64,000 nt of DNA from Halobacterium litoreum. GTDB lineage: Archaea; Halobacteriota; Halobacteria; Halobacteriales; Halobacteriaceae. This document shows positions 1-64,000 of this stretch, one piece after another. The notes below the pieces were generated by a model that was given only the letters and a program-made list of their open reading frames with translations, did not search any database and was not told the DNA's origin. Each line of letters starts with the position of its first letter. Within the stretch, counting starts at the first letter, position 1. The stretch covers positions 310,001 through 374,000 of the forward strand of contig NZ_CP089466.1 in the NCBI RefSeq assembly GCF_021233415.1, in the 5' to 3' direction. The translations under genes were made by a program, and so were the position numbers.

Positions 1-189
1 TCCGCTCGTCGGTTCGCTCACGTCGCCCTCGACTTCGACGGCACACGTCCCGCAGGTCGCCATCCCGTGGCAGTTCAGGGTGTCCGAGAGCCCGTTGTGG
101 GGCGTCTCGCCCGCCTCCTTCAGGGCGTCCCGCAGCGTCGCACCCGTCTCGCACTCGATGTCGCGGCCCTCGTAGTGTATCGTCGGCAT
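1..189 (-). CDS. 2Fe-2S ferredoxin, partial (C-terminus cut by window start)
   Basis: The first 63 codons of a plant-type 2Fe-2S ferredoxin are present; the rest lies beyond base 1. The segment CHGMATCGTC supplies the C-x4?-C-x2-C style iron-ligand loop (three cysteines at about residues 41, 47 and 50) expected of this fold, with the last ligand outside the window. The ATG at 187-189 is the only plausible start. It would act as a small soluble electron carrier. The start faces a divergent small gene at 286, so the 96 bases between hold both promoters. The family is clear; the redox partner is unknown. Confidence 0.75.
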   Translation of the reverse strand, partial: MPTIHYEGRDIECETGATLRDALKEAGETPHNGLSDTLNCHGMATCGTCAVEVEGDVSEPTSG

Positions 190-285
190 ACCGCACGGTA
201 GGGGCGCCAGTGCCCTACCGATTTCCCCGCGCGACGACTCGCCGCCGGGGAAACCACGATACGGCCGGCGCTCCTACTCGGCCAC

Positions 286-612
286 GTGGACGAACCACAG
301 CCAGCCGAGGAGTGGCCCGACCGCCCGCTCTCCGAGGCCGAGGCACGCGACCTCCGCGAGGGCGACGTGCGCGCGGTCTGGGTGATGGACCACGAGGAGA
401 GCGTCCGGTCGGCGGTCCTCCCCGACGACGCACCGGACGACGCGGTCGTCGACGTCGTGCTCGAGACCGAGGACGCCTTCGAGATGTACAGCTACACGGG
501 CGGCCGGTGGATGAACTACGGAACCCAGCGGCGAGACGACGAGGACGCACCGTCGATGGCGGGCACCCTCGAATCCTATCGCGTGCTCGCCGGCGAGTCG
601 GCGGGCTTCTGA
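286..612 (+). CDS. Uncharacterised small acidic haloarchaeal protein
   Basis: A 108-residue soluble, strongly acidic protein starting with GTG. I see no signal peptide, membrane segment, cysteine cluster or known motif. The middle has a regular strand-rich look (RAVWVMDHEE, then VVDVVLETEDAFEMYSY), suggesting one small beta-sheet domain. It ends three bases before the stop of the convergent methyltransferase gene. Codon use matches the neighbours, and the acidic composition is typical of real haloarchaeal proteins, which argues for a genuine gene. Function unknown. Confidence 0.65.
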   Translation: MDEPQPAEEWPDRPLSEAEARDLREGDVRAVWVMDHEESVRSAVLPDDAPDDAVVDVVLETEDAFEMYSYTGGRWMNYGTQRRDDEDAPSMAGTLESYRVLAGESAGF

Positions 613-615
613 GTC

Positions 616-1308
616 CTACTTCGGCACCCAGACGAGCGGGTGGTTCCGCCACATCCACGGCTCCTCCGGCTCGTCGACGACCGACCAGAAGCTCCGCGGC
701 CACGTCCCGAGCGCGTCGTGGATGGCGTCGTAGGACAGCGTGCTCTCGCCGTCCAAGAGGAGGCTGAAGCGCTCTTCGTGGCGCTCCGGGTCGAAGTCGT
801 CGTCTGGCGGGTTCTGGATGGCGGCGCGGTAGTGCGAGCGCGCGAGGTCGTTCGTGTACGCGAGCACGAGCGTGCCGCCGGGCGCGACGGCGTCGTACAG
901 CGACCGGAGCGCGCGCTCGGAGTCGGCGACGTAACAGAGCGTGTGACAGCAGACGACGAGGTCGAACTGCCTGCCCGGGTCGAACTCCGGGAGGACGCCG
1001 CGCTCGAACGCGGCGTTCGCGACGCCCTCGCTGGCGGCGCGCTCGCGGTTCTCTGCGACGACGGAGCCGGCGGCGTCGTATCCGAACACCTCGGTCTCGG
1101 GGTGGCGCTCGGCGAGCGCGAACGCGACCGGGCCGGGGCCACAGCCCACGTCGGCGACGGAGTCGGGGGCGCCGCGCTCGCTCAAGAACGCGGGCAGCAG
1201 GTCGACGACGTGTGCCGTCGCGGGCGTCGCGCCGTCGCGTTCGTCCGCGTCGGCGTCTCGCCAGAATGCGTTCCAGTCGATGGTGTCGGGGTGGGTGGCG
1301 TCAGTCAT
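616..1308 (-). CDS. Class I SAM-dependent methyltransferase
   Basis: A 230-residue protein with the Rossmann-type methyltransferase core: motif I is VADVGCGPG (about residues 51-59), followed by an acidic residue after the second strand (EVFGYD) and a motif II/III-like FDLVVCCHTLCYV and PGGTLVLAY. Members of this family transfer a methyl group from S-adenosylmethionine, but the substrate cannot be read from the sequence. The ATG at 1306-1308 overlaps the stop of the upstream acyl hydrolase by four bases (ATGA), so the two genes are probably translated from one message. The C-terminal WMWRNHPLVWVPK tail is aromatic-rich and may form part of the substrate pocket (inference). Confidence 0.85.
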   Translation of the reverse strand: MTDATHPDTIDWNAFWRDADADERDGATPATAHVVDLLPAFLSERGAPDSVADVGCGPGPVAFALAERHPETEVFGYDAAGSVVAENRERAASEGVANAAFERGVLPEFDPGRQFDLVVCCHTLCYVADSERALRSLYDAVAPGGTLVLAYTNDLARSHYRAAIQNPPDDDFDPERHEERFSLLLDGESTLSYDAIHDALGTWPRSFWSVVDEPEEPWMWRNHPLVWVPK

Positions 1309-2600
1309 GCTCGAAGGGCGTCGAGGGCGTCCAGCGCGGCGGTCCACGAGTCGCGGTCGGCGTCGGCGGTGCCGGCGGGCGTGCCGCCGTGGACGACGTC
1401 CGGGCCGTCTTCGGTCTCTGCGACGGCGCGCTCGGTTGTCGGGTGGTACGGGACGAAAAACGAGTGCCCGGCGTCGGGGAAGTGGTGGTGGGTCGCGTTC
1501 CCGGGAGCGTCGGTCATCGCGTTCGCGACTTCTTCCGCCATCTCGCCGGCGTGCCAGACGCCGTCGTCGCCGCCCGAGACGAGCACTACGTCGGCCGCGA
1601 TTTCCTCGACCGGGAGACGGACGCTTTCGAGCGCGCCGTCGGGCGCGTGTTCGACGAACGCCTCGAACAGCGGTCGGTGACGGAGGCCGCGGTCTGTCTC
1701 CTCGGGTCGGCCGTCCGGACCCGGATGCGGGAGCACCGGGAGCGCGTCGCCGTCCACGCGCCACGCCGACGGCGGCGGGCCCTCGCCGTCCTGCTCGCCG
1801 AACCACGCGTACGCGCTCGGGGCGTACGCCACGACGACGCCCACGCCGTCGCGCTCGGCGGCCGTCAGAAACGCGAGTTCGGTGCCACGCGACGCGCCAA
1901 TCACGCCCACGTCGCCCGCCGCCACGTCGTCGCGGGCGTGGAGGAAGTCGATGGCGCCGCCGACGTACGAGACCGGCACTTCGGCGAACGGCTCTGGGAC
2001 GGGGTCGGGGCCGCCGAAGTACCGGAGCGCGAGCACGACGAAGCCGCGGGCGGCGAGTGCGCGGGCTTTCCGACCGGCGGGTTCGCCGCCGGAGCCGTGG
2101 AGCGCGAGGACGCCCGGGTGCGGGCCGTCGCCCGCGGGGACGTAGCAGTCGCCCGCGAGGCCCTCGGTCTCGGGGTCGAGAGGGACGCGCTCGACGCCGG
2201 GGGCGACGCGGCGCGCGACCGCGATTTCCGCGACGGCTTCGCCGTCGACGCGCGCGGTCAGTTCGAGTTGGGTGGTGTCGGTGCCGGTGCGCGTGTCGAC
2301 GGGCGCGTCGCCGACGCGCTCGGCGAACTGCACGAGGCCCATCGGGCGCACGTCGTCGTAGGCGCCGGCGACGGGGGCATCCGAGGTGAGGTCGATTCGG
2401 CCGTCGGTGTCGGCTTCGAAGGTAGCGTCGCTCGCCCACTGGGTGCCGAGGTCGGCGAAGCGCGCGTTGATTGTGATGCGCTGGTCGGGCGCGAACCCCG
2501 ACGCGGTGATGGAGAGCCGGTCGTCGATGCGGGGGTCGGTGGGGGTGACGTTCAGGGTGGGTTCGCTGGCGGTGCCGTCGGCTGGAGGCGTGTCTGTCAT
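1305..2600 (-). CDS. Acyl-CoA thioesterase / BAAT-family alpha/beta hydrolase
   Basis: A 431-residue protein with an N-terminal beta-sandwich (about 1-130, reading as a thioester hydrolase N domain) and a C-terminal alpha/beta-hydrolase domain. The nucleophile elbow is GASRG (Ser237), the acid is probably Asp345 or Asp346 in SGGDDGVW, and the base is His379 in AGHSFF. This is the two-domain layout of bile-acid-CoA:amino-acid N-acyltransferase and acyl-CoA thioesterases; many members use Cys as nucleophile, whereas here it is Ser, which favours hydrolysis over acyl transfer (inference). It is cytoplasmic, with no signal peptide. It is the first gene of a two-gene unit with the methyltransferase. 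Confidence 0.8.
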   Translation of the reverse strand: MTDTPPADGTASEPTLNVTPTDPRIDDRLSITASGFAPDQRITINARFADLGTQWASDATFEADTDGRIDLTSDAPVAGAYDDVRPMGLVQFAERVGDAPVDTRTGTDTTQLELTARVDGEAVAEIAVARRVAPGVERVPLDPETEGLAGDCYVPAGDGPHPGVLALHGSGGEPAGRKARALAARGFVVLALRYFGGPDPVPEPFAEVPVSYVGGAIDFLHARDDVAAGDVGVIGASRGTELAFLTAAERDGVGVVVAYAPSAYAWFGEQDGEGPPPSAWRVDGDALPVLPHPGPDGRPEETDRGLRHRPLFEAFVEHAPDGALESVRLPVEEIAADVVLVSGGDDGVWHAGEMAEEVANAMTDAPGNATHHHFPDAGHSFFVPYHPTTERAVAETEDGPDVVHGGTPAGTADADRDSWTAALDALDALRA

Positions 2601-2810
2601 GATGGCGTCGTGACTGCTCGCGGTGCGGTCGATGGCGGTGCGCCCGGCGTCTGGGTGGATTGCGGCCCGCGACCGAATTCTGGGGGTTCGGGCGCGGAGA
2701 AGTGTCTACGGGGAACTGATAGAAAAGAACGACGATTTAATTTCGTCTAACTCCTTGCTTAATTATTCTCGCTCTGGGGACTTAGGCGTTTTCCCGAGCG
2801 AACTGACAGG
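2601..2810. promoter_or_regulatory. AT-rich intergenic region upstream of the acyl hydrolase
   Basis: A conspicuously AT-rich stretch at about 2721-2770 sits in otherwise GC-rich DNA. It lies 120-170 bases upstream of the hydrolase start and directly downstream of the RaSEA stop. It holds TTAAAT and TTAATTATT-type runs that could be a TATA region with a long leader, or a T-rich terminator for RaSEA. I cannot decide between these. Confidence 0.35.
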
Positions 2811-3890
2811 TCACTCGGCGAGCGGCAGATTGTAGCCGGTCTCCCGTTCGACGACCGCCTCGTGGGTCGCCTCGCACTCGCAGGTCACTTCGCCGAACAC
2901 CGACGGGTCCTGCCGCAGGTCGAAGTCCTTGATGGCCTCCTGCACGAGGTCGTCACAGTCCCCGCAGTTGTGCGGGCCGCGGTCGCTCCCGTGCCCGACG
3001 GGGTCCGAGACGACGATGCAGTCCACGTCCGCCGTCGACTCAAGCACCTCGGCGACCGACCAGAGCCACGGCGGCCGGTAGCCGCCCCGGAAGTGGAGTT
3101 GGTCGACCATCGTGTACCGCTGGACGTTCGTCGGATTCATCGACACCGTGTGACAGCCCTCGACGTCGGCACACCGGCGAATCGAGGACTCCATGTCCGA
3201 GATGGCCTCGGACTCCGAGAGGAACGGCGGCTTCATCAGCAGGTACGCCTTCACGCCCGCGTCCGCTTCGCGTGCCTCCGCGCACGCGGCCTCGAAGTCG
3301 CTGAAGTCGAAGTACTTGTTCACGCAGTCGTGGCGCACGCGGTCGGTCGCCGTTTCGAGGCCGACGGCCACGTCCGTCTCCAGTCCCACGCCCGTGAAGT
3401 CCCCGAGTTTCTCGCGGTCCACGAAGTCCGGCAGGCTCTCCACGACGATGCGCTCGCGGTCCGCGAACGCCTCCGCGATGGCCTGTCGCGTCTCCGCCGG
3501 CACCTCGCGCTCGTCGAGGAACGACCCGCTCGTGTAAATCTTCACGAGGCCGGACTGCTCGTCGGCCTCCTCGCGTTCGTGTTCCAGGCACTCGTCGACT
3601 TGCGCCATCAGGTCCTCGTGGGCCACGGACCCGCCCTCGACGGACTCCGCGACGTACCCGCACATCGTACAGCCGCCCGCCCGCGCCCACCGACACCCGC
3701 CCGTGTTCAGAATGATAGTGAGGCTCTGGTAGACGCCGTCCGGCGTGTTGTCCTCGTCTATCCACACCCGCGTCGGCTCCCGCGGGTCGTAATCCTTCGA
3801 CCCCTTCTCCGCCCGCAGTTCCCGCATCACCTGATTGTGGGCGTCCATCCCGCGCCCCCGCTCGTAGACCTCCGCGCTCGGCTCGCTCAT
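2811..3890 (-). CDS. Archaeosine biosynthesis radical SAM protein RaSEA
   Basis: A 359-residue radical SAM enzyme of the archaeal TIGR01210 type. The iron-sulfur ligands are Cys66, Cys74 and Cys77 (spacing C-x7-C-x2-C, as in this family, not the common C-x3-C-x2-C), preceded by LTIILNTGG. Later come GLETATDRVRHDCVNKYFDFSDFE and a cysteine-rich C-terminal part (HNCGDCDD and CECEATH) that may bind a further metal. In archaea RaSEA acts with ArcS: ArcS attaches lysine to preQ0 at position 15 of tRNA and RaSEA converts the adduct to archaeosine. ArcS is not in the window. MptA at 30929 feeds the same precursor pool from GTP in haloarchaea. Confidence 0.88.
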   Translation of the reverse strand: MSEPSAEVYERGRGMDAHNQVMRELRAEKGSKDYDPREPTRVWIDEDNTPDGVYQSLTIILNTGGCRWARAGGCTMCGYVAESVEGGSVAHEDLMAQVDECLEHEREEADEQSGLVKIYTSGSFLDEREVPAETRQAIAEAFADRERIVVESLPDFVDREKLGDFTGVGLETDVAVGLETATDRVRHDCVNKYFDFSDFEAACAEAREADAGVKAYLLMKPPFLSESEAISDMESSIRRCADVEGCHTVSMNPTNVQRYTMVDQLHFRGGYRPPWLWSVAEVLESTADVDCIVVSDPVGHGSDRGPHNCGDCDDLVQEAIKDFDLRQDPSVFGEVTCECEATHEAVVERETGYNLPLAE

Positions 3891-3971
3891 TGCCCGAGTG
3901 AAACCGTCGTGCGCGTAAAGCCGCTTCGTCTAGGGCGTCGTGCTCCTGTCGGCGCCGCCGCTTCTGCCTCC

Positions 3972-4100
3972 TGAAAGCCCTCGGCGCGCTCGGCTCCCGC
4001 CGGTCGCTGCGCTCCTCGTCGTTCGCTTCCTCACTCCTGCGGTGCTAGCTTCCCGGGGGTTCGCCGAGTGGGCGGCTTCGCCGCCACGCGCGCCTCGCCC
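3972..4100. repeat. Diverged relative of the GAAAGCCC repeat element
   Basis: The stretch from GAAAGCCCTCGG through TCGCTGCGCTCCTCGTCG to CTCCTGCGGTGCT follows the same order of words as the left halves of the elements at 43314 and 52003, but with many differences and without the closing GGGCTTTC end. It sits between the start of RaSEA and the end of the VanZ-like gene. Confidence 0.5.
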
Positions 4101-4102
4101 TT

Positions 4103-4471
4103 TCAATCCGCCAGGCCGCCGTTCGTCCAGTCGGCGACGAGCGCGTTCAAAGCGACACCTGCCACCGCTCCTGCGAGATTGGCGAGCGCGTCCAGCGCGC
4201 TGGCGTGGCGGCCCACGGCTGGCTGGACGAGTTCGACGCCCGCACCGACGGCGGCGACGCCGAGCGCGACGAGGACGAGCGTCCGCGGTGCGCTGCCGTC
4301 CACGCTGCTCGCGGCGGCATACGCGACGACGGCGTAGCCGGCGGCGTGCAGGAGTTTGTCCGCGCCCGCTGGCAGACTGCTCGCCGCGCCGCCCGCCCCC
4401 GACGCCGGGAGGAGCGAGGCACCGACGACTGCGGCGAGCGCGACGGCCGCGGCGACGCGATGGGCCTTCAC
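4103..4471 (-). CDS. VanZ-like small membrane protein
   Basis: A 122-residue protein with about four hydrophobic helices. It carries the VanZ-type pattern: DKLLHAAGY near residue 40, then GVELVQPAVGRHASALDALANLAGAVAG, with the conserved Glu, Arg/His and Asp at the membrane face. VanZ-family proteins are widespread small integral membrane proteins of mostly unknown role; no glycopeptide resistance should be inferred in an archaeon without peptidoglycan. It is transcribed alone. Confidence 0.75.
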   Translation of the reverse strand: MKAHRVAAAVALAAVVGASLLPASGAGGAASSLPAGADKLLHAAGYAVVAYAAASSVDGSAPRTLVLVALGVAAVGAGVELVQPAVGRHASALDALANLAGAVAGVALNALVADWTNGGLAD

Positions 4472-4605
4472 GTCGCCGTCTGCGCGCGCCGGCGTGAAAC
4501 GCGCTGCGGTCGCGCTCGGGTTAGTCAGCCCGTGTTTCGGCGGTTCCGTGGTGGACGTTACCTAATCTCGGCATAACAAACCGTCGCGTCGCCGTCCGTC
4601 ACACT

Positions 4606-5352
4606 ATGTCGTCCGTACAACAGTTCGTCGTGGCACAACAGAGCGTCCAGAGCGCGCTCCGGGAGGCGGTCAACGAGGCCATCGCGTTCCTCCCGAACCT
4701 CCTCGGCGCCGTCGTCGTGCTCGTCGTCGGGTGGCTGGTCGGCCGCGTCGTCGGGCGGGCGGTGCGTCGCGTCGCGAACGCAGCGGGCCTCGACGAACGC
4801 ATCGAGGGCAGCAGCGTCGACCGCTTCCTCGGGCGCGAGGAGCGCGCCGGCGCGAAGACGCTGGGCAGACTCGCGGCGTGGTACGTCTACCTCGTCACCG
4901 TGCTCGCCGCGGCGAACGTCCTCGCCATCGACACGCTCTCCGAGTGGCTGTCGACGGCGGTGTCCTACCTGCCCGCGTTCCTCGCCGGCATCGTGCTCAT
5001 CGTCGTCGGGTTCGTGCTCGCGGACTTCGTCGCGGACGTCGTCGCGCGCACCGAGACCGTCACCGGCACCGGCTACACCGACGTGTTCGCGGACGGCCTG
5101 CGGGTGTTCCTCTACTTCGTCGCGCTCGTCATCGGCCTCGACACGATGGGCGTCGACGTCGCCATCCTCTACGTGTTCGCGCAGGCCGCGGCGTGGGGCG
5201 TCGCCGCTGCCATCGCGCTCGCCGCCGGCATCGCGTTCGGCTGGGGCGGGAAGGACTACGTCCAGAACAACATCGCCGACTGGACCGGGAGCGTCACCGG
5301 GCCGTCCGGGGGCGCGGCCGGCGCGCAGGCCGACGACGCCGACGACGACTGA
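4606..5352 (+). CDS. MscS-related membrane protein (conserved TM-helix repeats)
   Basis: A 248-residue integral membrane protein. About five hydrophobic helices are visible (around 25-50, 88-108, 120-145, 165-185 and 190-212), each pair resembling the conserved TM-helix module found in MscS-family channels (LPNLLGAVVVLVVGWLVG; LPAFLAGIVLIVVGFVLADFVADVV; GWGGKDYVQ). The soluble beta domain of full mechanosensitive channels is missing, so it is a TM-only relative. The C-terminus is acidic and low in complexity. The stop abuts the stop of purC with no gap. A role in osmotic response is likely by family only. Confidence 0.75.
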   Translation: MSSVQQFVVAQQSVQSALREAVNEAIAFLPNLLGAVVVLVVGWLVGRVVGRAVRRVANAAGLDERIEGSSVDRFLGREERAGAKTLGRLAAWYVYLVTVLAAANVLAIDTLSEWLSTAVSYLPAFLAGIVLIVVGFVLADFVADVVARTETVTGTGYTDVFADGLRVFLYFVALVIGLDTMGVDVAILYVFAQAAAWGVAAAIALAAGIAFGWGGKDYVQNNIADWTGSVTGPSGGAAGAQADDADDD

Positions 5353-6420
5353 CTACTCGAACGCGTCGAGTGCCTCGTCGAGCGCGGGCGCGTCGAACCA
5401 CTCGTGGTCGGTGTACCGGTTCGCGCCCGCGGCGTACACGTCGGACGCGGCCTGCACGAGTTCGTCGGAGAGCGGGTCCGGTGACGCCTCGCAGAGCGCG
5501 CGCCAGTCCGCGACGCCGCGCTCGTCGGCCTCGCGCTTCGCCGCGCTCACGGCCTCGACCCACTCGGGGTCGGTGCGCTTGTAGTACTGCCGGACGACCT
5601 CCTTGGAGACCTCGCGGCCCTCGAACGCGAAGCGGTTCTCGTCGAACGTTCCGAGCACGTCCGCGACGCGCAGGTCGCCGTCGGCGTAGAGGCACTCGAT
5701 TTTGCCGTCCTCGTGGACGAACCCGGCGCGCTCGGCGCGCTCGGTGACGACGCGGTTCACGTCCCGGGCGAGCGTTTCGAGGGCGTCGATGCTCGCCGTC
5801 CCGGCGATGCGGTCGGCCTCCTCGCGGGTGAGATAGCGGTCCTGTTCCTCGTACTTCGTGGAGAACTCGACGACCGGCTCCGGGAGGTCGATTGGTTCGT
5901 CGGGCCACGAGTCGAAGTCGAGGCCGAACTCCGCGGGGTCGCGGCGGGAGCGCAGACTCGACCCGACGGGGACGCTGTTCCGGAACACGACTTCGAGGGG
6001 GACGAGGTAGTTCTCGCCGCCCGCCTCGTGGAACGCGTCGTAGTCGTACGAGCCGTCCGCGAACGGGAGGTCGGGAACCTGCGTGAGCGCGACGACCATC
6101 TCGGTCGGCGCCTCCTGGGCGTCCGCGAGCGAGACCGTCTCTCCGTTCTCCGCTCGCGGGTCGGTTTCCTCCCCGCTCGCGCGTCTGGCGGAGCGTGGCT
6201 CCGCCCGGACCCCGAGATAATGCGTGGGCACGCCCTCGGCTTCGAGGAGTTCGAAGTTGTACGCGCCCATCGTACAGAGGCTCGCGCCCTTCCGCGGAAT
6301 CAGGTCGGGCATCTCGCCCCAGTCGAAGACGGAGTACCGGTCGCTGAACTCGAAGACGCCGCGACCGAGGTCGGCGCGCGTGGCGCCCGACTCCACCCGC
6401 AGGTCCTTGACGCTCTGCAT
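5353..6420 (-). CDS. purC: SAICAR synthase (purine biosynthesis)
   Basis: Phosphoribosylaminoimidazole-succinocarboxamide synthase, which joins CAIR and aspartate using ATP in de novo purine synthesis. Visible landmarks: [19 protein letters not shown] near the N-terminus, [23 protein letters not shown] in the middle and EDGKIECLY. The start chosen is the ATG at 6418-6420 ([10 protein letters not shown]); a GTG nine codons upstream is possible. About 355 residues. Residues about 75-105 form an Arg/Glu-rich insertion without hydrophobic core character, where the DNA carries a perfect hairpin (see 6192-6212). It is convergent with the MscS-like gene. Confidence 0.93.
6192..6212. repeat. Palindrome within purC
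   Basis: GGCGGAGC-GTG-GCTCCGCC gives eight-base perfect arms around a three-base loop inside the purC reading frame. It has the same look (short perfect arms, 3-5 base loop) as the intergenic hairpins at 21491, 21547 and 34130. It falls in the variable insertion of the protein. Position is accurate to about three bases. Confidence 0.55.
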
Positions 6421-6570
6421 GTGGGTACCGGCGGGACCGACCACCATGAATCTTTCACTCCCGTGCCCACAACCCCACCGCTTCGACTGGAGATGTACAA
6501 ATTCGTGGTGTGTATCCGGGGTTTCTCCGCTGTGGCAGGGTTTTTGTCCGTGCGAGCAGTCTCACCGACA

Positions 6571-7941
6571 ATGACGGACGCCAGCGACGTGGACTTCGAC
6601 GTGGTCCCCGACACCGACCAGTCCTTCGAGAACGCGCTGGCGAAGGCCCGCGACGGCCACCGGCTCACTGTCGCGGACGGCATCGAACTCATCACCACCG
6701 GCACCGACACCGACGGAATCGACCCCCGGCGGAAGGAACTCGTCCTCGAAGCCGCCGACCGCCGGCGCGCCGACGTGGTGGGCGACGAAGTGACGTTCGT
6801 CGCCAACGTAAACAACAACGTGACCACGGCCTGCAACACGGGGTGTCTGTTCTGCAACTTCAAGGACACCGCCCACCAGTTCGAGGTCGACCACCACGAC
6901 GACCACGCTGGGTTCACCAAGACCCCCGAGGAGTCGAAGGCGGTCGTCGAGGACGCCGTCGAGCGGGGCGTCTACGAGGTCACGTCGGTGTCCGGCCTCC
7001 ACCCCGCGTTCGGGCTGAACCCCGAACACCGCGAGGCATTGGACGCCGACGACCCCGAACACAACTACAAGCCGCCCGAGCGCTACACCACCGACCCTCA
7101 CACGTACGTCGAACAGATTCGCGCCATGAGCGAGGCGGGCGCGCACGTCCACTCGATGACCCCGGAGGAAGCCGAACACGCCCAGCGCGGCGTCGAGTGG
7201 GGCTACCGCGACGTCTACCGCGAACTGAAGGACGCCGGCCTCGACACCGTCCCCGGCACCGCTGCCGAGATTCTCGTCGACGAGGTGCGCGAGGTCATCT
7301 GCCCCGGCAAAATCGACACCGGCGAGTGGGTGACCGCGATGGAGGCCGCCGCCGACGTCGGCCTCCCGATGACCGCGACCATCATGTACGGCCACGTCGA
7401 GAACGCCGCCCACCGCGTCCACCACCTCGACGTGATTCGGGACCTACAGGACCGCACGGACAACATCACGGAGTTCGTCCCGCTGTCCTTCATCCACCAG
7501 CAGACGCCGCTGTACGACCGCGGCGTCGTCACCGGCGGCGCCAGCGACGCCGAGGACGAACTGATGGTCGCCGTCTCCCGACTCTTCCTCGACAACGTCG
7601 ACCACGTCCAGTCGTCGTGGGTGAAATTCGGGAACGCGAAGGGCCTGAAACTCCTGAACTGCGGCGCCGACGACTTCATGGGCACCATCCTCTCGGAGGA
7701 AATCACGAAGCGCGCGGGCGGCCAGCACGGCGAGTTCCGGTCGGTCGCCGACTACGCCGAGATGGTTTCGGCCATCGGTCGCACGCCCGTCGAGCGCTCC
7801 ACGGACTACGAGACGCGCCGCGTCGTCGACCCGGACGCCGACACCCACGGCCCCGAACTCGGCCCGCAGGCGGACGGCACGCCCCTCGTCCCCGAGCGCG
7901 CCGGCGACCGTCCCCGGGACGCCGCGAGCGCGGACGACTGA
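6571..7941 (+). CDS. cofH: FO synthase subunit 2 (CofH)
   Basis: A 456-residue radical SAM enzyme. Cys88, Cys92 and Cys95 in CNTGCLFC are the iron-sulfur ligands. The family motifs HVHSMTPEE, GTAAEILVDEVR, ICPGKIDTGEW and TATIMYGHVE are all present. CofH transfers a 4-hydroxybenzyl group from tyrosine to the ribityl-uracil precursor; CofG then closes the ring to give FO, the deazaflavin of coenzyme F420. CofG is 0.6 kb downstream on the other strand. The start is the ATG at 6571; frame upstream stays open without sense. Confidence 0.94.
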   Translation: MTDASDVDFDVVPDTDQSFENALAKARDGHRLTVADGIELITTGTDTDGIDPRRKELVLEAADRRRADVVGDEVTFVANVNNNVTTACNTGCLFCNFKDTAHQFEVDHHDDHAGFTKTPEESKAVVEDAVERGVYEVTSVSGLHPAFGLNPEHREALDADDPEHNYKPPERYTTDPHTYVEQIRAMSEAGAHVHSMTPEEAEHAQRGVEWGYRDVYRELKDAGLDTVPGTAAEILVDEVREVICPGKIDTGEWVTAMEAAADVGLPMTATIMYGHVENAAHRVHHLDVIRDLQDRTDNITEFVPLSFIHQQTPLYDRGVVTGGASDAEDELMVAVSRLFLDNVDHVQSSWVKFGNAKGLKLLNCGADDFMGTILSEEITKRAGGQHGEFRSVADYAEMVSAIGRTPVERSTDYETRRVVDPDADTHGPELGPQADGTPLVPERAGDRPRDAASADD

Positions 7942-7945
7942 CGCC

Positions 7946-8503
7946 ATGATGAGCACCACCCACGCGGCCATGGGCGTCTCCATCGCCGCCGTCACCGTCT
8001 GGATCGCACCCGAACTCGCGGTCCCGGCGGCGCTCGGCGCGATGGCCGGCGGCATCTTCCCCGACCTCGACGTCGCCGTCGTCGCGCACCGCCGCACCCT
8101 CCACTTCCCCGAACACTACTGGCTCCCGGTCGCGCTCGCCGCCCCCGTCGCCGCGGTCGCGCCGTCGGCCGTCACCGTCGGCGCCGCGTTCTTCGCGCTG
8201 TCGGCGGCCGTCCACTCCGTCAGCGACGCGTTCGGCGGCGGTCTCGGCGCCCGCCCGTGGCGCAACGACGACCAGCGCGGCGTCTACTCCCACCGCCGCG
8301 GCGAGTGGATTCCGCCCCGGCGCTGGATTCGCTACGACGGCGCGCCCGAGGACTTGCTCGCCGCCGCCGTCCTCTCGCTTCCGGGCCTCCTACTGTTCGA
8401 CGGTCTCGTCCGAGACCTCACGCTCGCGATGCTCGCCGTCTCCGTCGTCTACACCGTCCTCAGAAAACCGCTCGGCGAGCTCACCCACCGCTACGACCTG
8501 TAG
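7946..8503 (+). CDS. Membrane-bound metal-dependent hydrolase, YdjM/LexA-binding family
   Basis: A 185-residue membrane protein starting MMSTTHAAMG four bases after the cofH stop, so probably in one transcript with it. It shows the PF04307-type pattern: an N-terminal TTHAAMG, AGGIFPDLD after the first helices, then HRRTLHFPEHYW and VHSVSDAFGG, giving a His/Asp set that could bind metal at the membrane surface. Four to five hydrophobic segments are present. The biochemical activity of these proteins is poorly established; a link to F420 synthesis rests only on position between cofH and cofG. Confidence 0.8.
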   Translation: MMSTTHAAMGVSIAAVTVWIAPELAVPAALGAMAGGIFPDLDVAVVAHRRTLHFPEHYWLPVALAAPVAAVAPSAVTVGAAFFALSAAVHSVSDAFGGGLGARPWRNDDQRGVYSHRRGEWIPPRRWIRYDGAPEDLLAAAVLSLPGLLLFDGLVRDLTLAMLAVSVVYTVLRKPLGELTHRYDL

Positions 8504-8507
8504 TCGG

Positions 8508-9602
8508 CTAGTCGGCGAGCACCGTCCGGTAGCGCTCCCCGTCCGCGATTTCGCGCCCGACGCGCTCGCTGACCCACTCGTTTTCGACGCCGTCCTCGGG
8601 GAGGAACCGCTCGTAGACCGGCAGGCGCTCCCGGAGCGGGACGCCGCCGTGCTCGGCGACGTCTTCGAGTTCGCGGACCGCCGGCCACGCGTAGTCCGGG
8701 TTGATGTAGTCCTCGGTCACCGGAGAGACGCCGCCCAAGTCCTCGACGCCGCAGTCCAGCAGGGCGCGCGCGTCGGCGAGGTTCGGCGGCACCTGCACCG
8801 CCACCGCCTCGGGGAGCACGGCGTGCGCCATCGCGACCGTGCGCCGCATCGTCGCTTCGCTCGGCGGGTCGCCGTCCCAGCGCTCGTTCGGACTCACCGG
8901 CTGGACGATGACCTCCTGGACGTGCCCGTAGCGCTCGTGTAACTCGCGAATCGCGAGCAGGCTGTCCGCGCGGTCCGACCAGTCCTCGCCGACGCCGACG
9001 AGGATGCCGGTCGTGAACGGCACGCCGAGCTCGCCCGCCGTCGCGATGGTGTTGAGACGCTGGCCCGGACTCTTCGCCCGCGACCCGGAGTGCGCCCGCA
9101 CGTCCGCCGTCGTCTCCAACATTACGCCCATCGACGCGTTCACGTCCGCCACGTGCGCCATCTGCTCGCGGGTCTGGTCGCCCGGGTTCGCGTGCGGGAG
9201 CAGTCCCTCCTCCAAGGCTATCTCGCAGGCCTCCCGGAGGTACTCGTGAATCGAGTCGTGACCCCACTCGCGGAGTTGGTCGTGAACCTCGGTGTAGCGG
9301 TCGTCGGGGTCGTCGCCGAACGTGAACAGCGCCTCCGTACAGCCGGCGTCGGCGCCCGTCCGGCACGTCTCCCGAATCGCCTCGGGACTCATCAGCGACG
9401 CCTCGCCCGGCACGTCGTAGTACGTGCAGTACGTACACGTATACCGGCACGCCGTCGTCAACGGCAAGAAGACGTTGCGAGCGAACGTCAGTTCGTCGGC
9501 CGGTTCCACGTCTTCGGGCCGCACCGAGAGCGCGCGCTCCCGGTCCGCGTCCTCGATGGCCACGTCCACGCCGTACTCGTCGGCGCCCGGAATCGAACTC
9601 AT
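8508..9602 (-). CDS. cofG: FO synthase subunit 1 (CofG)
   Basis: A 364-residue radical SAM enzyme with Cys52, Cys56 and Cys59 in CRYTCTYC. Family landmarks include FLPLTTACRY, LFTFGDDPDD, LLPHANPGDQT, MLETTADVR and GVEDLGGVSPVTEDYINPDY. It performs the second radical step of FO formation, condensing the CofH product. The ATG at 9600-9602 overlaps the stop of the upstream membrane gene by four bases. The gene converges on the YdjM-like gene with a four-base gap. The separate cofG and cofH genes fit archaea; actinobacteria fuse them. Confidence 0.94.
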   Translation of the reverse strand: MSSIPGADEYGVDVAIEDADRERALSVRPEDVEPADELTFARNVFLPLTTACRYTCTYCTYYDVPGEASLMSPEAIRETCRTGADAGCTEALFTFGDDPDDRYTEVHDQLREWGHDSIHEYLREACEIALEEGLLPHANPGDQTREQMAHVADVNASMGVMLETTADVRAHSGSRAKSPGQRLNTIATAGELGVPFTTGILVGVGEDWSDRADSLLAIRELHERYGHVQEVIVQPVSPNERWDGDPPSEATMRRTVAMAHAVLPEAVAVQVPPNLADARALLDCGVEDLGGVSPVTEDYINPDYAWPAVRELEDVAEHGGVPLRERLPVYERFLPEDGVENEWVSERVGREIADGERYRTVLAD

Positions 9603-10069
9603 GCGTTCGGGTCGAACTCCCCGGCGGCCGCCGCGCCGCCCGGCCGGTACACTTCGAAGTTCCGCGCCACGAACGTCCCGTACCCCAGCACGACCGCCAC
9701 GGCGACGACCGCCGTGCGCGCCAGCCCCGCCGTCTGTCCCGACAGCAAGAGGAGCGACCCGGCGTACCCCGCGACCGCTCCGACTGCCGCCGCCACACCG
9801 AAGTCGACGGCGAGCGACCCCAGCGGCTTCGCTCGGAGCAGTTCCGTCCGTTGGGTGTTCCCCAGGGGTGTGTACGCGTCCGCCGCCGCCAGCACCGCCG
9901 ACACCACCGCACCCACTGCCGTCGGTGCGGCCGTCCACCGCGGCACGCCGGCGCGCGCCAACACCGTCGCGAGCACCACGAACGACACCGCGGCGACGAC
10001 CGCGAGCGCCGCGAGCGCGCCCGCCGCTCGGGCGAGTGGCTTCAAGTCCATACCGTGGGGTTGGTTCAC
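9599..10069 (-). CDS. Uncharacterised four-helix membrane protein in F420 block
   Basis: A 156-residue integral membrane protein with four clear hydrophobic helices (about 15-37, 44-62, 90-112, 118-137) and a polar tail. It overlaps cofG by four bases (ATGA) and starts seven bases after the cofC stop, so cofC, this gene and cofG form one tight unit. An alternative start is Met7 (MDLKPLAR). No motif suggests an activity. Its conserved-looking placement between two F420 genes makes a role near F420 metabolism possible, but this is position-based inference only. Confidence 0.75.
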   Translation of the reverse strand: MNQPHGMDLKPLARAAGALAALAVVAAVSFVVLATVLARAGVPRWTAAPTAVGAVVSAVLAAADAYTPLGNTQRTELLRAKPLGSLAVDFGVAAAVGAVAGYAGSLLLLSGQTAGLARTAVVAVAVVLGYGTFVARNFEVYRPGGAAAAGEFDPNA

Positions 10070-10075
10070 GCGCGT

Positions 10076-10687
10076 TTAGGCGTTGGGTTCGACCACGGGG
10101 TCGCCGTCACGCACCGCGAGTTCGAACCCCGCGTCCCGGAGCCAGTCGGCGGCCGCGCCGTCGCCGTGGACGAACACGTCCACGAGGTCCGACGGCTCGT
10201 CGACGTCCACCGCCAGCCGGAACGAGTCGACGGTCGCGACGCTCGCACCGACCGACTCGGCGGCCGCGACGTGGTCGCGGAAGGACGCGCCGTGGTAGTC
10301 GACGCGGAACTCGGAGTGTCGGGCGACGACGGCGTTCGTGCCGCCGGCGAGTCCGGGCGCTAACACCACGTCCCCGTCGGCGTCGAACAGTCCGCCGACG
10401 GCCGCGGGCGTCGCGAGCGCGAGGTCCGCCATCACCACCGCCGTCGGTAGGTCGCCGAGCGCGGCGTTCACCGCGACGGACAGCGGGCGGTCGTCGACGG
10501 CTACGGGTGCGTCCACGCCGTCGACGGGCGCCGCCGCGAGCACGGTCGGCTCGCCGCCCGCGTCACGCACCGCGGACAGCACGTCCGCCAGCATCGCCGC
10601 CGCGAAGCCGCGTCGCTGGTCGGCCGAAAGAACGGAGGAGAGTCGCGAGTTCGGGTTCGCGGCGTCGAACGGAACGACGACCCGCAT
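10076..10687 (-). CDS. cofC: 2-phospho-L-lactate guanylyltransferase (CofC)
   Basis: A 203-residue nucleotidyltransferase-fold protein that activates 2-phospho-L-lactate (or a related three-carbon phosphate) with GTP for the F420 side chain. Landmarks: the N-terminal MRVVVPFDAANPNSRLS, a central LPTAVVMADLALAT, then APGLAGGTNAVV and SFRDHVAAAE, all typical of CofC. The ATG at 10685-10687 shares its first base with the stop of the preceding gene (TGATG arrangement); a GTG one codon upstream is possible. It leads the cofC-membrane-cofG unit. Confidence 0.9.
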   Translation of the reverse strand: MRVVVPFDAANPNSRLSSVLSADQRRGFAAAMLADVLSAVRDAGGEPTVLAAAPVDGVDAPVAVDDRPLSVAVNAALGDLPTAVVMADLALATPAAVGGLFDADGDVVLAPGLAGGTNAVVARHSEFRVDYHGASFRDHVAAAESVGASVATVDSFRLAVDVDEPSDLVDVFVHGDGAAADWLRDAGFELAVRDGDPVVEPNA

Positions 10688-11478
10688 CACCCGAGTTTGT
10701 CGTACCCGTCGTCGCGCTGCTGGAGGAACCAGTAGACGCCGCCCGCCAGCGCGAGCAAGACGACCACTGCGCCGCCAGCCATCAACAGCATGTCCGTCTG
10801 CTGGGCGGAGGACTTCGAACTGTTGGCGGTGGACTCGGCCTCCTCGGCGTTCTCCACGGCCTGCTCGAAGTTCCCGCTGTTGTAGAACTCGATGGCGTCC
10901 TCGAGGTCGCCCTCCGCGCCGCCGACGCCGGCGCCCGCGCTCTGCGCGCTCTCGATGGCGGACTGTGCGTCGTCGATGGCGGTGCGGGCCTCCTGACTCG
11001 CCGACGTGTACGGCCGCGTCTCGTACGTCTGGAGGGTGTTACTCGACCCGCCCTCCTGGGCTTCCACGAACTCCGCGAACGTGATCTGCTGGGCGGGGTC
11101 GTAACTCCAGTCGAAGGCCGACGCGCTCGGCGTCGTGCCGACCACCTGGACCTCGACGCGCACCACGCCGCTGGACGCCTGCAGGTCGTAACTCGCGGAC
11201 TGGCCCGTGAGCGTACTCTCGTCGACCTGGTTGTCCGCGTTGTCGTACGTCGTCACGGTCCACGAGACGTCCTCCAGTTGGGTCTGCATCTGGAGGGTCC
11301 ACTCCTCGTAGTCGCTGAACGGTTCCGTAATCGTGAACGTCGTCGGTTCCTGCTGCTCGCCGACCTCGACCCTGTCCGGGGCGCTCCCGCTCACGGAGAC
11401 GGCGGCCGCTGGGACCGCTGCGACCGCGAGCAAGACGACGAGGCCGACTGCGAGCTTAGAACAGCGGCTCGAGTTCAT
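10687..11478 (-). CDS. Membrane-anchored surface protein coupled to CetZ
   Basis: A 263-residue predicted exported protein. A signal peptide runs to about residue 27 (LAVGLVVLLAVAAVPAAAV), then a beta-rich outer domain to about 140, an Ala/Gln/Glu-rich helical stretch (about 155-225) likely to be coiled coil, and one C-terminal membrane helix (MLLMAGGAVVVLLALAGGVYWFL) followed by a short charged tail. So both termini are at the membrane and most of the protein is outside. The gene starts inside the 3' end of cetZ (23-base overlap), which suggests coupled translation. Function unknown; see findings. Confidence 0.8.
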   Translation of the reverse strand: MNSSRCSKLAVGLVVLLAVAAVPAAAVSVSGSAPDRVEVGEQQEPTTFTITEPFSDYEEWTLQMQTQLEDVSWTVTTYDNADNQVDESTLTGQSASYDLQASSGVVRVEVQVVGTTPSASAFDWSYDPAQQITFAEFVEAQEGGSSNTLQTYETRPYTSASQEARTAIDDAQSAIESAQSAGAGVGGAEGDLEDAIEFYNSGNFEQAVENAEEAESTANSSKSSAQQTDMLLMAGGAVVVLLALAGGVYWFLQQRDDGYDKLG

Positions 11479-12637
11479 CCTCGTCGTCTTCGACTAGGTC
11501 CTGCAAGTTCTCTTCGCTTTCGTCCCGGATGTCGTCGATGTTGTCCTGGGCCTCGATGGCGACTTCCTGTAACTCCTTGATGCGCGGGACGTTGTTCACG
11601 CCCGACAGCAGGACGACCGACGCGACCTGCTGGGAGTTCGGCACCGGGTAGTCGCCGCCGCGGACCTCCATCGAACCGGTCTGCTCTTCGAGCCACTTCC
11701 GGCCGCGCTCGATACCTTTCCGGTTCAGGTACTTCGCCGGACCCGCAGTGACCAGCAGCGCGCGCTCGGTCCCCTCGATTTCACAGGGGAGGGTGAGGCG
11801 ACCGAGGGCCGCCTTCCGGACGAGGGAGGTGATGCGGTTGGTCGTAGACGCGGAGTCCTCCATCTGCTCGTCGCCGCCGGTGAACCGCGAGAGCAGTCCG
11901 CTCCCGCCGCTCGTGTCGTTGTCGACGGTCTCCGAGGCATACCCGACCGTGGAGACGCCGCCGCCAGCGAGCGTGTTGATAATTTCGCTGGAGTCGACGA
12001 CGGACTCGGCGACGTCGCCGCCCTGCTCGACTTCGCCGGCGCCGAACAGGATGCCGAATCGCGTGACTATCTCCTCGTTGATTTCGTCGTAGCCGCCCTG
12101 CACCGACTCGCCGGACTTCCGCCACGCGTCGTTGTCGAACACGAGGAGGTTGTCGACCTCGCGGACGAACGTCTGGAACGAGCGCGCCGCGTTCAGCGTG
12201 TAGATGCCGCCCTCGTCGCTGCCGGGGAGGACGCCGAGACCGTAGACGGGTTCGGTGTAGATGCGTTTCAGGTGCTTGGCGATGACGGGCGAGCCACCCG
12301 ACCCGGTGCCGCCGCCGAGCCCCGAAATGACGAGGAACGCGTCCACCTCGTGGACGGGGATGCTGTCGATGGCACCCTGCACCTCGTCGATGTCTTCCTC
12401 GGCGATTTCCGCGCCGAGTTCGTTGTCCGCGCCCACGCCGTGTCCCTTGACGCGGGACTGACCGATGAGGACGCGGTTTTCTTGTGGTACGTGGTCGAGA
12501 CCCATTAGGTCGGCCTTAGCGGTGTTGACGGCGACCGCGGCGCGCACGATGCCGGAGTCGTGGCGCTCGTCGTACTCGAGGAATTTGTCGAGTATTTTTC
12601 CGCCCGCTTGACCGAACCCGATCATTGCGAGTTTCAT
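11456..12637 (-). CDS. cetZ: CetZ, tubulin/FtsZ-superfamily GTPase
   Basis: A 393-residue protein of the haloarchaeal CetZ family. The tubulin signature GGGTGSG is at residues 108-114; the N-terminal phosphate-binding loop is MIGFGQAGGK, and the Q rather than N, plus the acidic tail EDDEDELEPLF, fit CetZ rather than FtsZ. CetZ proteins polymerise with GTP under the membrane and control cell shape and motility in Haloferax; paralogs differ in role and I cannot say which this is. It is the first gene of an operon with the membrane-anchored protein downstream. A TATA-like TCTTATACG lies about 35 bases upstream. Confidence 0.92.
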   Translation of the reverse strand: MKLAMIGFGQAGGKILDKFLEYDERHDSGIVRAAVAVNTAKADLMGLDHVPQENRVLIGQSRVKGHGVGADNELGAEIAEEDIDEVQGAIDSIPVHEVDAFLVISGLGGGTGSGGSPVIAKHLKRIYTEPVYGLGVLPGSDEGGIYTLNAARSFQTFVREVDNLLVFDNDAWRKSGESVQGGYDEINEEIVTRFGILFGAGEVEQGGDVAESVVDSSEIINTLAGGGVSTVGYASETVDNDTSGGSGLLSRFTGGDEQMEDSASTTNRITSLVRKAALGRLTLPCEIEGTERALLVTAGPAKYLNRKGIERGRKWLEEQTGSMEVRGGDYPVPNSQQVASVVLLSGVNNVPRIKELQEVAIEAQDNIDDIRDESEENLQDLVEDDEDELEPLF

Positions 12638-12850
12638 ACGGAACCCTTTGCCAAGTTAGAGAAGCAACGAGCGTATAAGACTTTTGCAGACGCCCGTCCG
12701 ACGGTTCCGCGGCAGTACAGGTTTTCGAGGGATAGCGTCGGAAGCGGGAGCGTACACTCGATTACCGAGGTGTGGTATCACGCCACTATTTTAAAATCGG
12801 TGTCACGACCGTAAGCGGCGCTTACCGCGGTCAGGCGACCCGTACTGTCC
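12638..12850 (-). promoter_or_regulatory. cetZ promoter region
   Basis: Upstream of cetZ, the bases 12672-12680 read TCTTATACG on the gene strand, a TATA-like box placed for a very short leader. Further upstream, 12786-12795 holds TTTTAAAAT, a strong AT palindrome, and 12811-12825 holds GTAAGC-GGC-GCTTAC, a perfect inverted repeat of six bases that could bind a regulator or end the epimerase transcript. No open frame is credible here. Confidence 0.45.
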
Positions 12851-13738
12851 TCACTTCAGGGACAGATACTCGGACAGCGTCGTCAGGTCCGACTCGTCCA
12901 CGCCGAACGCCGCGATGTCGTTCTCGGCGACCGTGTTGTCGAACTTCAGCGACCGGTACTGGTCGGAGCCGAACGGCACGAACGGCAGCGGGTCGGCGAG
13001 CGTCAGGCCGATGCCGGCAAGCGGCATCGGCACCGGGAGGACGCGCACCGATTTCCCCTCGGCGCGGTACGCGAGATGCGTCACGTCCGCGAGCGACAAC
13101 ACCTCCGGACCGCCGATTTCGTACGTCTCCCCCCAGTGGGTCTCGTCGCCGACGGCGTCCGCGAGCATCGGCACGAGGTCCTGCACCCAGATCGGCTGGA
13201 ACTTCGACTTCCCGCCGCCCGGCAACCCGGTGACGTACGGCGTCGTGAGTTGCTTCGTGAACCCGACGAACTCGCCGCCGTCCCCGAACACGACCGACGG
13301 CCGGAAGATGGTGTACTCCAACTCGGACTCGCGCACGACGGTCTCGGCCTGCCCCTTCGACCGGAGGTACGCCGTCGACCCGTCGGGGTCGGCGCCGAGC
13401 GCGGACATCTGGAGGACGTAGTCGGCGCCGGCCTCCTCGGCGGCCGTCACGACGTTCTCCGTGCCGCCGAGGTGGACCTCGAAGTGGCGCCGGTCGCCGC
13501 CGTTCGGTTTGAACAGCGGGGACAGCGCGACGAGGTTCACGACGGCGTCCTTGCCCTCCATCGCCTCCGCGACGGCGTCGTAGGCCGTCACGTCCCCGAC
13601 CGCCGTCTCGACGCTGTCGGGCAGGTCGGCGCCCTCGGGGTGCCGGGAGAGCGCGGTCACGTCGTGTCCCCTCTCGTCGAGTTCCCGACACAGGTGCGTC
13701 CCGATGAACCCCGTTCCGCCGGTTACCAACACGTCCAT
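12851..13738 (-). CDS. NAD(P)-binding epimerase / complex I NDUFA9-like protein
   Basis: A 295-residue short-chain-dehydrogenase-like protein of the atypical or extended type. The dinucleotide fold shows as VLVTGGTGFIGTHLCREL (residues 3-20), with later LSRHPEGAD, GDVTAYDAV and the YLRSKGQAE segment that stands where the catalytic Tyr-x3-Lys lies, although the match is atypical (Y-L-R-S-K). Such proteins resemble NDUFA9 and NmrA-type sensors and often lack classic epimerase activity. The start is the ATG at 13736-13738. No operon partner is evident; the next gene is on the same strand but separated by 50 bases. Confidence 0.8.
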   Translation of the reverse strand: MDVLVTGGTGFIGTHLCRELDERGHDVTALSRHPEGADLPDSVETAVGDVTAYDAVAEAMEGKDAVVNLVALSPLFKPNGGDRRHFEVHLGGTENVVTAAEEAGADYVLQMSALGADPDGSTAYLRSKGQAETVVRESELEYTIFRPSVVFGDGGEFVGFTKQLTTPYVTGLPGGGKSKFQPIWVQDLVPMLADAVGDETHWGETYEIGGPEVLSLADVTHLAYRAEGKSVRVLPVPMPLAGIGLTLADPLPFVPFGSDQYRSLKFDNTVAENDIAAFGVDESDLTTLSEYLSLK

Positions 13739-13788
13739 GCGCCGACACACGCACGGAACGACCCTAAATGTATGGCCGCCGGCAGCCG

Positions 13789-14754
13789 TCACTCGGCGCT
13801 GATTCTGGGGTCGAGGTAGCCGTAGAGGACGTCCTGGAGGAGGTTACCGAGGATGCCGACGAAGACGAGAATCATCGTGGTGCCGATGATGAGCGGGAGG
13901 TCGCGTTCCCGCACCGCGAACAGACTCGCCCCCGCCAACCCCTCTATCTCCAGAATCTCCTCGATGACGTAGATGTTGAGGACGAGCACGCCGAGGATTT
14001 CGGTCACCGACAGCGAGACGATGGGGATGGCGGCGTTCCGCAGTACGTGGCGGGCGACCCGCAGGCGGTTGGCGCCTTTCGCTCGGAGGAGTTTGGTGAA
14101 CGATTTGCCCGCCTGTTCGAGGCTCGCGATGCGCGCGAACCGAATCTGGCCCGCCAGGAGGGTGGCCGCGACGGCCGCCGCCGCCAGCACCTGCGGGTGC
14201 GGGGAAGCGACGTAGACGCTCCCGCCGACGGTTTTCAGGGTGGCGCCGCCGACGGCGGTGTACCAGACGAGGCCGACGAACGCCGGCACCCCCAACAGCG
14301 TGTACGACCCGACGCGAATCGTCCAGTCCGGCACCGACCCGCGGAGCGTCGCGGCGAGCAATCCGAGGAGGACGCCGAGGACGACGGCGAGAATTACGCC
14401 GGGAATCACGTACTCGAGGGTGGTGGGGACGCGGGTTTCCAGTACCGACCACACCGGCTCGCGGTACGCGAACGAGTATCCCCAGTCCAGCGTCGACACG
14501 TCTATCAGCCAGTCGAGGTACCGCTGGAGGACGGGTTCGTCGAGCCCGCGGGCTTCGAGGAACGTCCGGCGAATCTGTTCGAGTTCCTCGGCGGTGGCGC
14601 GCTGGTAGTACGCGGCGGCGCCGAGGCGGCCGCCGAGGGCGGTGTTCGGCGTGAACGTGACGAGCGCGAACGTCGCGGTGACCACGAGATACGCCGACAA
14701 CGCCGCGAACGCCACGCGACGCGCGAGGTACTCGGCGTAACTCACGGCGACCAC
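13789..14754 (-). CDS. ABC transporter permease, oligopeptide (DppB/OppB) type
   Basis: A 321-residue integral membrane protein with the order expected of DppB: an N-terminal helix (RVAFAALSAYLVVTATFALVTF), a long outer loop to about 95, and a core of five helices. The ATPase-docking loop reads LEQAGKSFTKLLRAKGANRLRVARHVLRNA, and the end is GNLLQDVLYGYLDPRI. It starts with GTG; no ATG is available. No second permease, ATPase or binding protein lies beside it, so it is an orphan here. It may serve with components elsewhere. Confidence 0.82.
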   Translation of the reverse strand: MVAVSYAEYLARRVAFAALSAYLVVTATFALVTFTPNTALGGRLGAAAYYQRATAEELEQIRRTFLEARGLDEPVLQRYLDWLIDVSTLDWGYSFAYREPVWSVLETRVPTTLEYVIPGVILAVVLGVLLGLLAATLRGSVPDWTIRVGSYTLLGVPAFVGLVWYTAVGGATLKTVGGSVYVASPHPQVLAAAAVAATLLAGQIRFARIASLEQAGKSFTKLLRAKGANRLRVARHVLRNAAIPIVSLSVTEILGVLVLNIYVIEEILEIEGLAGASLFAVRERDLPLIIGTTMILVFVGILGNLLQDVLYGYLDPRISAE

Positions 14755-14893
14755 CGGCGGTTCGTGTCGCTCTCCGTGGAGGGCTCGGGCGACATGTCGT
14801 CGCCACGTACCGAACGCTTCGTGTTAACGTTTTTCGTGCCGAACGGCGTCACGAACCCGAAGCCGTTTGTACGTCGCTGGCCGTCTTCGACGT

Positions 14894-15484
14894 ATGCTCG
14901 TCACGCTGGAGGGCATCGACGGCAGCGGGAAGACCACGGTCTGGGAGGCGCTTCGCGACGCCCGCGGCGACGGCTACACGTTCACCCACGAGCCCACCGA
15001 CTCGTGGTTCGGCGAGGCCGTGCGCCGCTCGGAGGCCGAGACCGACGCCGACCCGCTCGCCGAACTGTTCCTGTTCACCGCCGACCACGCCGACCACCTC
15101 TCCCGCGTCGTCGAACCCGCACTCGACCGCGGCGACGTCGTGATTTCGGACCGGTACTCCGACTCCCGGTACGCCTACCAGGGCGTCGCCCTGGAGGGCG
15201 AGATTCCGCGCCCGATGGAGTACGTCCGGGGCGTCCACCAGCCGTGGACGCGCCCGCCGGACCTCACGCTGTACTTCGACGTCGACCCCGAGACGGGCGC
15301 CGCCCGGTCGGGCGCCACGAACAAGTTCGAGCAGGCCGACTTCCTCCGAGACGTGCAGGCGAACTTCGAGCAACTCATCGAGTACGACCCCGAGCGGTTC
15401 GTTCGCGTGGACGCCTCCCGCTCTCCCGAGGTAGTCCTCGACGCCGTCGAGGACGTCCTCGACCGCGCGCTCGACGATGCCTGA
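14894..15484 (+). CDS. tmk: Thymidylate kinase
   Basis: dTMP kinase, which phosphorylates dTMP to dTDP for DNA synthesis. A 196-residue protein with the P-loop GIDGSGKTT at residues 7-15, the substrate loop [13 protein letters not shown] in the middle and [11 protein letters not shown] (the lid region) after it; length fits the family. The ATG at 14894 is chosen because it gives the family-typical start [10 protein letters not shown]; a longer reading begins nine codons earlier. It overlaps the following membrane-protein gene by eight bases. Confidence 0.93.
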
Positions 15485-15842
15485 CGACGACGATTCCGGT
15501 TTCTCGCTCTCGCTCCCGCCGATTCGACTGCCGGCGCTGTTCCCCGAGGACTTCCGCGTGCTGTGGCCGGGCGGCGGCCCGCCCCGGCAGCGCGCGTCGC
15601 CGCGACTCGTCGCCGCCGTCCTCGTCTGTTTCGACCTCGTAGACGCGCTACTCGCGCTCACCGTCGACGCGCCCGCCGTCACCGCGGTGCGGACGGTCGG
15701 CGGCGCGCTCGTCGCCGGCGTGACGTTCGGCCTGCTCGGCGTCGCGTACGTCGCCGAGCCAATCGCGGCGCTGCTCGGATTCGGCGCGCTGACGGCGTTC
15801 CCGTCGCTGACGGTTCTCTTACTCGCTCGGGTAGTCCGGTAG
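15477..15842 (+). CDS. Small membrane protein downstream of tmk
   Basis: A 121-residue protein with a polar, proline-rich N-terminus and about three hydrophobic helices from residue 43 onward ([59 protein letters not shown]). It overlaps tmk by eight bases, so translation is probably coupled. Its last 24 bases overlap the convergent gene at 15819. No family recognised. Confidence 0.65.
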
Positions 15843-16145
15843 GTCTTCGAGTTCCTCGGGCGCGGGCACCCAGAACAGGTCGATGGACCACCCGAGGAAG
15901 AACGGGAACGCCCACGTCACGACGATGAGTTGGCCGACGTCGTCGAACGCGCCGGCTCCCAGTCCCGCGGCGCCCAACACGAGCGTCGTCGCCGCGTACA
16001 CGACCGGAATCAACAGCGCGGTGTAGACGACCGACCCCCAGCGCGTCTTCAGGGTGACGCGGAAGAACCGCGCGCCGAACGCGGCGATGGCGGTGTGCAC
16101 GAGCACGATGAAGCCGACGCCGACGGCGGTGACGACCGAGACCAT
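15819..16145 (-). CDS. Small three-helix membrane protein
   Basis: A 108-residue integral membrane protein with helices at about 1-22, 41-62 and 73-92 and an acidic tail ([14 protein letters not shown]). The ATG at 16143-16145 is the natural start, as the frame upstream loses membrane-protein character. The 3' end overlaps the convergent gene at 15477 by 24 bases. The pattern of tryptophans at the third helix (TWAFPFFLGWSIDLFWVPA) is distinctive. Function unknown. Confidence 0.7.
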   Translation of the reverse strand: MVSVVTAVGVGFIVLVHTAIAAFGARFFRVTLKTRWGSVVYTALLIPVVYAATTLVLGAAGLGAGAFDDVGQLIVVTWAFPFFLGWSIDLFWVPAPEELEDLPDYPSE

Positions 16146-16211
16146 GGTCGGGGGTTCGTGCTCGGGCGGCTTTTCGCTATCGGTAAGTGACCGGGTCTCG
16201 TCGGGGCGCGT

Positions 16212-17258
16212 ATGCACCGCGTCATCGGGGAACGTGACCTCTCGGAGGCAGCCGTCGACGAGGAGACCGCGAGAGCGGTCCTCCGGGACATGGTCCGGGC
16301 TCGGCACTTCGACGAGCGCGCGCTGTCGCTCCAGCGCCGCGGGTGGATGCCGGGCTACCCACCGTTCAAGGGACAGGAAGGGTCGCAGGTCGGCGCCGCG
16401 CACGCGATGGCCGACGACGACTGGCTGTTCCCGACGTACCGCTCGAACGCCATGCAGCTCGCTCGCGGCGTGCCCGCCAGCGACATTCTGCTCTTCCGCC
16501 GGGGGCACGCGGAGTTCCACTCCGACCACGACGTGCCGGTGTTCCCGCAGGCGATTCCCATCGCCAGCCAGATTCCCCACGCCGTCGGCGCGGGGATGGC
16601 GATGGACTACGCGGACGACCCGGATGCCGTCATCGCGTACTTCGGGGACGGCGCCACCAGCGAGGGCGACTTCCACGAGGCGATGAACTTCGCGGGCGTC
16701 TTCGACGCGCCCGTGGTCTTCCTCTGTGAGAACAACAACTGGGCCATCTCGCTCCCGCGAGAGCGCCAGACCGCCAGCGACTCCATCGCGGTGAAAGCGG
16801 AGGCCTACGGCTTCGAGGGCGTGCAGGTCGACGGGAACGACCCGCTGGCCGTCCACGAGACCGTCAGCGACGCGCTGGAGGACGCGCGCGGCGGCGACCC
16901 CGTGCTCGTGGAGAGCCTGACCTACCGGCAGGGCGCGCACACCACGAGCGACGACCCGGACCGCTACCGGCCCGAGGACGAGGACCTGCCGGAGTGGCGC
17001 ACCGCCGACCCCGTCGACCGGTTCGCCGAGTACCTCGAGGAACAGGGCGTCATCGACGAGGCGTTCGTCGAGGACTGCTTCGACGAGGCCGAGGCCGAAC
17101 TCGACGACGCCATCGCCGCCGCCGAGGAGGTCGGCGAACCGGACGTCGACGAACTGTTCGACTACGCGTACGCCGAGCACACGCCCCGCATCGCCGAGCA
17201 GAAGGCGTGGCTGGACGAGTGGCTCGAAGATCACGACCCGCAGGAGATGGAGTTCTAG
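16212..17258 (+). CDS. 2-oxoacid dehydrogenase E1 component, alpha subunit (orphan)
   Basis: A 348-residue thiamine-diphosphate enzyme subunit of the pyruvate/branched-chain E1-alpha type. The ThDP-binding stretch runs from GDGATSEG (145-152) to ENNNWAIS (173-180). The family phosphorylation-loop region and RYRPEDED follow. E1-alpha works as a heterotetramer with E1-beta and passes acyl groups to a lipoyl E2, but no beta, E2 or E3 gene is next to it. A complete-looking E1 pair starts at 61781, of a different subtype. Its partner must be elsewhere, or it acts with that operon. Confidence 0.88.
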   Translation: MHRVIGERDLSEAAVDEETARAVLRDMVRARHFDERALSLQRRGWMPGYPPFKGQEGSQVGAAHAMADDDWLFPTYRSNAMQLARGVPASDILLFRRGHAEFHSDHDVPVFPQAIPIASQIPHAVGAGMAMDYADDPDAVIAYFGDGATSEGDFHEAMNFAGVFDAPVVFLCENNNWAISLPRERQTASDSIAVKAEAYGFEGVQVDGNDPLAVHETVSDALEDARGGDPVLVESLTYRQGAHTTSDDPDRYRPEDEDLPEWRTADPVDRFAEYLEEQGVIDEAFVEDCFDEAEAELDDAIAAAEEVGEPDVDELFDYAYAEHTPRIAEQKAWLDEWLEDHDPQEMEF

Positions 17259-17310
17259 CGCGATTCGAGTCCCCCTCGACTTTTTCAGCGCCCGCGCCGA
17301 CCACTCGGTC

Positions 17311-17733
17311 GTGCGCAGACGCCAGTTCCTCGCCGCCGCGCCCGCCGTCGCCCTCGGCACGGCCGGCTGTCTCACGCCCTCCGACTCGCCGTCTCGGCCG
17401 CGCGCCCGTCTCCACGCCGTCTGGTTCGTGAACGACAGCGACGAGGCCTGCGACGTTTCGGTCGCCGTGACCGACGGCGACGGCGAGACTGTGTACGAGA
17501 CTTCGTTCCGACTCGGGGCGGCGGGCGGCGACGGCCCGCCGGCGAACGTGAGCCGCGAACCGCCCCTCGACGACCCCGACGCGTACACTGTGGAAGCGAC
17601 CGTCTGCGACGAGACGGCGACCGTCGACACGACGAAGTGGGCGTCGGCGGGCGAGAACTGCGTGACGGCGAAGTTCGTGCGGACGACTCGCGGCGACGTC
17701 CGCGTCGCGCCCCAGACCTACGAGAACTGCTGA
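17311..17733 (+). CDS. Tat-exported lipoprotein, function unknown
   Basis: A 140-residue secreted protein starting with GTG. The N-terminus has a twin-arginine motif (RRRQFLAAAP) and a lipobox ending in TAGC (about residue 20), so it should be exported folded through Tat and anchored by lipid, as is common in haloarchaea. The mature part is a single small beta-rich domain containing the cysteine pairs CDVS, TVCDE, ENC and ENC-end, which may form disulfides outside the cell. Transcribed alone between the orphan E1-alpha and a convergent RAM-domain gene. Confidence 0.72.
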   Translation: MRRRQFLAAAPAVALGTAGCLTPSDSPSRPRARLHAVWFVNDSDEACDVSVAVTDGDGETVYETSFRLGAAGGDGPPANVSREPPLDDPDAYTVEATVCDETATVDTTKWASAGENCVTAKFVRTTRGDVRVAPQTYENC

Positions 17734-17734
17734 C

Positions 17735-17971
17735 TTACGACGCGGACAGCGAGACGTACGTCTTCGTGTCGGTGACGCCGGCGGCCGTGCCGATGCGCTT
17801 CGAGACGGTTTCGAGGACGTTGTGGACCTCGTCGCCGTCCACCTCCGCGATGATGTCGTACTGGCCGGCGACGACGTGCGCGGCGGTGACGCCGTCGAGT
17901 TCGGCGACGTGGTCGCGGACGTCGTTGGCGGCACCCGCTCCCGCCTTCACCATGATGAACGCGTGAACCAT
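17735..17971 (-). CDS. Stand-alone RAM (Lrp/AsnC C-terminal) domain protein
   Basis: A 78-residue protein that is a single RAM domain: MVHAFIMVKAGAG, GVTAAHVVAGQYDIIAEVDGDE and TDTKTYVSLS match the ligand-binding half of Lrp/AsnC regulators, without a DNA-binding helix-turn-helix. Such proteins form ring oligomers and bind amino acids or similar small molecules. The start is the ATG at 17969-17971. It is divergent from the TrkA gene; a second RAM protein follows TrkA at 18738, so the two probably work with it (inference). Confidence 0.88.
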   Translation of the reverse strand: MVHAFIMVKAGAGAANDVRDHVAELDGVTAAHVVAGQYDIIAEVDGDEVHNVLETVSKRIGTAAGVTDTKTYVSLSAS

Positions 17972-18059
17972 ACGAACACGAAACACCCCTGACAGCAAAA
18001 GTATTGCTACGTGGTAACGCGGCACAAACATATTTGGCGTGTCACGTCGTACGGGCCGT
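17972..18059. promoter_or_regulatory. Divergent promoter between RAM protein and TrkA genes
   Basis: Toward TrkA, AACATATTTGG at about 18027-18037 is a TATA-like box placed about 25 bases before the ATG, giving a nearly leaderless message. Toward the RAM gene, CAATACTTTTGC (gene strand, about 17998-18009) is a similar box about 30 bases before its ATG. The 88-base gap is small enough that one regulator could control both. Confidence 0.5.
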
Positions 18060-18737
18060 ATGCGCATCGTCATCATCGGGGCTGGGCGCGTCGGTCTGCG
18101 GACCGCGCGCGTCATCGCCAACGAGGGCCACGACGTGACGGTCGTGGAACGCGACTACGACAAGGCCGAACGGGCACGCAAGGAGGACTTCGACGTCATC
18201 GAGGGCGACGGCTCCAGCGAAGACGTACTGATGGAAGCGGACCTCGACAGCGCGGACGCCTGCGGCGCGCTCACCGGCGACCTCAACACCAACTTCGTCG
18301 CGTGCATGGTCGCGAACCACCACGGCTGTCGCACCGTCCTCCGCATCGACGAGGACTACCGCGAGGACATCTACCGGAAGTACGCCGACGAGGTCGACGA
18401 AATCGTCTACCCCGAGCGCCTCGGCGCCATCGGCGCGAAAAACGCCTTACTCGGCGGGAACGTCACCGCCATCGCGGACCTCGCGGAGAACCTCCAGGTC
18501 GTCCAGTTCACCGTCACGCAGGACGCGCCGATGCGCGGGTACACGCTCAGCGAACTCGAACTACCGTCTCGCGCCCGGATGCTCGCGTTCGGGAAACGGG
18601 ACGGCGCGCTCGGCCTGCCGCTCCCGGACGACACGCTCGAAGTCGGCGACCGAATCGCCGTCCTCGCCGAGTTCGGGCGGCTCGACGACGTGCGCCAGAT
18701 ACTCGTCGGGAGCGAGGCCGCGGCGGAGGGGATGTAG
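18060..18737 (+). CDS. TrkA-family potassium channel/transport regulator (RCK domains)
   Basis: A 225-residue cytoplasmic protein with an N-terminal RCK/TrkA-N domain (dinucleotide loop MRIVIIGAGRVGLRTA; acidic strand end VVERD) and a C-terminal TrkA-C domain from about residue 140 (APMRGYTLSELELPSRARMLAF, GDRIAVLAEF). These proteins bind NAD or nucleotide and gate a potassium transporter (TrkH/KtrB type), which is not in the window. It abuts a RAM-domain gene with no space, and another lies divergent, so the three form a compact unit. Confidence 0.88.
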   Translation: MRIVIIGAGRVGLRTARVIANEGHDVTVVERDYDKAERARKEDFDVIEGDGSSEDVLMEADLDSADACGALTGDLNTNFVACMVANHHGCRTVLRIDEDYREDIYRKYADEVDEIVYPERLGAIGAKNALLGGNVTAIADLAENLQVVQFTVTQDAPMRGYTLSELELPSRARMLAFGKRDGALGLPLPDDTLEVGDRIAVLAEFGRLDDVRQILVGSEAAAEGM

Positions 18738-18971
18738 ATGGCGGTCACCGCCTACATCATGGTGAAGGCGAACACCGGCGACGCCGACCGCCTGCTCTCG
18801 GACATCGCCGGCATCGACGGCGTCGTCGACGCGCACGTCGTCGCGGGCGACGTGGACATCATCGCGAAAATCGAAGTCGACTCGCCCGCCGACGTGAAGG
18901 ACATCGCCGCGAACCAGATTCAGCAGACGGACGGCGTCGAGGACACCGAGACGTACATCTCGATGTCCTAG
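18738..18971 (+). CDS. Second stand-alone RAM domain protein, downstream of TrkA
   Basis: A 77-residue single RAM domain (AYIMVKANTGD, VVDAHVVAGDVDIIAKIEVDS, EDTETYISMS), paralogous to the protein at 17735. The ATG follows the TrkA stop directly with no spacer, implying one message and probable stoichiometric production. The last four bases overlap the convergent gene at 18968. It likely senses a small ligand; whether it binds TrkA or the partner RAM protein is unknown. Confidence 0.87.
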   Translation: MAVTAYIMVKANTGDADRLLSDIAGIDGVVDAHVVAGDVDIIAKIEVDSPADVKDIAANQIQQTDGVEDTETYISMS

Positions 18972-19432
18972 AGCGGGGTTCCCTCGGCGTTCTGCGCCGC
19001 GCGGTTCCGCATCGACTGGACCTTCTCCGTGTAGTCGTAGCCGGGAATCACGCCCTCGAACCACGTCCCCTCGACGTAGTTCACGAGCGCCAGCGCGTCG
19101 TCTGCGGCCTTCCCCTCTCGGGGGTCGAGAGCCAGCGCGACGCGCACGTCGTCGGCGTGCTTCGACACGTCCGTGACGGTCACATCGTCCGCGAGGGTCA
19201 CGCCGTCGGCGTCCTGCACGCGGCGGTCGAACGTGTCGTACCAACCGTCCTCGACCACGTCCGCGACCGGTTCGGTCGTCGCGGCGTCCAGCGTCGGCAC
19301 CCACACCTCGATTTCTACTGCGTCGCCGTCGACTGCGATTTCGGCCGTCCAGTCGTTCGTCGTCGGCGCGAACCCCTCGCTCGTGCGCTCGAAGCGCGCG
19401 TGCTCGGCGAACTCGGCTGCCACGTCAGTCAT
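18968..19432 (-). CDS. Uncharacterised haloarchaeal protein (DUF5813-like)
   Basis: A 154-residue soluble acidic protein with strand-rich N-terminal half (FERTSEGFAPTTNDWTAEIAV, VEIEVWVPTLDAAT) and a helical C-terminal end (YTEKVQSMRNRAAQNAEG). I believe it matches the haloarchaeal DUF5813 family, but this is recall of family look, not a search. No catalytic motif is seen. It overlaps the RAM gene by four bases at the 3' end. The start is the ATG at 19430-19432. Confidence 0.65.
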   Translation of the reverse strand: MTDVAAEFAEHARFERTSEGFAPTTNDWTAEIAVDGDAVEIEVWVPTLDAATTEPVADVVEDGWYDTFDRRVQDADGVTLADDVTVTDVSKHADDVRVALALDPREGKAADDALALVNYVEGTWFEGVIPGYDYTEKVQSMRNRAAQNAEGTPL

Positions 19433-19528
19433 GAGTGACAACAGGGCTCGCGAGCGCTTGGGCGTTGCGCTCCCGGCCGTTCCGCTGGCTATACGTACGT
19501 CGGGCGGCCACACCGTACCAGTCCGAGG

Positions 19529-19909
19529 ATGTCCACGCAGACGCTCCGCCGACTGGAGGCCGTCGCGCTCGTCGGCGTCGGTGGGTTCGCGGGCGCGAAC
19601 CTCCGGTACGCCGCCGCCCTACTCTGGCCCGGCCTCCCCGGCACGCTCGCCGTGAACGCCGCCGGCAGCCTCGCGCTCGGGTTCATCGTCTACGAGGCCG
19701 CCGGCCGCGGTGTGCTCGCCGACGAGTCCCGGACCGTCCTCGCCACCGGCTTCCTCTCCTCGCTGACGACGTACAGCACGTTCGCCGTCCAGACCGCCCA
19801 GTCTGCGCCCGTCTGGATGGTCGCGAACGTCCTCGGGAACTACGCGCTCGGCTTCCTCGGCGTCGTCGTGGGGCGCTGGCTCGCGGTCACCTACGGGGGT
19901 GGGCGGTAG
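19529..19909 (+). CDS. crcB: Fluoride channel CrcB/Fluc, first copy
   Basis: A 126-residue four-helix membrane protein. GGFAGANLRYAA near the N-terminus, VNAAGSLALGF in helix 2, GFLSSLTTYSTFAVQ in helix 3 and VLGNYALGF in helix 4 match the Fluc family. These dual-topology dimers export fluoride and protect against its toxicity. Its TAG stop shares its last base with the GTG start of a second crcB, so the two are made from one message and may form a heterodimer. Confidence 0.92.
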   Translation: MSTQTLRRLEAVALVGVGGFAGANLRYAAALLWPGLPGTLAVNAAGSLALGFIVYEAAGRGVLADESRTVLATGFLSSLTTYSTFAVQTAQSAPVWMVANVLGNYALGFLGVVVGRWLAVTYGGGR

Positions 19910-20256
19910 TGCTGCCGCCCGCCCACCTCGTCGGCACCGGCGGCGCGCTCGGTGCCGTCCTCCGGTACGCCGTCGAGCAGTACGTCACCGTCGAGGGATA
20001 CCCCGCGAGCACGCTCACCGTCAACGTCCTCGGGACGTTCGTACTCGCCGCGCTCACGTTCGCGAACGCCGGGAACGACGCGATGCTGCTGTTCGGCACG
20101 GGCGTCTGCGGGTCGTTCACGACGTTCTCCTCGTTCAGCGTCGACGTGGTCGGTCTCGTGGAGAACGAACGCTACGCCGTCGCCGCCGGCCACGCGCTCG
20201 GCAACCTCGCGGGCGCCGCCGCCGGCGTCGGCCTCGCGTGGCTCCTGTTCGCCTAA
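19909..20256 (+). CDS. crcB: Fluoride channel CrcB/Fluc, second copy
   Basis: A 115-residue four-helix protein with GGALGAVLRYAVEQY, TVNVLGTFVLAALTF, GTGVCGSFTTFSSFSVDV and ALGNLAGAA. It starts at the GTG 19909-19911, overlapping the stop of the first copy by one base. Pairs of crcB genes often encode two subunits locked in opposite membrane orientations. No fluoride riboswitch-like structure was recognised ahead of the first copy, but the leader is short. Confidence 0.91.
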   Translation: MLPPAHLVGTGGALGAVLRYAVEQYVTVEGYPASTLTVNVLGTFVLAALTFANAGNDAMLLFGTGVCGSFTTFSSFSVDVVGLVENERYAVAAGHALGNLAGAAAGVGLAWLLFA

Positions 20257-20304
20257 GTGCGCGAATCCGGTGGACTCATTACGCGTTCGTCGCGTCTCGC
20301 AACC

Positions 20305-21063
20305 ATGTCCATCGACTGGAGTGGGGTCAGTCACGTGACGAAAGTCGACCCCGCCGAGGACCTGCCCGCGGACCTGAGCGTCCTCGGCCACACCGACCTG
20401 GTCATCGTCGGCGGGTCCGACGGCGTCACGGAAGCGAACTCCCTCGACGCCATCGAGCGCATCGCCGAGTCCTGTGACGTGCCCGTGTTCCAGGAGCCGT
20501 ACAGCGCGAGCCACGTCTCCTCGGACACCATCGACGCCGCGGACTTCCTCTCGATTCCCGCCGTCTACAACGGCGACCGAGCCAACTTCGTCGCGAAACA
20601 CGTCGAGTTCTTCGCGGAAGCCGGGAAGAAACCCGAGGAACTGCTCGGCGCGAGCATCCCCGTCGTCGGCGACCTCATCGCGTCGAAGGGCCGCGAAGCC
20701 GTCGCCGACCTCACCGAGAACGTCCTCGCGGAGGGCTACGTCGTCCAGAACCTCGACTCGAAGGCCGCCGCCGAGTCCGGCGTCGACCGCACGTACTCCC
20801 CGGACGAGGTCGCGGGCGCCGCGCTCGCCACCGAGTCCTTCTACGACTTCCCCATCTTCTACGTCGAGTACTCGGGCACCTACGGCGGCCCCGAGGACGT
20901 CGAAGCCGCCGCGCAGTACTTAGAGGACACCGCGCTCCTCTACGGCGGCGGCATCCAGTCCCACGAGCAGACGACGGAGATTCTGGACGCCGGCGCGGAC
21001 GCCGTCGTCGTCGGCGACTGCTTCCACGACGACCCCGCCCAGTTCCTCGATACGATTCCCTGA
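20305..21063 (+). CDS. PcrB/GGGP synthase-family TIM-barrel prenyltransferase
   Basis: A 252-residue TIM-barrel protein. HVTKVDPAEDL at the N-terminus, LVIVGGSDGVTE, VYNGDRANFVAKHVEFF and the C-terminal phosphate-binding ALLYGGGIQS and ADAVVVGD are the family landmarks. Geranylgeranylglyceryl phosphate synthase attaches the first isoprenoid chain to sn-glycerol 1-phosphate, the committed step of archaeal lipid synthesis, and HMG-CoA reductase for the chain is at 56552. Haloarchaea can carry more than one member, so this could be the main enzyme or a paralog. The ATG at 20305 gives the family start. Confidence 0.82.
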   Translation: MSIDWSGVSHVTKVDPAEDLPADLSVLGHTDLVIVGGSDGVTEANSLDAIERIAESCDVPVFQEPYSASHVSSDTIDAADFLSIPAVYNGDRANFVAKHVEFFAEAGKKPEELLGASIPVVGDLIASKGREAVADLTENVLAEGYVVQNLDSKAAAESGVDRTYSPDEVAGAALATESFYDFPIFYVEYSGTYGGPEDVEAAAQYLEDTALLYGGGIQSHEQTTEILDAGADAVVVGDCFHDDPAQFLDTIP

Positions 21064-21064
21064 C

Positions 21065-21400
21065 TCACTCGCTGACCAGCCACAGCCGGTCGATGACCCC
21101 CTCCCGAACCCGGTAGACGCCGACCGCTTCCCGTTCCTCCCCGCCCTGTTCGAGTCGCTCGTGGTCCACGACGTACTCCCCGAGTGTCATCCGGGACAGA
21201 ATCTCCACCGTCGGCTCCACGGACTCGAACAGCCCGCCGTACAGCTCTCGAATCTCCGCCTCGCCGACCGCCATCGGTTCCTCCCCGTCGATTTCCGCGA
21301 CGACGGCGTCCTCGGCGAACTGCGCCACGAACGCCGCCACGTCGCCGTCGTTGTACGCCTCGACCTGTCTGTCCACCACACTCTCCGGGTCGCTCGCCAT
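21065..21400 (-). CDS. NTF2-like / SnoaL-family protein
   Basis: A 111-residue single-domain protein of the cone-shaped NTF2-like fold: VVDRQVEAYNDGDVAAFVAQFAEDAVV, then REL YGGLFES, ILSRMTLGEYVVDHERLEQ and AVGVYRVREGVIDRLWLV. Members are ketosteroid isomerases, polyketide cyclases or ligand-binding scaffolds; the pocket residues do not allow a choice. It converges on the prenyltransferase gene with one base between stops. Confidence 0.82.
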   Translation of the reverse strand: MASDPESVVDRQVEAYNDGDVAAFVAQFAEDAVVAEIDGEEPMAVGEAEIRELYGGLFESVEPTVEILSRMTLGEYVVDHERLEQGGEEREAVGVYRVREGVIDRLWLVSE

Positions 21401-21460
21401 ACTCGTCGTGGTCCCGCGATGGCTTAAGAAAGTACGGACGGCGTCGCTCGGTTCGACTCA

Positions 21461-21586
21461 CGCAGCGGAGCATCCGCGACCCGAGGGGCGCGAGGCGGCG
21501 AAGCCGCCTCGGAATGCGCGAACGGGGAGCGGAGTGACCCGTGAGCGGTCCGAAGGACCCGGAAGGGTCGCGGATGCTCCGCTGCG
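21461..21586. repeat. 126-nt structured region: 22-bp perfect arms with nested hairpins
   Basis: The outer arms 21461-21482 and 21565-21586 are perfect inverted repeats of 22 bases. Inside are CGAGGCGG-CGAAG-CCGCCTCG (21491-21511), CGGG..CCCG (about 21523-21542) and GGTCC-GAA-GGACC (21547-21559). Together they would fold into a branched, cloverleaf-like structure. No open frame uses the region convincingly. It could be a structured RNA or a folded mobile element. Confidence 0.7.
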
Positions 21587-21656
21587 AGTGCCGTCAGCGC
21601 GAGCAGCGGCCGACGACCGACTAACGCGAGCGAAGCGAGCGGCTGGAGGGAGGAGT

Positions 21657-21724
21657 GCTTTTTCCGCAAGTTTTTGCCGAGTGAGGCGAGGCAGCGCCGC
21701 GCCTCACGCAGCGCAAAAAGTGCG
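21657..21724 (-). repeat. Gene-end hairpin element, copy 1
   Basis: On the minus strand the order is CTTTTTGCGCTGC, a GC hairpin (GTGAGGCG...CGCCTCAC), then TCGGCAAAAACTTGCGG and AAAAAGC. The flanks match copies 2 and 3 at 34104 and 34452, while the hairpin bases differ. It lies 3' of tRNA-Leu and its palindromic fragment, read in the same direction. It resembles a terminator but is longer and more conserved than needed. Confidence 0.7.
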
Positions 21725-21725
21725 A

Positions 21726-21812
21726 TGCGAGGGGTGGGATTCGAACCGCCCGCAGACGGTCGCTCACTGCGTTCGCGCTGCGTCTGCTGTGCTTCGAATC
21801 CACCCTCTTCTC
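21726..21812 (-). other. Palindromic partial copy of the tRNA-Leu 3' end
   Basis: Bases 21726-21747 repeat exactly the 22 bases at 21841-21862, that is the acceptor and T-arm end of the neighbouring tRNA-Leu. Further along, 21793-21807 carries a slightly shorter inverted copy, and between them CGCAGACG/CGTCTGC pair, so the whole folds as one hairpin. It cannot fold as a tRNA because there is no D-arm or anticodon arm. It may be the footprint of an integration at the tRNA or a duplication. Confidence 0.6.
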
Positions 21813-21840
21813 GTCTACTCGCGTTCGCTCGCAGAACGAG

Positions 21841-21923
21841 TGCGAGGGGTGGGATTCGAACCCACGAACCCCTACGGGAGCGGGTCTTAAGCCCGCCGCC
21901 TTTGGCCGCTCGGCCACCCTCGC
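21841..21923 (-). tRNA. tRNA-Leu (anticodon UAA)
   Basis: The reverse strand folds as a class II tRNA: acceptor GCGAGGG/CCCTCGC with discriminator A, D-arm beginning GTGGCCGAGC, anticodon stem GCGGG/CCCGC with loop CTTAAGA (anticodon TAA), a long variable arm and a T-arm GTGGG-TTCGAAT-CCCAC. The CCA end is not encoded, usual for haloarchaea. It reads UUA, a rare codon at this GC content. Confidence 0.95.
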
Positions 21924-21955
21924 GTGTCCACGTGGGGTCGGGGGAGAGAAGTCGG

Positions 21956-22132
21956 TTACGGTGTGTTTCGGCGGTCGCGGACGGCGACCGAGGCGCCCCA
22001 GCCGACGCTGGCGCCGAGGATGGCAAAGCGGTGGTCGAGCGTCCAGTCGACGCCGAACGCGAGCGTGGCGGCGACGGTGGCGAGGACGAAGACGCCGGTG
22101 GCGGCGCGCAGGCCGCGGTAGGCCGAGCGCAC
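21956..22132 (-). CDS. Very small membrane protein after ferredoxin
   Basis: A 58-residue protein starting with GTG three bases after the ferredoxin stop. It has two hydrophobic stretches (ATGVFVLATVAATLAFGV and FAILGASVGWGASVAV) with a positive C-terminus (VRDRRNTP), the pattern of a two-helix membrane hairpin. The tight spacing suggests it is the second gene of a ferredoxin operon. It is short and has no recognised family, so it is moderately supported. Confidence 0.55.
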   Translation of the reverse strand: MRSAYRGLRAATGVFVLATVAATLAFGVDWTLDHRFAILGASVGWGASVAVRDRRNTP

Positions 22133-22134
22133 GC

Positions 22135-22476
22135 CTACCAGTCGACGGAGAGGGTGCCGTCGCCGTGGGGGTCGGGCGCGATTTCCTCGTCGGTACGTCG
22201 GTCGACGACGTGGATGGCGCCGTCGCCTTTCTTCGCGGGGCAGGCGTCGGCGGCGGCGACGTTGTGGTCGAGTTCGTCCTCGTCGAAGAAGTACGTCTTC
22301 GGCTTCCCGAGGCCGGACGCGATGTCCATCTCCCAGTTCGCGGAGACCTCCGCGCACTTGCCCGCGCCGAAGCACTTGTTCGCCTCGTAGACGAGCTTGT
22401 AGGGTTTCTCCTCGACCGGCGGTGCGTCCGACTCGCCGATGTCGCTCGGGTTCACGGCGCCCTCGGAGTCGCTCAT
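22135..22476 (-). CDS. Ferredoxin with three cluster cysteines (3Fe-4S type)
   Basis: A 113-residue protein with a long acidic halophilic N-terminal extension (about 22 residues), then YEANKCFGAGKCAEVS and AADACPAKKGDGAIHVVD. Only Cys35, Cys41 and Cys79 are present, spaced C-x5-C..C as in single 3Fe-4S cluster ferredoxins; a 4Fe-4S cluster would need a fourth ligand. It probably donates electrons to a monooxygenase or other partner, which is not visible here. It is followed by a small membrane protein gene. Confidence 0.82.
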   Translation of the reverse strand: MSDSEGAVNPSDIGESDAPPVEEKPYKLVYEANKCFGAGKCAEVSANWEMDIASGLGKPKTYFFDEDELDHNVAAADACPAKKGDGAIHVVDRRTDEEIAPDPHGDGTLSVDW

Positions 22477-22544
22477 TGCCGGAGATTAGAAACGAGTGGT
22501 CTTTCGGCTTTCGGTCGCCGCGAGCGCCGCGGGTGCGGCGTTCG

Positions 22545-23087
22545 TCAGTCGTGGATTTCGACGCGCTCGATTTCGACGTCCTCGGTCGGACGGTCGTTGG
22601 CGTCGGTGTCGACGTTCCCGATGGCTTCGACGACGTCCATGCCGTCAGTGACCTTCCCGAAGACCGCGTGGCGGCCGTCGAGGTGGGGCTGGGCGTCCAG
22701 CGTGATGAAGAACTGGCTGCCGTTCGTGTTCGGGCCGGAGTTCGCCATCGAGAGGACGCCCGGGCCGTCGTGGCCGAGGTCGTCGTGGAACTCGTCGTCG
22801 AACTGGTAGCCGGGGCCGCCGCGACCGGTGCCGGTCGGGTCGCCGCCCTGAATCATGAAGCCCTCGATGACGCGGTGGAAGAGCACGCCGCTGTACAGCG
22901 AGTCGCCGCGAATCTCGCCGGACTCGGGGTCCTCCCACGTGACGGTGTCCGGTGCGGGGTCGGCGTCCGCGGCGGGGTCGTGTTCCGCGAGGTTCAGGAA
23001 GTTCTCGACCGTTCGCGGCGCCTTCTCGTCGTACAGTTCGATGTCGATGTCGCCTTCGCTGGTGTGGAGTGTCGCCTCGACAGTCAT
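22545..23087 (-). CDS. Cyclophilin-type peptidyl-prolyl isomerase
   Basis: A 180-residue single-domain cyclophilin. [26 protein letters not shown] holds the catalytic Arg and the substrate wall, and [19 protein letters not shown] the rest of the active site; [14 protein letters not shown] follows. It catalyses proline cis-trans isomerisation during protein folding in the cytoplasm; no signal peptide is present. An acidic insertion ([24 protein letters not shown]) is typical of haloarchaeal members. The ATG at 23085-23087 gives the family start [14 protein letters not shown]. Confidence 0.93.
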
Positions 23088-23182
23088 CTCTACCGGAGGG
23101 AGGGACGCACGCCGGATAACCCTACCTACTCGCGGCGTCCGCGTCCGGCGGCCGTGACGCAGTTGCCGCGGTCGGTCTGCGC

Positions 23183-24241
23183 TCAGAACGACCGCAGGTC
23201 GGCGAGCACGTCCTCGGCGCTGCCGTCCGAGATAACTTCGCGGGCGGCCTCGATGCCGTCCTCGATGGACGGGACGTCCTCGCGGGCGTACATGCGGAGC
23301 GCGGCGTTCAGGAGGACGGCGTCGCGGAACGCGTCGCGGCGCTCGCCCGAAAGCACGTCGATGGTGATATCCGCGGAGTCGGCGGCCACGTCGTCGACGT
23401 GGAGGTCCTCGCTCTCGAAGTCCATGCCGTAGTCCGCGGTCTCGACGGTGAAGTCCTCGAGGTCGCTGCCGTCGTTCCACTCTGCGACCGCCGTCGAACC
23501 GGGGCGCACGTCGTCGTACCCCTCCATCCCCTGGAACATCAGCACGCGGTCGAACGTCGACTGCTCGCTCTCGCGGACGGTCTCGACGATTTTCTTCGCG
23601 AACGCGAGGTGGTAGAACGAGCCGAGGTGGACGTCCGCGTTCGCGGGGTTCGCGAGCGTCTCGACGGTGTTCACGAACGTCCGCACGCCCATGTTGTCCC
23701 GGCGGTCCCACAAAGCGTCCACGACGGGGTTGAAGTTCGGCTGGTAGTAGAAGCCGAAGCCGGTCTCGTCGACCATCTCGGCGCTCTCCTCGGGGTCGAG
23801 TTCGGTTCGGACGTCGAGTTCGTCGAGGACGTGCTTGTACGCCGTCTCCTTCTGGGACGGCACGTAGTCTCCGGAGTGGACGACGACGGGCGTGCCCGCC
23901 GCTGCCGCGACGACGCCGGAGGCGACGCCGAGCAGCGCGCTGCGTTCTTTCCCGTCGTAGTTCGCGCCGCAGTCAACGGGGTCGACGCTCGGTTCCGCAC
24001 TGACGACGCTCTCTTCGAGCATCACGTCGACGAACGCGCCGAGTTCCTCGCCGTCGTTTCGCTTCCAGCGGTTCGCCAGCCAGAATGCGCCGAGCGTGGT
24101 CGGGTCCGGGTTCAGGTCGAGGATGCGCTGGAACGCCTCTCGCGCCTGCTCGCGGGACATGTCCGCCGCGGACTTCGGGCCCGAGGCGACGACTTCCGTG
24201 TTCAGGCGCTTCAGCGGCCACTCGCCGTACGAGTCGCTCAT
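23183..24241 (-). CDS. TrpD2-like (anthranilate phosphoribosyltransferase family) protein
   Basis: A 352-residue protein of the nucleoside-phosphorylase/phosphoribosyltransferase type III fold. An N-terminal helical domain ([29 protein letters not shown]) is followed by [18 protein letters not shown] and [24 protein letters not shown], where TrpD has its GTGGD and HGN loops in altered form. The altered loops mean it is probably not the tryptophan enzyme; TrpD2/YbiB relatives bind nucleic acid or unknown substrates. No trp genes are nearby. Confidence 0.75.
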
Positions 24242-24330
24242 GCTATCGGCTTGGGATTACACCACGGTAAATCCACCCACTCGCGCGCGAACCGGTAGAC
24301 AGTAACCGGCCGACGCCCTACCGTCGCGTG

Positions 24331-25362
24331 ATGGTCGCGGGTGACTGGCGCGAACGCATCGACGACATCGACGCACGCCTCGTGGACGAGTACCAGAGCG
24401 GCTTTCCCGTCCGCGAGCGCCCGTTCGAGGCGGTTGCGGACGAACTCGGAACGACGCCCGTGGACGCCCTCGAACGCGTCCAGCGGCTCCGCGACGAGGG
24501 CGTCTTCAGGCGGTTCGGCGCCGTCCTGAATCCGCCCGTCATCGGCTCCTCGACGCTCGCCGCCGTCAAGGCGCCCGAGGACCGCTTCGAAGAGGTGGCC
24601 GACGTAATCAACTCCTACCGGCAGGTCAACCACAACTACCGGCGCGCCCACGAGTGGAATCAGTGGTTCGTCGTCACCGCCGCGAGCCGCGAGAAGCGCG
24701 ACGAGATTCTCGCCGACATCGAGGAACGCACGGGCTGTGCGGTGCTGAACCTCCCGATGCTCACGGACTACTACATCGACCTCGAATTCCCGGTGGTGAA
24801 CTCCGACCGGTTCGCCCGCGAGAGCCTCGACAGCACCGAGGTGTCGGCGACGAACATCAGCGAGTCGGCGACCGGCGACCTCTCCGAACTCGACGCCGAC
24901 CTCCTGCTCGCGATACAGGACGGGTTCCCGCTGTCCGCCACCCCCTACCGGGACGTGGCCGACGAAATCGGCGCGGACGTCGCGGACGTGCTCGACGCCG
25001 TCGAACGCCTCCGCGACGACGGCTGCATCAAGCGCGTCGGCTGCATCGTCAACCACGTCGTCACCGGCTTCGACGCCAACTGCATGGTCGTCTGGGACGT
25101 CCCCGACGACGAACTCGACGAGCGCGGCGTCGAAGTCGGGCAACTCCCGTACGTCACGCTCTGCTACCACCGACCGCGGCGCCCCGAACAGGACTGGGAG
25201 TACAACCTCTTCACGATGATTCACGGCCGCGAGAGCGACGCCGTCGACGCCAAAATCGACGAACTCGCGGCCGACCACCTCCCGTTCGACCACGAGCGCC
25301 TCTACAGCGAGGAAACACTGAAGCAGACCGGCGCGCGCTACGACGACCTGGTCGGCGAGTAG
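24331..25362 (+). CDS. Siroheme decarboxylase, fused AhbA-AhbB type (Lrp/AsnC-like)
   Basis: A 343-residue protein made of two tandem Lrp/AsnC-like units. Unit 1 (about 1-160) has an HTH-like start and the motif NHNYRRAHEWNQWFVV; unit 2 (about 185-340) has CYHRPRRPEQDWEYNLFTMIHGR. The His-x-Tyr-Arg ... Trp-x-Tyr-Asn-Leu-Phe-x-Met-Ile-His-Gly pattern is that of siroheme decarboxylases (AhbA/AhbB, NirDLGH), which remove two acetate carboxyls from siroheme in the alternative haem route of archaea. In many species the two are separate genes. An alternative GTG start lies one codon upstream. Databases often call it an Lrp regulator. Confidence 0.82.
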   Translation: MVAGDWRERIDDIDARLVDEYQSGFPVRERPFEAVADELGTTPVDALERVQRLRDEGVFRRFGAVLNPPVIGSSTLAAVKAPEDRFEEVADVINSYRQVNHNYRRAHEWNQWFVVTAASREKRDEILADIEERTGCAVLNLPMLTDYYIDLEFPVVNSDRFARESLDSTEVSATNISESATGDLSELDADLLLAIQDGFPLSATPYRDVADEIGADVADVLDAVERLRDDGCIKRVGCIVNHVVTGFDANCMVVWDVPDDELDERGVEVGQLPYVTLCYHRPRRPEQDWEYNLFTMIHGRESDAVDAKIDELAADHLPFDHERLYSEETLKQTGARYDDLVGE

Positions 25363-25363
25363 G

Positions 25364-25399
25364 ACGGCGCGACTCGCAGGGACGGCGCGACTCGCAGAG
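25364..25399. repeat. Two tandem copies of an 18-base repeat
   Basis: GACGGCGCGACTCGCAG occurs twice in direct succession just after the AhbA-AhbB stop, followed by a third degenerate unit (AGACGACGCTCCCG). It is non-coding and may be a slippage product. Confidence 0.6.
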
Positions 25400-25464
25400 A
25401 CGACGCTCCCGTCGCTGGTCGGTGCGACGACTCGGAAAAGCGGCGTTCGAGCGGCGACCCCGAA

Positions 25465-25731
25465 CTACTCGCGCGCCGTCATGTACAGCAGCGGCGCGAC
25501 GACGAGCAGCGCGATGCCGAGGAAGCGGTACGTGAACGGGTCTTCGCCCAACATCGAGGCGGGCGTCACGACGAACACCAACCCGAACGTCACGGCGTTG
25601 ATGGAGACGACCTTCCGCGAGCCGATGGGAATGACGCCGACGATGGACAGCGCGAACAACACCAGGAGCGCGTGCCCAACGTGGTAGTTCACGAGGAAGT
25701 CGTCGATGAGGGGCAGCGGTGTGAACGCCAT
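25465..25731 (-). CDS. Small three-helix membrane protein
   Basis: An 88-residue hydrophobic protein with helices at about 17-35, 41-58 and 67-85, linked by short loops (PIGSRKVV; GEDPFTYR). The start MAFTPLPLIDDF has an ATG at 25729-25731. It is followed upstream by another small membrane-protein gene on the same strand 30 bases away, so they may be cotranscribed. No family recognised with confidence. Confidence 0.7.
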   Translation of the reverse strand: MAFTPLPLIDDFLVNYHVGHALLVLFALSIVGVIPIGSRKVVSINAVTFGLVFVVTPASMLGEDPFTYRFLGIALLVVAPLLYMTARE

Positions 25732-25761
25732 TGTTAGTCGAATTTCGCCGCGAAATCCCCT

Positions 25762-25965
25762 TTAAGGTTCCGTTCCACCGCTCGGCCCGAGGTCCAACGG
25801 TCGAAGCCAGTTGTACCACACCACCAGCACCATCGCCGCGTACCCCGTCGCCCACACGACGGCGCCCGCCGTCGGGCGACCCGACTGGTACAACAAGTGG
25901 TTCGCGACGCCCGGCAACACCACGCCCGCCGCCAACACCAACCCCAGTTTCACGCGCGAGTCCAT
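25762..25965 (-). CDS. Small two-helix membrane protein
   Basis: A 67-residue protein beginning MDSRVKLGLVLAAGVVLPGVANHLLY, with a second helix AGAVVWATGYAAMVLVVWYNW and a short polar tail. It lies 30 bases upstream of the next membrane gene on the same strand. Good hydrophobic pattern and positive-inside start support a real gene; function unknown. Confidence 0.65.
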   Translation of the reverse strand: MDSRVKLGLVLAAGVVLPGVANHLLYQSGRPTAGAVVWATGYAAMVLVVWYNWLRPLDLGPSGGTEP

Positions 25966-26215
25966 ACCCCCGGCTACGCACTCGTCCGGGGTGAATCACT
26001 CGGTTCCGCGGCGTCCAGAACCACGGGCCAGACAGACGCCCTGCTGTCGGCGGTACGTCTGTGGAGAACTGCCGGGGTTCGCCGTGGCAGGGTGGGGGCC
26101 GAAGCCGGCGAACCCGGCGACTGCGGGGAGCATGGGTTCCGGGTGTCGGGAACCCGGCTCGGCGTACACGGGGACCGGTACTCAAACCGTCGCGCAGTCG
26201 CAGCGCGTGCGAACG
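25966..26215. other. Structured intergenic region, no gene seen
   Basis: About 250 bases lack a credible open frame. They hold CCGGGGTTCGCC (26082-26093) pairing with GGCGAACCCGG (26117-26127), and GGGTTCC-GGGTGTC-GGAACCC (26134-26154). The paired arms suggest a folded transcript or a remnant of the hairpin families seen elsewhere. Confidence 0.4.
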
Positions 26216-26530
26216 CTACAACCCCATCTGGCGCGCCATCCACTCCTCGCTCGCCCGCCCCATCATCTCCTCCCAGTCCCCGAACCGCGTCCGCTCAGCG
26301 ACGTACTCGTCGAACTCGCTCTCGGACACGTCCGCGAAATCCGCCTTCGAGGACACGTCCCACTCGCTCTCCGCGAGGAACGCCTCGAAACTCTCGACTT
26401 CCGTGTACCGCTGCATGAATCCCGGCGTGAACACCTCCTCGAACGCCGCGTCGCCGTCGAGCGACGACGCTCGCTCGTGCATCTCGTCCACCATCGCCGT
26501 CACGTCACCCTCGCCCCCGTCGCCAGTCAT
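26216..26530 (-). CDS. Small acidic alpha-helical protein, unknown function
   Basis: A 104-residue soluble protein, helix-rich and acidic (VDEMHERASSLDGDAAFEEVFTPGFMQRYTEVESFEAFLAES, then ESEFDEYVAERTRFGDWEEMMGRASEEWMAR). No cysteine, membrane or nucleotide motif is present. The ATG at 26528-26530 is chosen since the frame above it is not acidic. Composition fits genuine haloarchaeal proteins. Function unknown. Confidence 0.68.
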   Translation of the reverse strand: MTGDGGEGDVTAMVDEMHERASSLDGDAAFEEVFTPGFMQRYTEVESFEAFLAESEWDVSSKADFADVSESEFDEYVAERTRFGDWEEMMGRASEEWMARQMGL

Positions 26531-26641
26531 ACGCGGAGTCTCGCGCTCGCTGCAGAAAACCGTTCTCCCCGCACCGCCGCACACAGCCACCGCTCCCGAG
26601 TAACAGTCAACGGACGGCGACGGGAACGTGCGAAAACGGAG

Positions 26642-26715
26642 TGGGTCAGTGCGGATTTGAACCGCAAACTTCCACCTTATCAGAGTGGCGCTCTACCTAG
26701 TTGAGCTACTGACCC
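26642..26715 (-). tRNA. tRNA-Ile (anticodon GAU)
   Basis: The reverse strand folds as a standard tRNA: acceptor GGGTCAG/CTGACCC with discriminator A, D-arm GTAGCTCAACTAGGTAGAGC, anticodon stem CCACT/GGTGG around CTGATAA (anticodon GAT) and T-arm TGCGG-TTCAAAT-CCGCA. No intron and no encoded CCA. A second haloarchaeal Ile-GAU copy often sits in the rRNA spacer; this one stands alone. Confidence 0.95.
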
Positions 26716-26784
26716 GAACGCATCCACACGTTTGCCGGTGGTACAATTAAGGGTTTCCTTTCGACACCGCGGCGCTTGCTTGCG

Positions 26785-27351
26785 TTACTGGTCGCGGTCG
26801 TCGTCCTCGAACTCCACGTCGTAGGCGTCCTCGTCGAGGTCTACCGTGTCCTCGCTGCGCTGGCCGGCGTTCGGCCCGGCGTTCCCGCCCATGTTTGCGT
26901 TCCCGAACGGGCTGTCGTCGCTGTCGCCGGGGAAGCCGAACGTGTAGACGTTCCCGGACGCGAACCCACCGGTCTGCGCGTCGAGTTTCGGCTTCACCAC
27001 CCAGTTCTTGACGGCGTACCGGAACGGGACGCGCGTCAGCGGGAACACGAGCAGGAACCCGAGCGCGTCCGTGAGGAGGCCGGGCGTCAGCAGGAACGCG
27101 CCCGCCGCGATGAGCAGACCGCCGTCTACGAGTTCGTCCGTCGGCGGTTCGCCCTTCGCGAGCGACCGCTGGATTCGCTTGAGGGTGGCGCGTCCCTCGG
27201 CGCGCACGAACAGCGTCCCGAGGAGCGCGGTGAGCACCACGAGCGCCACCGTCAGCTCCCAGCCGATCTCCCCCGCGACGAACACGAGGAAGATGGCGTC
27301 CGCCAGCGGGACGACCAACAGCGCGAGGAACAGCCACCGGAGTCGGGGCAT
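26785..27351 (-). CDS. FxsA family membrane protein
   Basis: A 188-residue protein. The first 120 residues carry the FxsA pattern: helix 1 (WLFLALLVVPLADAIFLVFV), helix 2 (LTVALVVLTALLGTLFVRAEGRATLKRI), GEPPTDELVDGGLLIAAGAFLLTPGLLTDALGFLLVFP. The remaining acidic, Asn/Gly-rich tail is disordered and cytoplasmic, a halophilic addition. In bacteria FxsA is tied to phage-exclusion phenotypes; its cellular role is otherwise unclear. Transcribed alone and divergent from the DUF255 gene. Confidence 0.85.
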   Translation of the reverse strand: MPRLRWLFLALLVVPLADAIFLVFVAGEIGWELTVALVVLTALLGTLFVRAEGRATLKRIQRSLAKGEPPTDELVDGGLLIAAGAFLLTPGLLTDALGFLLVFPLTRVPFRYAVKNWVVKPKLDAQTGGFASGNVYTFGFPGDSDDSPFGNANMGGNAGPNAGQRSEDTVDLDEDAYDVEFEDDDRDQ

Positions 27352-27429
27352 GTGCCGGGGTAGCGGAGCGCGATTGATAGCCTTTCTGTTCGTTTCCCCG
27401 ATTCGTGGATTGTGTATCGTCGGTGCGTT

Positions 27430-27490
27430 CGTGGACGCTCGAAAGCCCTCGGCGGCTTCGCTCCCGCTCGGCGCCTCACCCTGCCGCGGG
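27430..27490. repeat. Fragment related to the GAAAGCCC element
   Basis: GCTCGAAAGCCCTCGGCGGCTTCGCTCCCGCTCGG within the FxsA/DUF255 divergent gap starts with the same CGAAAGCCC word as the elements at 43314 and 52003 and the relative at 3972. Only the first part is recognisable. Confidence 0.4.
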
Positions 27491-27538
27491 ATTCGCTCGT
27501 GTCGAAACGGTTTCCCGGGCGCGTCGCCGAATTCGGGT

Positions 27539-29131
27539 ATGAGCGAGTCTGCGGACGGGACGCGCGTGGAGTGGCGGGAGTGGGGCGACGCGGCGTTCGC
27601 GGAGGCCGCGGAGCGCGACGTGCCGGTGTTGGTGTCGCTGGTGGCGTCGTGGAGCGACTGGTGCCGGCAGATGGACGAGCGGACGTTCGCGGAGCCGCGC
27701 ATCGCGGCGAACGTGAACGACGACTTCGTGCCGGTGCGCGTGGACGCCGACGAGCGGCCGCGAGTCCGGGAGCGGTACAACATGGGCGGGTTCCCGTCGA
27801 CGGTGTTCGTGACGCCCGAGGGCGAGCACATCGCGGGCGCGACGTTCCTCGAACCCGAGGGGTTCCGGCAGGTGCTCCAGCGCGTCCGCGAGACGTGGAA
27901 CGAGAAGGGCGCGGAAGCGGGCCGCGTGCCGCGCTCGCTGCAGGGCGGCGAGCCGCCCGCGGCGCCCGTCTCCGGCGAAGTCGAGCGACTCCTCGCGGGG
28001 CAACTCAGCGACCAGTTCGACGCCGAGCACGGCGGCTGGGGGACGAGCGAGAAGTTCCCGCTGCCGGCGACCGTGGAGTTCGCGTTGAAGCGCGAGCGCG
28101 AGCAGGCGCTCCGGACGCTGGACGCGATTCGCCGGAACCTCGCGGCCGAGGACGGCGGCGTCTACCGGTTCGCCCACGAGCGGAACTGGTCGGACCCACA
28201 GCGCGAGACGGTGCTCTCGGAGAACGCGAGCGTCCTGCGCGCGCTGGCGAACGCCTACCTGCACTCGGGCGAGGACGACTACCGGACGGCCGCCGAGGAC
28301 GTCGTGGACTACGCGACGGGGACGCTGTGGACGGGCGAGGCGTTCGCGGCGAGCGAGCGCCCGGGCGAGGGCGACGCCGCCGACCCCGGCGTGGACGAGA
28401 CGGCGTACGCGGACGTGAACGCGCTCGCGGCGGACGCGCTCCTGACGCTCGCGGCGTACACGGACGACGAGCGCGCGCGCCGGTACGCCGAGCGCACGCT
28501 CGACTACCTCGCAGACGTTCTCGTTGACGACGGCGAGGTCCGGCACTTCGCCGGCGAGGACGCCCCCGTGGGCTTGCTCGCGGACCGCGCGCAGGTCGTG
28601 CGGGCGTTCGCGACGGCCGCGCAGGTGCTGGGCGGCGACTACCTCGACACCGCCCGCACGGTCGCCGACGCCGCCATCGACGACCTGCAGGACGCGACGG
28701 GCGCGTTCCGCGACGGCCCCGAGTCGGGCGCCGGCCTGCTCGACCAACCCCTGCGTCCCATCGACGACGCGGCGGTGCTGGCGGACGCGCTCGTGGACCT
28801 CCACCATCTCACCGGCGAGGCGCGCTACCTCGATTCGGCGCGGAACGCGGTCGGCGCGTTCGCGGGCGCGGCCGACCGGATGGGCGTGCAGGTCGCGGCC
28901 TACGGCACGGCGGCGGCGCGCGTCGCTGGCGACCCGCTCGTGATTGCGGTCGCCGACGAAGCGGGGAGCGACCTCCACCGCGCCGCGCTCCGGATGGCCG
29001 ACCACGAGAAGGTCGTCGTCCCGAACGCCGACGGCGACGCGGGCACGGCGTGGGTGGAGACGCCCGACGGCGCGACCGACACGGTCTCGGAGCCGGCGGC
29101 ACTCGCCGACCTCGTCGCGGACTCGCGGTAG
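27539..29131 (+). CDS. DUF255 / thioredoxin-like and glucosidase-fold protein
   Basis: A 530-residue protein of the YyaL/spermatogenesis-associated-20 family: an N-terminal thioredoxin-like domain (about 1-125) and a C-terminal alpha/alpha-barrel of six-hairpin-glucosidase type (about 150-530; HGGWGTSEKFPLPATVEFAL, GGVYRFAHERNWSDPQRETVLSENA, AYADVNALAADALL). In typical members the thioredoxin site is C-H-W-C-H-V-M with two cysteines; here it reads SDWCRQM, leaving one cysteine. Bacterial members are near 650-700 residues, so this is a short form. Enzymatic role unknown. ATG at 27539 chosen. Confidence 0.82.
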   Translation: MSESADGTRVEWREWGDAAFAEAAERDVPVLVSLVASWSDWCRQMDERTFAEPRIAANVNDDFVPVRVDADERPRVRERYNMGGFPSTVFVTPEGEHIAGATFLEPEGFRQVLQRVRETWNEKGAEAGRVPRSLQGGEPPAAPVSGEVERLLAGQLSDQFDAEHGGWGTSEKFPLPATVEFALKREREQALRTLDAIRRNLAAEDGGVYRFAHERNWSDPQRETVLSENASVLRALANAYLHSGEDDYRTAAEDVVDYATGTLWTGEAFAASERPGEGDAADPGVDETAYADVNALAADALLTLAAYTDDERARRYAERTLDYLADVLVDDGEVRHFAGEDAPVGLLADRAQVVRAFATAAQVLGGDYLDTARTVADAAIDDLQDATGAFRDGPESGAGLLDQPLRPIDDAAVLADALVDLHHLTGEARYLDSARNAVGAFAGAADRMGVQVAAYGTAAARVAGDPLVIAVADEAGSDLHRAALRMADHEKVVVPNADGDAGTAWVETPDGATDTVSEPAALADLVADSR

Positions 29132-29196
29132 GTGCCGGTCGCCGAACGATAAACCGTCGGAGCGTTTTTCTGTCCCCGAGACGAACGACGCACGAC

Positions 29197-29997
29197 ATGG
29201 CAGACTTGAGGGATTTGGGGCTCTCGGAGTACGAGGCGAACGCGTACCGCGCGCTCCTCAGTACCGGGCCGGCAACTGCAAAAGAGTTGTCAGACGAGAG
29301 CGGGGTGCCGATGGGGCGCATCTACGACGTGCTCGGCAGCATCGAATCACAGCATCTCGTGCGCAGTCAGGCCGCGAGTCGCCCGAAGAAGTACGTCGCG
29401 GTCGAACCCGACACCGCCCTCGACCGCCTGCTCGACGACCGGAAACGCGAACTCGAGGAGAAAGCCAGCCAGTACGAGGACGTCGTCGACGAACTCACGC
29501 GCGACCTCCGGGACCCCACCGCGCCCGAGGACGGCTTCTGGACGGCCGCGCTCGGCCCCGAGGACTCCATCGACCTCCTGCTCGAACGCCTCGACGCGGC
29601 CGACGACCGCGTCGTCCTCGTCACCGGCACCCCCTCCTCCAGTTTCGACCTCGACGACGTGAGCGGGCGCGTCTTCGAACGACTCGAAGCAGCCGTCGAC
29701 CGCGGCGTCTCCGTCTCCGTCCTCCTCTCCGCGGACCTCGCGCGCTCGCTCCCGCCGGAAGTCAACGAGCGCTACGCCTCGGTCCTCGCCGACAACCCCG
29801 ACTACGAAGTGCGGTACGGCGACGGCATCGACGGCAACGTCACCATCATCGACGGCGCCGAGGTCTGTCTCGAAGTGTCGAACCCCGTCCAGCCGGACGA
29901 GGCGTTTGCCACCATCGACCTCCAGGACCCCGAGTTCGCCGCCGACGTCTCCGAGGCGTTCGCTGACTCCTGGAGCGACGCCACCGCCCTCAATTAG
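29197..29997 (+). CDS. TrmB-family transcriptional regulator
   Basis: A 266-residue protein with a winged-helix DNA-binding domain at 1-75 (LGLSEYEANAYRALLSTGPATAKELSDESGVPMGRIYDVL), a coiled-coil stretch (LDRLLDDRKRELEEKASQYEDVVDEL) and a C-terminal effector domain of the phospholipase-D-like TrmB type. It belongs to the same subfamily as the regulator at 45694, sharing the SGVPMGR-YDVL recognition region. Known relatives sense sugars or control metabolic genes. The ATG at 29197 fits the conserved start. Targets unknown; it ends at the left edge of the AT-rich island. Confidence 0.88.
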   Translation: MADLRDLGLSEYEANAYRALLSTGPATAKELSDESGVPMGRIYDVLGSIESQHLVRSQAASRPKKYVAVEPDTALDRLLDDRKRELEEKASQYEDVVDELTRDLRDPTAPEDGFWTAALGPEDSIDLLLERLDAADDRVVLVTGTPSSSFDLDDVSGRVFERLEAAVDRGVSVSVLLSADLARSLPPEVNERYASVLADNPDYEVRYGDGIDGNVTIIDGAEVCLEVSNPVQPDEAFATIDLQDPEFAADVSEAFADSWSDATALN

Positions 29998-30085
29998 TTC
30001 CAGTTCAATTCCTCAAAGATATATTGAATTTACCATGAGCATTATCGCTCATTGATGGGCTTAGCCCAAGATAACGAAGTAACAA

Positions 30086-30805
30086 CTAGTATTCTTCTTT
30101 CAAATAAACTTTGGCCGTCTCTTTATGTCTTTCAAGCTTTTGTTCATCATACTCGCTATGGCGAGATTCTTCAAAATGTTCAAAGTAATTATTGAGTAAA
30201 TCAAGCAGATTCTCGGGCAAGTCGGTCCCCTCCCACCAGTTCCACCAATACTGTGGAATTGGCTCCTCGCCTTCAGGTGCGAGTGTCCGCGCAGATCTGT
30301 GAATACGAATGCCAAATGGTGGGGCTTCGGTTTCAGCCTCGTACGCGTCAGCCATTGGAACCCCTACCAAGATGCTATTCTTGTATCCCTCTGATCCAGC
30401 GATTGTTTCGGAGACCGATTCTGTTGTGTCTCCACCATGGTAGAGCGGTCCAAACGCAACTGCGGCTCTAATAATGGAGGTGTAATAAACCTCGAAATGG
30501 TCTTGTTCAGATTCTCCAACTAAATATTCCGCGTATCCTCTGAATATATCCTGTAGAAAGCCGATAAGCTCAAACTTCTCATCTGAAACGATGTACATCC
30601 CATCCATCATCGGGAAAATGTCGACATCGTAGTCATTCTGGACATCAAGGACTGCGTTGTGCATTTTTAGAACTTTGACTGCTCCAGTCTTCACAGATCG
30701 CCTCATTGCATTTGCAGTCCCCATTATGTCTAACCAAGCGATGTACTGGTTTTTGGGAGACTGCAACTCAGACGGGTCAACATATGGATCAATACTTGGA
30801 GGCAT
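30086..30805 (-). CDS. Predicted nucleotidyl-cyclase/palm-fold protein in AT-rich island
   Basis: A 239-residue protein of unusual composition with AT-rich codons. The order of motifs recalls class III nucleotidyl cyclase or palm-type polymerase domains: YIAWLDIMG (Asp26), then IFPMMDGMYIVSD (Asp68) about 40 residues on, followed by IIRAAVAFGPLYHGG (Arg113) and ILVGVPMADAYEAE (about 145-158). Two Asp residues at these positions usually hold the two metal ions. The end is helical and aromatic (QYWWNWWEGTDLPENLLDLLNNYF). This is fold-level inference with no database check; it may also be an inactive relative. It is transcribed alone and toward the TrmB gene. Confidence 0.6.
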   Translation of the reverse strand: MPPSIDPYVDPSELQSPKNQYIAWLDIMGTANAMRRSVKTGAVKVLKMHNAVLDVQNDYDVDIFPMMDGMYIVSDEKFELIGFLQDIFRGYAEYLVGESEQDHFEVYYTSIIRAAVAFGPLYHGGDTTESVSETIAGSEGYKNSILVGVPMADAYEAETEAPPFGIRIHRSARTLAPEGEEPIPQYWWNWWEGTDLPENLLDLLNNYFEHFEESRHSEYDEQKLERHKETAKVYLKEEY

Positions 30806-30821
30806 ATTACTACACTTCCAA

Positions 30822-30841
30822 CGAGAATGAATAAATTTAGG
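30822..30841 (-). promoter_or_regulatory. Promoter of the AT-rich island gene
   Basis: On the gene strand CTAAATTTATTCATTC lies about 20-37 bases before the ATG at 30805, matching a haloarchaeal TATA box for a leaderless transcript. The gene therefore carries its own promoter and need not rely on the host operon. Confidence 0.5.
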
Positions 30842-30852
30842 GGTGAAACGGC

Positions 30853-30885
30853 AACTGGCAGATGCAAATAGTGGATCTGCCAGTT
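30853..30885. repeat. Perfect 11-bp inverted repeat upstream of island gene
   Basis: AACTGGCAGAT and ATCTGCCAGTT flank an 11-base loop. It sits 44 bases 3' of the mptA stop and 48 bases 5' of the island gene start, so it could be a terminator for mptA, an operator for the island gene or an end of the inserted DNA. Confidence 0.6.
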
Positions 30886-30928
30886 TCGCTAGTACTGAAG
30901 GCTCACTAAACCAGAGGAAGAAAATTAA

Positions 30929-31864
30929 TTACTTGTTCCCGTTCACTTCGCCCTTCAGCGTCCCGAACTCCGCGACGCGCTCGGCGTGCGCGTTGTGCTG
31001 GTGAATCGACTCGTCGTTTGACTGTTTCATCGTCACCACCGCGTCCTCGGGCAGGTGGGCGAACTCCTCGACGACGCCCCGTGCCATCGACCGCACGCAG
31101 TCCTCCACGAACTTCGCGTTGGCGTGTGCGGCGTACGTCATGTGGTCCTCGTCCGGGCGCTTCGCGAGGTTGTAGATGCGCGCGCTCATCGAGTCCCGTG
31201 CCACGTCGATGACGTCCAGCAGGTCGACGTCAGGGTCGCCCGCGGCCTCGACGGTGAGCGTCGCGTGCCCGCGCTGGCTGTGACCCGCCTGCGGAACCTC
31301 ACGGAGGAACTCCGCGACCTCGTCCTCGCCGACGCCCAACTCGCGGAGTTTCTCGCGGGCGGACGCGCTCATCATCTGCTGGCTGCACGGACACACCGTC
31401 ATCCCGACGACGCGCGCGCCGACCTCCTCGCGCGTCGGTTCGTCCTCGCGCGCCGTCGCCGACGCGAGGATGTCCACCGTGCCCTGCGTCGCGCGTTCGC
31501 TCGCCGGCGTCTCGTCCTGAATCATCAACTCCGCCTCCATCTGCACTGTCGCCGTCGTCGTGTAGTCGTGTTTCTCCAGCAGGCGCTCGGCGGTCTCTCC
31601 GCACATCTCCTCGACGCGGTAGACGGGTTCGGAGACGGCGTCTTCCAGCGTCTCGTCGATGACCTCCATGTTCCGGCTCATGTCGATGCCCTTCCGGCCC
31701 TGCGGGAGGTCGACGTACACCTCGAACTCCGCCATCAACACGATGGGGCGCTTGTCCTCGCGGGCTATCTTCACGAGTTTCTCGACGCCGGTCACGCCGA
31801 CTTGACTCAAGCCGACCGCGACGTCCGGCTCGGACGCCTGCACGTCCGGAAGCTGCTTGCTCAT
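30929..31864 (-). CDS. mptA: GTP cyclohydrolase, type IV (MptA/FolE2 family)
   Basis: A 311-residue enzyme that opens GTP for pterin synthesis. Landmarks of the FolE2/MptA family are [41 protein letters not shown], the metal-site [10 protein letters not shown] (Cys158, Cys160), [14 protein letters not shown] and [17 protein letters not shown]. In haloarchaea this enzyme feeds both tetrahydrofolate and archaeosine precursors; RaSEA at 2811 uses the latter route. The ATG at 31862-31864 is the start. It lies next to the NAD kinase gene on the same strand with a 74-base gap. Confidence 0.92.
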
Positions 31865-31938
31865 TGCCCGACAGTTCGGCTGGAACCTCACTAACGCTTT
31901 CCCTTCCGGCACTACGCCGCGGCGTCTCGGACGCGCCG

Positions 31939-32763
31939 TCACTCCAGTTTGTTCAGCGCCTGGAAGAAGTCCGCGTCCGGCCCCGCGACCCTCGCCGGTT
32001 CGTCGGCCGTCTCCACGGTCACCACCGACGGCGGGTCGACGCGACGCGAGTTCGCACCGTCGCTGGTCACGACGGCCGTCTCGGCGCCGCGGACCCGCAC
32101 CGACACCTCGCTTTCCGCCCCGACGACCAGCGGCGGCATCGGTTCGGACGCGCACATCCCGGTGACGACGAGCGCGTTCACGCCCTGTTTCACGAGCGGG
32201 CCGCCCTCGCTGAGGTTGTACGCCGTGCTCCCCGTCGGCGTCGCCACCAGCACGCCGTCCGCGTGTGTCGTCTCGTACAGCGACCCGTCGACGCGCACCT
32301 CCACGTCCACGCCCTGCCCGTGTCCGCGCTGTTCGCCCTGCACCGCGACCTCGTTCAACGCCGGCGTCAGCGACCAGTCCTCGCCCGACGCGGTCACGCG
32401 GGGCGCCTCCCGGTAGCGCACCTCGCCGGTCGCCTCGAAGCGCTCGACCTCCCGGCGGGTGGCTTCGACGGCGTCGTCCGGAGCCACCGCGTTCAGGAAC
32501 CCGACCTCCCCGAGGTTCACGCCGAGCACGGGCGTCGACCCCGCACCCCGCGCCGCGAACAGGAACGTTCCGTCGCCGCCGATGCTCACCACGAGGTCGC
32601 AGGCGTCGAACTCGGTCGTGTCCCGGCCGTCCGTACCCAGCGCCGTCGCCGTCGCCGTGTCTAACCACACCGTCACGTCCGCCGCCACGAGCATCTCCCG
32701 GACGTCCGCGGCGACGCGTGCCGCCCGCGAGTTCCCCCGCTGTGCCACAATTCCGACGCGCAT
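31939..32763 (-). CDS. nadK: NAD kinase
   Basis: A 274-residue enzyme that phosphorylates NAD to NADP. The family motif GGDGT is at residues 62-66, followed by [23 protein letters not shown] and the [17 protein letters not shown] loop that binds NAD. Length fits archaeal NAD kinases. The substrate NAD is made by the nadABC operon at 46477-49917. The start is the ATG at 32761-32763; a divergent KaiC-family gene begins about 120 bases away. Confidence 0.93.
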
Positions 32764-32884
32764 ACTCTCACTCGGGCGGGCGCCCTTGAAAAACCCGCGG
32801 GCGGCGGAAACTACTTTTCGCTGTGTCACGACGCCCGTGGTATGGAGAGGACGGCGCGCCGCGCCGCAGTCCGGGGGTCTCGCT

Positions 32885-34099
32885 GTGGCTGACGAAGACG
32901 ACGAGGACTGGTTCGAGCAGGCGTTCGAGGACGAGACGCCCGACGACGAACCGACAGACGGCTCCCCGCCCGACGAGTCGGACGACGCCGAGAGCGACGC
33001 GGACGACCCGTCGAGCGACGAATCGACGGGCGAACCGACAGACGACTCGCGGAGCGGCGACGCCGAAAGCGATTCGTCGCCAAGCTTCGACGCCGAAAGC
33101 GATTCGCCACCCGAACCGGCGACCGGCGACGACGCCCCGCCCGAACCGGCGACCGGCGACGACGAGAACGACGCCGACGCCTTCGCGGACGCCTTCGGCG
33201 GCGGCGACCCCGCGCCAAACGACGGCGACGACGGCGACCTGTTCGAGGACGACTTCGCCGACGCGTTCGCCGGCGGCAGCGGTGGCGCGCCCGCACCCGG
33301 CGGTGGCGGAGGCGGCGGCGAGAACTTCGGCTTCGACCTCGACGGCGACACCGGCGGCGGCGCGCCCGGCGGCTTCGAGGAAGAGGAGGAGTACGACTCC
33401 GACATCCCCCGCATCGACGTCGGCATCGACGGCCTCGACGAGATGATTCAGGGCGGCCTCCCCGAGCGCTCCCTGATGGTCGCCATCGGCGAAGCCGGGA
33501 CCGGGAAGACCACGTTCGGCCTCCAGTTCCTCCACGAAGCCATCGAGAACGGCGAACGCGCCGTCTTCATCACGCTCGAAGAGTCACGCGAGCGCGTCGT
33601 CCAGAGCGCCACCGACAAAGGCTGGGAGTTCGAGCGCCACGCCGAAGAAGGCAACCTCGCCGTCATCGACATCGACCCCATCGAGATGGCGAACTCCCTC
33701 ACCAGCATCCGGAACGAACTCCCCCGGCTCGTCGAGGAGTTCGGCGCCAGTAGGCTCGTCCTCGACTCCGTCTCCCTCCTGGAGATGATGTACGACGACC
33801 AGTCCAAGCGCCGCACCGAAATCTACGACTTCACCAAATCGCTGAAGGACGCCGGCGTCACCACCATGCTCACCAGCGAAGCGAGCGAGGACTCCGCGTT
33901 CGCCTCTCGCTTCGGCATCATCGAGTACCTCACCGACGCCGTCGTCGTCCTCCGGTACATCTGCCCCGAGGACTTCCGGGAGACCCGACTCGCCGTCGAA
34001 ATCCAGAAGATACGCGACGCCAACCACTCCCGCGAAACCAAACCCTACGAAATCACCCACCAGGGAATCAGCGTCTACCGGCAAGCGAATATCTTCTGA
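32885..34099 (+). CDS. KaiC-family (RecA-like) ATPase with long acidic N-terminus
   Basis: A 404-residue protein, GTG start. Residues 1-175 are acidic low-complexity sequence; two internal direct DNA repeats encode PPEPATGDD twice and DAESDS twice, and short hydrophobic motifs recur ([28 protein letters not shown]). From 176 on it is one KaiC/RAD55-type domain: Walker [10 protein letters not shown] (about 202-210), Walker [15 protein letters not shown], then [28 protein letters not shown]. Such single-domain KaiC proteins are common in haloarchaea and mostly unassigned (signal transduction, GvpD-like repression, motility). The hairpin element starts five bases after the stop. Confidence 0.83.
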
Positions 34100-34103
34100 C
34101 GGA

Positions 34104-34160
34104 CCTTTTGCGCTGCGGGGCGCCTGCGGCGCCCCTCGGCAAAACCTCCACCAAAAGCCT
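34104..34160 (+). repeat. Gene-end hairpin element, copy 2
   Basis: On the plus strand: CCTTTTGCGCTGC, hairpin GGGGCGCC-TGC-GGCGCCCC, TCGGCAAAA, then CCTCCACCAAAAGCC. Same order as copies 1 and 3. It begins five bases after the KaiC-family stop in the sense direction. Confidence 0.75.
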
Positions 34161-34451
34161 CTGTCACCCCCGTCAGAGCGAAGCTCTGACGTGCTCTCGT
34201 TCGCTTCGCTCACGAGAACCCCTACGGGGGTTCCGTCGGCCCGAGCGCTCGCGGTGCTCGCGCTCGGTGAATCCCGCGCCTCGGGCACGTTCGAGCCGCT
34301 CGGCGCGCGAACGCTAGCTGGTGCCGGCTGGACAACGACTGACAGGCATCCGCGAGCGAGCGGTTCGAAGAACCCGAGTGACGCGGTTCACGCTACGAGC
34401 GACCGTGGGGAGCGAGTAGCGGCCGAGGAGTGACCGCAGGGAGCGACGCTG
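34161..34451. other. Non-coding stretch of small hairpins between convergent genes
   Basis: About 290 bases with no credible frame. Short perfect hairpins follow one another: CAGAGC-GAA-GCTCTG (34174-34188), CTCGTTCGCTTCGCTCACGAG, AACCCC-TACG-GGGGTT (34219-34232), GAGCGCTCGCGGTGCTCGCGCTC and GGTTC-GAA-GAACC. The loop GAA recurs, as at 21501 and 21552. The block is bounded by gene-end elements facing each other. Confidence 0.6.
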
Positions 34452-34515
34452 GCTTTTTCCGCAAGTTTTTGCCGAGGGGGTCGCCGCAGGCGACCCCCGC
34501 AGCGCAAAAAGTGCG
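34452..34515 (-). repeat. Gene-end hairpin element, copy 3
   Basis: On the minus strand: CGCACTTTTTGCGCTGC, hairpin GGGGGTCGCC-TGC-GGCGACCCCC, TCGGCAAAAACTTGCGGAAAAAGCC. It begins four bases after the UspA stop in the sense direction. The flanks match copy 1 nearly base for base; the hairpin differs in sequence but keeps its pairing. Confidence 0.78.
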
Positions 34516-34518
34516 TGC

Positions 34519-34944
34519 TTAGCGGACAATCGTTACTGGCATCGGGGAGCGTCGGACGACGTTCTCGGCGACGCTGCCGAGGAGGATACGGGAGACGCCG
34601 GAGCGGCCGTGGCTCCCCATCACGATGTGGTCGATGCCGTGTTCTTCGGCGTAGTCGACGATGGTTCGGCTGGGGCGCCCGACTTCCGTGGCGGTGTCGA
34701 GGGGGTGGTCGTACTCGTCGGCGACTTCCTGTGCTTCCTCGAACAGTTCGTCGGCGCCCTTCTTGGCTTGCTCGTACCACTCCTCGGAGTAGCCCGGCAC
34801 GGTCGCTTGGGCGGTGTAGCCGGCTTCGATGGGGTCGATGACGTTGATGACGGTGATGTCCGCGTCGACGAACTCTTCGAGCGCGTATTCGAGCGCGTCG
34901 TCTGCCTGCTTCGAGCCGTCGATGGGAACGAGAATCTTCGACAT
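34519..34944 (-). CDS. Universal stress protein (UspA family)
   Basis: A 141-residue single-domain UspA protein: KILVPIDGSKQADDALEYAL at the start, VINVIDP, then the nucleotide-binding end IVMGSHGRSGVSRILLGSVAENVVRRSPMPVTIV, which holds the G-x2-G-x9-G-S type ATP motif. ATP-binding UspA proteins act in stress survival, often through unknown partners. The ATG at 34942-34944 is clear. It runs toward the KaiC-family gene, and a hairpin element follows its stop. Confidence 0.93.
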   Translation of the reverse strand: MSKILVPIDGSKQADDALEYALEEFVDADITVINVIDPIEAGYTAQATVPGYSEEWYEQAKKGADELFEEAQEVADEYDHPLDTATEVGRPSRTIVDYAEEHGIDHIVMGSHGRSGVSRILLGSVAENVVRRSPMPVTIVR

Positions 34945-35006
34945 ACGAACCGATTCGTCGCCCCCGACAAAAAACGATGTGGCGGTTCCCGTCGCGTGGT
35001 TGGTCG

Positions 35007-36794
35007 TCAGTCCCGGCCGTGTCGCGTCAGGCACGTCGGCAGCCCCTGAATCTCGACGGGCTCGGAGTTGTCCGGCGAGTAGACCGCCATCTGTCCCTTC
35101 TCGAAGTACGGCACCTTCGACTGGAGTTCGTTCGGGATGTTCACCGCGTTGATGGCGTCCTCGTCGCCGAGGTTCAGGACGACCGTCGTGTTCACCTGCT
35201 TGAACACGGGGTCGGCGATGTCCTGTGGGTCCTGCGTGATGAGGAACAGGCCGAGGCGCTCTTTCCGGCCCTGTTTGGCGGCCTCGGTGAACTTCCCGAC
35301 GACCTTGTTCGCCTGTACGCTGTCGGCGTCCGCGAGGAAGTTGTGCGCCTCGTCCATCCCGACGAGCAGCGGCGTCTCCTTGATGGTCTCGTAGCGCGGG
35401 TCGTTCGAGAGTTTCTGGTCGACGAGCAGACTGGAGACCGCGAGCACCACCGTCTCGGCGGCCCGCGAGTTGCTGATGTGGTACGTCGGCACCACCGACA
35501 GGCGACCCGGTCGGACGAACTGGCGGTCTTCCACGAGGTCCGTGATGGGGCGGGCGTCCTGGTCGAACAGCCCCGACGGCATCCCGTGGACGCGCCGCAT
35601 CACCGCCTCGTAGGTGGCCTCGTGGACGCGCCCGCTCTCGTCCAGTTCCTCCTTGAGCGCCGGGTCGTCGAGGAACGTGCAGAACTCGCGGTACGTCCCC
35701 GACTGGCCGTACTGGTCGAAAAAGCGGTCCAAGAGCAGGTGGAGCGCGCCGTACTGGTTGTCGTTCAGGCCGCTGGACGCGACGAGCCACGGGTTCGCGC
35801 GCACCATCGAGAACGGAATCGTGAACTCCACCTGTTCGGCGCCGTGGTGGTCCGCGGCGTAGGACGCCGACCCGACTTTCGGGACGAACGCGACGGTGTC
35901 GTCGTGGCCGCCGTGCGCGAGGCCCTGGGTCTCCCACGCGCGCTCGTCGCTCGGCGAGGCCGCAGGGTTGTCGTCGTGCATCTGCGCGTACTCGTCCTGC
36001 GGGTCGAACTGCACGACCGCCATCCGGCGCTCCGCGCCGCCCGAGTCCACGGGGTACCGGCGGTCCTCGTGGAGGTACTGCCGGAGGACGTTCTTCGCGG
36101 AGTGGGTCTTCCCCGAGCCGGTGCCGCCCGCGACGAGCGTGTGTCGGAAGACGAGGGGGTCGCCGGCCTCGTAGTCGTCTTTCACGCGGTAGTCGATGGT
36201 CGGCGGTTCGGCGGCCGTTCGCACTTTCTCGCCGCCGACCGAGAGGTGCCCGAGGAAGACGCCGTCCTCGGGAATCTTCAGCCCGGTCTTGATTTCGGTG
36301 GCGTCGTCCGCGGCGCGCACGACCGTCTCCGGTTTCGGCACGCGGTCGGGCATCCGGCGTTTGAGGTCGCCTCCATCGTCGTAGAGGACCGCAACGGGGT
36401 CGAGTTCGGCGAGGAACTCGTAGTCCTGCTCGTCGATGCCGTCCGAGCGCATCGCGCGCCGCGCGTGAATCTCGGTGGCGTCGTCGCTCTGGAACGCCTG
36501 CGCGTACTCCAGTCCCGTGATGCGACAGAACAGCTTCTCGCCGCCCGGGTAGGGCGCGACGAGGTACGTGCCGAGGCGCACCATCGACCGGTTCGAGGCG
36601 GTGACGTACGCCTTCAGCGACGTCTCGCGCCCGTCCTCGTGGATGCGGAGGCCTTCCGAGACGGTGAGTGTGCCGAGGCCGTCGTCGCTCCCGACGTCGT
36701 CCAGGTCGGCGCGCTCGAAGTCGTCCTCGTCGCCCGGTGGGTCGTCGGGTGCGTCGTCTCGGCCGTGGTCTGCGAAGTCCCCGAGGTCGCTCAT
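35007..36794 (-). CDS. HerA-like hexameric ATPase (DUF87)
   Basis: A 595-residue protein. After a disordered acidic N-terminus (1-40) comes an N-terminal barrel domain, then a RecA-like motor: Walker A LVAGGTGSGKTHSAKNVL (about 223-240), AVVQFDPQDEYAQMHDD, Walker B TPLLVGMDEAHNFL (about 480) and ITQDPQDIADPVFKQ (sensor). HerA-type ATPases pump DNA ends into the NurA nuclease for resection in recombination repair. A NurA gene lies at 41654, same strand. It could also be another DUF87 branch. The ATG at 36792-36794 gives MSDLGDFADHG; a longer start adds seven residues. Confidence 0.85.
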   Translation of the reverse strand: MSDLGDFADHGRDDAPDDPPGDEDDFERADLDDVGSDDGLGTLTVSEGLRIHEDGRETSLKAYVTASNRSMVRLGTYLVAPYPGGEKLFCRITGLEYAQAFQSDDATEIHARRAMRSDGIDEQDYEFLAELDPVAVLYDDGGDLKRRMPDRVPKPETVVRAADDATEIKTGLKIPEDGVFLGHLSVGGEKVRTAAEPPTIDYRVKDDYEAGDPLVFRHTLVAGGTGSGKTHSAKNVLRQYLHEDRRYPVDSGGAERRMAVVQFDPQDEYAQMHDDNPAASPSDERAWETQGLAHGGHDDTVAFVPKVGSASYAADHHGAEQVEFTIPFSMVRANPWLVASSGLNDNQYGALHLLLDRFFDQYGQSGTYREFCTFLDDPALKEELDESGRVHEATYEAVMRRVHGMPSGLFDQDARPITDLVEDRQFVRPGRLSVVPTYHISNSRAAETVVLAVSSLLVDQKLSNDPRYETIKETPLLVGMDEAHNFLADADSVQANKVVGKFTEAAKQGRKERLGLFLITQDPQDIADPVFKQVNTTVVLNLGDEDAINAVNIPNELQSKVPYFEKGQMAVYSPDNSEPVEIQGLPTCLTRHGRD

Positions 36795-36877
36795 GTTCGC
36801 CGGGTTGCGGGCCACGAACTAACCGCTTTCCCCCTGAACCGAAACGGCTTAGGTGTTGGTCGGCCGCCGTCCGTCGA

Positions 36878-37633
36878 ATGCTCTCCACAGTCGAGAACAC
36901 GGCGGTGCGGGCGTGCGTGGCCGGCGGCCGCCACCTCCGCGAGCGCTTCGGCGGCGAGACTGACGCGGACTTCACGCGACACGACGTGAAGGCGGCGGCC
37001 GACCGCGCGAGCGAGGAACGGATGCTCTCGGTGATTCGGGACTCGCACCCGGACCACGCGGTGTACGCCGAGGAGTCAGGCGACGTGTCGACCGACGGCG
37101 ACCTCCGGTGGATTGTCGACCCGCTGGACGGCACGAACAACTTCGTCTCCGGCCTGCCGTCGTTCGCGACGGCGGCCGCCGTGCTGGACGACGACGGCCC
37201 CGTAGTCGGGTCGGTGTACGTCCCGGTGAGCGACGACCTCTACGTCGCCCACCGCGGCGAGGGGACGCGCCACGACGGCGAGGCCGTGTCGGCGGCCAGC
37301 GACGTGCCTACGGAGAAGGCGACGGTCGGGTTCGTCATCGGGCACGACGTGAAACTCGACGGTCGGATGGCCGAAGCGAACGAGATGCAGGCGGCGCTCG
37401 GCGACGCGACGAAGCGCGTCGTCGAGAGTTGGTCCCCGTGCGTCCACTGGGGCGCGCTCGCCCGCGGCAAACTCGACGGTATGGTGTGTTTCCACCCGGA
37501 CGACGAGGAACAGCACGTCGGCGAACTGCTCGCCGAGGAGGCGGGCGCCGCGGTCGCGCGACCCGCCGACGGCACGTACGTCGCGGCGACCAGCGAGTCG
37601 GTTCGCGACGACCTCGTGACGTCGATATCGTAG
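36878..37633 (+). CDS. Inositol monophosphatase / fructose-1,6-bisphosphatase family
   Basis: A 251-residue sugar-phosphate phosphatase. Metal ligands are visible in AEESGD (Glu65/66) and DPLDGTNNF (Asp81, Asp84); HWGALARGKLDGM lies near the C-terminus. Archaeal members hydrolyse both inositol-1-phosphate and fructose-1,6-bisphosphate. Substrate cannot be chosen from the sequence. The ATG at 36878 yields the family start. Divergent from the HerA-like gene by 83 bases. Confidence 0.88.
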   Translation: MLSTVENTAVRACVAGGRHLRERFGGETDADFTRHDVKAAADRASEERMLSVIRDSHPDHAVYAEESGDVSTDGDLRWIVDPLDGTNNFVSGLPSFATAAAVLDDDGPVVGSVYVPVSDDLYVAHRGEGTRHDGEAVSAASDVPTEKATVGFVIGHDVKLDGRMAEANEMQAALGDATKRVVESWSPCVHWGALARGKLDGMVCFHPDDEEQHVGELLAEEAGAAVARPADGTYVAATSESVRDDLVTSIS

Positions 37634-37687
37634 TTTCGGGTGTGACGTTCCGCGACCTTATATCCGGTGACGCCGCTACATCTACGC

Positions 37688-38026
37688 ATGTTGCTGGTGC
37701 GCGGTTCTGCAGGCGGGACGACGCTGACGGGGACGCTCTACGAGCGCGGCGAGGACGCCCCGTCGTTCAGGGGCGCGCCCGACGAGGCGGCGCCCTACGT
37801 CTGGGTCTGCGACGAGTTCTACGCGGTGGACAGCGGCGGGAGCGTCCAGGAGGTGGACGGCGAGGAGGTCCACGTCGCGTTCGAGTCGCCGATGCCCCGC
37901 GGGTTCGAGACGCGGGAGACGGCACTGGAGGCGGCCCGCGAGCACGTCCGCACGCAGTTCGCGCGCATCGGCGTCGACGAGGACGACGTGGAAATCGAGG
38001 TCGTACAGGAGCACGAGGCCGAGTAG
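37688..38026 (+). CDS. Uncharacterised small acidic haloarchaeal protein
   Basis: A 112-residue soluble protein starting MLLVRGSAGGTTLTGTLYERG. The N-terminal half is strand-rich (YVWVCDEFYAVDSGGSVQEVDGEEVHVAFESPM), the C-terminal half a helix plus strand (ETALEAAREHVRTQFARIGVDEDDVEIEVV). It follows the phosphatase by 54 bases on the same strand and may share its transcript. No motif of known function. Confidence 0.7.
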   Translation: MLLVRGSAGGTTLTGTLYERGEDAPSFRGAPDEAAPYVWVCDEFYAVDSGGSVQEVDGEEVHVAFESPMPRGFETRETALEAAREHVRTQFARIGVDEDDVEIEVVQEHEAE

Positions 38027-38057
38027 CGTCAGGGGGACCGGGCAGCGAGTCGACTTC

Positions 38058-39122
38058 TCAGGCGGTGATACCGAGGACCACTGCGACGAGCAGGAAGTTG
38101 ACGAACGACAGAACGAGCATCCCCTTCCACCCGATTTCGATGAGTTGGTCGACGCGGACGCGGGGCATGGTGGTGCGCATCCACTGCGTGAACAGGAACA
38201 CGCCCCAGATTTTCAGGACGAACCAGACGAACCCGGGGAGGACGGGGCCGGCGGGCCCGCCGAGGAACAGCGTGGTGACGACGGCGCCGCCGAGGAAGAT
38301 GTGGACGAACTCGCTGAGGTAGATGAGCGTGAAGTAGACCGACGAGTACTCGGTCATGATGCCGGCCACGATCTCCTGTGGGGCTTCCGCGAGGTCGAAG
38401 GGGTTGCGCCCGACTTCCGCGAGGCTCGCGACGAGGAACAGCACGAACGCGAAGGGGTTGACGAACGCGTACCACGACGGAACCGTGACGCCCGCAATCG
38501 AGAAGAGGGGTTGGGCTTGGGCGTCGACGATGCCACCGAGTTGGAGGGTGCCGGCGAGCATGACGACGCTCGCGCCGGTGACGACGAGCGGAATCTCGTA
38601 GGCAATCGTGAGTGCGACCGCTCGGAGGCCGCCGAGCAGGCTGAACTTGTTGTTGGAGGCGTAGCCCGCCATGACGATGCCGAGACTCGCCATGGAGGAC
38701 GCGGCGAACACGAACGCCAGGCCGACCTCGGGGTCCGCGAGTTGGACGTTCACGCCGAAGATGGTGCCCATCGGAACGACGGCGAACCCGAGGAGCGCGG
38801 TCGACGCCATGACGAGCGGCGCGAGGTCGAAGGCGGGGCGGTCGGCGTCCTCGGGGACGATGTTCTCCTTGGAGAGCAGGCGCAGCGCGTCGATGGCGAT
38901 GATGAGGACGCCGTAGGGGCCGTGGCGGTTCGGGCCGACCTTCCCCCAGAAGTCGGCGGCAATCTTGCGTTTCGCCCACGGACCGGCGACGGCGGTGGTG
39001 GCGAGCACGAAGTTCGCGACGAGGAACGCCGCGATGAACGCGCCGAGGGGGTCGGCGAGCGGACCGAACGGCAGGACGCCGGCGATGGCGTCGGGGAGGC
39101 GGGTGGCCGTCACGGCGACCAC
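38058..39122 (-). CDS. nuoH: NADH-quinone oxidoreductase subunit H (NuoH), solitary
   Basis: A 354-residue membrane protein with about eight helices. Family landmarks: WAKRKIAADFWGKVGPNRHGPYG (loop 1, quinone site), LLSKENIVPEDADRPAFDLAP, GIVMAGYASNNKFSLLGGLRA, VASLAEVGRNPFDLAEAPQEIVAG and RTTMPRVRVDQLIEIGWK. It is a complete complex I membrane subunit linking the quinone site to the proton-pumping arm. No other nuo gene is adjacent. Starts with GTG at 39120-39122 (another GTG three codons on). Confidence 0.9.
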   Translation of the reverse strand: MVAVTATRLPDAIAGVLPFGPLADPLGAFIAAFLVANFVLATTAVAGPWAKRKIAADFWGKVGPNRHGPYGVLIIAIDALRLLSKENIVPEDADRPAFDLAPLVMASTALLGFAVVPMGTIFGVNVQLADPEVGLAFVFAASSMASLGIVMAGYASNNKFSLLGGLRAVALTIAYEIPLVVTGASVVMLAGTLQLGGIVDAQAQPLFSIAGVTVPSWYAFVNPFAFVLFLVASLAEVGRNPFDLAEAPQEIVAGIMTEYSSVYFTLIYLSEFVHIFLGGAVVTTLFLGGPAGPVLPGFVWFVLKIWGVFLFTQWMRTTMPRVRVDQLIEIGWKGMLVLSFVNFLLVAVVLGITA

Positions 39123-39246
39123 CGGTTGCTACGTACCATCTCGTGTCGTCGTAGTCGCCTCCCGGAGTTCGGTCTACTGCCGTCGCCACTAGGCCATTCA
39201 AGTAGGGGTGGGTGAGGGGGCGGGCGGAGAACCGGCGCGCTCCGCG

Positions 39247-40857
39247 TCAGCCGTCGGTGTACGTGTCGAACTCGCGGACGGCGCGCCGGGCGGCGACGGC
39301 GGCCGCGACGCCGGCGAGGACGACGCCGACGAGGAGACTGCCGACGTGGACGGCGGCCTCGCCGGTGCCGAGCGCGTCGGCGAGCGCTTCCGCGACGACG
39401 GGCGTCTGGAAGCCGGTGGCGACGCCCGCGGTCACGAGGAAGGCGAGCGTGTAGACGCCGAACGCCCACATCGAGGGGACGACGGCTTCGCGACTGCGCG
39501 TGATGGTGGTCGCCTCGTACTTCGGGAAACTGGTGCCGACGCCGGCGGCGACGGCGGCGGCGAGCGGCGGGAGGACGATTGCTGCGGCGACGGTACACGC
39601 GACGGCGACCGGCGACAGCGGACTGAGGATGGCGAGCGCGGCGGTGACGACGAGCGTGACGGCGCCGCCGACCAGCGTGCTCGCGGCGACGAGGCCGCCG
39701 ACGAACTCGCGTCCGGAGACGCCGGTCGTGACGGAGACGGGGAGGACGGCGCCCTCGTCGCCGAGCGGATTGAGCGTGAACAGCGCGCCTGTCATCCACG
39801 CGCCGTACAGCGCGACGGTGGGCGGGAGCAGCGTGGTGACGTGGCCGGCTTGGACGCTCGACTGAATCGGCGTGAACAACACGAACAGAGGGTAGGAGAC
39901 GTAGACGAGTTTGATGGGGGCGCGCCGGGCGCGCAGCCAACTCTTGCGCGCGACCCACGCCGTTCGCCGGCCGAGCAGGGCGTCGAGCCGGCCGCTCGTC
40001 GCGGAGTCGGCTTCCGCGGTTTCGGCGTGAACGCCGTCGTCGTACCAGCGGCGCTCGGAGACGCGGACGCTCGCGGCGACGCCGAGCGCGGAGACGGCGA
40101 CGGAGCCGACGAGGACGGCGGCGGCCTTGAGCGGGCTCGCGTCGCCGAGGACGGTGAGCGCCGCGAGGTCGCTGTACCACGCGACGGGGGACGCGCGGAA
40201 CGCTTCGACGACCGGCCCGAACAGTTCGCCGAGCGTGTTCGTGAGGATGAGCGCGAAGTACGCGACGAACGCGAGCGCGCCGAGGACGGCCTTGTACCGG
40301 GCGACGAACTCGGACTGCCCGAGGAGGTAGGCGGCCGCGGCGCCCAGCGGGAAGCCGACGAGGAACGCGGTGACGGTGAGCGCGAGGACGGCGACGGCGG
40401 CGAGCGGGAACGCGAGCGGCGACCCGGCGCCGGCGGCGAACGCGACGGTGGCGACGAGCAGGGGCGCGGCGAAGAAGCCGGCGACGCGCAGGAACCCGGC
40501 GACGAGCAGGCCGCCCACCACGTCGCGAGCGGGGACGGTGGTGAGGTAGCCGTCGCGCACGTCGATGTCGCCGAGTTGGATGGCGGTGAGGTAGGCGGAC
40601 ATGAACAGCGTGAACGTCCCGATGCCGGCGGGGACGAGCGCGACGAGTTCGGCGGCGCTCTCGGGGTTCTGGACGAGCGCCTGCCCGCCGAAGTACGCAC
40701 CGAACGCGGCGGCGGCGGTGAACGCGAGCCCGAGTAGGGCGGCGACGCCGACGGCGCTCTTCTGGAGGGCGTCCTTGTCGGCGAGTTTCCGCCAGCCGAT
40801 GCGAATCTCGTTGTGGGCGATGGCGTACGCGTGGCGGGGGTCCGGGAAGCCGGGCAT
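39247..40857 (-). CDS. ABC-2 type exporter permease
   Basis: A 536-residue integral membrane protein with about 12 hydrophobic helices, a cytoplasmic N-terminus (HNEIRIGWRKLADKDALQKS) and a central charged loop (RRTAWVARKSWLRARRAPIK) between two half-repeats. The ATG directly follows the ATPase stop (abutting, no gap), so ATPase and permease form one exporter. Several haloarchaeal exporters of this layout handle unknown cargo. The C-terminal half again begins with a Lys/Arg-rich segment, consistent with two fused six-helix units. Confidence 0.82.
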   Translation of the reverse strand: MPGFPDPRHAYAIAHNEIRIGWRKLADKDALQKSAVGVAALLGLAFTAAAAFGAYFGGQALVQNPESAAELVALVPAGIGTFTLFMSAYLTAIQLGDIDVRDGYLTTVPARDVVGGLLVAGFLRVAGFFAAPLLVATVAFAAGAGSPLAFPLAAVAVLALTVTAFLVGFPLGAAAAYLLGQSEFVARYKAVLGALAFVAYFALILTNTLGELFGPVVEAFRASPVAWYSDLAALTVLGDASPLKAAAVLVGSVAVSALGVAASVRVSERRWYDDGVHAETAEADSATSGRLDALLGRRTAWVARKSWLRARRAPIKLVYVSYPLFVLFTPIQSSVQAGHVTTLLPPTVALYGAWMTGALFTLNPLGDEGAVLPVSVTTGVSGREFVGGLVAASTLVGGAVTLVVTAALAILSPLSPVAVACTVAAAIVLPPLAAAVAAGVGTSFPKYEATTITRSREAVVPSMWAFGVYTLAFLVTAGVATGFQTPVVAEALADALGTGEAAVHVGSLLVGVVLAGVAAAVAARRAVREFDTYTDG

Positions 40858-41607
40858 CTACGCTTCCTCGCTGATGCCGCCGGTGACTTCGAGGAACACG
40901 TCTTCGAGGGTGCGTTCCTCGCCGGATTCGGCGCGCGATTTGAGGTGGTCGGGGGAGCCCTCGGTGACGAGACTGCCGTCGTAGAGGACGCCGACGGTGT
41001 CCGCGAGTTCGTCGACCACCGGGAGGATGTGCGTGGAGAGGAAAACCGTCGCGTCGCCGGCGGCGAGGTCCGCGATGGTGTCGCGGACGGTGCGGGCGGC
41101 CCGCGGGTCCAGCCCCGACGTGGGCTCGTCGAGGAAGAGCACGGCGGGGTCGTGGAGCATCGCCTGGATGATGCCGACCTTCTGTTTCATCCCCTTGGAG
41201 TACGCCGAGATGCGCTTGTCGGCGTCGCCGGACAGCGAGAACCGGTCGAGCAAGTCCTCTATGCGCGCTTCGGCGTCGGCCTCCGGGAGGTCACGCAGGC
41301 CCGCGATGTACCGGAGTTGCTCGCGGCCCGTGAGTTCGGCGTGCAGCGGCGGTTCCTCGGGCAGGAAGCCGATGTTCCCGACGACGGCCTCGCGGTCGGT
41401 GACGTCCGCGCCGGCGACGGTGGCGGTGCCGTCGGTGGGTTCAACGAGCGTCGTGAGCATCCGCATCGTGGTGGTCTTCCCGGCGCCGTTCGGGCCGAGG
41501 AAGCCGTAGACGCTCCCCTCGGGGATGGCGAGGTTGAGGCGCTCGACGGCCGTGGTACTCCCGTACCGCTTCGTCAGATTCTGCGCCTCGATGGCCCGGT
41601 CGGTCAT
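40858..41607 (-). CDS. ABC transporter ATP-binding protein (ABC-2 exporter)
   Basis: A 249-residue ATPase: Walker A GPNGAGKTT (about 39-47), signature YSKGMKQKVGI, Walker B VLFLDEPTSGLDPR and the His-switch LSTHIL. Sequence class is that of multidrug/heavy-cargo exporters (NatA/CcmA-like). First gene of a two-gene exporter operon with the permease at 39247. The ATG at 41605-41607 gives MTDRAIEAQNLTKRYG. Confidence 0.92.
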   Translation of the reverse strand: MTDRAIEAQNLTKRYGSTTAVERLNLAIPEGSVYGFLGPNGAGKTTTMRMLTTLVEPTDGTATVAGADVTDREAVVGNIGFLPEEPPLHAELTGREQLRYIAGLRDLPEADAEARIEDLLDRFSLSGDADKRISAYSKGMKQKVGIIQAMLHDPAVLFLDEPTSGLDPRAARTVRDTIADLAAGDATVFLSTHILPVVDELADTVGVLYDGSLVTEGSPDHLKSRAESGEERTLEDVFLEVTGGISEEA

Positions 41608-41653
41608 TGTCCGACAGTCGGTCGCCGGGCCGCTTAAAAGTGGATGGGCGTTC

Positions 41654-42931
41654 TCAGGCGTCCTGCCAGCGCTCGTCGTCGTAGTTCTTGTCGCGCTCGC
41701 TGTCGAAGGACTCCTCGAGTTTGCGTACGAGTTCGTTCTTCTCGCTGGCGCCGATGCGCGCGAGTTCGTCGGCTTTCCCGACGGGTTCGGGCGGGCCGGC
41801 CTCGGCGGCGACCTGACTCGTGACGTAGCGCTCGACGGCCGTCCGGCAGTCCTCGCTGTCGGCGAACGCACGCGGGAGTTCGACCTTGTGGACGAGGTCG
41901 GTCCGGGGGTCGTAGACGACGAAGAACGCGACCTCGTAGCACTCGGCGTCGAGTTCGCGGTCGACGCCGAGTTCGTCCGCCTCGGCGAACACGCCGTCGG
42001 CGCCGAGCGTGGACGTGAACCACCCGGTCCACGTGAGTTCGTCCGTCTGCCGGCGGTAGTCTTCCCCCTCGAACTCGCGGCGCTCCAGCACTTGCCCGAA
42101 GAACGCGGCGTCGCTCGCCCACGGAGTCGGCCGTCCGCGGTCGCGGAGCGCGCGCACGAGCGCCTGACTCGCGGGACTCTTCACGAATCCCGCGAGCGGC
42201 ACGTCCTTCTCGGCGAAGCGCTCGACGAGTCGGACGTAGTTCTCCAGCACCTCGGCGACGAGTTCGTTCTCCGTCACGAGGTCCGCGAGGCTGGCGTGGC
42301 GGTCCGCCCAGTTCACCAACTGCTTCGGGTAGACGGGGCCGTCGAGCAAGAGGAGGTCGTCGACGCGGTCGGCGTGTTCGAGCGCGTGGTGGCTCTCCGC
42401 GAGGTAGAGCGCGAGGCCGTGGACGACGCGCTCCTGGTCGCGCGCGAGCGGCGCGGTGTGGACGATGCGCCCCCTGCTGTACCCCTCGTCCCACCGGTTC
42501 CAGCCGTCAGTGTCGGTGCGGACGGCGGCGTCGTTGGAGTGGACGCTCGTGATGACGGTGCGCGAGCGGTGGGTGTCGAGGTCGCTGGGCGTGGCGCTCA
42601 TCGCGGCCTGCGCGAGGTCGAGGACGAGACCGTTCTTGAACGTCCGGGGGTTGATGGTGCCGGAGTCGAGGCCGTGGGCGGTGTCGAAGGGATTGGGTTG
42701 GAGCGCGAGTTCCTCGATGGGGGCGGCCGACCGGCGCAGGTCGGCGAGCGGTTCGAGCACCGGTTCGTCGTCGCCGTAGAGGGGGTCGAGGTAGTTCGCC
42801 CACGTCTCCTCGGCGAGGTCGCGGTGTTCCTCCGCGTCCACCTCGTGTTTGATGCGGCGCGCGAGGTCCGCGATACCGTCGAAGTGGACGGGGTCGAGGG
42901 TCATGTCGGCGTCTGGTTCGGCGAGCCCCAT
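41654..42931 (-). CDS. nurA: NurA-domain nuclease
   Basis: A 425-residue protein with a central NurA domain: HGLDSGTINPRTFKNGLVLDLAQAAMSA carries the first metal-binding Asp, DDLLLLDGPVYPKQLVNW the second motif, and GFVKSP, WFTST and FFVVYDPRTDLVHKVELPR later ones. NurA is a 5'-3' exonuclease that works with HerA at DNA double-strand breaks. The partner-like HerA gene is at 35007, same strand. A shorter start at Met10 (MTLDPVHF) is possible. Divergent from the zinc-ribbon gene. Confidence 0.85.
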   Translation of the reverse strand: MGLAEPDADMTLDPVHFDGIADLARRIKHEVDAEEHRDLAEETWANYLDPLYGDDEPVLEPLADLRRSAAPIEELALQPNPFDTAHGLDSGTINPRTFKNGLVLDLAQAAMSATPSDLDTHRSRTVITSVHSNDAAVRTDTDGWNRWDEGYSRGRIVHTAPLARDQERVVHGLALYLAESHHALEHADRVDDLLLLDGPVYPKQLVNWADRHASLADLVTENELVAEVLENYVRLVERFAEKDVPLAGFVKSPASQALVRALRDRGRPTPWASDAAFFGQVLERREFEGEDYRRQTDELTWTGWFTSTLGADGVFAEADELGVDRELDAECYEVAFFVVYDPRTDLVHKVELPRAFADSEDCRTAVERYVTSQVAAEAGPPEPVGKADELARIGASEKNELVRKLEESFDSERDKNYDDERWQDA

Positions 42932-43014
42932 ATACTCCCCGACCGGCGTTTACTCGCCGCCGAGCAAACTTTTGTCAACAATCTTAATTTACTCGGCGTC
43001 GAACCCACGACCGG
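42932..43014. promoter_or_regulatory. Divergent promoter, nurA and zinc-ribbon gene
   Basis: Toward the zinc-ribbon gene, CTTAATTTA at about 42981-42989 lies 25-33 bases before the ATG, a good TATA placement for a leaderless message. Toward nurA, GTTGACAAAAGTTTG on the gene strand is an AT-rich candidate, and GGGGAG three bases before the ATG may aid initiation. Confidence 0.55.
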
Positions 43015-43251
43015 ATGCAAGAGTACAGCGGGAACACGGTGAACTGGCGGCGCACCGACGACGGCGTCGAACTCTACGACGAAGCCAACCCCGACGCGTG
43101 GATTCGCATCGCCGTCGAACCCGGCGCCCCCGCCGACGAACGCCCCTACAGCGTCTGCCCCGAATGCGGCATCGTCGCCGCCCAACGCACCATGCCCTCC
43201 GGCCACATGGTGTGTGACGACTGCGGCGCCGAATTCGAGAACGACGACTAA
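43015..43251 (+). CDS. Small zinc-ribbon protein
   Basis: A 78-residue protein ending in a zinc ribbon: CPECG ... CDDCG (about 48-51 and 67-70), so one zinc is held by four cysteines. The N-terminal 45 residues (WRRTDDGVELYDEANPDAWIRIAVEPG) form a small beta sheet. Proteins like this are common and uncharacterised in haloarchaea. The message is likely leaderless. Divergent from nurA. Confidence 0.78.
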   Translation: MQEYSGNTVNWRRTDDGVELYDEANPDAWIRIAVEPGAPADERPYSVCPECGIVAAQRTMPSGHMVCDDCGAEFENDD

Positions 43252-43313
43252 TCTCTTCTCGGTTGGTCTTCGACGGCCGTTCCTGTTCGACTGCTAGCGT
43301 CGCTTCGCTCTCC

Positions 43314-43592
43314 TCGAAAGCCCCGAGGTTGTGGACTCGGTGCGCTCGCTGTGCTCCTCGTCGCTCACTTCGTTCGCTCCTGCGGTGCTTGCGTCACGCG
43401 CCTTCGCCCACAACCTCGCCCCTTTCGGAGCCCTCCCCACAGCCTACCGGCTGCCCAACCGGCGCGGGTGGGAATCCGAAAGGAGCGGGCCGCTCGCGTC
43501 CGCGTGGTCGGCTCGCGACGCAAGCACTGGAACGAGCGAAGCGAATGAAGCGCGCAGCGAGCGAACGACCGCGAGCGGCCCGGGGCTTTCGA
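43314..43592. repeat. 279-bp inverted-repeat element, copy A
   Basis: It begins TCGAAAGCCCCGAGG and ends CCGGGGCTTTCGA. Inner arms pair too: CGAGGTTGTGG with CCACAACCTCG, and the GTGCTTGCGTC left arm with GACGCAAGCACT. The first ~75 bases match copy B (52003) almost exactly, as does the right-arm block GACGCAAGCACTGGAACGAGCGAAGCGA. The central part differs. It lies 62 bases 3' of the zinc-ribbon gene. No coding potential fits. Confidence 0.78.
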
Positions 43593-43700
43593 GGTGGCGT
43601 CATACCCATCGAACTCACTCACTCGCTGACTACCTCGTTCGTTCCAAAGCCAACCCGAGAGACAACACGTAAAAGACGACCGAGCACCCACTGTTAGCCA
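43593..43700. promoter_or_regulatory. Leader of the phosphoglycerate mutase gene
   Basis: Between element A and the ATG of gpmI lie 108 bases with AACTCACTCACTCGCTGAC tandem TCAC units and AACACGTAAAAGACGACC near the start. A weak TATA-like AACACGTAAAAG sits about 30 bases before the ATG. Confidence 0.35.
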
Positions 43701-45236
43701 ATGCAGGCCGCGCTCGTGATTCTGGACGGCTGGGGGCTCGGCGACCACGACAGACTCGATGCGATTCGGGCCGCCGACACGCCGAACTTCGACGAGTACG
43801 CCGAACGCGGAGCCGACGGCACGCTCACCACGTCGGGCCGGGACGTGGGGCTCCCGCGGGGGCAGATGGGGAACAGCGAGGTGGGCCACCTCACCATCGG
43901 CGCGGGGCGGGTGGTGAACCAGGAGTACACGCGCATCAACGACGCCGTCGCCGAGGGCGAACTCTGCGAGAACGACGCCATCTCGGGCGCGCTCGACCAC
44001 GTGGCGGAGACGGGCGGGCGCCTCCACGTGATGGGACTCGTCTCTGACGGCGGCGTCCACAGCGACCACGAACACATCCACGCGCTCGTGGAGTGCGCCG
44101 CGAGTTACGACCTCGACGCGACCGTCCACGCGTTCACGGACGGCCGGGACACGTCGCCGACCGGGGGCGAGAACTACCTCGCTGCGCTCCAGGAAGTTGT
44201 CGACGAGTACGGAACGGGCGACATCGCGACCGTCTCCGGGCGCTACTACGCGATGGACCGCGACCAAAACTGGGAGCGCACGAAGCAGGCGTTCGACGCC
44301 ATCGTCGAGCGGAACGGCCAGCACCGCGCCGAGAGCGCCGTGGACGCCGTCACCGAGTCCTACGACCGCGGCGACACCGACGAGTTCGTCGAACCCACCA
44401 TCGTCCGGGGCGGCGACCGGCTCTCCGCGGGCGACGCCGTCGTGTTCGCGAACTTCCGCGCCGACCGCGCGCGCCAGCTCACGCGGATGCTCGCGGACAT
44501 CCGGCCCGAGGACTGGGAGGGCGAGGGAATCGAGACGAGTCCGCCGGACGTCCCGGTCGCCACGATGACCGAGTACGACGAGACGTTCGACCTCCCCGTC
44601 GCGTTCCCGTCGAAGGAACCCGCGGACACGCTCGGCGAAGTGCTCTCGCGCGAGGGGCTGACGCAGTTCCGCGTCGCCGAGTCCGAGAAGTACGCCCACG
44701 TCACGTACTTCCTGAACGGCGGGCGTGAGGTGGAGTTCGACGGCGAGACCCGGGAAATCGTGGAGAGCCCGGACGTGCCGACGTACGACCTCCAGCCCGA
44801 GATGAGCGCGCCCGAAGTGACCGACACCGTCCTCGACGCCCTGGCGGGAGACGACCCGGACGTGCTCGTGTTGAACTACGCGAACCCCGACATGGTCGGG
44901 CACACGGGCGACTTCGACGCCGCCGTCGAAGCCGTCGAAGCCGTCGACGCGGAACTCGGGCGACTCGTCCCCGCGCTCAGAGAGGCCGGCGCGCACGTCC
45001 TGCTCACGGCCGACCACGGCAACGCCGACGACATGGGCACGCCCGAGGAGCCCCACACCGCGCACACGTTCAACCCCGTCCCGTTCGTCGCGCTGGACGC
45101 CGACGCTGGCGACGACCTCTCGGGCGGACACTCGATTCGCGAGGGCGGCGCGCTCCGCGACGTCTCCCCCACGCTCCTCTCCCTGCTGGGCATCGAGAAG
45201 CCCGCCGCGATGACGGGGTCGTCGCTGTTCGAGTAG
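43701..45236 (+). CDS. gpmI: 2,3-bisphosphoglycerate-independent phosphoglycerate mutase
   Basis: A 511-residue two-domain metalloenzyme that interconverts 3- and 2-phosphoglycerate in glycolysis and gluconeogenesis. The catalytic Ser59 lies in QMGNSEVGH; LVSDGGVHSDHEHI, HAFTDGRDTSPTGG and GRYYAMDRDQNW build the transferase domain, and VLLTADHGNADDM and PHTAHTFNPVPF complete the metal site. Length is typical of the full bacterial-type enzyme. The start ATG is preceded by TTAGCCA. Confidence 0.95.
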   Translation: MQAALVILDGWGLGDHDRLDAIRAADTPNFDEYAERGADGTLTTSGRDVGLPRGQMGNSEVGHLTIGAGRVVNQEYTRINDAVAEGELCENDAISGALDHVAETGGRLHVMGLVSDGGVHSDHEHIHALVECAASYDLDATVHAFTDGRDTSPTGGENYLAALQEVVDEYGTGDIATVSGRYYAMDRDQNWERTKQAFDAIVERNGQHRAESAVDAVTESYDRGDTDEFVEPTIVRGGDRLSAGDAVVFANFRADRARQLTRMLADIRPEDWEGEGIETSPPDVPVATMTEYDETFDLPVAFPSKEPADTLGEVLSREGLTQFRVAESEKYAHVTYFLNGGREVEFDGETREIVESPDVPTYDLQPEMSAPEVTDTVLDALAGDDPDVLVLNYANPDMVGHTGDFDAAVEAVEAVDAELGRLVPALREAGAHVLLTADHGNADDMGTPEEPHTAHTFNPVPFVALDADAGDDLSGGHSIREGGALRDVSPTLLSLLGIEKPAAMTGSSLFE

Positions 45237-45252
45237 AAGCGTCGCTTTCGAG

Positions 45253-45591
45253 TCAGTGCGCCGGGGCGTGGGCGTCGGAGACCAGCGTCAGGAGGCCGAC
45301 GCCCGCGACGACGAGCGCGATGCCCGCGAGGCCGGCGGCGTCCATCGACTCCTCGAAGACGACGACGCCGACCAGCGCCGTCGCGGCGATGCCGACGGCG
45401 GCCCACGTCGCGTACACGACGCCGACGGGTAGTTCCTCCAAGACGAGGCCGAGGAAGTAAAACGAACTCGCGTAGCCCGCGACCACGACGGCGCTCGGCG
45501 CGGGGTTCGAGAACCCCTCGGAGAGTTTCAGGGCGGTCGTTCCGGCCACTTCCGCGGCGATGGCCGCCGCGAGGTAGACGTACGGTGTCAC
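45253..45591 (-). CDS. Small multidrug resistance (SMR/EmrE-like) transporter
   Basis: A 112-residue four-helix membrane protein. MTPYVYLAAAIAAEVAGTTALKLSEGF matches the EmrE start pattern with the membrane-buried Glu near residue 14 that carries protons and cargo; YATWAAVGIAATALVGVVVF is the helix 3 motif. The GTG at 45589-45591 is chosen as it restores the family start; upstream GTGs would add six or more residues. SMR proteins are dual-topology dimers that export cationic compounds. Transcribed alone, convergent with gpmI. Confidence 0.9.
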   Translation of the reverse strand: MTPYVYLAAAIAAEVAGTTALKLSEGFSNPAPSAVVVAGYASSFYFLGLVLEELPVGVVYATWAAVGIAATALVGVVVFEESMDAAGLAGIALVVAGVGLLTLVSDAHAPAH

Positions 45592-45693
45592 GCCCACAGC
45601 GACGCCCACCACCGAAAAGTGGCTTGTCGAACGCGGCGCCACTTGGGGTGCGTTTCCGGCACCTTCTTGGGCCGCGCTCGCGGGCGGGCGGGT

Positions 45694-46485
45694 ATGTCGC
45701 GGCTCGCCGAACTCGGCCTGTCGTCCTACGAGGAGAAGTGCTACCGCGCCCTGCTCGCGCACGGCCCGGCGACCGCGCGCGGCGCCTCCGACGCGAGCGG
45801 CGTCCCGATGGGACGCGTATACGACGTGCTCAACGGCCTCGCGGCGCGCGAACTCGCGGAGACGCGACCCGGCGAGCCGACGCGGTACGCCGCCGTCGAC
45901 CCGGACACCGCCGCCGACCGCCTGCTCGCCGAACGGGAGCGCGAACTCGCCGAGCAGGCCGACCGCTACGAGCGCCTCGCCGCCGAACTCGGCGACGAAC
46001 TCGCGCCAGTCCCGCCGACCGAGAGCCGCTTCTGGACCGCGCCGCTGGGCGGCGAGACGGCCGTCTCGCTCACCCGGCAGGTGTTCGACGACGCCGACGG
46101 CGAGGTCCGGTCGGCGATGAGTCACCCCTACGTCGGCGCGCCGTGGGAGCGCTACGAGGCGGAGATGACGGCGTTCCGGGACACCCTGCCGACGGACGTG
46201 TCGGTGCGCGTGCTCGTCGCCGCGGGCGTCCTTGACTCGGTTCCCGACGAAATCCGCGAGGCGTACCGGGGCCGCGAGGGAATCTCGCTCCGCGTCACGA
46301 CCGACCTCTCGGTGACGTTCGACCTCGTGGACGCCGAACGCGTCTACTTCCACGTCCCCCATCCCCTCGACGACGGCGAGCGCCTCGGCGCCGTGGAACT
46401 CCGGGACGACGCCCTGATAGACCGCTTGGACGAGCGCTTCGAGCGCGCGTGGGAGGCCGCCGAACCGCTGGCCGACCTACGCTGA
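45694..46485 (+). CDS. TrmB-family transcriptional regulator beside the nad operon
   Basis: A 263-residue regulator: winged helix at 1-75 (LGLSSYEEKCYRALLAHGPATARGASDASGVPMGRVYDVL), a helical linker, then a TrmB effector domain (ESRFWTAPLGG, YFHVPHPLDDGERLGAV). A paralog of the regulator at 29197. Its stop overlaps the end of nadC by nine bases on the opposite strand. Control of nadABC is a tempting guess from position only. Confidence 0.87.
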   Translation: MSRLAELGLSSYEEKCYRALLAHGPATARGASDASGVPMGRVYDVLNGLAARELAETRPGEPTRYAAVDPDTAADRLLAERERELAEQADRYERLAAELGDELAPVPPTESRFWTAPLGGETAVSLTRQVFDDADGEVRSAMSHPYVGAPWERYEAEMTAFRDTLPTDVSVRVLVAAGVLDSVPDEIREAYRGREGISLRVTTDLSVTFDLVDAERVYFHVPHPLDDGERLGAVELRDDALIDRLDERFERAWEAAEPLADLR

Positions 46486-47292
46486 CCCGGTTCGGAAGGA
46501 GAAATCGAGGGCGGGCGCGGAGTGCGTGAGCGCCCCCATCGAAATCACGTCCACGCCCGTCGCGGCGTAGTCGGGCACGTCGGCGAGGGTGATGCCGCCG
46601 CTGGCCTCCGCGAGCACGCCGTCGGGCAGGCGCTCGACTCCCTCTCGCGTCTCCGCCGGCGTCATGTTGTCCAGCAGGACGATGTCCGCGCCTGCTTCGG
46701 CTGCTCGCGGCGCGTCGGCGGGCGATTCGACCTCGACTTCGATTCGAGTGGCGAACGACGCGCGTCCTCGGAAGTGCCGGACCGCCTCCGCTAACCCCAT
46801 CTCGGCGACGTGGTTGTCCTTCACCATCACCATGTGCGAGAGGTCGAGACGGTGGGTGTCGCCGCCGCCGGCGACCACTGCACGCTTCTCGACGCCGCGC
46901 AGGCCGGGCGTCGTCTTCCGGGTGCCCGCGATTGCCACGTCGCCGCTCACCTCGCGCGCGGCGTCGACTGCCTCGCGGGTCTTCGTCGCGATGCCCGAGG
47001 CGTGCCCGACGACGTTGACGGCGGCGCGCTCGGCGCGGAGGACGGACTGGGCGTCTCCCGCGACTTCGAGGACGGTGTCCCCCGACTCGACGCGCTCGCC
47101 GGACTCCACGGTTGCGCTCACCTCACAGCCGAGGTAGTCGAACACCCGCACGCCGGCGTCGACGGCCGCGACGACGCCCGCCTCCTTCGCGACGAGGCGG
47201 CCGGTCGTCTCGCCGGGCACGTCGTTGGTCACGTCGTGGTGCCCGAGGTCCTCTCGGAGCCAGCGCTCGACGTCGGCGTCAGTGACCGGCAT
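46477..47292 (-). CDS. nadC: Nicotinate-nucleotide pyrophosphorylase
   Basis: Quinolinate phosphoribosyltransferase, 271 residues, making nicotinate mononucleotide from quinolinate and PRPP. Landmarks: LREDLGHHDVT, RAERAAVNVVGHASGIAT, AGTRKTTPGLRGVEKRAVVAGGGDTHRLDLSHMVMVKDNH and DIVLLDNMTP, which bind the two phosphates. It overlaps nadB by 14 bases as last gene of nadA-nadB-nadC. Confidence 0.96.
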   Translation of the reverse strand: MPVTDADVERWLREDLGHHDVTNDVPGETTGRLVAKEAGVVAAVDAGVRVFDYLGCEVSATVESGERVESGDTVLEVAGDAQSVLRAERAAVNVVGHASGIATKTREAVDAAREVSGDVAIAGTRKTTPGLRGVEKRAVVAGGGDTHRLDLSHMVMVKDNHVAEMGLAEAVRHFRGRASFATRIEVEVESPADAPRAAEAGADIVLLDNMTPAETREGVERLPDGVLAEASGGITLADVPDYAATGVDVISMGALTHSAPALDFSFRTGSA

Positions 47293-48790
47293 CGACTGGC
47301 TCCTCCGCGCGGTAGTGACAGCCCGCGCTCTGCTCGTTCTCGCCGGCGGCGCGCGCCACCAGCAGCCCGGTCACGGCCGCGTTCCGGAGTTCGTAGAGGT
47401 CGCGGGCGGTCCGGGTGCGGACGTAGGCGTCGACCTCGCCCTTGAGTCGCCGGAGCACGCTCTGCGCGCGCTTCAGGTCGGACTCGGAGCGCCGGAGGCC
47501 GACGTACTCGTCCATCACGCGGCGCAGCCGGTGGAACTTCTCCTCGGCGAATCCGGCGGGGAGGTCGGGGTCCCGGTCCAGCAGTTCCGGGGGTTCGACG
47601 ACCGCGGGGTCGCGGCCGGTCGCGGCCTCGCCCGCTCGCAGGCCCCAGACGAGCCCTTCGAGCAGGCTCGTGGACGCGAGGCGGTTCGCGCCGTGGACGC
47701 CCGTGCGAGCGCACTCGCCGACGGCGAACAGGCGGTCGAGGCTCGCGCGCCCCTCGCTGTCCACGTCGACGCCGCCACAGAGGAAGTGCTCGCAGGGCGC
47801 GACCGGGATTCCAGACTCCCAGTCGACGCCCCGAGATTCGCAGGTCGCCGCGAGGTCCGGGAAATCGCCCGCGAAATCGAGCGGACTCACGTCCAGCGTG
47901 ACTTCGCCCGTCGCCGCTCGCTCGCGGGCGACGGCGCGCGCCACCACGTCGCGGGGCGCGAGTTCGGCGGCCTCGTGGTAGTCCGGCATGAAGCGCTCGC
48001 CGTCCGCGTTCCGCAACAGCGCGCCCTCGCCCCGGACGGCCTCCGAGAGCAAGAACGGGTCCGCGTCGTCGTAGGCCGTCGGGTGGAACTGGACGTACTC
48101 GGCGTCCTCGACGTCGGCGCCCGCGAGCGCCGCCATCGCCACCCCGTCCCCCGTCGCCCCGGCGGGGTTCGTGGAGCGCCGGTAGAGACTCCCGATACCG
48201 CCCGTCGCGAGCACCGTCGACCCGGCGAACGCGGGGACGCCGGTCGTCGAACTCTCGCCCGTCTCGGGGTCGCGGTCGAGGAGCGCGCCGCAGACGCGGC
48301 CCTCGTCGGTAATCAGGTCGAGCGCGGCGGTGTCCTCCGCGATGCGCACGCCGTCGCGCTCGTCGAGGAAGGACAGGAACGGTCGGAGCACGTGCTGGCC
48401 GGTGCTCGCGTCGACGTGGAGGATGCGCTCCTCGGAGTGCGCGGCCTCCCGCGCGAAGTCGAAGCCGTCGCCGGCCTCGTCGAAGGGCACGTCGAGGGTG
48501 TCCACGAGCACGTCCTCGACGGCGTCCGCGGCGTCCTCTACGAGCACGTCCACGGCCTCGGGGTCGGCTTCGCCGTCGCTCGCGTCCAGAATGTCGGCCT
48601 TCAGGCTCTCGGGGTCGCCCCGCGTCGTGGCGATGCCGCCCTGCGCCCAGTCCGAACTTGTCTGCTCGGGGCGCTCGGCCTTCGTCGCGACGAGCACGTC
48701 CGCGCCGTCGCGGGCGGCGGCGAGCGCGGCTGCACACCCCGCGATGCCCGACCCGACGACGAGTACGTCCGCGGTGGGGTACTCCGTCAT
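47279..48790 (-). CDS. nadB: L-aspartate oxidase
   Basis: A 503-residue FAD enzyme that oxidises aspartate to iminoaspartate. The FAD loop is VLVVGSGIAGCAAALAAA (about 9-26); SSDWAQGGIA, HVDASTGQHVL, VLATGGIGSLYRRSTNPAGATGDG and CGGVDVDSEGRASLDRLFAVGE with GANRLASTSLLEGLVWG are typical of NadB rather than succinate dehydrogenase. Middle gene of nadA-nadB-nadC, two bases after nadA. Confidence 0.95.
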   Translation of the reverse strand: MTEYPTADVLVVGSGIAGCAAALAAARDGADVLVATKAERPEQTSSDWAQGGIATTRGDPESLKADILDASDGEADPEAVDVLVEDAADAVEDVLVDTLDVPFDEAGDGFDFAREAAHSEERILHVDASTGQHVLRPFLSFLDERDGVRIAEDTAALDLITDEGRVCGALLDRDPETGESSTTGVPAFAGSTVLATGGIGSLYRRSTNPAGATGDGVAMAALAGADVEDAEYVQFHPTAYDDADPFLLSEAVRGEGALLRNADGERFMPDYHEAAELAPRDVVARAVARERAATGEVTLDVSPLDFAGDFPDLAATCESRGVDWESGIPVAPCEHFLCGGVDVDSEGRASLDRLFAVGECARTGVHGANRLASTSLLEGLVWGLRAGEAATGRDPAVVEPPELLDRDPDLPAGFAEEKFHRLRRVMDEYVGLRRSESDLKRAQSVLRRLKGEVDAYVRTRTARDLYELRNAAVTGLLVARAAGENEQSAGCHYRAEEPVDAGH

Positions 48791-48792
48791 TC

Positions 48793-49917
48793 TCACACCT
48801 CCAGCATCCGGTCGAGCGCGACCCGCGCGAGTTCCTTCTCGTCGGGCGCGACCGCCACGACGTTGCGCTCGCGGCCCTCGACCAGTTCCTCGAGCACCCA
48901 CGTCAGGTAGTTCGGGTCGATTTGCCGCATCGCGTTGCAGTCCATGCAGGCGTCGCCGCAGAGCGGCAGGACGTCCACGTCGGGGTGCCAGCGCTGGAGG
49001 TGGTTCGTGAGGTGAATCTCGGTGCCGATGGCCCACGTCTCGCCGGGGTCGGCGTCCTCGATTGTCTGCGTGATGGTGGCCGTCGACCCGACCACGTCGG
49101 CCGCCTCGACGACTTCACGCCGGCACTCGGGGTGGACGACGACGTTCGCGTCCGGGTGCTCGTCGCGAATCTGCGCGACGTGCTCGGGACTGAAGCGCTC
49201 GTGGACCTGACAGTAGCCGTCCCAGAGGACGATGTCGGCCTCGGCGACCTCCTCGGCGTCCTTCCCGTCGGGGTCCCACGGGTCCCACTCCGCCGTCGAA
49301 TCCTCGATACCGAGTTCGTGGGCGGTGTTCTCGCCGAGGTGTTTGTCCGGCAGGAAGAGGACTTTGTCGCCGCGCTCGAACGCCCACTCGAACGCGTCGG
49401 CGGCGTTCGAGGACGTGCAGACGAGGCCGCCCTGCTCGGCGCAGAAGGCCTTCAGGTCGGCGTAGGAGTTCATGTACGTGATGGGGATTATCTCCTCGTC
49501 GGGCGCCGCCGCGGTAATCTCGGCCCACGCCGCGTCGACCTGGAGGGCTTCGGCCATTCCCGCCATCGGACACGAGGCCTCCATCGACGGCAAAATCACG
49601 GACTGGCTGTCGTCGGTGATGATGTCCGCGCTCTCGGCCATGAACGTCACGCCGCCGAAAATCACGTAGTCGGCGTCGGCGTTCGCGGCCTCCTTCGAGA
49701 GTTGATAGGAGTCCCCGACGAAGTCGGCGTGCTCCACGATTTCCCGGCGCTGGTAGTTGTGGCCGAGGACGACCACGCTGTCGCCGAGTGCCTCGCGCGC
49801 GGCCTCGATGCGCGCCGTCCGCTCGTCCTCGCCCAAGTCGCGGTACTCGGACGGGAGTTGTTCCAGATTGTCGTACTTGAAGAGACTCAGGTCGGTCTCG
49901 AACGACGCGGTATCCAT
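48793..49917 (-). CDS. nadA: Quinolinate synthase
   Basis: A 374-residue 4Fe-4S enzyme that condenses iminoaspartate with dihydroxyacetone phosphate to give quinolinate. VVLGHNYQRREIVEHADFVGDS, YVIFGGVTFMAES, SCPMAG, CTSSNA, HPECRREVV and CGDACMDCNAMR give the three expected cluster cysteines and substrate loops. The ATG at 49915-49917 is chosen; a GTG three codons upstream is possible. First gene of the nad operon. Confidence 0.95.
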   Translation of the reverse strand: MDTASFETDLSLFKYDNLEQLPSEYRDLGEDERTARIEAAREALGDSVVVLGHNYQRREIVEHADFVGDSYQLSKEAANADADYVIFGGVTFMAESADIITDDSQSVILPSMEASCPMAGMAEALQVDAAWAEITAAAPDEEIIPITYMNSYADLKAFCAEQGGLVCTSSNAADAFEWAFERGDKVLFLPDKHLGENTAHELGIEDSTAEWDPWDPDGKDAEEVAEADIVLWDGYCQVHERFSPEHVAQIRDEHPDANVVVHPECRREVVEAADVVGSTATITQTIEDADPGETWAIGTEIHLTNHLQRWHPDVDVLPLCGDACMDCNAMRQIDPNYLTWVLEELVEGRERNVVAVAPDEKELARVALDRMLEV

Positions 49918-50163
49918 TTTTGCCACGTTCAGGTCACCGTAGTGGCTAGCAGATTCGATGATGTACTTTGAAAAGATTTTGTCTTCAATATTGGTTCGGA
50001 CGAATTCCTGTTCGGAGAACGTGCGATTCGCCGGTGGTAGTTCGTTCAGATACTGCCGATGCCAGTCGTCGCGTCCGAAACGACCAGCGGTAAAGCGTCT
50101 CGACTGGAGCGTCCCGGAAGCTCTCCGGCACGCAGACGGACATCCGCGAGCGCTTCCCGAGCG
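49918..50163. promoter_or_regulatory. Promoter region of nadABC
   Basis: Upstream of nadA the DNA is locally AT-rich (about 49955-49995), with AAAATCTTTTCAAAG and CAATATTG on the gene strand as TATA candidates 40-75 bases before the start. The remaining part to 50163 holds no gene I can support. Confidence 0.4.
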
Positions 50164-50328
50164 CTACTTCCGGGCGTCGTCCTGCTCGCGGGAGACGCGC
50201 TCGCGGGCTTCCTCGCGGCTCATCCGGTCGGTGTCCTCGGCCTCGCGGCGCACGAAGTAGTAGAGCGCGAGCGCGCCGCCGACGCCGAGCAGGAGGAACA
50301 ACACGAGGACGGCACCTTCTCCGGCCAT
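50164..50328 (-). CDS. 54-residue single-helix membrane protein
   Basis: MAGEGAVLVLFLLLGVGGALALYYFVR forms one membrane helix with the N-terminus outside, followed by a charged cytoplasmic helix (EAEDTDRMSREEARERVSREQDDARK). ATG at 50326-50328. The clean helix and charged-tail pattern argues for a real small protein, but there is no family to test it. Function unknown. Confidence 0.6.
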   Translation of the reverse strand: MAGEGAVLVLFLLLGVGGALALYYFVRREAEDTDRMSREEARERVSREQDDARK

Positions 50329-50389
50329 ACCCGGCACCTCGCCGCCCTCGCAGGTAGGCTTTCGGGTGGGTTCGGGACGGACCCGTCGG

Positions 50390-51907
50390 TCAGTCCGCGC
50401 GGTACACCACGTCGCCGCCGACGACGGTCATCGACACGTCGACGTCCCGAATCGAGTCCTCGCGTTCCCACGGCGACCCGTCGAGGACGGTGAAGTCGGC
50501 GAGCGCGCCCTTCTCGACGACGCCCTGCTCGTCCTCGCGGAAGCCCGCGTACGCGCCGCCCGAGGTGTACGCGCGGAGCGCCTCAGTGACCGACACCGCC
50601 TGCGCCTCGGCGGGCGGATTCACGGCGTAGTGAACCCCGAGCAGGGGGTCGAGTGGCATGCAGTCGCTCCCGAACGCGAGCGGCACGTCGGCGTCCAGGT
50701 ACGCCGAAAAGCGGTTGCTCGCCTCCCGGCGCTCGGTGCCGAGGCGGTCCTCGTAGAGGCTCTCGGGGCCCGCCCACTTCAGGAAGTTCGGCTGCATCGA
50801 CGCCACGACGCCCAGTTCGGCCATGCGCTCGACGGCGTCGTCGCTCGCCAACTCCGCGTGCTCGATGCGGTGCCGACTCTCGCCTGCGTCCTCGCAGGCC
50901 TCGTAGGCGTCGAGCACGGCGTCGACGGCCGCGTCGCCGATGGCGTGCGCGGTCACCTGCAGGCCCGCGTCGTCGGCCTCGGCGACGAGTTCGCGGAGTT
51001 CCTCGGGGTCGACCACCCACGTCCCGGTCTCCTCGGGCGCGTCGGCGTACGGCTCCGAGACCTTCGCCGTGTGGCCGCCGAGACTCCCGTCCGTGAACGT
51101 CTTGATGCCGCCGACTTCGACCATCTCGCTCCCGTGGTTCGTGCGCAGGCCGACCTCTCGGACGGCGTCTAAGTGGTCGCTCCAGTAGTTCAGTCGCACC
51201 CGCACCGTCAGGTCGCCGGCGAGGTCCAACTCGCGGAACGCCCGCGGCGCGTCCGAGTGCCGGACCATGTCGTGAACCGCGGTCACGCCCCTCGCGTTCG
51301 CCTCCTCCTGGGCCGCCTCGACCAACTCCTTCGTCTCCTCGGGACCGGGGTCGGTCGCGTCGTAGACGACTTCGACGGCGTCCTCCACGATGCGCCCGTC
51401 GCCCAGCACGTCCTCGTCGGGCATCGCGTCGCCGTACTCGGCGAGCGCGACGCCGTTCACCGTCGCCGTGTGCATGTCCTCCCGAATCGCGGCGACGGGC
51501 CGCTTCTCGCTCACTGTGTCCAAGTCGGACTGGTGGAGGTCGTCGGCGTCCCACGCCGACTCGTCGTACCCGTACCCCAGCACCCACTCGTCGTCGGTCT
51601 CACTTGCCCGCGCCTGCAGGCGCTCCGTGACCTCCTCGGGGCCGCTCGCCCCCCGCAAGTCGGCGTGGACGCCGTACTTCCCGACGGTCTCCATGTGCGT
51701 GTGCGCGTCCACGAACCCCGGAATCAGGACGTCACCGTCCAAGTCCACCACGTCGGTCCCCACGCCCGCCAGGAACTCCACGTCGTAATCGTTGCCCACC
51801 TGCACCACCCGGCCGTCCCGCACCGCGACGGCGTCGAACACCTCGTCCTCGCCCGCGAGCGAATGCACCTCGCCGTTCAGGAAAATCACGTCGGCGGCCG
51901 CTGTCAT
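50390..51907 (-). CDS. Amidohydrolase, YtcJ-like
   Basis: A 505-residue metal-dependent hydrolase. VLIPGFVDAHTHME has the N-terminal His-x-His pair, GGIKTFTDGSLGGHTA the central region, VTAHAIGDAAVDAVLDAYE and HRIEHAELAS further His ligands, and LAFGSDCMPLDPL the catalytic Asp. TIM-barrel fold with a small N- and C-terminal beta domain. YtcJ relatives act on diverse N-acyl or formamide substrates, so the substrate is open. The ATG at 51905-51907 is used. Confidence 0.87.
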   Translation of the reverse strand: MTAAADVIFLNGEVHSLAGEDEVFDAVAVRDGRVVQVGNDYDVEFLAGVGTDVVDLDGDVLIPGFVDAHTHMETVGKYGVHADLRGASGPEEVTERLQARASETDDEWVLGYGYDESAWDADDLHQSDLDTVSEKRPVAAIREDMHTATVNGVALAEYGDAMPDEDVLGDGRIVEDAVEVVYDATDPGPEETKELVEAAQEEANARGVTAVHDMVRHSDAPRAFRELDLAGDLTVRVRLNYWSDHLDAVREVGLRTNHGSEMVEVGGIKTFTDGSLGGHTAKVSEPYADAPEETGTWVVDPEELRELVAEADDAGLQVTAHAIGDAAVDAVLDAYEACEDAGESRHRIEHAELASDDAVERMAELGVVASMQPNFLKWAGPESLYEDRLGTERREASNRFSAYLDADVPLAFGSDCMPLDPLLGVHYAVNPPAEAQAVSVTEALRAYTSGGAYAGFREDEQGVVEKGALADFTVLDGSPWEREDSIRDVDVSMTVVGGDVVYRAD

Positions 51908-52002
51908 GGCTCCAACGCGGACCCCAGCGCGCAAAGGGTTTCGGGAACCGGCTAGTCAGATTCGTGTTCTGTCTTTGTCTTTCGGAGGTTGTCGACGACG
52001 CC

Positions 52003-52249
52003 TCGAAAGCCCCGAGGTTGTGGACTCGGTGCGCTCGCTGTGCTCCTCGTCGCTCACTTCGTTCGCTCCTACGGTGCTTGTTTCCGGGAGAGCAAGCTCT
52101 CCCGACGTTCGCCTCGCTTCGCTCGTCTCACCGTCCCCCGCCTTCGTCCACAGCCTCGCTCGTGAGCCGAGACGACGCAAGCACTGGAACGAGCGAAGCG
52201 AGTGAAGCGCGCAGCGAGTCGTAGGCCACGAGCGAGTCGGGGCTTTCGA
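52003..52249. repeat. 247-bp inverted-repeat element, copy B
   Basis: Begins TCGAAAGCCCCGAGG and ends CGGGGCTTTCGA, with the same left ~75 bases and the same right-arm block as copy A. The inner arm CCACAGCCTCG carries one mismatch against CGAGGTTGTGG. The centre differs from copy A and is shorter. It lies 3' of the thiamine-binding lipoprotein gene and 5' of the amidohydrolase. The rest of 51908-52300 holds no gene. Confidence 0.78.
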
Positions 52250-52300
52250 TGCGTCGGAAACGATAGAAATCCAGAGGTGGCGCGAGGAAAGGACGTGCGT

Positions 52301-53431
52301 CTACTGACTAGCGATTTTCCGGGCGACCGTCTCGCGCCAGTCGCCGGCGTTGTTCTTGAGCGTCTCGTAGCCGAACTGGAGTTTCTCCTCGGGGACGTGG
52401 GCGTACTGCTGCATGTCCTCGGGGAGGCTGGCGTCGGAGACGACGGGGATGCCGACGTTCTTGACGGCGGTGGTCTGCTGGGTTTCGGCGTCGAGGAGGA
52501 AGTCCGCGAAGGTGTGCGCGAGGTCGGGGTTGTCGCTGCCGGCGAAGCGCGCGACGCCGGAGACGTACGCGTAGCCCTGGTCGTTGGGGAACGCGATCTG
52601 GTGGCGGCTCATGTCGGCGTCGCTCTGGGCGGCGTACACTTGGTCGGTGCTGTAGGACATGACCATCGGCGCTTCCTGACTGGAGTACGCGCTGTAGGCG
52701 GCGTTCCACGACCCGGTGGTGCGGAGGCCGTTGTCGACGAGGCGGTCCCAGTAGTCGAGGTAGCCGTCCTCGCCGAACGCCTCGACGGTCCACAGCAAGA
52801 AACTGAGTCCCGTCACCGTGTTCTGGGGGTTCGGGAGGAGGAGGCCGTTCGACCACGCGTCCTTCGTGAGGTCGTCGAGCGTCGTCGGCTCCTCGACTTC
52901 GCCCTCGTCGTAGACGATGCAGACGTACGACGACCCGGTGGGGAGGATGCGCTGTTCGGGGTCGAAGCGGTAGGCGTCCTCGATGTCGCCGGCGTTCGGG
53001 ACGCGGTCGGTGTCGAAGGATTCGAACAGCGAGGCGTCCAGCGTCTCGTCGGCGCGCACGAGGTCCGTGGGGGTGACGCCGACGTACATGTCGGCGCCGA
53101 GGTCGACGCCCCGCTGTCTGCGCTGGATGAAGTCGTTTATCTCGTTCTCGCGGACGACCCACTCCAGTTTCGCGTCGTGCTCGGCTTCGAACTCGCGTTT
53201 CACCCAGTCGCCGGCGCTCGTGGAGACGGCGTCGACGTAGGACTGCGTGGTGCCGACCTTCAGCGTCTGCGTGCTCGCCGCCGAACTCGTCGTGCCGCTG
53301 GTCGTCCCCTCCGTCGTCGATTCGGTGGTCGACGTGGTGCTGTCCTCGGTCGAGGACGTCTCGACACAGCCAGCCAACCCGAGCGCGGCGGCGGAGCCGA
53401 CGCCGGCGAGGAAGCGACGCCGGGAGGTCAT
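52301..53431 (-). CDS. Thiamine ABC transporter substrate-binding lipoprotein
   Basis: A 376-residue periplasmic-type binding protein. Tat motif SRRRFLAG and lipobox LAGC (about 22) anchor it outside; a Ser/Thr-rich linker (about 24-55) follows, then the binding domain LKVGTTQSYVDAV to the end. The TbpA-like segments WVVRENEINDFIQRR, GVTPTDLVRAD and NPQNTVTGLSFLLWTVEAFGEDGYLDYW suggest thiamine. It shares four bases with the upstream thiamine-binding gene. No permease or ATPase for uptake is adjacent. Confidence 0.85.
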   Translation of the reverse strand: MTSRRRFLAGVGSAAALGLAGCVETSSTEDSTTSTTESTTEGTTSGTTSSAASTQTLKVGTTQSYVDAVSTSAGDWVKREFEAEHDAKLEWVVRENEINDFIQRRQRGVDLGADMYVGVTPTDLVRADETLDASLFESFDTDRVPNAGDIEDAYRFDPEQRILPTGSSYVCIVYDEGEVEEPTTLDDLTKDAWSNGLLLPNPQNTVTGLSFLLWTVEAFGEDGYLDYWDRLVDNGLRTTGSWNAAYSAYSSQEAPMVMSYSTDQVYAAQSDADMSRHQIAFPNDQGYAYVSGVARFAGSDNPDLAHTFADFLLDAETQQTTAVKNVGIPVVSDASLPEDMQQYAHVPEEKLQFGYETLKNNAGDWRETVARKIASQ

Positions 53432-53745
53432 TCGTCGCTCACCGCGTCGCGGCCGAGATGTGCTTCGACGCGGTCGACCTTCTCCTCGACGGCGAGGTCG
53501 TCGTCGCGGAAGTCGTCGATTTTGAGCGTGGTGCCGACGCGGGAGGCGTCGACGGCCTCGTGGGCGGCTTTTGCGGCGGCGAACAGTTCGTCGATGGAGT
53601 CGGCTTCGATGGTGGTCTCCATCGGGTGGGTCTGGTAGCGCACGTCGAAGTCGTCGAGCGCGTCGACGGCCTTCGCTATCTCTGCGTCGAACTCGACCTC
53701 CGGGCTGTCCACCGGTGAGACGGACAGCATCGCAGTGACGGTCAT
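53428..53745 (-). CDS. Thiamine-binding protein, MTH1187/YkoF family
   Basis: A 105-residue cytoplasmic protein of the MTH1187 type: MTVTAMLSVSPVDSPEVEFDAEIAKAVDALDDFDVRYQTHPMETTIEADSIDELF in part, with the ferredoxin-like alpha/beta fold. Members bind thiamine (or its pyrimidine) and sit beside thiamine uptake genes. It precedes the TbpA-like gene with a four-base overlap, so they share a message. Its likely leaderless promoter has TTATATTA about 25 bases upstream. Confidence 0.87.
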   Translation of the reverse strand: MTVTAMLSVSPVDSPEVEFDAEIAKAVDALDDFDVRYQTHPMETTIEADSIDELFAAAKAAHEAVDASRVGTTLKIDDFRDDDLAVEEKVDRVEAHLGRDAVSDE

Positions 53746-53767
53746 ACCACTACGTTTGATTACCCAG

Positions 53768-53775
53768 TAATATAA
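53768..53775 (-). promoter_or_regulatory. TATA box of the thiamine-binding operon
   Basis: TTATATTA on the gene strand, about 23-30 bases before the ATG at 53745; the expected haloarchaeal placement for a leaderless message. No thiamine riboswitch fits in the space. Confidence 0.6.
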
Positions 53776-53796
53776 GCCACTATTCGCGGTCGGCGG

Positions 53797-54525
53797 TCAC
53801 GTCGTCACGGCGTGCCGGACCGCGAGCGCCGCGACCACCGCGACTCCGCCGAGGTAGGCGACACCGACGGCGAGCGCGCCCCAGTTCGGGTCGCCGGTTA
53901 GCGCCGCGTCCGTCGCCGCGACGCCCGCCCACCGTCCCGGGAAGGCGGCCGCCCACGGGGCCGCGTCGCTCGCGAGCGGCGAGTGGAACAAGAACAGGTC
54001 GACGGCGGGCGCGAACAGCATCACGTAGACGCCCGCGAGTTTGTCGAGAACGACGCCGACGACCGCACCGAGCAAGCCGTACGTGACGGCGAGCACGAGC
54101 GTCGCGGCGAAGAACACCGCTGGCTGGTCGGGCGCGACGTGGACGAACAGGACGGCCGTCGACGCGAGCGACGCCACCACCGCGGCCGCCGAAAGCGCCG
54201 TCGCGCGCGCCGCGAACAGGGTTCGCGACGGCAGGCCGGCGAGCGCCAGCCAGCCGTCCGCGTCGAGCGTGTTCACGGTGAGGAAGAGGCCCGCGATGCC
54301 CGCCACCATCACGGCGGCGAGCGTCGCGAGCATCGGTAGGACGGCGGCACCGAGCGTCGTCTCGACGGTCGCGCTCGGCACCGAGGCGACCACCGACGAA
54401 TCGGGGAGGACGATTCCGAGCAGGCCGACGAAGTACGCCGGCAGGAACACCAACAGGGCGAGCAGGACGGGCGTGCGCGCGAACTGCTTGACCGTCGCCG
54501 CGAGCGCGGTTCGGGTGCGCGTCAC
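53797..54525 (-). CDS. ABC-2 permease, second subunit
   Basis: A 242-residue membrane protein with six hydrophobic helices, start chosen at the GTG 54523-54525 because it overlaps the stop of the preceding permease by four bases (GTGA). A GTG three codons earlier is possible. It follows the sibling permease and ATPase, forming a three-gene exporter unit. No cargo can be inferred. Confidence 0.78.
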   Translation of the reverse strand: MTRTRTALAATVKQFARTPVLLALLVFLPAYFVGLLGIVLPDSSVVASVPSATVETTLGAAVLPMLATLAAVMVAGIAGLFLTVNTLDADGWLALAGLPSRTLFAARATALSAAAVVASLASTAVLFVHVAPDQPAVFFAATLVLAVTYGLLGAVVGVVLDKLAGVYVMLFAPAVDLFLFHSPLASDAAPWAAAFPGRWAGVAATDAALTGDPNWGALAVGVAYLGGVAVVAALAVRHAVTT

Positions 54526-55256
54526 AGCGACCACCCCCGTCCCGTCGCCGCGGCGTACGCGACGCCCGCCGCGACTGCCAGCACCGCGAGGTACGCGACG
54601 GCGGGCAGGACCGTCTCGCTAGCGAGCGTTCCGTCCCTGACGGCCGACGTGAACAGCGCGTGCGGGTAGTGGAGCGGCAGGAACGCCACGAGGTCGGTGT
54701 TCACGTCGAGGACGCCGCCCGAGAGGAACGAGTCGAGGTCGGCGAGGAACACCAGCACGAGCGATCCCTCCAGTTCGCGCGGAACGAGTGCGCCGACCAC
54801 GACGCCGAGCAGACTGTAGAGGACGCCGGCGAGCACGAGCACGGCGTACGCCCGCGGGAGCGACGCCACGTTCGTACCGGCGCCGACGAGCGCGGCGAGC
54901 GAAACGCCGGCGGCGAGGCCGGCGACGCCGACGGCGACGACGACGCGCGTCGCGAACAACAGCGCGGGCGAGAACCCCGAGAACGAGAGGTAGCGGTCGG
55001 CGCGTGCGGCGCTCACTGTCCCGAACAACCCCACCAGTCCGGAGAGGAAGGCGGTGGCGAACAGCGCGCCCCCGATTCGACCGTAGGACGCGGCGGACGC
55101 CGACAGGAACGCCACGTCCGGGAACGACGCCATCGCGGCGCCGTACAGCACGACGACGAACGGCGGGAGGACGGCGAGCATCGCGAGCGTCGTCGGCTGG
55201 CGGAGCACGCTCTTGGCGTGTGCACTCGCGCCGACCGCCGCGCTACGCCCCCGCAT
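54522..55256 (-). CDS. ABC-2 permease, first subunit
   Basis: A 244-residue protein with about six membrane helices, a N-terminal cytoplasmic amphipathic region (HAKSVLRQPTTLAMLAVL) and loops typical of ABC-2 exporters. It overlaps the ATPase gene by 14 bases and the second permease by four. Together they make a heterodimeric exporter channel. Also resembles partner of the unit above in its motif order. Confidence 0.8.
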   Translation of the reverse strand: MRGRSAAVGASAHAKSVLRQPTTLAMLAVLPPFVVVLYGAAMASFPDVAFLSASAASYGRIGGALFATAFLSGLVGLFGTVSAARADRYLSFSGFSPALLFATRVVVAVGVAGLAAGVSLAALVGAGTNVASLPRAYAVLVLAGVLYSLLGVVVGALVPRELEGSLVLVFLADLDSFLSGGVLDVNTDLVAFLPLHYPHALFTSAVRDGTLASETVLPAVAYLAVLAVAAGVAYAAATGRGWSL

Positions 55257-55926
55257 CGTCGGCCTCCGCCAGTTCGCCGTCTTTCAGTTCGTAGATGCGG
55301 TCGAAGCGGTCCTGCTCGCTGACGAGGTGGGAGATGACGGCGACCGCAGTCCCCTGCTCGGAGAGGTCGTCGGCGAGGTCCCAGAACGCGAGGTACGTCT
55401 CCCAGTCGAACCCAGTGTACGGTTCGTCCAGCAGGAGGACGTCGGGGTCGTGCATCAGCGAGACGGAGAGCGTGAGTTTCCGCCGGTTCCCGCCGGAGAG
55501 TCGGTCGACGCGCCGGTCGCGGAACCGCTCGAAGTCGAGGCGGTCGGTGAGGCGGTCGGCGGCGTCCGCGATTTCGGCGTCGGTCATGTCGTGGGCTTCC
55601 CCGAACAGGCGGAACGTCTCGTCCACCGTGAGCCGGTCGTAGAGCCGGTCGTCCTGGGGACACCAGCCGACGCCGCCGGGCCGCGACACCGTCCCGGAGT
55701 CCGGTTCCAGCGCGCCGACGAGACACTGCATCAGCGTGGATTTCCCGGAGCCGTTCTCGCCGACGATGCCGACGACTTCACCTGCCCGGAGTTCGAGACT
55801 CGCACCCATCAACACCGCCACGTCGGGCTCCCACGGCAGGAGCGAACTGTACGTCTTCTCCAGTCCGTTCGCGTCGAGAACCACGTCTGCATCGGCGCTC
55901 TCTCGCTGTTTCGATATATTCGGCAT
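55243..55926 (-). CDS. ABC transporter ATP-binding protein (regulated exporter)
   Basis: A 227-residue ATPase: Walker A GENGSGKST, signature LSGGNRRKLTLS, Walker B VLLLDEPYTGFDWE and the His-switch VISHLVSEQ. The ATG at 55924-55926 lies inside a perfect palindrome (55910-55934). First gene of a three-gene exporter operon, divergent from a MarR/GbsR-type regulator. An upstream in-frame reading would cross the regulator gene, so this start is firm. Confidence 0.9.
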   Translation of the reverse strand: MPNISKQRESADADVVLDANGLEKTYSSLLPWEPDVAVLMGASLELRAGEVVGIVGENGSGKSTLMQCLVGALEPDSGTVSRPGGVGWCPQDDRLYDRLTVDETFRLFGEAHDMTDAEIADAADRLTDRLDFERFRDRRVDRLSGGNRRKLTLSVSLMHDPDVLLLDEPYTGFDWETYLAFWDLADDLSEQGTAVAVISHLVSEQDRFDRIYELKDGELAEADDAGA

Positions 55927-55934
55927 ATATCGAA
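55910..55934. promoter_or_regulatory. Operator palindrome over the exporter ATPase start
   Basis: TTCGATATAT-TCGGC-ATATATCGAA is a perfect inverted repeat of ten bases with a five-base centre, covering the ATPase start codon. A second, imperfect copy overlaps to the right (TTCGGCATATA ... AATATTCCGAA, 55920-55944). This is a likely binding site of the divergent regulator, which would give autoregulation and exporter control. Confidence 0.7.
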
Positions 55935-55981
55935 TATTCCGAACAAAGCGATTTATACGTTTCGGGTGCCTCGCTTCGAGT

Positions 55982-56512
55982 ATGACCGACGCCGACGCCG
56001 AGGCCGCCCGCGAGCGCGTCATCGAGGGGTTCGAGCGCTCCGCCGAAATCTACGGTCTCAGCCGGAGTTACGGCCGCCTGTACGGCATCCTCTACTTCGC
56101 CCACGAGCCACAGTCGCTGGACGAACTCGCCGACGAGAGCGGGTTCGCGAAGTCCACCGTCAGCACCGCGATGAAGGAACTCGAACGGTTCCACATGGTC
56201 CACCGGCGCTCCATCTCGGGCGAGGGGAAGAAGGCCTTCTTCGAGGCCGAACGCGACTTCTGGCGCATCGTCCAGGAGTTCCTGAACCGCGAGGTGCGCC
56301 GCGAGATAGAGACGATGACCCGCGCCCTCGACGAGGCGGAGGCCGCCTTCGAGGACGCCGACAGCGACCGCGCCGCGAAGGACTTGGAGCGCGTTCGGGA
56401 CCTCCAGCGCGTCTACGACCAGTCCGAGGCGTTCGTGAATCTAGTGACGCGCGCGCCCACCGGCCGACTTCGGTCGGCGTTCGAGTCGTTCTCGGACTTC
56501 GTCCGTCGCTGA
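55982..56512 (+). CDS. GbsR/MarR-type transcriptional regulator
   Basis: A 176-residue DNA-binding protein. A winged helix (YGRLYGILYFAHEPQSLDELADESGFAKSTVSTAMKELERFHMVHRRSISGEGKKAFFEAE) is followed by long helices for dimerisation. This subclass includes GbsR-like sensors of choline and related compounds and several haloarchaeal exporter regulators. It is divergent from the exporter operon, with the palindrome between them. Ligand unknown. Confidence 0.88.
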   Translation: MTDADAEAARERVIEGFERSAEIYGLSRSYGRLYGILYFAHEPQSLDELADESGFAKSTVSTAMKELERFHMVHRRSISGEGKKAFFEAERDFWRIVQEFLNREVRREIETMTRALDEAEAAFEDADSDRAAKDLERVRDLQRVYDQSEAFVNLVTRAPTGRLRSAFESFSDFVRR

Positions 56513-56551
56513 AGGGGAACCTTCAGGGCGTCGGGCCGCCGACACCCGCAC

Positions 56552-57766
56552 ATGACCGACGCCAGCGACCTCGCCGACCGCGTGCAGTCCGGCGACCTCC
56601 GGCTCTACGAACTCGAAGACGAGGCCGACGCAGAGACGGCCGCGGCGGCGCGCCGCGAACTCCTCGAACGCGAGACCGGCGCCGACACCGACGCGCTCGG
56701 GTCGTTCTCCTTCGACGCCGAGCACGCCAGCGAGACGGCCGTCGAGAACCTCGCGGGCGGCGCCCAGCTCCCGCTCGGTATCGCCGGTCCGGTCGCCGTC
56801 TCCGGCGGCGCGGCCGACGACGAGTTCTACCTCCCGATGGCGACCACGGAGGGCGCGCTCGTCGCGTCCGTGAACCGCGGCTGTTCCGCGATTACGGCGG
56901 CGGGCGGCGCGAACGCCCGCGTCACGAAGACCGGGATGACGCGAGCGCCCGTGTTCCGCGTCGCGGACGTGACCGAGGGCGCCGAAGTCGCGGAGTGGGC
57001 GAAGGAGAACTACGACGCGCTGAAGACGGCCGCCGAGGAGACGACGAGTCACGGCGAACTGACCGACGTGACACCGTACGTCGTCGGCGACAACGTCTAC
57101 CTGCGGTTCCGGTACGACACGAAGGACGCGATGGGGATGAACATGGCCACCATCGCCACCGAGGCCGCCTGCGAGGTAATCGAGGCGGAGACGCCCGCGG
57201 AACTGGTCGCGCTCTCCGGGAACCTCTGTACGGACAAGAAGCCCGCCGCCATCAACGCCGTGGAGGGCCGCGGGCGCACCGTCACGGCGGACGTGACGAT
57301 TCCCCGCGACGTGGTCGAGGAGCGCTTCAACACGACGCCGGAGGCCGTCGAGGAGGCCAACACCCGGAAGAACCTGATTGGGTCCGCGAAGGCCGGAAGC
57401 CTCGGGTTCAACGCGCACGCCGCGAACGTCGTCGCCGCCGTCTTCCTCGCCACCGGGCAGGACGCCGCGCAGGTCGTCGAGGGGTCGAACTGCATCACCA
57501 CCGTCGAGGCGCGCGAAGACGGCCTCTACGCCTCGGTCAACCTCGCGAGCCTCGAAGTCGGCACCGTCGGCGGCGGCACGAAACTCCCGACCCAGCGCGA
57601 GGCCCTGGACGTGCTGGGCGTGCGCGGCGGCGGCGACCCGGCCGGGTCGAACGCCGACGCGCTCGCGGAAATCATCGCGGCGGGCGCGCTCGCCGGCGAA
57701 CTCAGCCTGCTCGCGGCGCTCGCGTCCCGCCACCTCTCGTCGGCCCACGAAGAACTCGGTCGGTGA
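56552..57766 (+). CDS. hmgA: HMG-CoA reductase (class I)
   Basis: A 404-residue enzyme making mevalonate for isoprenoid lipids. LPMATTEGALVASVNRGC holds the catalytic Glu (about residue 94), RFRYDTKDAMGMNMATIATE a catalytic Asp region, SGNLCTDKKPAAINAVEGRG a catalytic Lys, and ASRHLSSAHEELG the C-terminal His. It is the NADPH-using archaeal class, cytoplasmic with no membrane anchor. The ATG at 56552 follows the regulator gene by 39 bases on the same strand. It is the drug target of statins used against haloarchaea. Confidence 0.95.
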   Translation: MTDASDLADRVQSGDLRLYELEDEADAETAAAARRELLERETGADTDALGSFSFDAEHASETAVENLAGGAQLPLGIAGPVAVSGGAADDEFYLPMATTEGALVASVNRGCSAITAAGGANARVTKTGMTRAPVFRVADVTEGAEVAEWAKENYDALKTAAEETTSHGELTDVTPYVVGDNVYLRFRYDTKDAMGMNMATIATEAACEVIEAETPAELVALSGNLCTDKKPAAINAVEGRGRTVTADVTIPRDVVEERFNTTPEAVEEANTRKNLIGSAKAGSLGFNAHAANVVAAVFLATGQDAAQVVEGSNCITTVEAREDGLYASVNLASLEVGTVGGGTKLPTQREALDVLGVRGGGDPAGSNADALAEIIAAGALAGELSLLAALASRHLSSAHEELGR

Positions 57767-57806
57767 CGCGACAAAATTTTTACCTGGCCGTCGGGAAACG
57801 CCCGGT

Positions 57807-58148
57807 ATGGTGACCTCCGAACTGAAGGCGGTGGCGGTGCGCTGGGGCGGCGTCGGCGTTCTCACGGCCGCCGTCGCGACGGGCGCCGCCGCCCTGAACG
57901 ACTTCCCGCTGTTGTTGCTCGGGATGATTCTGTTCGGCGTGCCGCTGATGATCGTGCCCTTGACGGTCGGCGTCACGGACACGGGTATCGACTCGGCGTC
58001 GGCGTCGGCGGTCATCGGCGACGACATCGGCAACCCGCAGGACTACGACCCCGGGAACGTGCTCCCGATTCCGGGCAAAGTACAGGCGGTGTGCTGGCTC
58101 TCGGGGGTCGGCGTCGGCGGGTTCGCCCTGCTCGTGTGGGCCGCCTGA
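57807..58148 (+). CDS. Small membrane protein
   Basis: A 113-residue protein with hydrophobic helices at about 13-32, 34-52 and 92-112 and a polar loop (GIDSASASAVIGDDIGNPQDYDPGNVLPI) between. ATG at 57807, 40 bases after hmgA on the same strand. No family recognised. Possibly cotranscribed with hmgA. Confidence 0.65.
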   Translation: MVTSELKAVAVRWGGVGVLTAAVATGAAALNDFPLLLLGMILFGVPLMIVPLTVGVTDTGIDSASASAVIGDDIGNPQDYDPGNVLPIPGKVQAVCWLSGVGVGGFALLVWAA

Positions 58149-58224
58149 GTTCGGCGACCGACCAGTTTCACTTTCACTCCGGGGCAGACGTAGGGTTATT
58201 TTCTCACAGTGCTTGGGTGAGAGC

Positions 58225-58359
58225 ATGCGCGCCCACAGCGACGACGACGCCGGCCGCTCCGAGAGCGCGGTGCGCGCTCTGCGAGTCCTCAAACTCCTGC
58301 TCACCGTGCTGGTGCTCGCGCTCACGCTCGCTCGCGCACTCGCCGGCGGCCCGCTCTGA
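58225..58359 (+). CDS. Predicted 44-residue membrane protein
   Basis: MRAHSDDDAGRSESAVRALR then one membrane helix VLKLLLTVLVLALTLARALAG. Behind it lies GGGTTATTTTCTC about 25-37 bases upstream, a TATA-like placement. The short length leaves doubt, but a good promoter and hydrophobic helix support it. Confidence 0.45.
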   Translation: MRAHSDDDAGRSESAVRALRVLKLLLTVLVLALTLARALAGGPL

Positions 58360-58388
58360 CGCCGCACCGCCACTCGACCGTCGACGAA

Positions 58389-58910
58389 CTACAGCAGCCG
58401 ATAGCCGTCCGCCGTCGCCGTCAGTTTCCCCGCACGGACGAACTTCTCGAGCGTACGCTCGACGTACGCCTCGCCGACGTCGTGCTCGGCGGCGAACGCC
58501 TTCACCTCGCGCTCGCTCGGCTCGTCGAGTTCGCGGAGCGCCGTCTCAACGGCCTCCCGCTTCCCGAGGCTGCGCGACGACCGGGAGACGCGCTCTGTGA
58601 CGCCCTCGACCTCGTCGGTGTCGACGCCCGACCGGTCGAGGTACTCGTCGTCGGTCATCCCCGCGTCGTCGACGTAGTCGTCGAGCTCCGCGAACGACTC
58701 GACCTCCGCGAACGCGTCGCCGTGCCCCGACCGGTTCGCGAGCATCGACGCCCGCACCTCGCGGGCGTGGTCCTCGTCCTCGGTGGTGACGAACTGCTTG
58801 AGGTTCCCGAACTGGTGGCGCGTCTCGCAGCGCGGACACCCCGTGGTGTCGGGACGCCCCTCGACTATCCAGAGCGCCGAACAGTCCGAACACCCGACCA
58901 CCGCGTACAT
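58389..58910 (-). CDS. Zinc-ribbon plus helix protein (DUF5817-like)
   Basis: A 173-residue protein. The N-terminal zinc ribbon has CSDC and CPRC pairs at about residues 7-10 and 25-28; the middle is acidic and flexible, and the C-terminus (ALRELDEPSEREVKAFAAEHDVGEAYVERTLEKFVRAGKL) reads as a winged helix. I believe this is the haloarchaeal DUF5817 family. A nucleic-acid-binding role is likely from the two modules. Divergent in function from neighbours, with its own promoter. Confidence 0.75.
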   Translation of the reverse strand: MYAVVGCSDCSALWIVEGRPDTTGCPRCETRHQFGNLKQFVTTEDEDHAREVRASMLANRSGHGDAFAEVESFAELDDYVDDAGMTDDEYLDRSGVDTDEVEGVTERVSRSSRSLGKREAVETALRELDEPSEREVKAFAAEHDVGEAYVERTLEKFVRAGKLTATADGYRLL

Positions 58911-58948
58911 GCAGGGGAGTCGGTCGCCGTATCGGATAAACTACCGGG

Positions 58949-60424
58949 TCACCCCTTCACCGTCACGAGCGGTTCGAGTCGCGCCACCGTCGTCCCGATG
59001 CCGAGCGCGTCAGAGACGCGCACCACCTCGTCCACGTCCTTGTACGCGCCCGGCGCCTCCTCCGCGAGCGTCGCTTCCGACCGCGCCGCCACCGTCACGC
59101 CGCGCTCCCGCAGCGACTCCCGGAGTTCCCCCACCGGGTAGTCCTTCTTCGCTTGCGTCCGTGAGAGTCGGCGGCCCGCCCCGTGCGCCGTCGACCCGAA
59201 CGTCAGTTCCATCGAGCGCTCGCCGCCCGCGAGCACGTACGAGTGCGTGCCCATACTCCCCGGGATGACGACCGGCTGGCCCACGTCCCGGTACGCCTCC
59301 GGAACTTCGGGGTGTCCGGGCGGGAACGCGCGCGTCGCGCCCTTCCGGTGGACGAGCACGCGCTCGCCGCCGTGTTCCTCGACCTTCGCGACGTTGTGGC
59401 AGACGTCGTACACCAGTTCCACGTCGCCGTGCCCGAGGTCGTGGGTGAAGGCGTCCCGTACGGCCTGCGTGACGCCCTGTCGGTTCGCCCACGCGAAGTT
59501 CGCGGCGGCGCGCATCGCGTCGAGGTAGCGCTCCGCGAGGTCGTCCCCGAGCGGCGCGTACACCAGTTGTCGGTCGGGGAGCGCGTCGACGGCCTCGGGG
59601 TACGCGCGCTCGAAGCGCCGCACGTACTCCGTACACGTCTGGTGGCCGAGCCCCCGAGAGCCCGTGTGGACGAGGACGCAGACCTGCTCCTCGCGCAGGC
59701 CGAACGCGTCCGCGGTCGCGTCGTCGTAGACGTCGGCGACGCGCTGGACTTCGAGGAAGTGGTTACCGGACCCGAGCGACCCCACCTGATTCAGGCCGCG
59801 GTCGACTGCCTTCGGCGGAACGGCGCCGGGGTCGCCGTCGAGGCGGCCGCCCTCCTCGCAGTGCGCGAGGTCGTGGTCGGTCGCGTACCCCTCGCGGCGC
59901 ATCCACGCGAGGCCGTCGTCGAGGATGCCGAGCACGTCGTCGCGGTCGGTGTCGACGTAGCCGCCCTTCCCGAGTCCAGCGGGCACGCGGCGGGACAGCG
60001 ACTCCGCGAGTTCGTCCTCGCGGCCGCGGAGGGCTTCGCGGTCGAGGCCGGTGCGGAGCAGGCGTACGCCGCAGTTGATGTCGAACCCGATGCCGCCCGG
60101 CGACACCACGCCGTCCTCCCGGCCGACCGCGGCGACGCCGCCGATGGGGAACCCGTACCCCTGGTGGCCGTCCGGCAACACGAGCGCGAACCGCCGGATG
60201 CCCGGCAGCGTCGCGACGTTCCGCACCTGTTCGAGGGTGAGGTCGCCGGTCGACTGCATCTCGTCCAGCAGGGCGTCGCTGGCGTAGACGCGCGCCGGCA
60301 CCCGCATGTCGCCCTCCTGCGGGAGTTCGTAGACGTTCTCCTCGACTGCCGCCGGTTCGAACTCCGGGCCGGCGTCGGCGTCCGTGTCGGGTTCGCCGTC
60401 GCCGCCGGCGTCGGGGTCGGTCAT
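58949..60424 (-). CDS. rtcB: tRNA-splicing RNA ligase RtcB
   Basis: A 491-residue GTP- and Mn-dependent ligase that joins tRNA exons and repairs cleaved RNA. DINCGVRLL (Asp115, Cys118), GSLGSGNHFLEVQ, HTGSRGLGHQ, HNVAKVEEHG, HRKGATRAFPPGHP, PGSMGTHSYVL and HGAGRRLSR (with the guanylylated His) are all present. A disordered acidic N-terminus (about 1-25) is a halophilic addition. It overlaps the CBS gene start by four bases, so the two are coupled. Confidence 0.96.
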   Translation of the reverse strand: MTDPDAGGDGEPDTDADAGPEFEPAAVEENVYELPQEGDMRVPARVYASDALLDEMQSTGDLTLEQVRNVATLPGIRRFALVLPDGHQGYGFPIGGVAAVGREDGVVSPGGIGFDINCGVRLLRTGLDREALRGREDELAESLSRRVPAGLGKGGYVDTDRDDVLGILDDGLAWMRREGYATDHDLAHCEEGGRLDGDPGAVPPKAVDRGLNQVGSLGSGNHFLEVQRVADVYDDATADAFGLREEQVCVLVHTGSRGLGHQTCTEYVRRFERAYPEAVDALPDRQLVYAPLGDDLAERYLDAMRAAANFAWANRQGVTQAVRDAFTHDLGHGDVELVYDVCHNVAKVEEHGGERVLVHRKGATRAFPPGHPEVPEAYRDVGQPVVIPGSMGTHSYVLAGGERSMELTFGSTAHGAGRRLSRTQAKKDYPVGELRESLRERGVTVAARSEATLAEEAPGAYKDVDEVVRVSDALGIGTTVARLEPLVTVKG

Positions 60425-61629
60425 CCGCGCTCACCCGGCCCCGAGAGGTACCAGCCGTAGAGTTTGTGCGCGGTGCGCTCCTCGCGGTCGCGGCCCTTCT
60501 TCGCGCGACCCCGCGTCTTCCCCTCCAGAATCTGGCGCTCTACCACGTTCGCCGCGAGGCGGAACGCGTGGGCGGCGCCGTACCCCTCGCCCGTGCCGAC
60601 GAAGTGGCCCTTGTCCGTGAACAGGCGGATGCGCGCGAGCATCAGCGGCGTGCCGCGCAGGCGCTCCTCGTGTTCGTGGAAGTAGACGTTCGCCTCCAGC
60701 AGTTGCATCGCGTCGTACTTCGAGACGATGGCCTCGATGCCGTCCCGGAGTTCGTCCATCGAGAGGTCGTCCATCAGGTCCTTGTGGTGGACCTGCACGT
60801 CGGGTTTCCGCTCGTCGGTCCACGTCAGCGACCGGAGCGCGTCCGTTTTCGTGACGATGCCCGTCGGGCGTTCGCGCTCGGTGACCACCAGCGAGGAGAC
60901 GCCGCGGTCGAGCATCGTCCCCACGGCGTCCCCGAGCGGTGTCTCCGGCGTCGTCGCCTCCACCACGTCGGTCATCACGTTCCGCACGGGTACATCCAGC
61001 ATCGAGTCGCGGTCGCCCTCGCGCGCCCCGAACCCGCCGTGACTCCGCCCCTCGCGGAAGCCGCTGTCGCCGCCCGAGGACCGGGAGACGGCGCGCGTGG
61101 TGACGCCGAGCAGGTCGTTCACGCTGACGACGCCCGCGGCCTCACCTCGGTCGTCGACGACGGGGAGGTGGGAGATGCGGTGTTCGCGCAGGCGATTCAG
61201 CGCGGTGCCGACGGTCGAGGACGGCGACAGCGTCACGGGGTCGTCGGTCAGCACGTCCGCGACCGACAGCACGTTCAGGTTCGACGCGACAGCGTCGAGC
61301 ACGCCGTCGGCGGTGACGACGCCGACGAGGTTCTCGCCCTCGAACACCGGGAGCAGGGTGGTCTGTCCGCCGATGAGGTGTCGGGCCACGGCCCGGACGT
61401 TCGTCGTCGGGGAGACGGTGGGGACGTTCCAGACGAGCGACCCGACTTTCGTCTTCGGGGTGACGTGGGACCGGAGGAACTGGCGCTCGGTGACGACGCC
61501 CTCGTAGCCGTCGCCCGCGACGACGACGGCCTTCGCGTCGGTGTCGCGGAACCGCGCCGCGAGCTTCGACGCCGGTTCGTCCGGGGAGACGGTCACGAAC
61601 TCAGTGGCGTACACGTCCTCGATGTTCAT
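60421..61629 (-). CDS. CBS-domain protein with HPF-like C-terminal domain
   Basis: A 402-residue protein. Four CBS motifs are readable: VYATEFVTVSPDEPASKLA, LVWNVPTVSPTTNVRAVA, VLTDDPVTLSPSSTVGTAL and VMTDVVEATTPETPLGDAV. The last ~110 residues (from VQVHHKDLMDDLSMDELRDGIEAIVSKY, EANVYFHEHEERLRGTPLMLARIRLFTDKGHFVGTG, NVVERQILEGKTRGRAKKGRDREERT) resemble the hibernation-promoting-factor fold with a basic RNA-binding tail. CBS pairs bind adenine nucleotides. Coupled to rtcB. The HPF link is fold inference. Confidence 0.8.
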   Translation of the reverse strand: MNIEDVYATEFVTVSPDEPASKLAARFRDTDAKAVVVAGDGYEGVVTERQFLRSHVTPKTKVGSLVWNVPTVSPTTNVRAVARHLIGGQTTLLPVFEGENLVGVVTADGVLDAVASNLNVLSVADVLTDDPVTLSPSSTVGTALNRLREHRISHLPVVDDRGEAAGVVSVNDLLGVTTRAVSRSSGGDSGFREGRSHGGFGAREGDRDSMLDVPVRNVMTDVVEATTPETPLGDAVGTMLDRGVSSLVVTERERPTGIVTKTDALRSLTWTDERKPDVQVHHKDLMDDLSMDELRDGIEAIVSKYDAMQLLEANVYFHEHEERLRGTPLMLARIRLFTDKGHFVGTGEGYGAAHAFRLAANVVERQILEGKTRGRAKKGRDREERTAHKLYGWYLSGPGERG

Positions 61630-61780
61630 GTCGGGAACGACGGCGGAAACGGGATTCAGCGCTTTTACCAGACGGTTGCCCGTTGTCGACCGGCCGCGGT
61701 GTCTCGACGGGCCGTGGCCACCAACTGGCCAACACCTGTCAATTATCTATTCACTCGGCGCGGTCGAAACGTCCCGTGGT
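61630..61780 (+). promoter_or_regulatory. Promoter region of the E1 operon
   Basis: CAACTGGCCAACACC and TCAATTATCTATTCAC at about 61728-61753 form a good AT-rich TATA region about 30-45 bases before the E1-alpha ATG. It lies between this operon and the divergent CBS gene. Confidence 0.45.
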
Positions 61781-62809
61781 ATGCTCACAGCCGACACGAT
61801 GCGGGACCTCTACGACGACGTGGTCACCGCACGCTACTACGAGGAGCGACTCCAAGAGGAGTACCTGGAGGGGAAACAGCCGGCGTTCGACATCTCCGCG
61901 GGCCCGATTCCGGGCGAACTCCACCTCGCCGCCGGCCACGAGGCCGCCGGCGCGGGCGTCTGCGCGCACCTCCGGGACGACGACACCGTCACCGCGCCAC
62001 ACCGACCCCACCACGTCGCCATCGCGAAGGGCGTCGACTTAGAGAAGATGACGGCCGAAATCTTCGGACGCGAGACCGGGCTCTGCTCGGGGAAGGGCGG
62101 CCACATGCACCTCTACGACCCGGACGTGAACTTCGCGTGCTCGGGCATCATCGCGCAGGGCTGTCCGCCCGCCGTCGGGGCCGGCCTCGCCGCGAAGAAG
62201 CGCAACACCGACGCCGTCGCCGTCTCCTACCTCGGCGAGGGCGCAATCGACCAGGGCGGCTTCTTCGAGTCGCTGAACTTCGCGGCCGTCCACGACCTCC
62301 CGGTCGTGTTCGTCGTGGAGGACAACGACTGGGCCATCTCGATGCCCCAGGAGCGCGTCACCGACGTGGAGAACGCCGCCGACCGCGCCGGCGGCTTCGA
62401 CCTGCCCGGCGAGCGCGTCGAGTTCGACGACGTCTGTGCGGTGTACGAGGCCGCCGAGGACGCCGTCGGGCGCGCCAGGAGCGGCAACGGCCCGACGCTG
62501 CTGTCGGTGCAGGTCCACCGCCGCATGGGCCACTTCATGGGCGACGCCGAGGCGTACCGGCCCGACGAGGACGTCGAGCGCGCGCAGAACCTCGACTGCA
62601 TCCCGCGACTCGAGGACGACCTGCGGCAGGCCGGCGTGAGCGACGACGAACTGATGGAGATTCGGGAGGCCGCCGAACAGCGCGTCGACGACGCCATCGA
62701 GTGGGCGAAAGACCAGCCCGAACCGGCGCCCGAGGCGACCTACGAGGACGTGTTCTCGAACCCGCCCCAGGGCCGCCCGATGGCCGCCGAACAGGGGGGT
62801 GACGAGTGA
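61781..62809 (+). CDS. 2-oxoacid dehydrogenase E1 alpha subunit (acetoin/branched-chain type)
   Basis: A 342-residue thiamine-diphosphate E1-alpha. ThDP motif from GEGAIDQGGFFESLNFAA (152-169) to EDNDWAIS (180-187); GKGGHMHLYDP and HRMGHFMGD are also diagnostic of the acetoin-dehydrogenase-like subclass. It starts an operon with E1-beta (overlapping TGATG) and a lipoyl protein. Its neighbours are not diagnostic of the substrate; acetoin or branched-chain oxoacids are candidates. Confidence 0.9.
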   Translation: MLTADTMRDLYDDVVTARYYEERLQEEYLEGKQPAFDISAGPIPGELHLAAGHEAAGAGVCAHLRDDDTVTAPHRPHHVAIAKGVDLEKMTAEIFGRETGLCSGKGGHMHLYDPDVNFACSGIIAQGCPPAVGAGLAAKKRNTDAVAVSYLGEGAIDQGGFFESLNFAAVHDLPVVFVVEDNDWAISMPQERVTDVENAADRAGGFDLPGERVEFDDVCAVYEAAEDAVGRARSGNGPTLLSVQVHRRMGHFMGDAEAYRPDEDVERAQNLDCIPRLEDDLRQAGVSDDELMEIREAAEQRVDDAIEWAKDQPEPAPEATYEDVFSNPPQGRPMAAEQGGDE

Positions 62810-63828
62810 TGAGCCAGCAGGCCAGCGAGCGCGAGGTGACGATGAGTCGCGCGATGGTCGACGCCATCGCGACCGAGATGCGCGAGAACGACGAGGTGTT
62901 CTACATGGGCGAGGACGTCGCCGACTACGGCGGCATCTTCGACTCCACGCAGGGCCTCCTAGACGAGTTCGGACACGACCGCGTGATGGACGTGCCCATC
63001 AGCGAGACGGCGTACATCGGCGCCGCGACGGGCGCCGCGATGGAGGGGATGCGCCCCATCGCGGAACTGATGTTCACCGACTTCCTGGGGGTGTGCTTCG
63101 ACCAGATATACAACGCGATGGCGAAGCACACGTACATGAGCGGCGGGCAGGTCTCGGTGCCGATGGTCCTCACCACGGCGGTCGGCGGGACGTACAACGA
63201 CGCCGCCCAGCACTCCCAGACGCTGTACGGGACGTTCGCCCACCTCCCCGGAATGAAGGTCGTGGTGCCGTCGAACGCCCGCGACGCGAAGGGCCTGATG
63301 CACGCCGCCATCCGGGACGACGACCCGGTCGTCTACATGTTCCACAAGCGCTTGATGGGACTCGGGTGGATGCCCGCCCCGGAGGGCCCGAAGACCGCCG
63401 TCCCCGAGGAGGACTACGAGGTGCCAATCGGGGAGGCCGAGGTGAAACGCGAGGGGGCCGACGTGTCCATCGTCACGCTCGGCCTGCACGTCCACCGCGC
63501 GCTGGCGGCCGCCGAAACGCTGGCCGACGACGGCGTCGACGCCGAGGTTATCGACCTGCGGTCGCTCGTCCCGCTGGACCGCGAGGCGATTCTCGACTCG
63601 GTGCGGAAGACGGGCCGCCTCGTCGTCGTGGACGAGGACTACCACTCCTTTGGCCTCACCGGCGAGATTTCCGCGCTCGCCACGGAGCGCGCGTGGGACG
63701 ACCTCGAAGCGCCGCCCGAGCGCGTCGCCAGCCCCGACGTGCCGATTCCCTACTCGCGGCCGCTCGAACAGGAGTTCCTCGCCGATAGCGAAGATATCGC
63801 CGACGCCGCCAACCGCGTCACAGAATGA
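62809..63828 (+). CDS. 2-oxoacid dehydrogenase E1 beta subunit
   Basis: A 339-residue E1-beta that completes the active site with alpha. MGEDVADYGGIFDSTQGL, FPFCD-like GMRPIAELMFTDFLGVCFDQIYNAMAKHTYMSGGQ, VVVPSNARDAKGLMHAAIRDDDPVVYMFHK and DLRSLVPLDREAILDSVRKTGRLVVVDED are family landmarks. The ATG at 62809 shares its first base with the alpha stop. Its own stop overlaps the next start by four bases. Confidence 0.94.
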   Translation: MSQQASEREVTMSRAMVDAIATEMRENDEVFYMGEDVADYGGIFDSTQGLLDEFGHDRVMDVPISETAYIGAATGAAMEGMRPIAELMFTDFLGVCFDQIYNAMAKHTYMSGGQVSVPMVLTTAVGGTYNDAAQHSQTLYGTFAHLPGMKVVVPSNARDAKGLMHAAIRDDDPVVYMFHKRLMGLGWMPAPEGPKTAVPEEDYEVPIGEAEVKREGADVSIVTLGLHVHRALAAAETLADDGVDAEVIDLRSLVPLDREAILDSVRKTGRLVVVDEDYHSFGLTGEISALATERAWDDLEAPPERVASPDVPIPYSRPLEQEFLADSEDIADAANRVTE

Positions 63829-64000
63829 CCGACGTCGACCCAGCGAGCGTCTGGCCCGAGGACGCCGACGACGTCGACGAGGCCGTCGTGGCGAACTGGT
63901 TCGTGCGCGACGGCGCGAGCGTCGAGGAAGGCGAGACGGTCGCCGAGATTCAAATCGAGAAGGTGAGCGTGGACGTGCCCGCGCCCGCCTCGGGGACGAT
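63825..64000 (+). CDS. Lipoyl-domain protein, start of E2 acyltransferase, partial
   Basis: The first 58 codons are present. They form a lipoyl domain: VANWFVRDGASVEEGETVAEIQIEKVSVDVPAPASG, where the Lys in EIEKVSV is the lipoylated residue. A short acidic lead precedes it. It may be a full E2 acyltransferase or a stand-alone lipoyl carrier; the window ends before the peripheral-subunit or catalytic domain. Coupled to the E1 beta gene by ATGA. Confidence 0.88.
   Translation, partial: MTDVDPASVWPEDADDVDEAVVANWFVRDGASVEEGETVAEIQIEKVSVDVPAPASGT

Follow-up and report, generated by a model that had tools for sequence, protein, structure and literature searches.

The region under study lies in a 64,000-nucleotide stretch of Halobacterium litoreum DNA (the window), between a minus-strand gene (21065–21400) and the minus-strand gene for tRNA-Leu (taa; 21840–21923), the nearest called genes. 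Genes were called by means of a home-made codon score, for which the window and the H. litoreum loci served as the training set; none covered the region, in agreement with the preliminary description. Two perfect 22-nt inverted arms occupy 21461–21482 (CGCAGCGGAGCATCCGCGACCC) and 21565–21586 (GGGTCGCGGATGCTCCGCTGCG), as had been described; in a scan for inverted repeats (arms of at least 12 nt, spacer of at most 130 nt) they were the longest of eight perfect inverted repeats in the 64-kb window, the runner-up having 14 nt, and the longest inverted repeat in 30 third-order Markov windows measured 18 nt. The three nested stems reported inside the arms were located as 9 bp around GAA (21491–21511), 4 bp CGGG/CCCG (21523–21541) and 5 bp GGTCC-GAA-GGACC (21547–21559). 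The DNA fold of the 126-nt segment beat 200 of 200 dinucleotide shuffles (z = −5.55). The cloverleaf stands as a fold but not as a free-standing unit, since the 126 nt are the left part of a repeated element of about 270 nt.

By-eye comparison with 21 other copies in the same genome placed the whole element, of sequence type 1, at 21454–21724 on the plus strand, and its RNA fold was likewise better than shuffles (z = −6.46). Plus here denotes the strand that reads from the hairpins towards the double T-tract. Judged by this comparison, the focal arms are hairpin 1 of the element, enlarged by a 61-nt two-hairpin insert. The 5' arm of hairpin 1 (21461–21482, plus strand) and its 3' arm (21565–21586, plus strand; outer part ATGCTCCGCTGC) were delimited by the inverted-repeat scan, while its original apex, GGTCC-GAA-GGACC (21547–21559, plus strand), was recognized from the fold and from related copies. 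Hairpins 2 and 3 (21587–21657, plus strand; placed by copy comparison and by the fold of the insert-free copy L046) precede the core CTTTTTCCGCAAGTTTTTGC (21658–21677, plus strand), which carries two U5 tracts on the plus transcript. There follow a right hairpin (21678–21712, plus strand), whose sequence differs among copies according to the alignment and a stem-length test, and the right arm GCAAAAAGTGCG (21713–21724, minus strand), which on the minus transcript provides one U5 tract (CGCACUUUUUGC) right behind the end of the abutting gene. Past the 126 nt, the sequence accordingly reads T5CCGCAAGT5GC, another hairpin and then GCAAAAAGTGCG.

The H. litoreum copies share the layout AGCATCCGCGA with hairpin 1, hairpin 2, hairpin 3, CTTTTTCCSCAAGTTTTTGC, right hairpin and GCAAAAAGTGSG. 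Generalized, the plus strand runs through three GC-rich hairpins, U4–5 N7–8 U4–5 GC, a hairpin, GCAAAA(A) and a pairing arm, the latter pairing with the bases that precede the second U-tract, and within a few nucleotides of this arm a gene of the opposite strand has its 3' end. The fold of L046 (z = −8.84) begins with three clean hairpins and leaves the first U-tract unpaired; a long fourth hairpin follows, at the foot of which the second U-tract is paired with the A-tract. The element measures about 170–270 nt and combines several hairpins with pairing arms and with tracts on either strand.

Some traits of the focal copy are its own. Two relatives whose hairpin 1 is identical or similar (L137 and L144) have CCGCGACCC, a short apex, GGGTCGCGG and TTCAC, and lack the cloverleaf; compared with them, the focal hairpin 1 contains 61 extra nucleotides (21486–21546, plus strand, boundaries ±2 nt by eye), which form two hairpins. 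L012 carries a similar two-hairpin module in its hairpin 2 and L145 one in its hairpin 1; L016 and L018–L021 have shortened versions. CGCGRTTCAC or GCGGTTCAC (up to 1 mismatch) was found at the 3' arm of hairpin 1 in 70 of 84 copies, and ATGCTCCGCTGC after this arm in one only, the focal one, where it replaces the usual TTCAC. The bases left of hairpin 1 have ATGCTCCGCTGC as their reverse complement, so that a templated copy of one arm is a simple reading: a module entered hairpin 1, and the outer stem was lengthened to 22 bp, probably by such copying. Since L137 and L144 lack the cloverleaf and ATGCTCCGCTGC occurs in a single copy out of 84, the long arms are special to the focal copy, and the finding is the family. 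More two-hairpin modules (TTCTCGTGAGCGAAGCGAACGAGAGC..; CCGTGCGAACGGGCGC..GCCCGTGAGC) were seen in L031/L055, L148, L131, L133, L138 and L146, in the loops of differing hairpins, as if the hairpins of the element drew hairpin inserts. L131, at the tRNA-Leu locus of genome G017, holds about 250 bp inside hairpin 1 compared with L133 of G010, and this insert looks like a separate small mobile element.

The element follows the 3' end of tRNA-Leu in 10 of the 13 genomes of the genus, H. litoreum among them, being absent from this locus in G007, G012 and G015, and in relatives without an insert it lies directly behind the tRNA. Next to the focal element, the 3' end of tRNA-Leu is present in a partial copy (21726–21747, minus strand; 22 of 22 nt identical to 21841–21862) that begins 68 nt from the start of the core; the tRNA gene lies 115 bp further. 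The 115-bp insert (21726–21839) consists of this exact 22-nt copy, a hairpin and, at 21793–21808, the T-arm region copied in inverted orientation. Similar inserts at tRNA-Leu were seen in G018, G013, G009 and, in part, G015 and G007, each matching, by eye, the tRNA of its own genome.

A similarity search of the H. litoreum genome with 21440–21730 gave 36 matches, and the core pattern (up to 3 mismatches) was found 22 times, with no match in the controls. A wider pattern that ignores arm sequence (TTTT N8 TTTTRC, gap, GYAAAA) gave at least 25 copies in this genome and at least 223 summed over 13 Halobacterium genomes, lower bounds because a 20-base pattern was used for type-1 copies and the wider one for the other types; controls gave 0 in all 13 genomes, and the H. 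salinarum genome (G012) had no match to the wider pattern. Contrary to the prospect, raised in the preliminary description, of finding no second copy or homologous fold in relatives, the element is therefore repeated both within and between genomes. Within the family, 18 of 26 genomes had type-1 cores (up to 2 mismatches), and within the order 64 of 243 did (controls: 10 genomes with one match each); most genomes of several other families had zero type-1 matches. A copy in Haloterrigena salina (Natrialbaceae, L099) shows the identical architecture with a different arm sequence. The window itself contains a second type-1 copy (34453–34515 from core to right arm, plus strand), which adjoins the stop codon of a minus-strand gene (34519–34944), and a third copy of a different sequence type (34101–34157, minus strand), which adjoins the stop codon of a plus-strand gene (32885–34099). 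These two stand head to head, one per convergent gene, an arrangement also seen at L015.

The position of the element relative to genes was analyzed for 84 cores from six genomes, 22 from H. litoreum and 62 from part of the places listed for G010, G008, G014, G013 and G001. In 78 of the 83 copies having a right arm, the stop codon of an oncoming gene lay −1 to 6 nt from this arm (25-nt limit), and in H. litoreum it lay 62–71 nt right of the core start in 21 of 22 type-1 copies. The five exceptions among the 83 were the focal copy, one of two at L198, L199, which adjoins RNase P RNA, and L204 and L213, where a stop triplet is at the expected place and no gene was called from it. Among the other sequence types (51 copies or rows), 32 had the oncoming stop at −3 to 15 nt; the other 19 comprised five tRNA-Leu loci, two ncRNA genes (SRP RNA at L258, RNase P RNA at L234), six duplicated gene ends in opposite orientation (L227, L238, L244, L249 and, twice, L247), four flanks cut by a sequence edge (L173, L193, L201, L256) and two true exceptions with a right arm and no oncoming gene (L224, L242). 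Over all types, the ncRNA neighbors were SRP RNA in one genome and RNase P RNA in two, with coordinates 9, 2 and 5 apart. The distance to the left gene was variable (109 to 359 nt in H. litoreum), and this gene was on the plus strand, i.e. convergent, in 44 and on the minus strand in 27 of the 71 copies with a called left gene. The abutting genes were unrelated, ten of ten scanned falling into different Pfam families (release factor aRF1, topoisomerase VI A, the arginase family and others). A functional theme among them was looked for in these ten Pfam scans, and none emerged. T4 within 20 nt of the stop was found for only 5 of the 73 called genes of the window; most window genes do without the element. 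Of the 13 genomes, 9 have the element at the aRF1 gene (L034), G018 has a remnant there, and G009, G011 and G012 lack it; 26 of 47 groups of abutting genes were common to at least two of the six genomes, which suggests that many sites are old. The remnant beside aRF1 in G018 (L141) has only GCATCCGCGAGCGCTGG and AAAAAGTGC left, with the small stem next to the tract retained.

For the analysis of conservation, 84 sequences (75 type-1 and 9 of other types; long right hairpins, L198 and L199 excluded) were aligned with MAFFT. In these copies of several sequence types no T-tract column varied, each A-tract column was either invariant or conserved to at least 90%, and by eye all 84 had A4 or longer in the right arm, which corresponds to a U4+ tract just downstream of the gene; T-tracts are thus kept on both strands of the element. 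Because the alignment of the variable hairpin was poor, structure was judged by arm pairing and stem length. The middle of the element is free in sequence yet keeps its stem: 48 distinct arms occurred, the median longest stem was 8 bp, compared with a shuffled mean of 3.8, and the stem had only 3 bp in 4 of the 84 copies. Core position 9 (the base before the left CAAG) was complementary to the last right-arm base in 80 of 83 copies (51 G/C, 29 C/G; the other 3 G/G). In the other sequence types three arm pairs held in 20, 16 and 19 of 20 distinct arm combinations, with 10, 2 and 3 of 2000 shuffles doing as well, and the remaining two of the five tested arm positions, both inner, had no pairing signal (1046 and 102 of 2000 shuffles). 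An R/Y arm pair was found in 117 of 118 copies of all types. A G.G mismatch beside the tract was kept in 15 of the 20 combinations, and its retention in most arms disfavors simple palindrome correction; covariation in inverted repeats can also arise via templated mutation instead of selection. At gathering score, Rfam models matched only tRNAs in the window, and a permissive scan of six loci returned the tRNA and one sub-threshold match on its opposite strand. A known Rfam family was dropped as an explanation, no model having matched the element in these scans.

Another motif that recurs, GGTCACGCG..GGG.TGGTCCCG...TAYTTGAA, comes with a small hairpin and was noticed at L014, L018, L019, L025 and L032 of H. 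litoreum and at L262–L267. With up to 3 mismatches it gave 76 matches summed in 12 of 13 genomes, with 0 in the controls and none in the H. salinarum genome. Five of the six H. litoreum matches have a core of matching orientation about 150–190 nt to their right, and the motif may therefore be a left extension of some copies.

We consider it likely, from the sequence features described above, that the dispersed gene-end element, of which the focal feature is hairpin 1, works as a bidirectional transcription terminator. This reading draws on the anatomy of the element, its position and its covariation, and on the fact that several genomes have it at some gene ends that are orthologous. The earlier proposal of a structured RNA would come near the mark if understood as a terminator or a 3'-end structure. 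RNA polymerase would be expected to stop at the element, with recognition of its U-tracts by aCPSF1/FttA. The abutting gene's own transcript would meet a U4–5 tract (CSCACUUUUUGC) straight past the gene end and terminate there. An opposing transcript, coming from a convergent gene or running antisense from the next promoter, would pass through three hairpins and then the double U-tract, where it would be released or cut before reaching the abutting gene; the plus-strand order of hairpins followed by UUUUU-CCSCAAG-UUUUU-GC would suit the ending of transcripts bound for the 3' end of the gene. In excerpts of work on Haloferax volcanii, 95% of transcripts ended in vivo at an inserted T5C tract, and hairpins were upstream of a subset of termination sites (PMC7237163). 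For Methanococcus maripaludis, excerpted text states that aCPSF1 bound an RNA when its two U-tracts were five or four long and not when they were three, and that archaeal termination needs no hairpin (PMC8716108). The two sides of the element may differ in strength, because the double tract meets the minimum of two U4 tracts and the single tract falls below it. Termination alone leaves the three hairpins unexplained, since the abutting strand has one U-tract before the hairpin and hairpins are dispensable. Also counting against the terminator reading are the many genes here that do without the element, the H. salinarum genome with no copy, the two copies facing no oncoming gene (L224, L242), the six rows at duplicated gene ends of the other orientation, the two arm positions lacking a pairing signal, and templated mutation as a possible source of the covariation.

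Mobility was weighed against this terminator reading. The element could be, or once have been, a mobile non-autonomous unit directed at gene 3' ends, with terminator activity as a means of avoiding harm or as a by-product; we regard this as unlikely, even though dispersed copies similar in sequence sit at unrelated genes. Direct repeats of 49–79 nt, corresponding to the 3' end of the left gene, were found around 5 of 116 copies (repeat scores 40–70), at genes that we take from their C-terminal sequences to encode citrate synthase (G008, G010), thiolase (G009, G010) and Elp3 (G010). At Elp3, the element of G010 and G016 lies between two copies of the gene end, and each of the 11 other genomes has one such end and no element; the citrate synthase end is occupied in G008, G010 and G016 and empty in 10 of 13 genomes, and at both genes 68–79 nt of the gene end lie on both sides of the element. 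G017 resembles G010 at the tRNA-Leu and aRF1 loci, yet is empty at Elp3 and citrate synthase, and L247 carries the thiolase gene end plus element unit twice, in tandem. Insertion with a long duplication, or loss via recombination between repeats, would both fit the repeat-flanked sites, and judging from these arrangements, insertion or duplication of the element does occur at some gene ends. Against mobility as the general explanation, the remaining 111 of 116 copies lack a flanking direct repeat above control (scores of at most 13, control at most 16, in a test blind to duplications of only a few bp), the long and variable duplications are ill-suited to a DDE or Y1 transposase, no transposase was tied to the element in a search that covered the Y1 family, and the sharing of abutting-gene groups between genomes suggests old residence. 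Target duplications at ordinary copies were dropped from consideration, none exceeding control. We advance only tentatively the idea of a mobile terminator cassette of haloarchaea, which would install itself at gene 3' ends, copying 49–79 bp so that the gene stays intact, would act as a two-sided transcription barrier and would offer its hairpins as landing sites for smaller hairpin modules, as in the focal copy.

More specific origins fare worse. An IS200/IS605-type remnant or MITE would account for the hairpins and the multiple copies, and the preliminary description had proposed both a folded IS-like remnant and the core of a MITE. The search for a transposase that it had suggested was made for the Y1 family (IS200/IS605, PF01797) and gave 0 matches in the H. 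litoreum genome; Y1 matches occurred in 7 of 13 genomes and did not track copy number, five further genomes of the 13 that lack Y1 carry 5–29 copies, and the H. salinarum genome shows the opposite, with two Y1 matches and zero copies. Neither proposal was supported, the MITE in its strict sense because copies are fixed a few nucleotides past the gene end and only a few of them have target duplications above control in the test described above; we hold such a remnant or MITE to be highly improbable. An IS200/IS605 or RAYT origin was abandoned on the lack of a Y1 match in this genome. Improbable, too, is a REP-like stabilizer or mRNA 3'-end processing structure in place of a terminator: stable GC-rich hairpins do follow stop codons, but copies also adjoin tRNA, SRP RNA and RNase P RNA genes, and conservation is strongest in the T-tracts of the two strands and not in the hairpins. 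Like REP/REPIN sequences as presented in excerpts from PMC3116915, the element is a short extragenic hairpin repeat in many copies; REP doublets are there described as randomly distributed in extragenic space, whereas the element is fixed within a few nucleotides of gene 3' ends. REP/REPIN sequences also go with RAYT, whereas the H. litoreum genome has no Y1 match.

Bacterial bidirectional intrinsic terminators between convergent genes combine hairpins and T-tracts usable from either side. The element likewise has hairpins and T-tracts from both sides, but differs from them in being asymmetric (three hairpins and two tracts against one tract), in forming a dispersed family and in its archaeal host. 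In Neisseria, DNA uptake sequence hairpins are a genome-wide repeat that doubles as terminators behind genes; the element is also a genome-wide repeat behind genes, although it has no short invariant uptake word and its hairpin sequences vary freely. With archaeal U-tract terminators (aCPSF1/FttA; the T5C of H. volcanii) it shares U4–5 tracts at the gene end and, on one strand, a pair of U-tracts that are each four or more long. These terminators, in the excerpted accounts, are plain U-rich stretches without a requirement for hairpins, whereas the element is repeated and multi-hairpin, with tracts on both strands and pairing arms. Full-text searches of open PMC papers turned up none that, by title or start of abstract, describes such an element. 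Its absence from the H. salinarum genome, together with the zero type-1 matches in most genomes of several other families, could explain why it may have been overlooked. If it does terminate transcription, some archaea would use large, structured, repeated and two-sided terminators a few bases behind the stop codon. The natural variants at one gene end, where the element may be present, absent, truncated or duplicated, would then make it possible to ask what hairpins add to U-tract termination, and the same set would also suit asking how termination signals spread.

What the first reader, a model, noticed from the sequence alone, without database searches (positions are those of the whole stretch)
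29998..30928. AT-rich one-gene island coding a possible nucleotidyl-cyclase or palm-fold protein
Seen: base composition flips to AT-rich for ~930 bases, with a self-contained promoter and one 239-residue gene. The protein shows Asp26 in YIAWLDIMG, Asp68 in MMDGMYIVSD, Arg113 in IIRAAVAFG and a later GVPMADAYEAE. Known: palm/cyclase domains, including those of prokaryotic defence and signalling proteins, place two metal-binding Asp residues about 40 apart. Inference: this is a mobile, perhaps defence or second-messenger gene. A system partner could be found if other islands carry it beside effectors.
Basis: partly seen in the sequence, partly recalled or inferred. Interest (0 to 1): 0.78.

Follow-up and report, generated by a model that had tools for sequence, protein, structure and literature searches.

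The report
Mobile lone gene with cyclase fold
A salt-loving archaeon carries a recently inserted, one-gene stretch of foreign AT-rich DNA whose protein has the fold and half of the active site of the enzymes that make cyclic-nucleotide signals such as cAMP; relatives travel in mobile elements among defence genes, so it may be an unrecognised antiviral or element-conflict protein.

Summary
In detail: 29998-30928 is a 931-bp AT-rich insert (gene GC 0.45, flanks ~0.69) with one 239-aa gene. None of the 12 other same-genus genomes has it at that site; four show near-direct junctions (12-66 bp). The protein matches no Pfam, NCBIfam, PADLOC or PHROG family, but 14 archaeal homologs and a frameshifted Rhizobium plasmid relative exist. 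A low-confidence model matches class III nucleotidyl cyclases above everything else (38 top Foldseek hits; VIA-align Z up to 11.5). Both metal-binding Asp (D26, D68), the Arg at the triphosphate-Arg position (R113) and the following Gly are conserved in all 15 members. The transition-state Asn/Arg and base-selecting Lys/Asp occur in none, so it looks like a cyclase half-site (mammalian C1-like). Homologs are AT-rich everywhere and ride in integrase islands at tRNA-Thr beside DpnII R-M or SIR2, in pleolipovirus-like proviruses, or as one-gene islands. One homolog's island duplicates the 3' end of the tfs gene; this window shows a weaker duplication of folE2. No constant partner, no clear cyclic-nucleotide receptor. 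Best reading: a mobile stand-alone NTP-binding, cyclase-fold accessory gene, probably for defence/conflict. Fold and mobility are well supported; activity and role are inferred.

The parts
29998..30928 (.). AT-rich one-gene insert between two convergent host genes
   Evidence: GC profile; absent at this site from the 12 other same-genus genomes, four of which have 12-66 bp junctions
30086..30805 (-). 239-aa cyclase-fold protein (D26, D68, R113, G119, E158, W190, Y219, H227 conserved)
30830..30845 (-). BRE/TATA-like promoter element about 30 nt before the ATG (would give a near-leaderless mRNA)
   Evidence: seen in the sequence; not tested
30853..30885 (.). inverted repeat, 14-nt arms, 5-nt loop, upstream of the promoter; possible operator or terminator
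   Evidence: sequence found nowhere else in 13 genus genomes
29994..30014 (.). att-like remnant: reverse complement reads EELNWN-stop, 17/21 identical to folE2 3' ends of two relatives (EEVNEN/EEVNGN-stop)
   Evidence: 14 other places in the window reach 17/21, so about 1e-4 per position
30927..30949 (.). partner repeat: present 3' end of folE2, AATTACTTGTTCCCGTTCACTTC
   Evidence: best left/right flank alignment, p 0.03 by score alone, placed exactly at both island edges
29197..29997 (+). host TrmB-type transcriptional regulator (TrmB + DUF7436), left flank
30929..31864 (-). host folE2-type GTP cyclohydrolase, right flank and probable insertion target

Best explanation
A horizontally mobile, stand-alone accessory gene whose protein has the class III nucleotidyl-cyclase fold but only the metal- and triphosphate-binding half of that active site. 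Shown: recent insertion, AT-rich in all hosts, purifying selection, conserved Asp pair and Arg, repeated carriage on integrase elements and proviruses. Inferred: it binds a metal-NTP with D26/D68/R113. In place of the missing Asn/Arg and Lys/Asp it uses family-specific residues (W24, F/Y64, Y71, E158, W190, Y219, H227) either to convert the NTP into a nucleotide product or to switch state on NTP binding. Its benefit to the carrier is probably in virus or mobile-element conflict. The insert probably entered by site-specific recombination at the 3' end of folE2; the recombinase is now absent.
For: Fold: the top 38 PDB Foldseek hits are all class III cyclases (prob mostly 1.00, best E 1.3e-3), including the Pycsar cUMP synthase 7r65; all 50 VIA-align rows shown are class III cyclases, best 5d0e_B Z 11.5, 2.6 A over 116 residues. 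Profile alignment to 11 class III domains puts D26, D68, the R..G motif and the GxPM..A...E motif on the matching cyclase motifs; score 26.3, not reached by 150 column shuffles (best 24.1) or by reversal (13.7). Asp-Asp spacing 42 vs 44. Mobility: empty sites; nearest relative 76% identical in another haloarchaeal family, same-genus copies only ~37%; GC 0.39-0.48 in every host; 32-35-bp tRNA-Thr repeats bracket three islands with integrase + this gene; pleolipovirus-like modules in three loci; a 44-bp copy of the tfs 3' end at one homolog's one-gene island. Conflict context: DpnII R-M, type I methylase, GmrSD, SIR2 and kinase genes nearby.
Against: The model rests on a two-sequence alignment (pLDDT 45, pTM 0.49), and the same pair with the homolog first gave an unusable model (pLDDT 34, pTM 0.30). 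The profile match is weak alone (HHalign probability 7%). Defence genes are common on mobile islands and no control set was scored. Not one experiment bears on activity. The folE2 repeat in the window is short and imperfect.
Confidence: 0.6

Rival explanations
1. A true but divergent cyclase of a Pycsar-like defence: it makes a cyclic mononucleotide (perhaps cUMP or cCMP) on infection, and a host or distant effector responds.
For: Metal Asp pair, Arg and fold as in PycC. Position -2 of the first Asp is aromatic, as in PycC Y50/F100/F60 (PMC11224242). Haloferax volcanii contains cCMP and cUMP but no recognisable pyrimidine cyclase (PMC8646023).
Against: Transition-state Asn/Arg absent in 15/15; no effector partner beside it; no cNMP-binding domain over the cut-off in 15 carrier genomes; an aromatic at -2 is usual in all class III enzymes.
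Confidence: 0.2
2. A catalytically dead cyclase-fold pseudoenzyme: an NTP or ligand sensor or an inhibitor that works by binding a partner, for example an anti-defence or superinfection-exclusion protein of proviruses.
For: Half of the catalytic set is missing; three copies sit at the end of pleolipovirus-like modules.
Against: Pseudoenzymes usually lose the metal ligands, yet both Asp and the Arg are invariant in 15/15.
Confidence: 0.3
3. A non-functional remnant or an ordinary host gene with odd composition.
For: Small and alone; no recombinase in the insert.
Against: Strong purifying selection; 14 archaeal homologs; absent from the site in all relatives; AT-rich in all hosts.
Confidence: 0.03

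Closest known systems
Class III nucleotidyl cyclases (PF00211; Ma1120, CyaC, mammalian AC C1 domain)
   Same: Fold by model; two metal Asp 42 apart (44 in class III); Arg and the Gly six residues later at the triphosphate-Arg/HTG positions; Ala and Glu of the VNxAxRxE motif
   Different: No transition-state Asn/Arg, no base-selecting Lys/Asp, no Pfam hit; extra conserved C-terminal helical part (W190, Y219, H227)
Pycsar pyrimidine cyclases PycC (7r65, EaPycC, AnPycC)
   Same: Fold, Asp pair, aromatic two residues before the first Asp, single small domain, mobile/defence context
   Different: No adjacent PycTM/PycTIR effector, no PADLOC match, different base-site residues
GGDEF / Cas10-type / mCpol palm enzymes
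   Same: Related palm arrangement; a GGDEF structure appears lower in the Foldseek list
   Different: No GG(D/E)EF or GGDD motif; all better matches are class III cyclases
Archaeal integrative elements with tyrosine recombinases (review PMC8371274)
   Same: att duplication at tRNA 3' ends or in coding genes; integrase next to the gene in five loci
   Different: The window and L026 units are only ~0.92 kb and carry no recombinase

Membership tests
Class III nucleotidyl cyclase | cyclase core fold | tested here: met
   model of modest confidence
Class III nucleotidyl cyclase | two metal-binding Asp about 44 residues apart | tested here: met
   D26 and D68, 15/15 members
Class III nucleotidyl cyclase | triphosphate-binding Arg and following Gly | tested here: met
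   R113 and G119, 15/15. The Arg assignment is by spacing and motif, not by a bound structure; the archaeal reference cyclases used here vary at that column
Class III nucleotidyl cyclase | transition-state Asn and Arg | tested here: not met
   Asn 0/15, Arg 0/15; reference set has Asn in 10/11
Class III nucleotidyl cyclase | base-selecting Lys (or Glu) and Asp (or Cys/Thr) | tested here: not met
   Phe/Tyr at -4 of D68 in all members and a mostly hydrophobic residue at the Asp position (Thr in one)
Class III nucleotidyl cyclase | PF00211 profile match | tested here: not met
   the family gives no hit in the window's genome
Class III nucleotidyl cyclase | cyclase activity | not testable with these tools
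   needs purified protein
Pycsar | adjacent PycTM or PycTIR effector | tested here: not met
   no shared effector in 14 loci; the window insert holds one gene
Pycsar | cyclic-nucleotide receptor (CNBD) encoded in the genome | tested here: not met
   0/15 carrier genomes over the Pfam cut-off; one sub-threshold match in the window's genome
Pycsar | PADLOC defence profile | tested here: not met
GGDEF diguanylate cyclase | GG(D/E)EF signature | tested here: not met
   the motif region reads MDG-x-Y
Cas10 / mCpol palm polymerase | palm fold with GGDD-type motif | tested here: inconclusive
   no such motif; not listed among top matches, but absence from the list excludes nothing
Integrase-mobilised genomic island | att duplication and a recombinase | tested here: inconclusive
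   window: imperfect folE2 repeat, no recombinase; homologs L017, L019, L020: both present

The most novel reading that the evidence does not exclude
A ~0.92-kb one-gene integrative cassette, without its own recombinase, moves between archaea into 3' ends of host genes and delivers a lone immune enzyme of cyclase fold with a new, half-rebuilt active site, possibly the missing haloarchaeal source of an unusual nucleotide signal.
Probability: 0.15. Interest if true: 0.82.

Novelty: new variant of a known kind. Interest (0 to 1): 0.55.

Why it matters
The family is missing from Pfam, NCBIfam, PADLOC and PHROGs, so defence and signalling surveys do not see it. Very few archaeal adenylate cyclases are class III (PMC8646023), and cCMP and cUMP in Haloferax have no known maker; this family is a testable candidate in the haloarchaea that carry it. 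If active without the Asn/Arg pair, it would show that the cyclase fold can work by another route. The one-gene islands at folE2 and tfs raise the question of how single genes are integrated without a linked recombinase.

Tried and rejected
Searches of the viral contigs (protein and alignment) and of annotated phages found no relative; plasmids gave one frameshifted relative on Rhizobium pRL7. PDB sequence searches gave nothing meaningful. Weak Pfam hits (HsdM_N, MinE and others, E 0.02-0.25) are inconsistent between members and were rejected. Foldseek against viral models gave no significant match. Global-mode HHalign failed. A second fold with the homolog as query failed. A constant effector partner was sought by all-against-all comparison and not found. 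Island-end repeats were sought in other loci and no convincing one was found in L016, L018, L021-L025, L027, L028, L033. The upstream inverted repeat is not a dispersed element.

Full report
OBSERVATION. The window is GC-rich archaeal DNA; composition falls to 0.454 over 30001-31000 and recovers on both sides. The insert lies between a TrmB-type regulator (29197-29997, +) and a folE2-type GTP cyclohydrolase (30929-31864, -). It holds one gene, 30086-30805 (-), 239 aa.

EMPTY SITE. All 13 genomes of the genus hold the folE2 region. None of the 12 others has the insert. In L071, L073, L077 and L078 the two genes meet with unaligned gaps of only 32, 66, 14 and 12 bp; the other relatives have different, mostly host-like sequence there. 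Two same-genus genomes carry a homolog elsewhere, at about 37% identity, whereas the nearest relative (76%) is in Haloparvum, in another family. That is horizontal transfer.

HOMOLOGS. 13 of 390 other Halobacteria genomes sampled carry a copy, one methanogen-lineage genome does, and Rhizobium plasmid pRL7 holds a frameshifted one. No archaeal copy has host-like composition: gene GC is 0.39-0.48 everywhere. Synonymous sites are saturated (pS 0.78-0.89) while pN is 0.15-0.18, so the proteins are under selection. Invariant residues in the 14 aligned copies include W24, D26, D68, G69, R113, G119, A154, E158, W190, Y219 and H227; G148 is lost only in the methanogen copy.

FOLD. No profile library recognises the protein. 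The AlphaFold model from two sequences is weak overall (pLDDT 45, pTM 0.49), best in residues 51-90. Even so, the first 38 PDB Foldseek hits are class III nucleotidyl cyclases, and all 50 VIA-align rows shown are too, best Z 11.5 over 116 residues at 2.6 A. That Z stands above the 7-8 that the tool's notes call typical for models without a clear match. A second model with the homolog as query failed, so the fold claim leans on one model plus motif evidence. Independently, local profile alignment with 11 archaeal class III domains puts D26, D68, the R..G strand and the GxPM..A...E motif on the matching cyclase motifs; its score exceeds 150 column shuffles and the reversed profile, although the formal probability is low.

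ACTIVE SITE. Mapped by that alignment, the family keeps both metal Asp (15/15), the Arg and the Gly six residues later (15/15), and the Ala and Glu of the last motif. It never has the transition-state Asn (0/15) or Arg (0/15), nor the base-selecting Lys and Asp. In mammalian adenylyl cyclases the first set sits in the C1 domain and the second in C2 (own knowledge). The window protein thus resembles a C1-type half-site. Its genome encodes no recognisable PF00211 protein that could supply the other half. Either the family uses different residues, such as W24, F/Y64, Y71 and the C-terminal W190/Y219/H227, or it binds NTP without cyclising it.

VEHICLES. Five homologs lie within about 0.1 kb of a tyrosine integrase gene, or overlap it. 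In L017, L019 and L020 the island is bracketed by perfect 35-, 34- and 32-bp copies of the tRNA-Thr 3' end, with the integrase next to the distal copy. Cargo differs: L017 has a DpnII-type R-M system beside the gene, L019 has SIR2 and kinase genes, L020 is small. L016 has a GmrSD gene and L018 a type I methylase gene within about 5 kb. Three homologs (L022, L027, L028) sit at the end of a pleolipovirus-like module, whose NTPase is 54% identical to that of Halorubrum pleomorphic virus 3 in L027.

ONE-GENE ISLANDS. The window, L023, L026 and the methanogen L033 carry the gene alone. In L026 the unit lies at the 3' end of the transcription factor S gene (named here from its sequence); a 44-bp partial copy of that end (reading FRKYKKCGYRWREYN-stop against FFKCKECGYRWREYN-stop) marks the other edge, 916 bp away. 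In the window the best flank-to-flank repeat falls exactly on the two edges (29992-30011 and 30927-30949; p 0.03 by score alone). The left copy reads EELNWN-stop, 17/21 nt identical to folE2 ends of two relatives. By position this is unlikely to be chance (about 1e-4), but it is short, and it was found after inspection. The simplest account is site-specific integration at 3' ends of host genes, with the recombinase lost or acting in trans; archaeal integration sites within protein-coding genes have been reported before (PMC8371274).

FUNCTION. Shown: mobility, selection, conserved metal and Arg positions, carriage on elements with defence genes and on proviruses. Inferred: metal-NTP binding; an NTP-derived product or an NTP-gated switch; a role in virus or element conflict. 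Against a Pycsar-type circuit: no effector partner, and no cyclic-nucleotide-binding domain over the Pfam cut-off in any of 15 carrier genomes. For it: Haloferax volcanii contains cCMP and cUMP with no known maker (PMC8646023), and PycC enzymes share the fold and Asp pair (PMC11224242).

VERDICT. It is not filed as a class III cyclase or as Pycsar, because defining features were tested and not met; it is an unannotated, mobile, cyclase-fold family with a half active site.

Noticed in passing
L017:2593-11089, L019:3333-11066, L020:8148-12501: The same tRNA-Thr(GGT) site in three haloarchaeal families holds islands with closely related integrases and the cyclase-fold gene but different cargo: an integration hotspot.
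   Followed up: partly
L021:9996-11048 (-): AT-rich 350-aa gene of no Pfam family, 132 bp upstream on the same strand: a possible partner in that locus only.
   Followed up: partly
L027:8087-8833 (-); L024:9981-10316 (+): AT-rich genes directly downstream of the homolog (a four-TM protein with a weak holin-like match; a 111-aa ORF overlapping the stop codon). Possible partners, not shared between loci.
   Followed up: partly
window 29998-30928 site in L072, L074, L075, L076, L079-L082: The TrmB-folE2 intergenic region varies across the genus: other relatives hold 0.4-1.1 kb of sequence there, mostly of host-like composition with small ORFs.
   Followed up: partly
L033:9083-9877 (-): In a methanogen-lineage genome the gene is also a lone AT-rich island (0.39), just upstream of the enolase gene.
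   Followed up: partly
L032:5959-6734: Rhizobium johnstonii pRL7 carries a frameshifted relative annotated as two hypothetical proteins, near recombinase and transposase genes.
   Followed up: no
L019:10987-11067: The tRNA-Phe call there overlaps the tRNA-Thr attachment-site copy and is probably spurious.
   Followed up: no
L019:11284-12597 (+): A gene with an eCIS core domain (and a weak EndoU match) lies just outside the island.
   Followed up: no
L092 (G000:C1:498937-499071): Sub-threshold cNMP-binding-like match in the window's own genome (22.5 bits, cut-off 27.5).
   Followed up: no

Follow-up and report, generated by a model that had tools for sequence, protein, structure and literature searches.

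A repeated, structured element at transcription-unit boundaries of Halobacteriales and its possible role in terminating transcription on both strands

Introduction

In Halobacterium litoreum, a KaiC-family gene and a UspA gene converge on an interval that holds two copies of one palindromic element, each just past a stop codon. We asked what this element is and what it may do at the ends of genes. The locus lies in the window, by which we mean the whole analysed stretch of 64,000 nucleotides (positions 310001-374000 of contig 1, genome of 2.71 Mb). From three copies, the first-pass annotation had described a gene-end hairpin with varying bases and kept pairing, facing itself between convergent genes.

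Archaeal RNA polymerase terminates at U-tracts, and a hairpin is described as not required; the bacterial bidirectional intrinsic terminator is a palindrome with T/A tracts that can be used from both strands. In a Haloferax reporter, a T5C stretch is described as having ended 95% of transcripts (PMC7237163), and for Methanococcus, it is reported that aCPSF1 binds and terminates most effectively when at least two U4 tracts are present (PMC8716108). No description of the present element was found in the open-access literature.

Results

The features of the window that concern the element are listed below, with genes called by our own codon-score method, which was trained on 18 window ORFs and may miss genes in distant genomes.

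21658-21723, minus strand: block A of copy 1, family 1
21726-21747, minus strand: duplicate of 22 nt from the tRNA-Leu 3' end, immediately preceding copy 1
21840-21923, minus strand: tRNA-Leu (TAA), intact
32885-34099, plus strand: KaiC-family gene, whose stop precedes copy 2 (own gene call; orthologs in 12 genus genomes)
34100-34157, plus strand: block A of copy 2, family 3 (outer strand CGGACC, TTTTGC, hairpin, GCAAAA, second A-tract)
34158-34266, plus strand: blocks B and C of copy 2, further hairpins (boundaries by eye)
34267-34315, plus strand: block D of copy 2 (GTGAATC...GCGAACGCT)
34345-34391, minus strand: block D of copy 3 (GTGAACC...GCGGATGCC)
34392-34452, minus strand: blocks B and C of copy 3 (boundaries by eye)
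34453-34514, minus strand: block A of copy 3, family 1 (GCAC-TTTTTGC-hairpin-GCAAAAA-CTTGCGG-AAAAAG)
34519-34944, minus strand: UspA gene (Pfam Usp), whose stop precedes copy 3 (own gene call and Pfam)

The exact pattern TTTTTGCGCTGCN{14,40}TCGGCAAAA matched twice in the window and in none of 100 dinucleotide shuffles; the T-run of copy 2 consists of four T's only. Copies 2 and 3 do follow stops, as annotated, with the difference that the T-run begins 6 nt past the KaiC-family stop and 8 nt past that of UspA. Copy 1 had been placed 3' of tRNA-Leu; it lies about 120 nt from the intact tRNA and 2 nt from the exact 22-nt duplicate of its 3' end. This direct repeat (21726-21747 and 21841-21862, 93 bp apart) resembles the attachment-site remains of an integrated element, and the boundary element stands after its outer copy. 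Elsewhere in the window, 931 bp at 29998-30928 are without predicted genes, with flanks that are AT-rich relative to the rest.

Genome-wide, a four-T pattern (TTTTGCGCTGC-N(12-42)-TCGGCAAAA) was found at 15 places and the looser TTTTGC-N(20-50)-GCAAAA at 26, with no match in the reversed control of either, and roughly 1% of genes carry the element. Each of the 26 stands in sense orientation at the 3' end of a gene: 24 of them come 4-8 nt after a stop codon, and the other two after the SRP RNA and the tRNA-Leu 3'-end duplicate. The analysis was extended to a family-1 set of 94 copies from 11 Halobacterium genomes (22 own, 72 others), where the T-run begins 3-10 nt past a coding-frame stop in 89. 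Sense orientation at 3' ends, which the first-pass annotation had claimed from three copies, thus holds in 26/26 own and 89/94 genus copies, and the tabulation of stop distance and orientation that it had proposed yields a single orientation, with 24 of 26 places at 4-8 nt. For comparison, a T4 run stands within 16 nt past the stop in 4/72 predicted window genes, two of which are the element carriers; no further sense-strand T4 run occurs in the next 200 nt in 67/94 copies. The five of the 94 copies not counted among the 89 comprise one at a tRNA end (L003), one at 20 nt (L104), two for which the scoring took another frame and a TAA lies 6 nt away (L098, L178), and one beside an IS605-like end (L171; G009:C1, about 1856571). 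At the last, a Y1 transposase (G009:C1:1855992-1856354) and the IS605-like end stand directly before the element, an arrangement suggesting that an insertion may have taken place at a gene end.

No function is common to the upstream genes, judged by Pfam for 10 of the 23 listed in the own genome: release factor eRF1, UspA, EMC3/TMCO1-like, SurE, topoisomerase VI-A, arginase, DnaJ, a ferredoxin oxidoreductase beta subunit, an AAA ATPase and PCNA. The next gene is convergent at 48 of the 94 copies, codirectional at 42 and uncalled at 4, so the element is not tied to convergent pairs, and a role solely as insulator of convergent genes is ruled out. Its facing itself, part of the original description, is incidental: facing pairs are a minority, made up of 14 stop-side copies and 2 promoter-side ones among 105 in the genus.

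Read outward from the gene, the element begins 1-4 nt past the stop with one strand of an outer helix (family 1: CCCA or CGCA), followed by a mismatch, T4-5GC, a variable hairpin with a loop of mostly 3 nt, GCA4-5, a short linker, the complementary outer strand (TGGG or TGCG), a second A-tract (AAAAAG) and usually more hairpins, which in most copies end in GTGAAYC...RRAYGCT. Three flank families differ in their outer strands and have this plan in common. The search pattern dictates the T4 tracts within block A; free of that selection is the second A-tract, which is present at 25 of the 26 own-genome places (all except L014) and gives the opposite strand two T4+ tracts. The block D motif GTGAAYC occurs within 320 nt in 73/94 copies, at an expectation of 0.027 per 320 nt from upstream coding sequence. 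The flanked hairpin of the first-pass annotation is therefore real, and the conserved unit is longer, comprising an outer helix (CNCA/TGNG), the T/A-tract helix, the second A-tract and further hairpins. Block D (GTGAAYC...GCGRATGCT) was also found apart from any T4GC block A at 3 of 10 places (G000:C1:1868513-1868559, 1937627-1937655 and 2093147-2093177, own genome); modules can thus occur separately. Rfam covariance models gave no match at E up to 5 for window positions 33900-34700, and a known RNA family was accordingly rejected for this interval.

Pairing is kept while bases change. One outer pair is G-C in 65, C-G in 25 and another combination in 4 of the 94 family-1 copies. Within hairpins of the commonest type (n=59, from position 6 n=58), stem positions 1-8 are paired in 59, 45, 57, 57, 56, 47, 39 and 39 copies, against shuffle maxima of 47, 29, 54, 39, 54, 42, 30 and 35; the inner counts are lower because the stems are unequal in length. 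A second set was assembled from other genera and consists of all 37 copies with a second A-tract contained in 40 stretches from five genomes. Here 33/37 can form an outer helix of 3 bp or more (shuffle mean 10.9, maximum 17), and CGA/TCG, GAA/TTC, CAA/TTG, GGA/TCC, CCA/TGG and GCA/TGC are all represented. These counts bear out the compensatory pattern proposed for the variable hairpin and carry it to the outer helix, which that proposal had not included.

Several asymmetries are weak signs in favour of the sense RNA. Its fold is the more stable in 62 of 91 copies and the antisense fold in 28, with 1 tie (p 0.0016). Relative to shuffles, with which 40 of the 91 were compared, the sense hairpin is stable (mean z -5.5). 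G-U pairs number 84/2035 in sense and 13/2009 in antisense, an excess that counts as about one event because it is mostly one inherited U-G in one hairpin class. Loops read C-TNC-G in 50/94 and C-GNA-G in 15/94. Watson-Crick pairs make up nearly all of the stems, as would also be expected of a DNA palindrome.

Copies also follow RNA genes. In the own genome, the SRP RNA of L014 spans 1178-1489 and the T-run starts at 1501. Across 13 genus genomes, a T/A-tract hairpin lies just past the SRP RNA in 8 (L195, L198, L199, L200, L202, L203, L205, L206), a degenerate one at L194 and none at L197 and L204; at L196 and L201 the RNA was not found with the search string used. Another genus has a copy about 8 nt past its RNase P RNA (L229), and a further copy (L231) follows what by eye is an apparent duplicate of a tRNA-Ile 3' end.

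Not all copies mark 3' ends. In the other genera, a stop adjoins the T-side in 21/37 copies, 11/37 stand upstream of a divergent gene start, and 5 are other or unassigned; 8 of the 11 are 44-54 nt from the start codon, and two (L213, L217) are weak cases with GTG starts 92 and 149 nt away. Within the genus, 96 of 105 copies are stop-side, 3 promoter-side and 6 other, L104 being a weak member of the three, as it lies 20 nt past a stop. In promoter-side copies, a TATA-like stretch separates the element from the ATG (L209, L215 and L192 are examples). Three of them (L114, L192, L222), from two Halobacterium genomes and another genus, stand upstream of one common gene, whose start (MSNGKYAARKLKKDR at L192) we take to be that of ribosomal protein S12. 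The gene-end reading is thus right about 3'-end placement and too narrow, given promoter-side copies in 11/37 distant and 3/105 genus cases, and transcription-unit boundary element is the better name.

The pattern CTTTTGC-N(20-50)-GCAAAA-N(8-9)-AAAA is present in 129/243 Halobacteriales genomes, from 38/77 genera; its reversed control gave 5 matches over the 243. A stricter pattern occurs in 10/43 genomes inside the order and in 0/203 genomes of the phylum outside it, and a class-wide search matched solely genomes belonging to Halobacteriales. Among named genomes, the exact pattern was found in 16 stretches, of which 11 are haloarchaeal (7 Halobacterium sp. CBA1126, 1 H. bonnevillei, 1 Haloarchaeobius, 2 Natrinema); the other 5, from Asticcacaulis, Pantoea, Butyricicoccus, Alteromonas and Treponema, were rejected as looking like chance, with misfitting flanks or stems.

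At the KaiC site, the element directly follows the stop in 9 of 12 genus genomes, in three flank families, and is missing from 3; a thirteenth genome has no close KaiC ortholog. In other species, a stretch near GTAGGTTCAAGTAGGAGAGCGGRACCAACCC is conserved between element and UspA (L134, L135, L136, L138, L139, L141, L143); the window lacks it, and UspA there carries an element of its own. Since the upstream genes of 68 of the 94 copies form 22 ortholog groups, the places are inherited. Hairpins within one genome nevertheless resemble each other beyond chance: the nearest neighbour lies in the same genome for 34.25 of 94 copies (permuted mean 11.7, maximum 23), and orthologous hairpins are only slightly more alike than random pairs drawn from the same genomes (mean 10.58 edits over 84 pairs vs 11.37), with 1.2% of random draws as low and 0/84 pairs identical. 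A direct count (paralog closer 144, tie 3, ortholog closer 20) was set aside as biased, because it takes a minimum over many paralogs against one ortholog. Fixed places with genome-specific hairpins look like concerted evolution.

Discussion

The element is a repeated unit with fixed position and orientation, conserved pairing and orthologous placement, absent outside the order in the sampled genomes. On balance, we consider it probable that it is a structured transcription-unit boundary element of Halobacteriales that terminates transcription on both strands. A polymerase leaving the gene would meet a single U4-5 tract no more than about 10 nt past the stop or RNA 3' end. One arriving from the intergenic side would first cross GC-rich hairpins and then encounter two U4+ tracts, spaced 7-9 nt, just before the gene 3' end or the next promoter, and this double tract is the arrangement best bound by archaeal aCPSF1/FttA, which may be involved. 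At gene ends and promoter edges, transcription would in this way be blocked both into and out of the unit. Because U-tract and A-tract pair with each other as part of a longer stem, read-through RNA would fold into a stable 3' hairpin. Because a U-tract terminator needs no hairpin, the U-tracts leave the conserved pairing unexplained; the hairpin may serve to stabilise or process read-through RNA, or the palindrome may act as DNA. On the sense strand there is one U-tract, with G after it where the tested Haloferax T5C has C, and an element carried by about 1% of genes is not the general terminator. Against termination may also be set the within-genome likeness of the hairpins, as would be expected of spreading repeats.

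Among known systems, the element would work most like the archaeal U-tract terminator that depends on aCPSF1/FttA: its U4-5 tract lies close past the gene on the sense strand, and its two opposite-strand U4 tracts match the best aCPSF1 substrates as reported (PMC8716108). It differs in that the U-tract belongs to a stem that is conserved and covaries, that more hairpins are present and that the architecture is repeated. Like a bacterial intrinsic terminator it is a palindrome with T/A tracts, unlike it the order is reversed on each strand, with the U-tract before the main hairpin and the A-tract after; a GC-rich hairpin leading directly into a U-tract was not found on the sense strand, which reads U-tract, hairpin, A-tract.

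By looks, the nearest kind is the bacterial REP, and it is possible, albeit unlikely, that the element is a REP- or MITE-like repeat that spreads by copying and survives where it is harmless to gene and promoter, any terminator effect being secondary. REP, REPIN and BIME sequences are described as short, dispersed, extragenic palindromes with conserved flanks, some of them near stops (PMC12306157; PMC3116915), and the many dispersed extragenic copies seen here (26 own places, control 0), their genome-specific hairpins, the different flank families at one KaiC site between species and the presence of some facing pairs would suit such a repeat. Against such a repeat speak the single orientation with 3-10 nt spacing in 89/94 and the 68/94 copies at orthologous places in 22 groups. 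The fixed spacing and orientation set the element apart from REPs, as do its conserved T4GC/GCA4 flanks and its presence after RNA genes and beside promoters. A REP feature that is lacking is the transposase: Y1/RAYT (PF01797, IS200/RAYT-type) gave no match in the own genome, with its 26 places, and was found in 7/13 genus genomes, being absent from 5 others besides the own; a classical REP/RAYT system was rejected on this ground. Haloarchaea do have mobile palindromic PATEs (palindrome-associated transposable elements), described as non-coding and palindromic, down to 52 bp, with strain-specific insertions and IS605-type ends (PMC3119063). Compared by description rather than sequence, they are another of the nearest kinds; the present element keeps its orthologous places and its gene-end orientation.

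Less probable still is a boundary at the DNA level, where the palindrome would extrude or bind topoisomerase, chromatin or nucleoid protein and so separate supercoiled units. The almost purely Watson-Crick stems agree with it, and so does the occurrence of the element at both stop-side and promoter-side boundaries; the strand asymmetry, with one sense T-tract against two antisense, and the sense bias of folds (62/91 vs 28) and loops (50 vs 15 of 94) do not, and no protein is known to bind the element. An mRNA 3' stabiliser or ribosome-stalling hairpin adjoining the stop codon is improbable, for although a stable sense hairpin starts 1-4 nt past the stop and E. coli REPs within 15 nt of stops are described as a precedent (PMC12306157), copies after SRP RNA, RNase P RNA and tRNA 3'-end duplicates, and the 11/37 distant ones upstream of promoters, have neither ribosome nor mRNA 3' end, which disfavours any stop-codon or ribosome function.

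Returning to a terminating boundary element, we tentatively suggest a more specific form, that of a cap particular to the Halobacteriales: a modular set of hairpins that would seal transcription units at both ends and on both strands, homogenised within each genome while its places are inherited. If this is true, hairpin sequences turn over and positions do not. A U-tract inside a covarying hairpin would make the insulation of haloarchaeal transcription units and the blocking of antisense transcription testable, and fixed places combined with within-genome hairpin likeness raise the question of how short dispersed repeats copy over one another.
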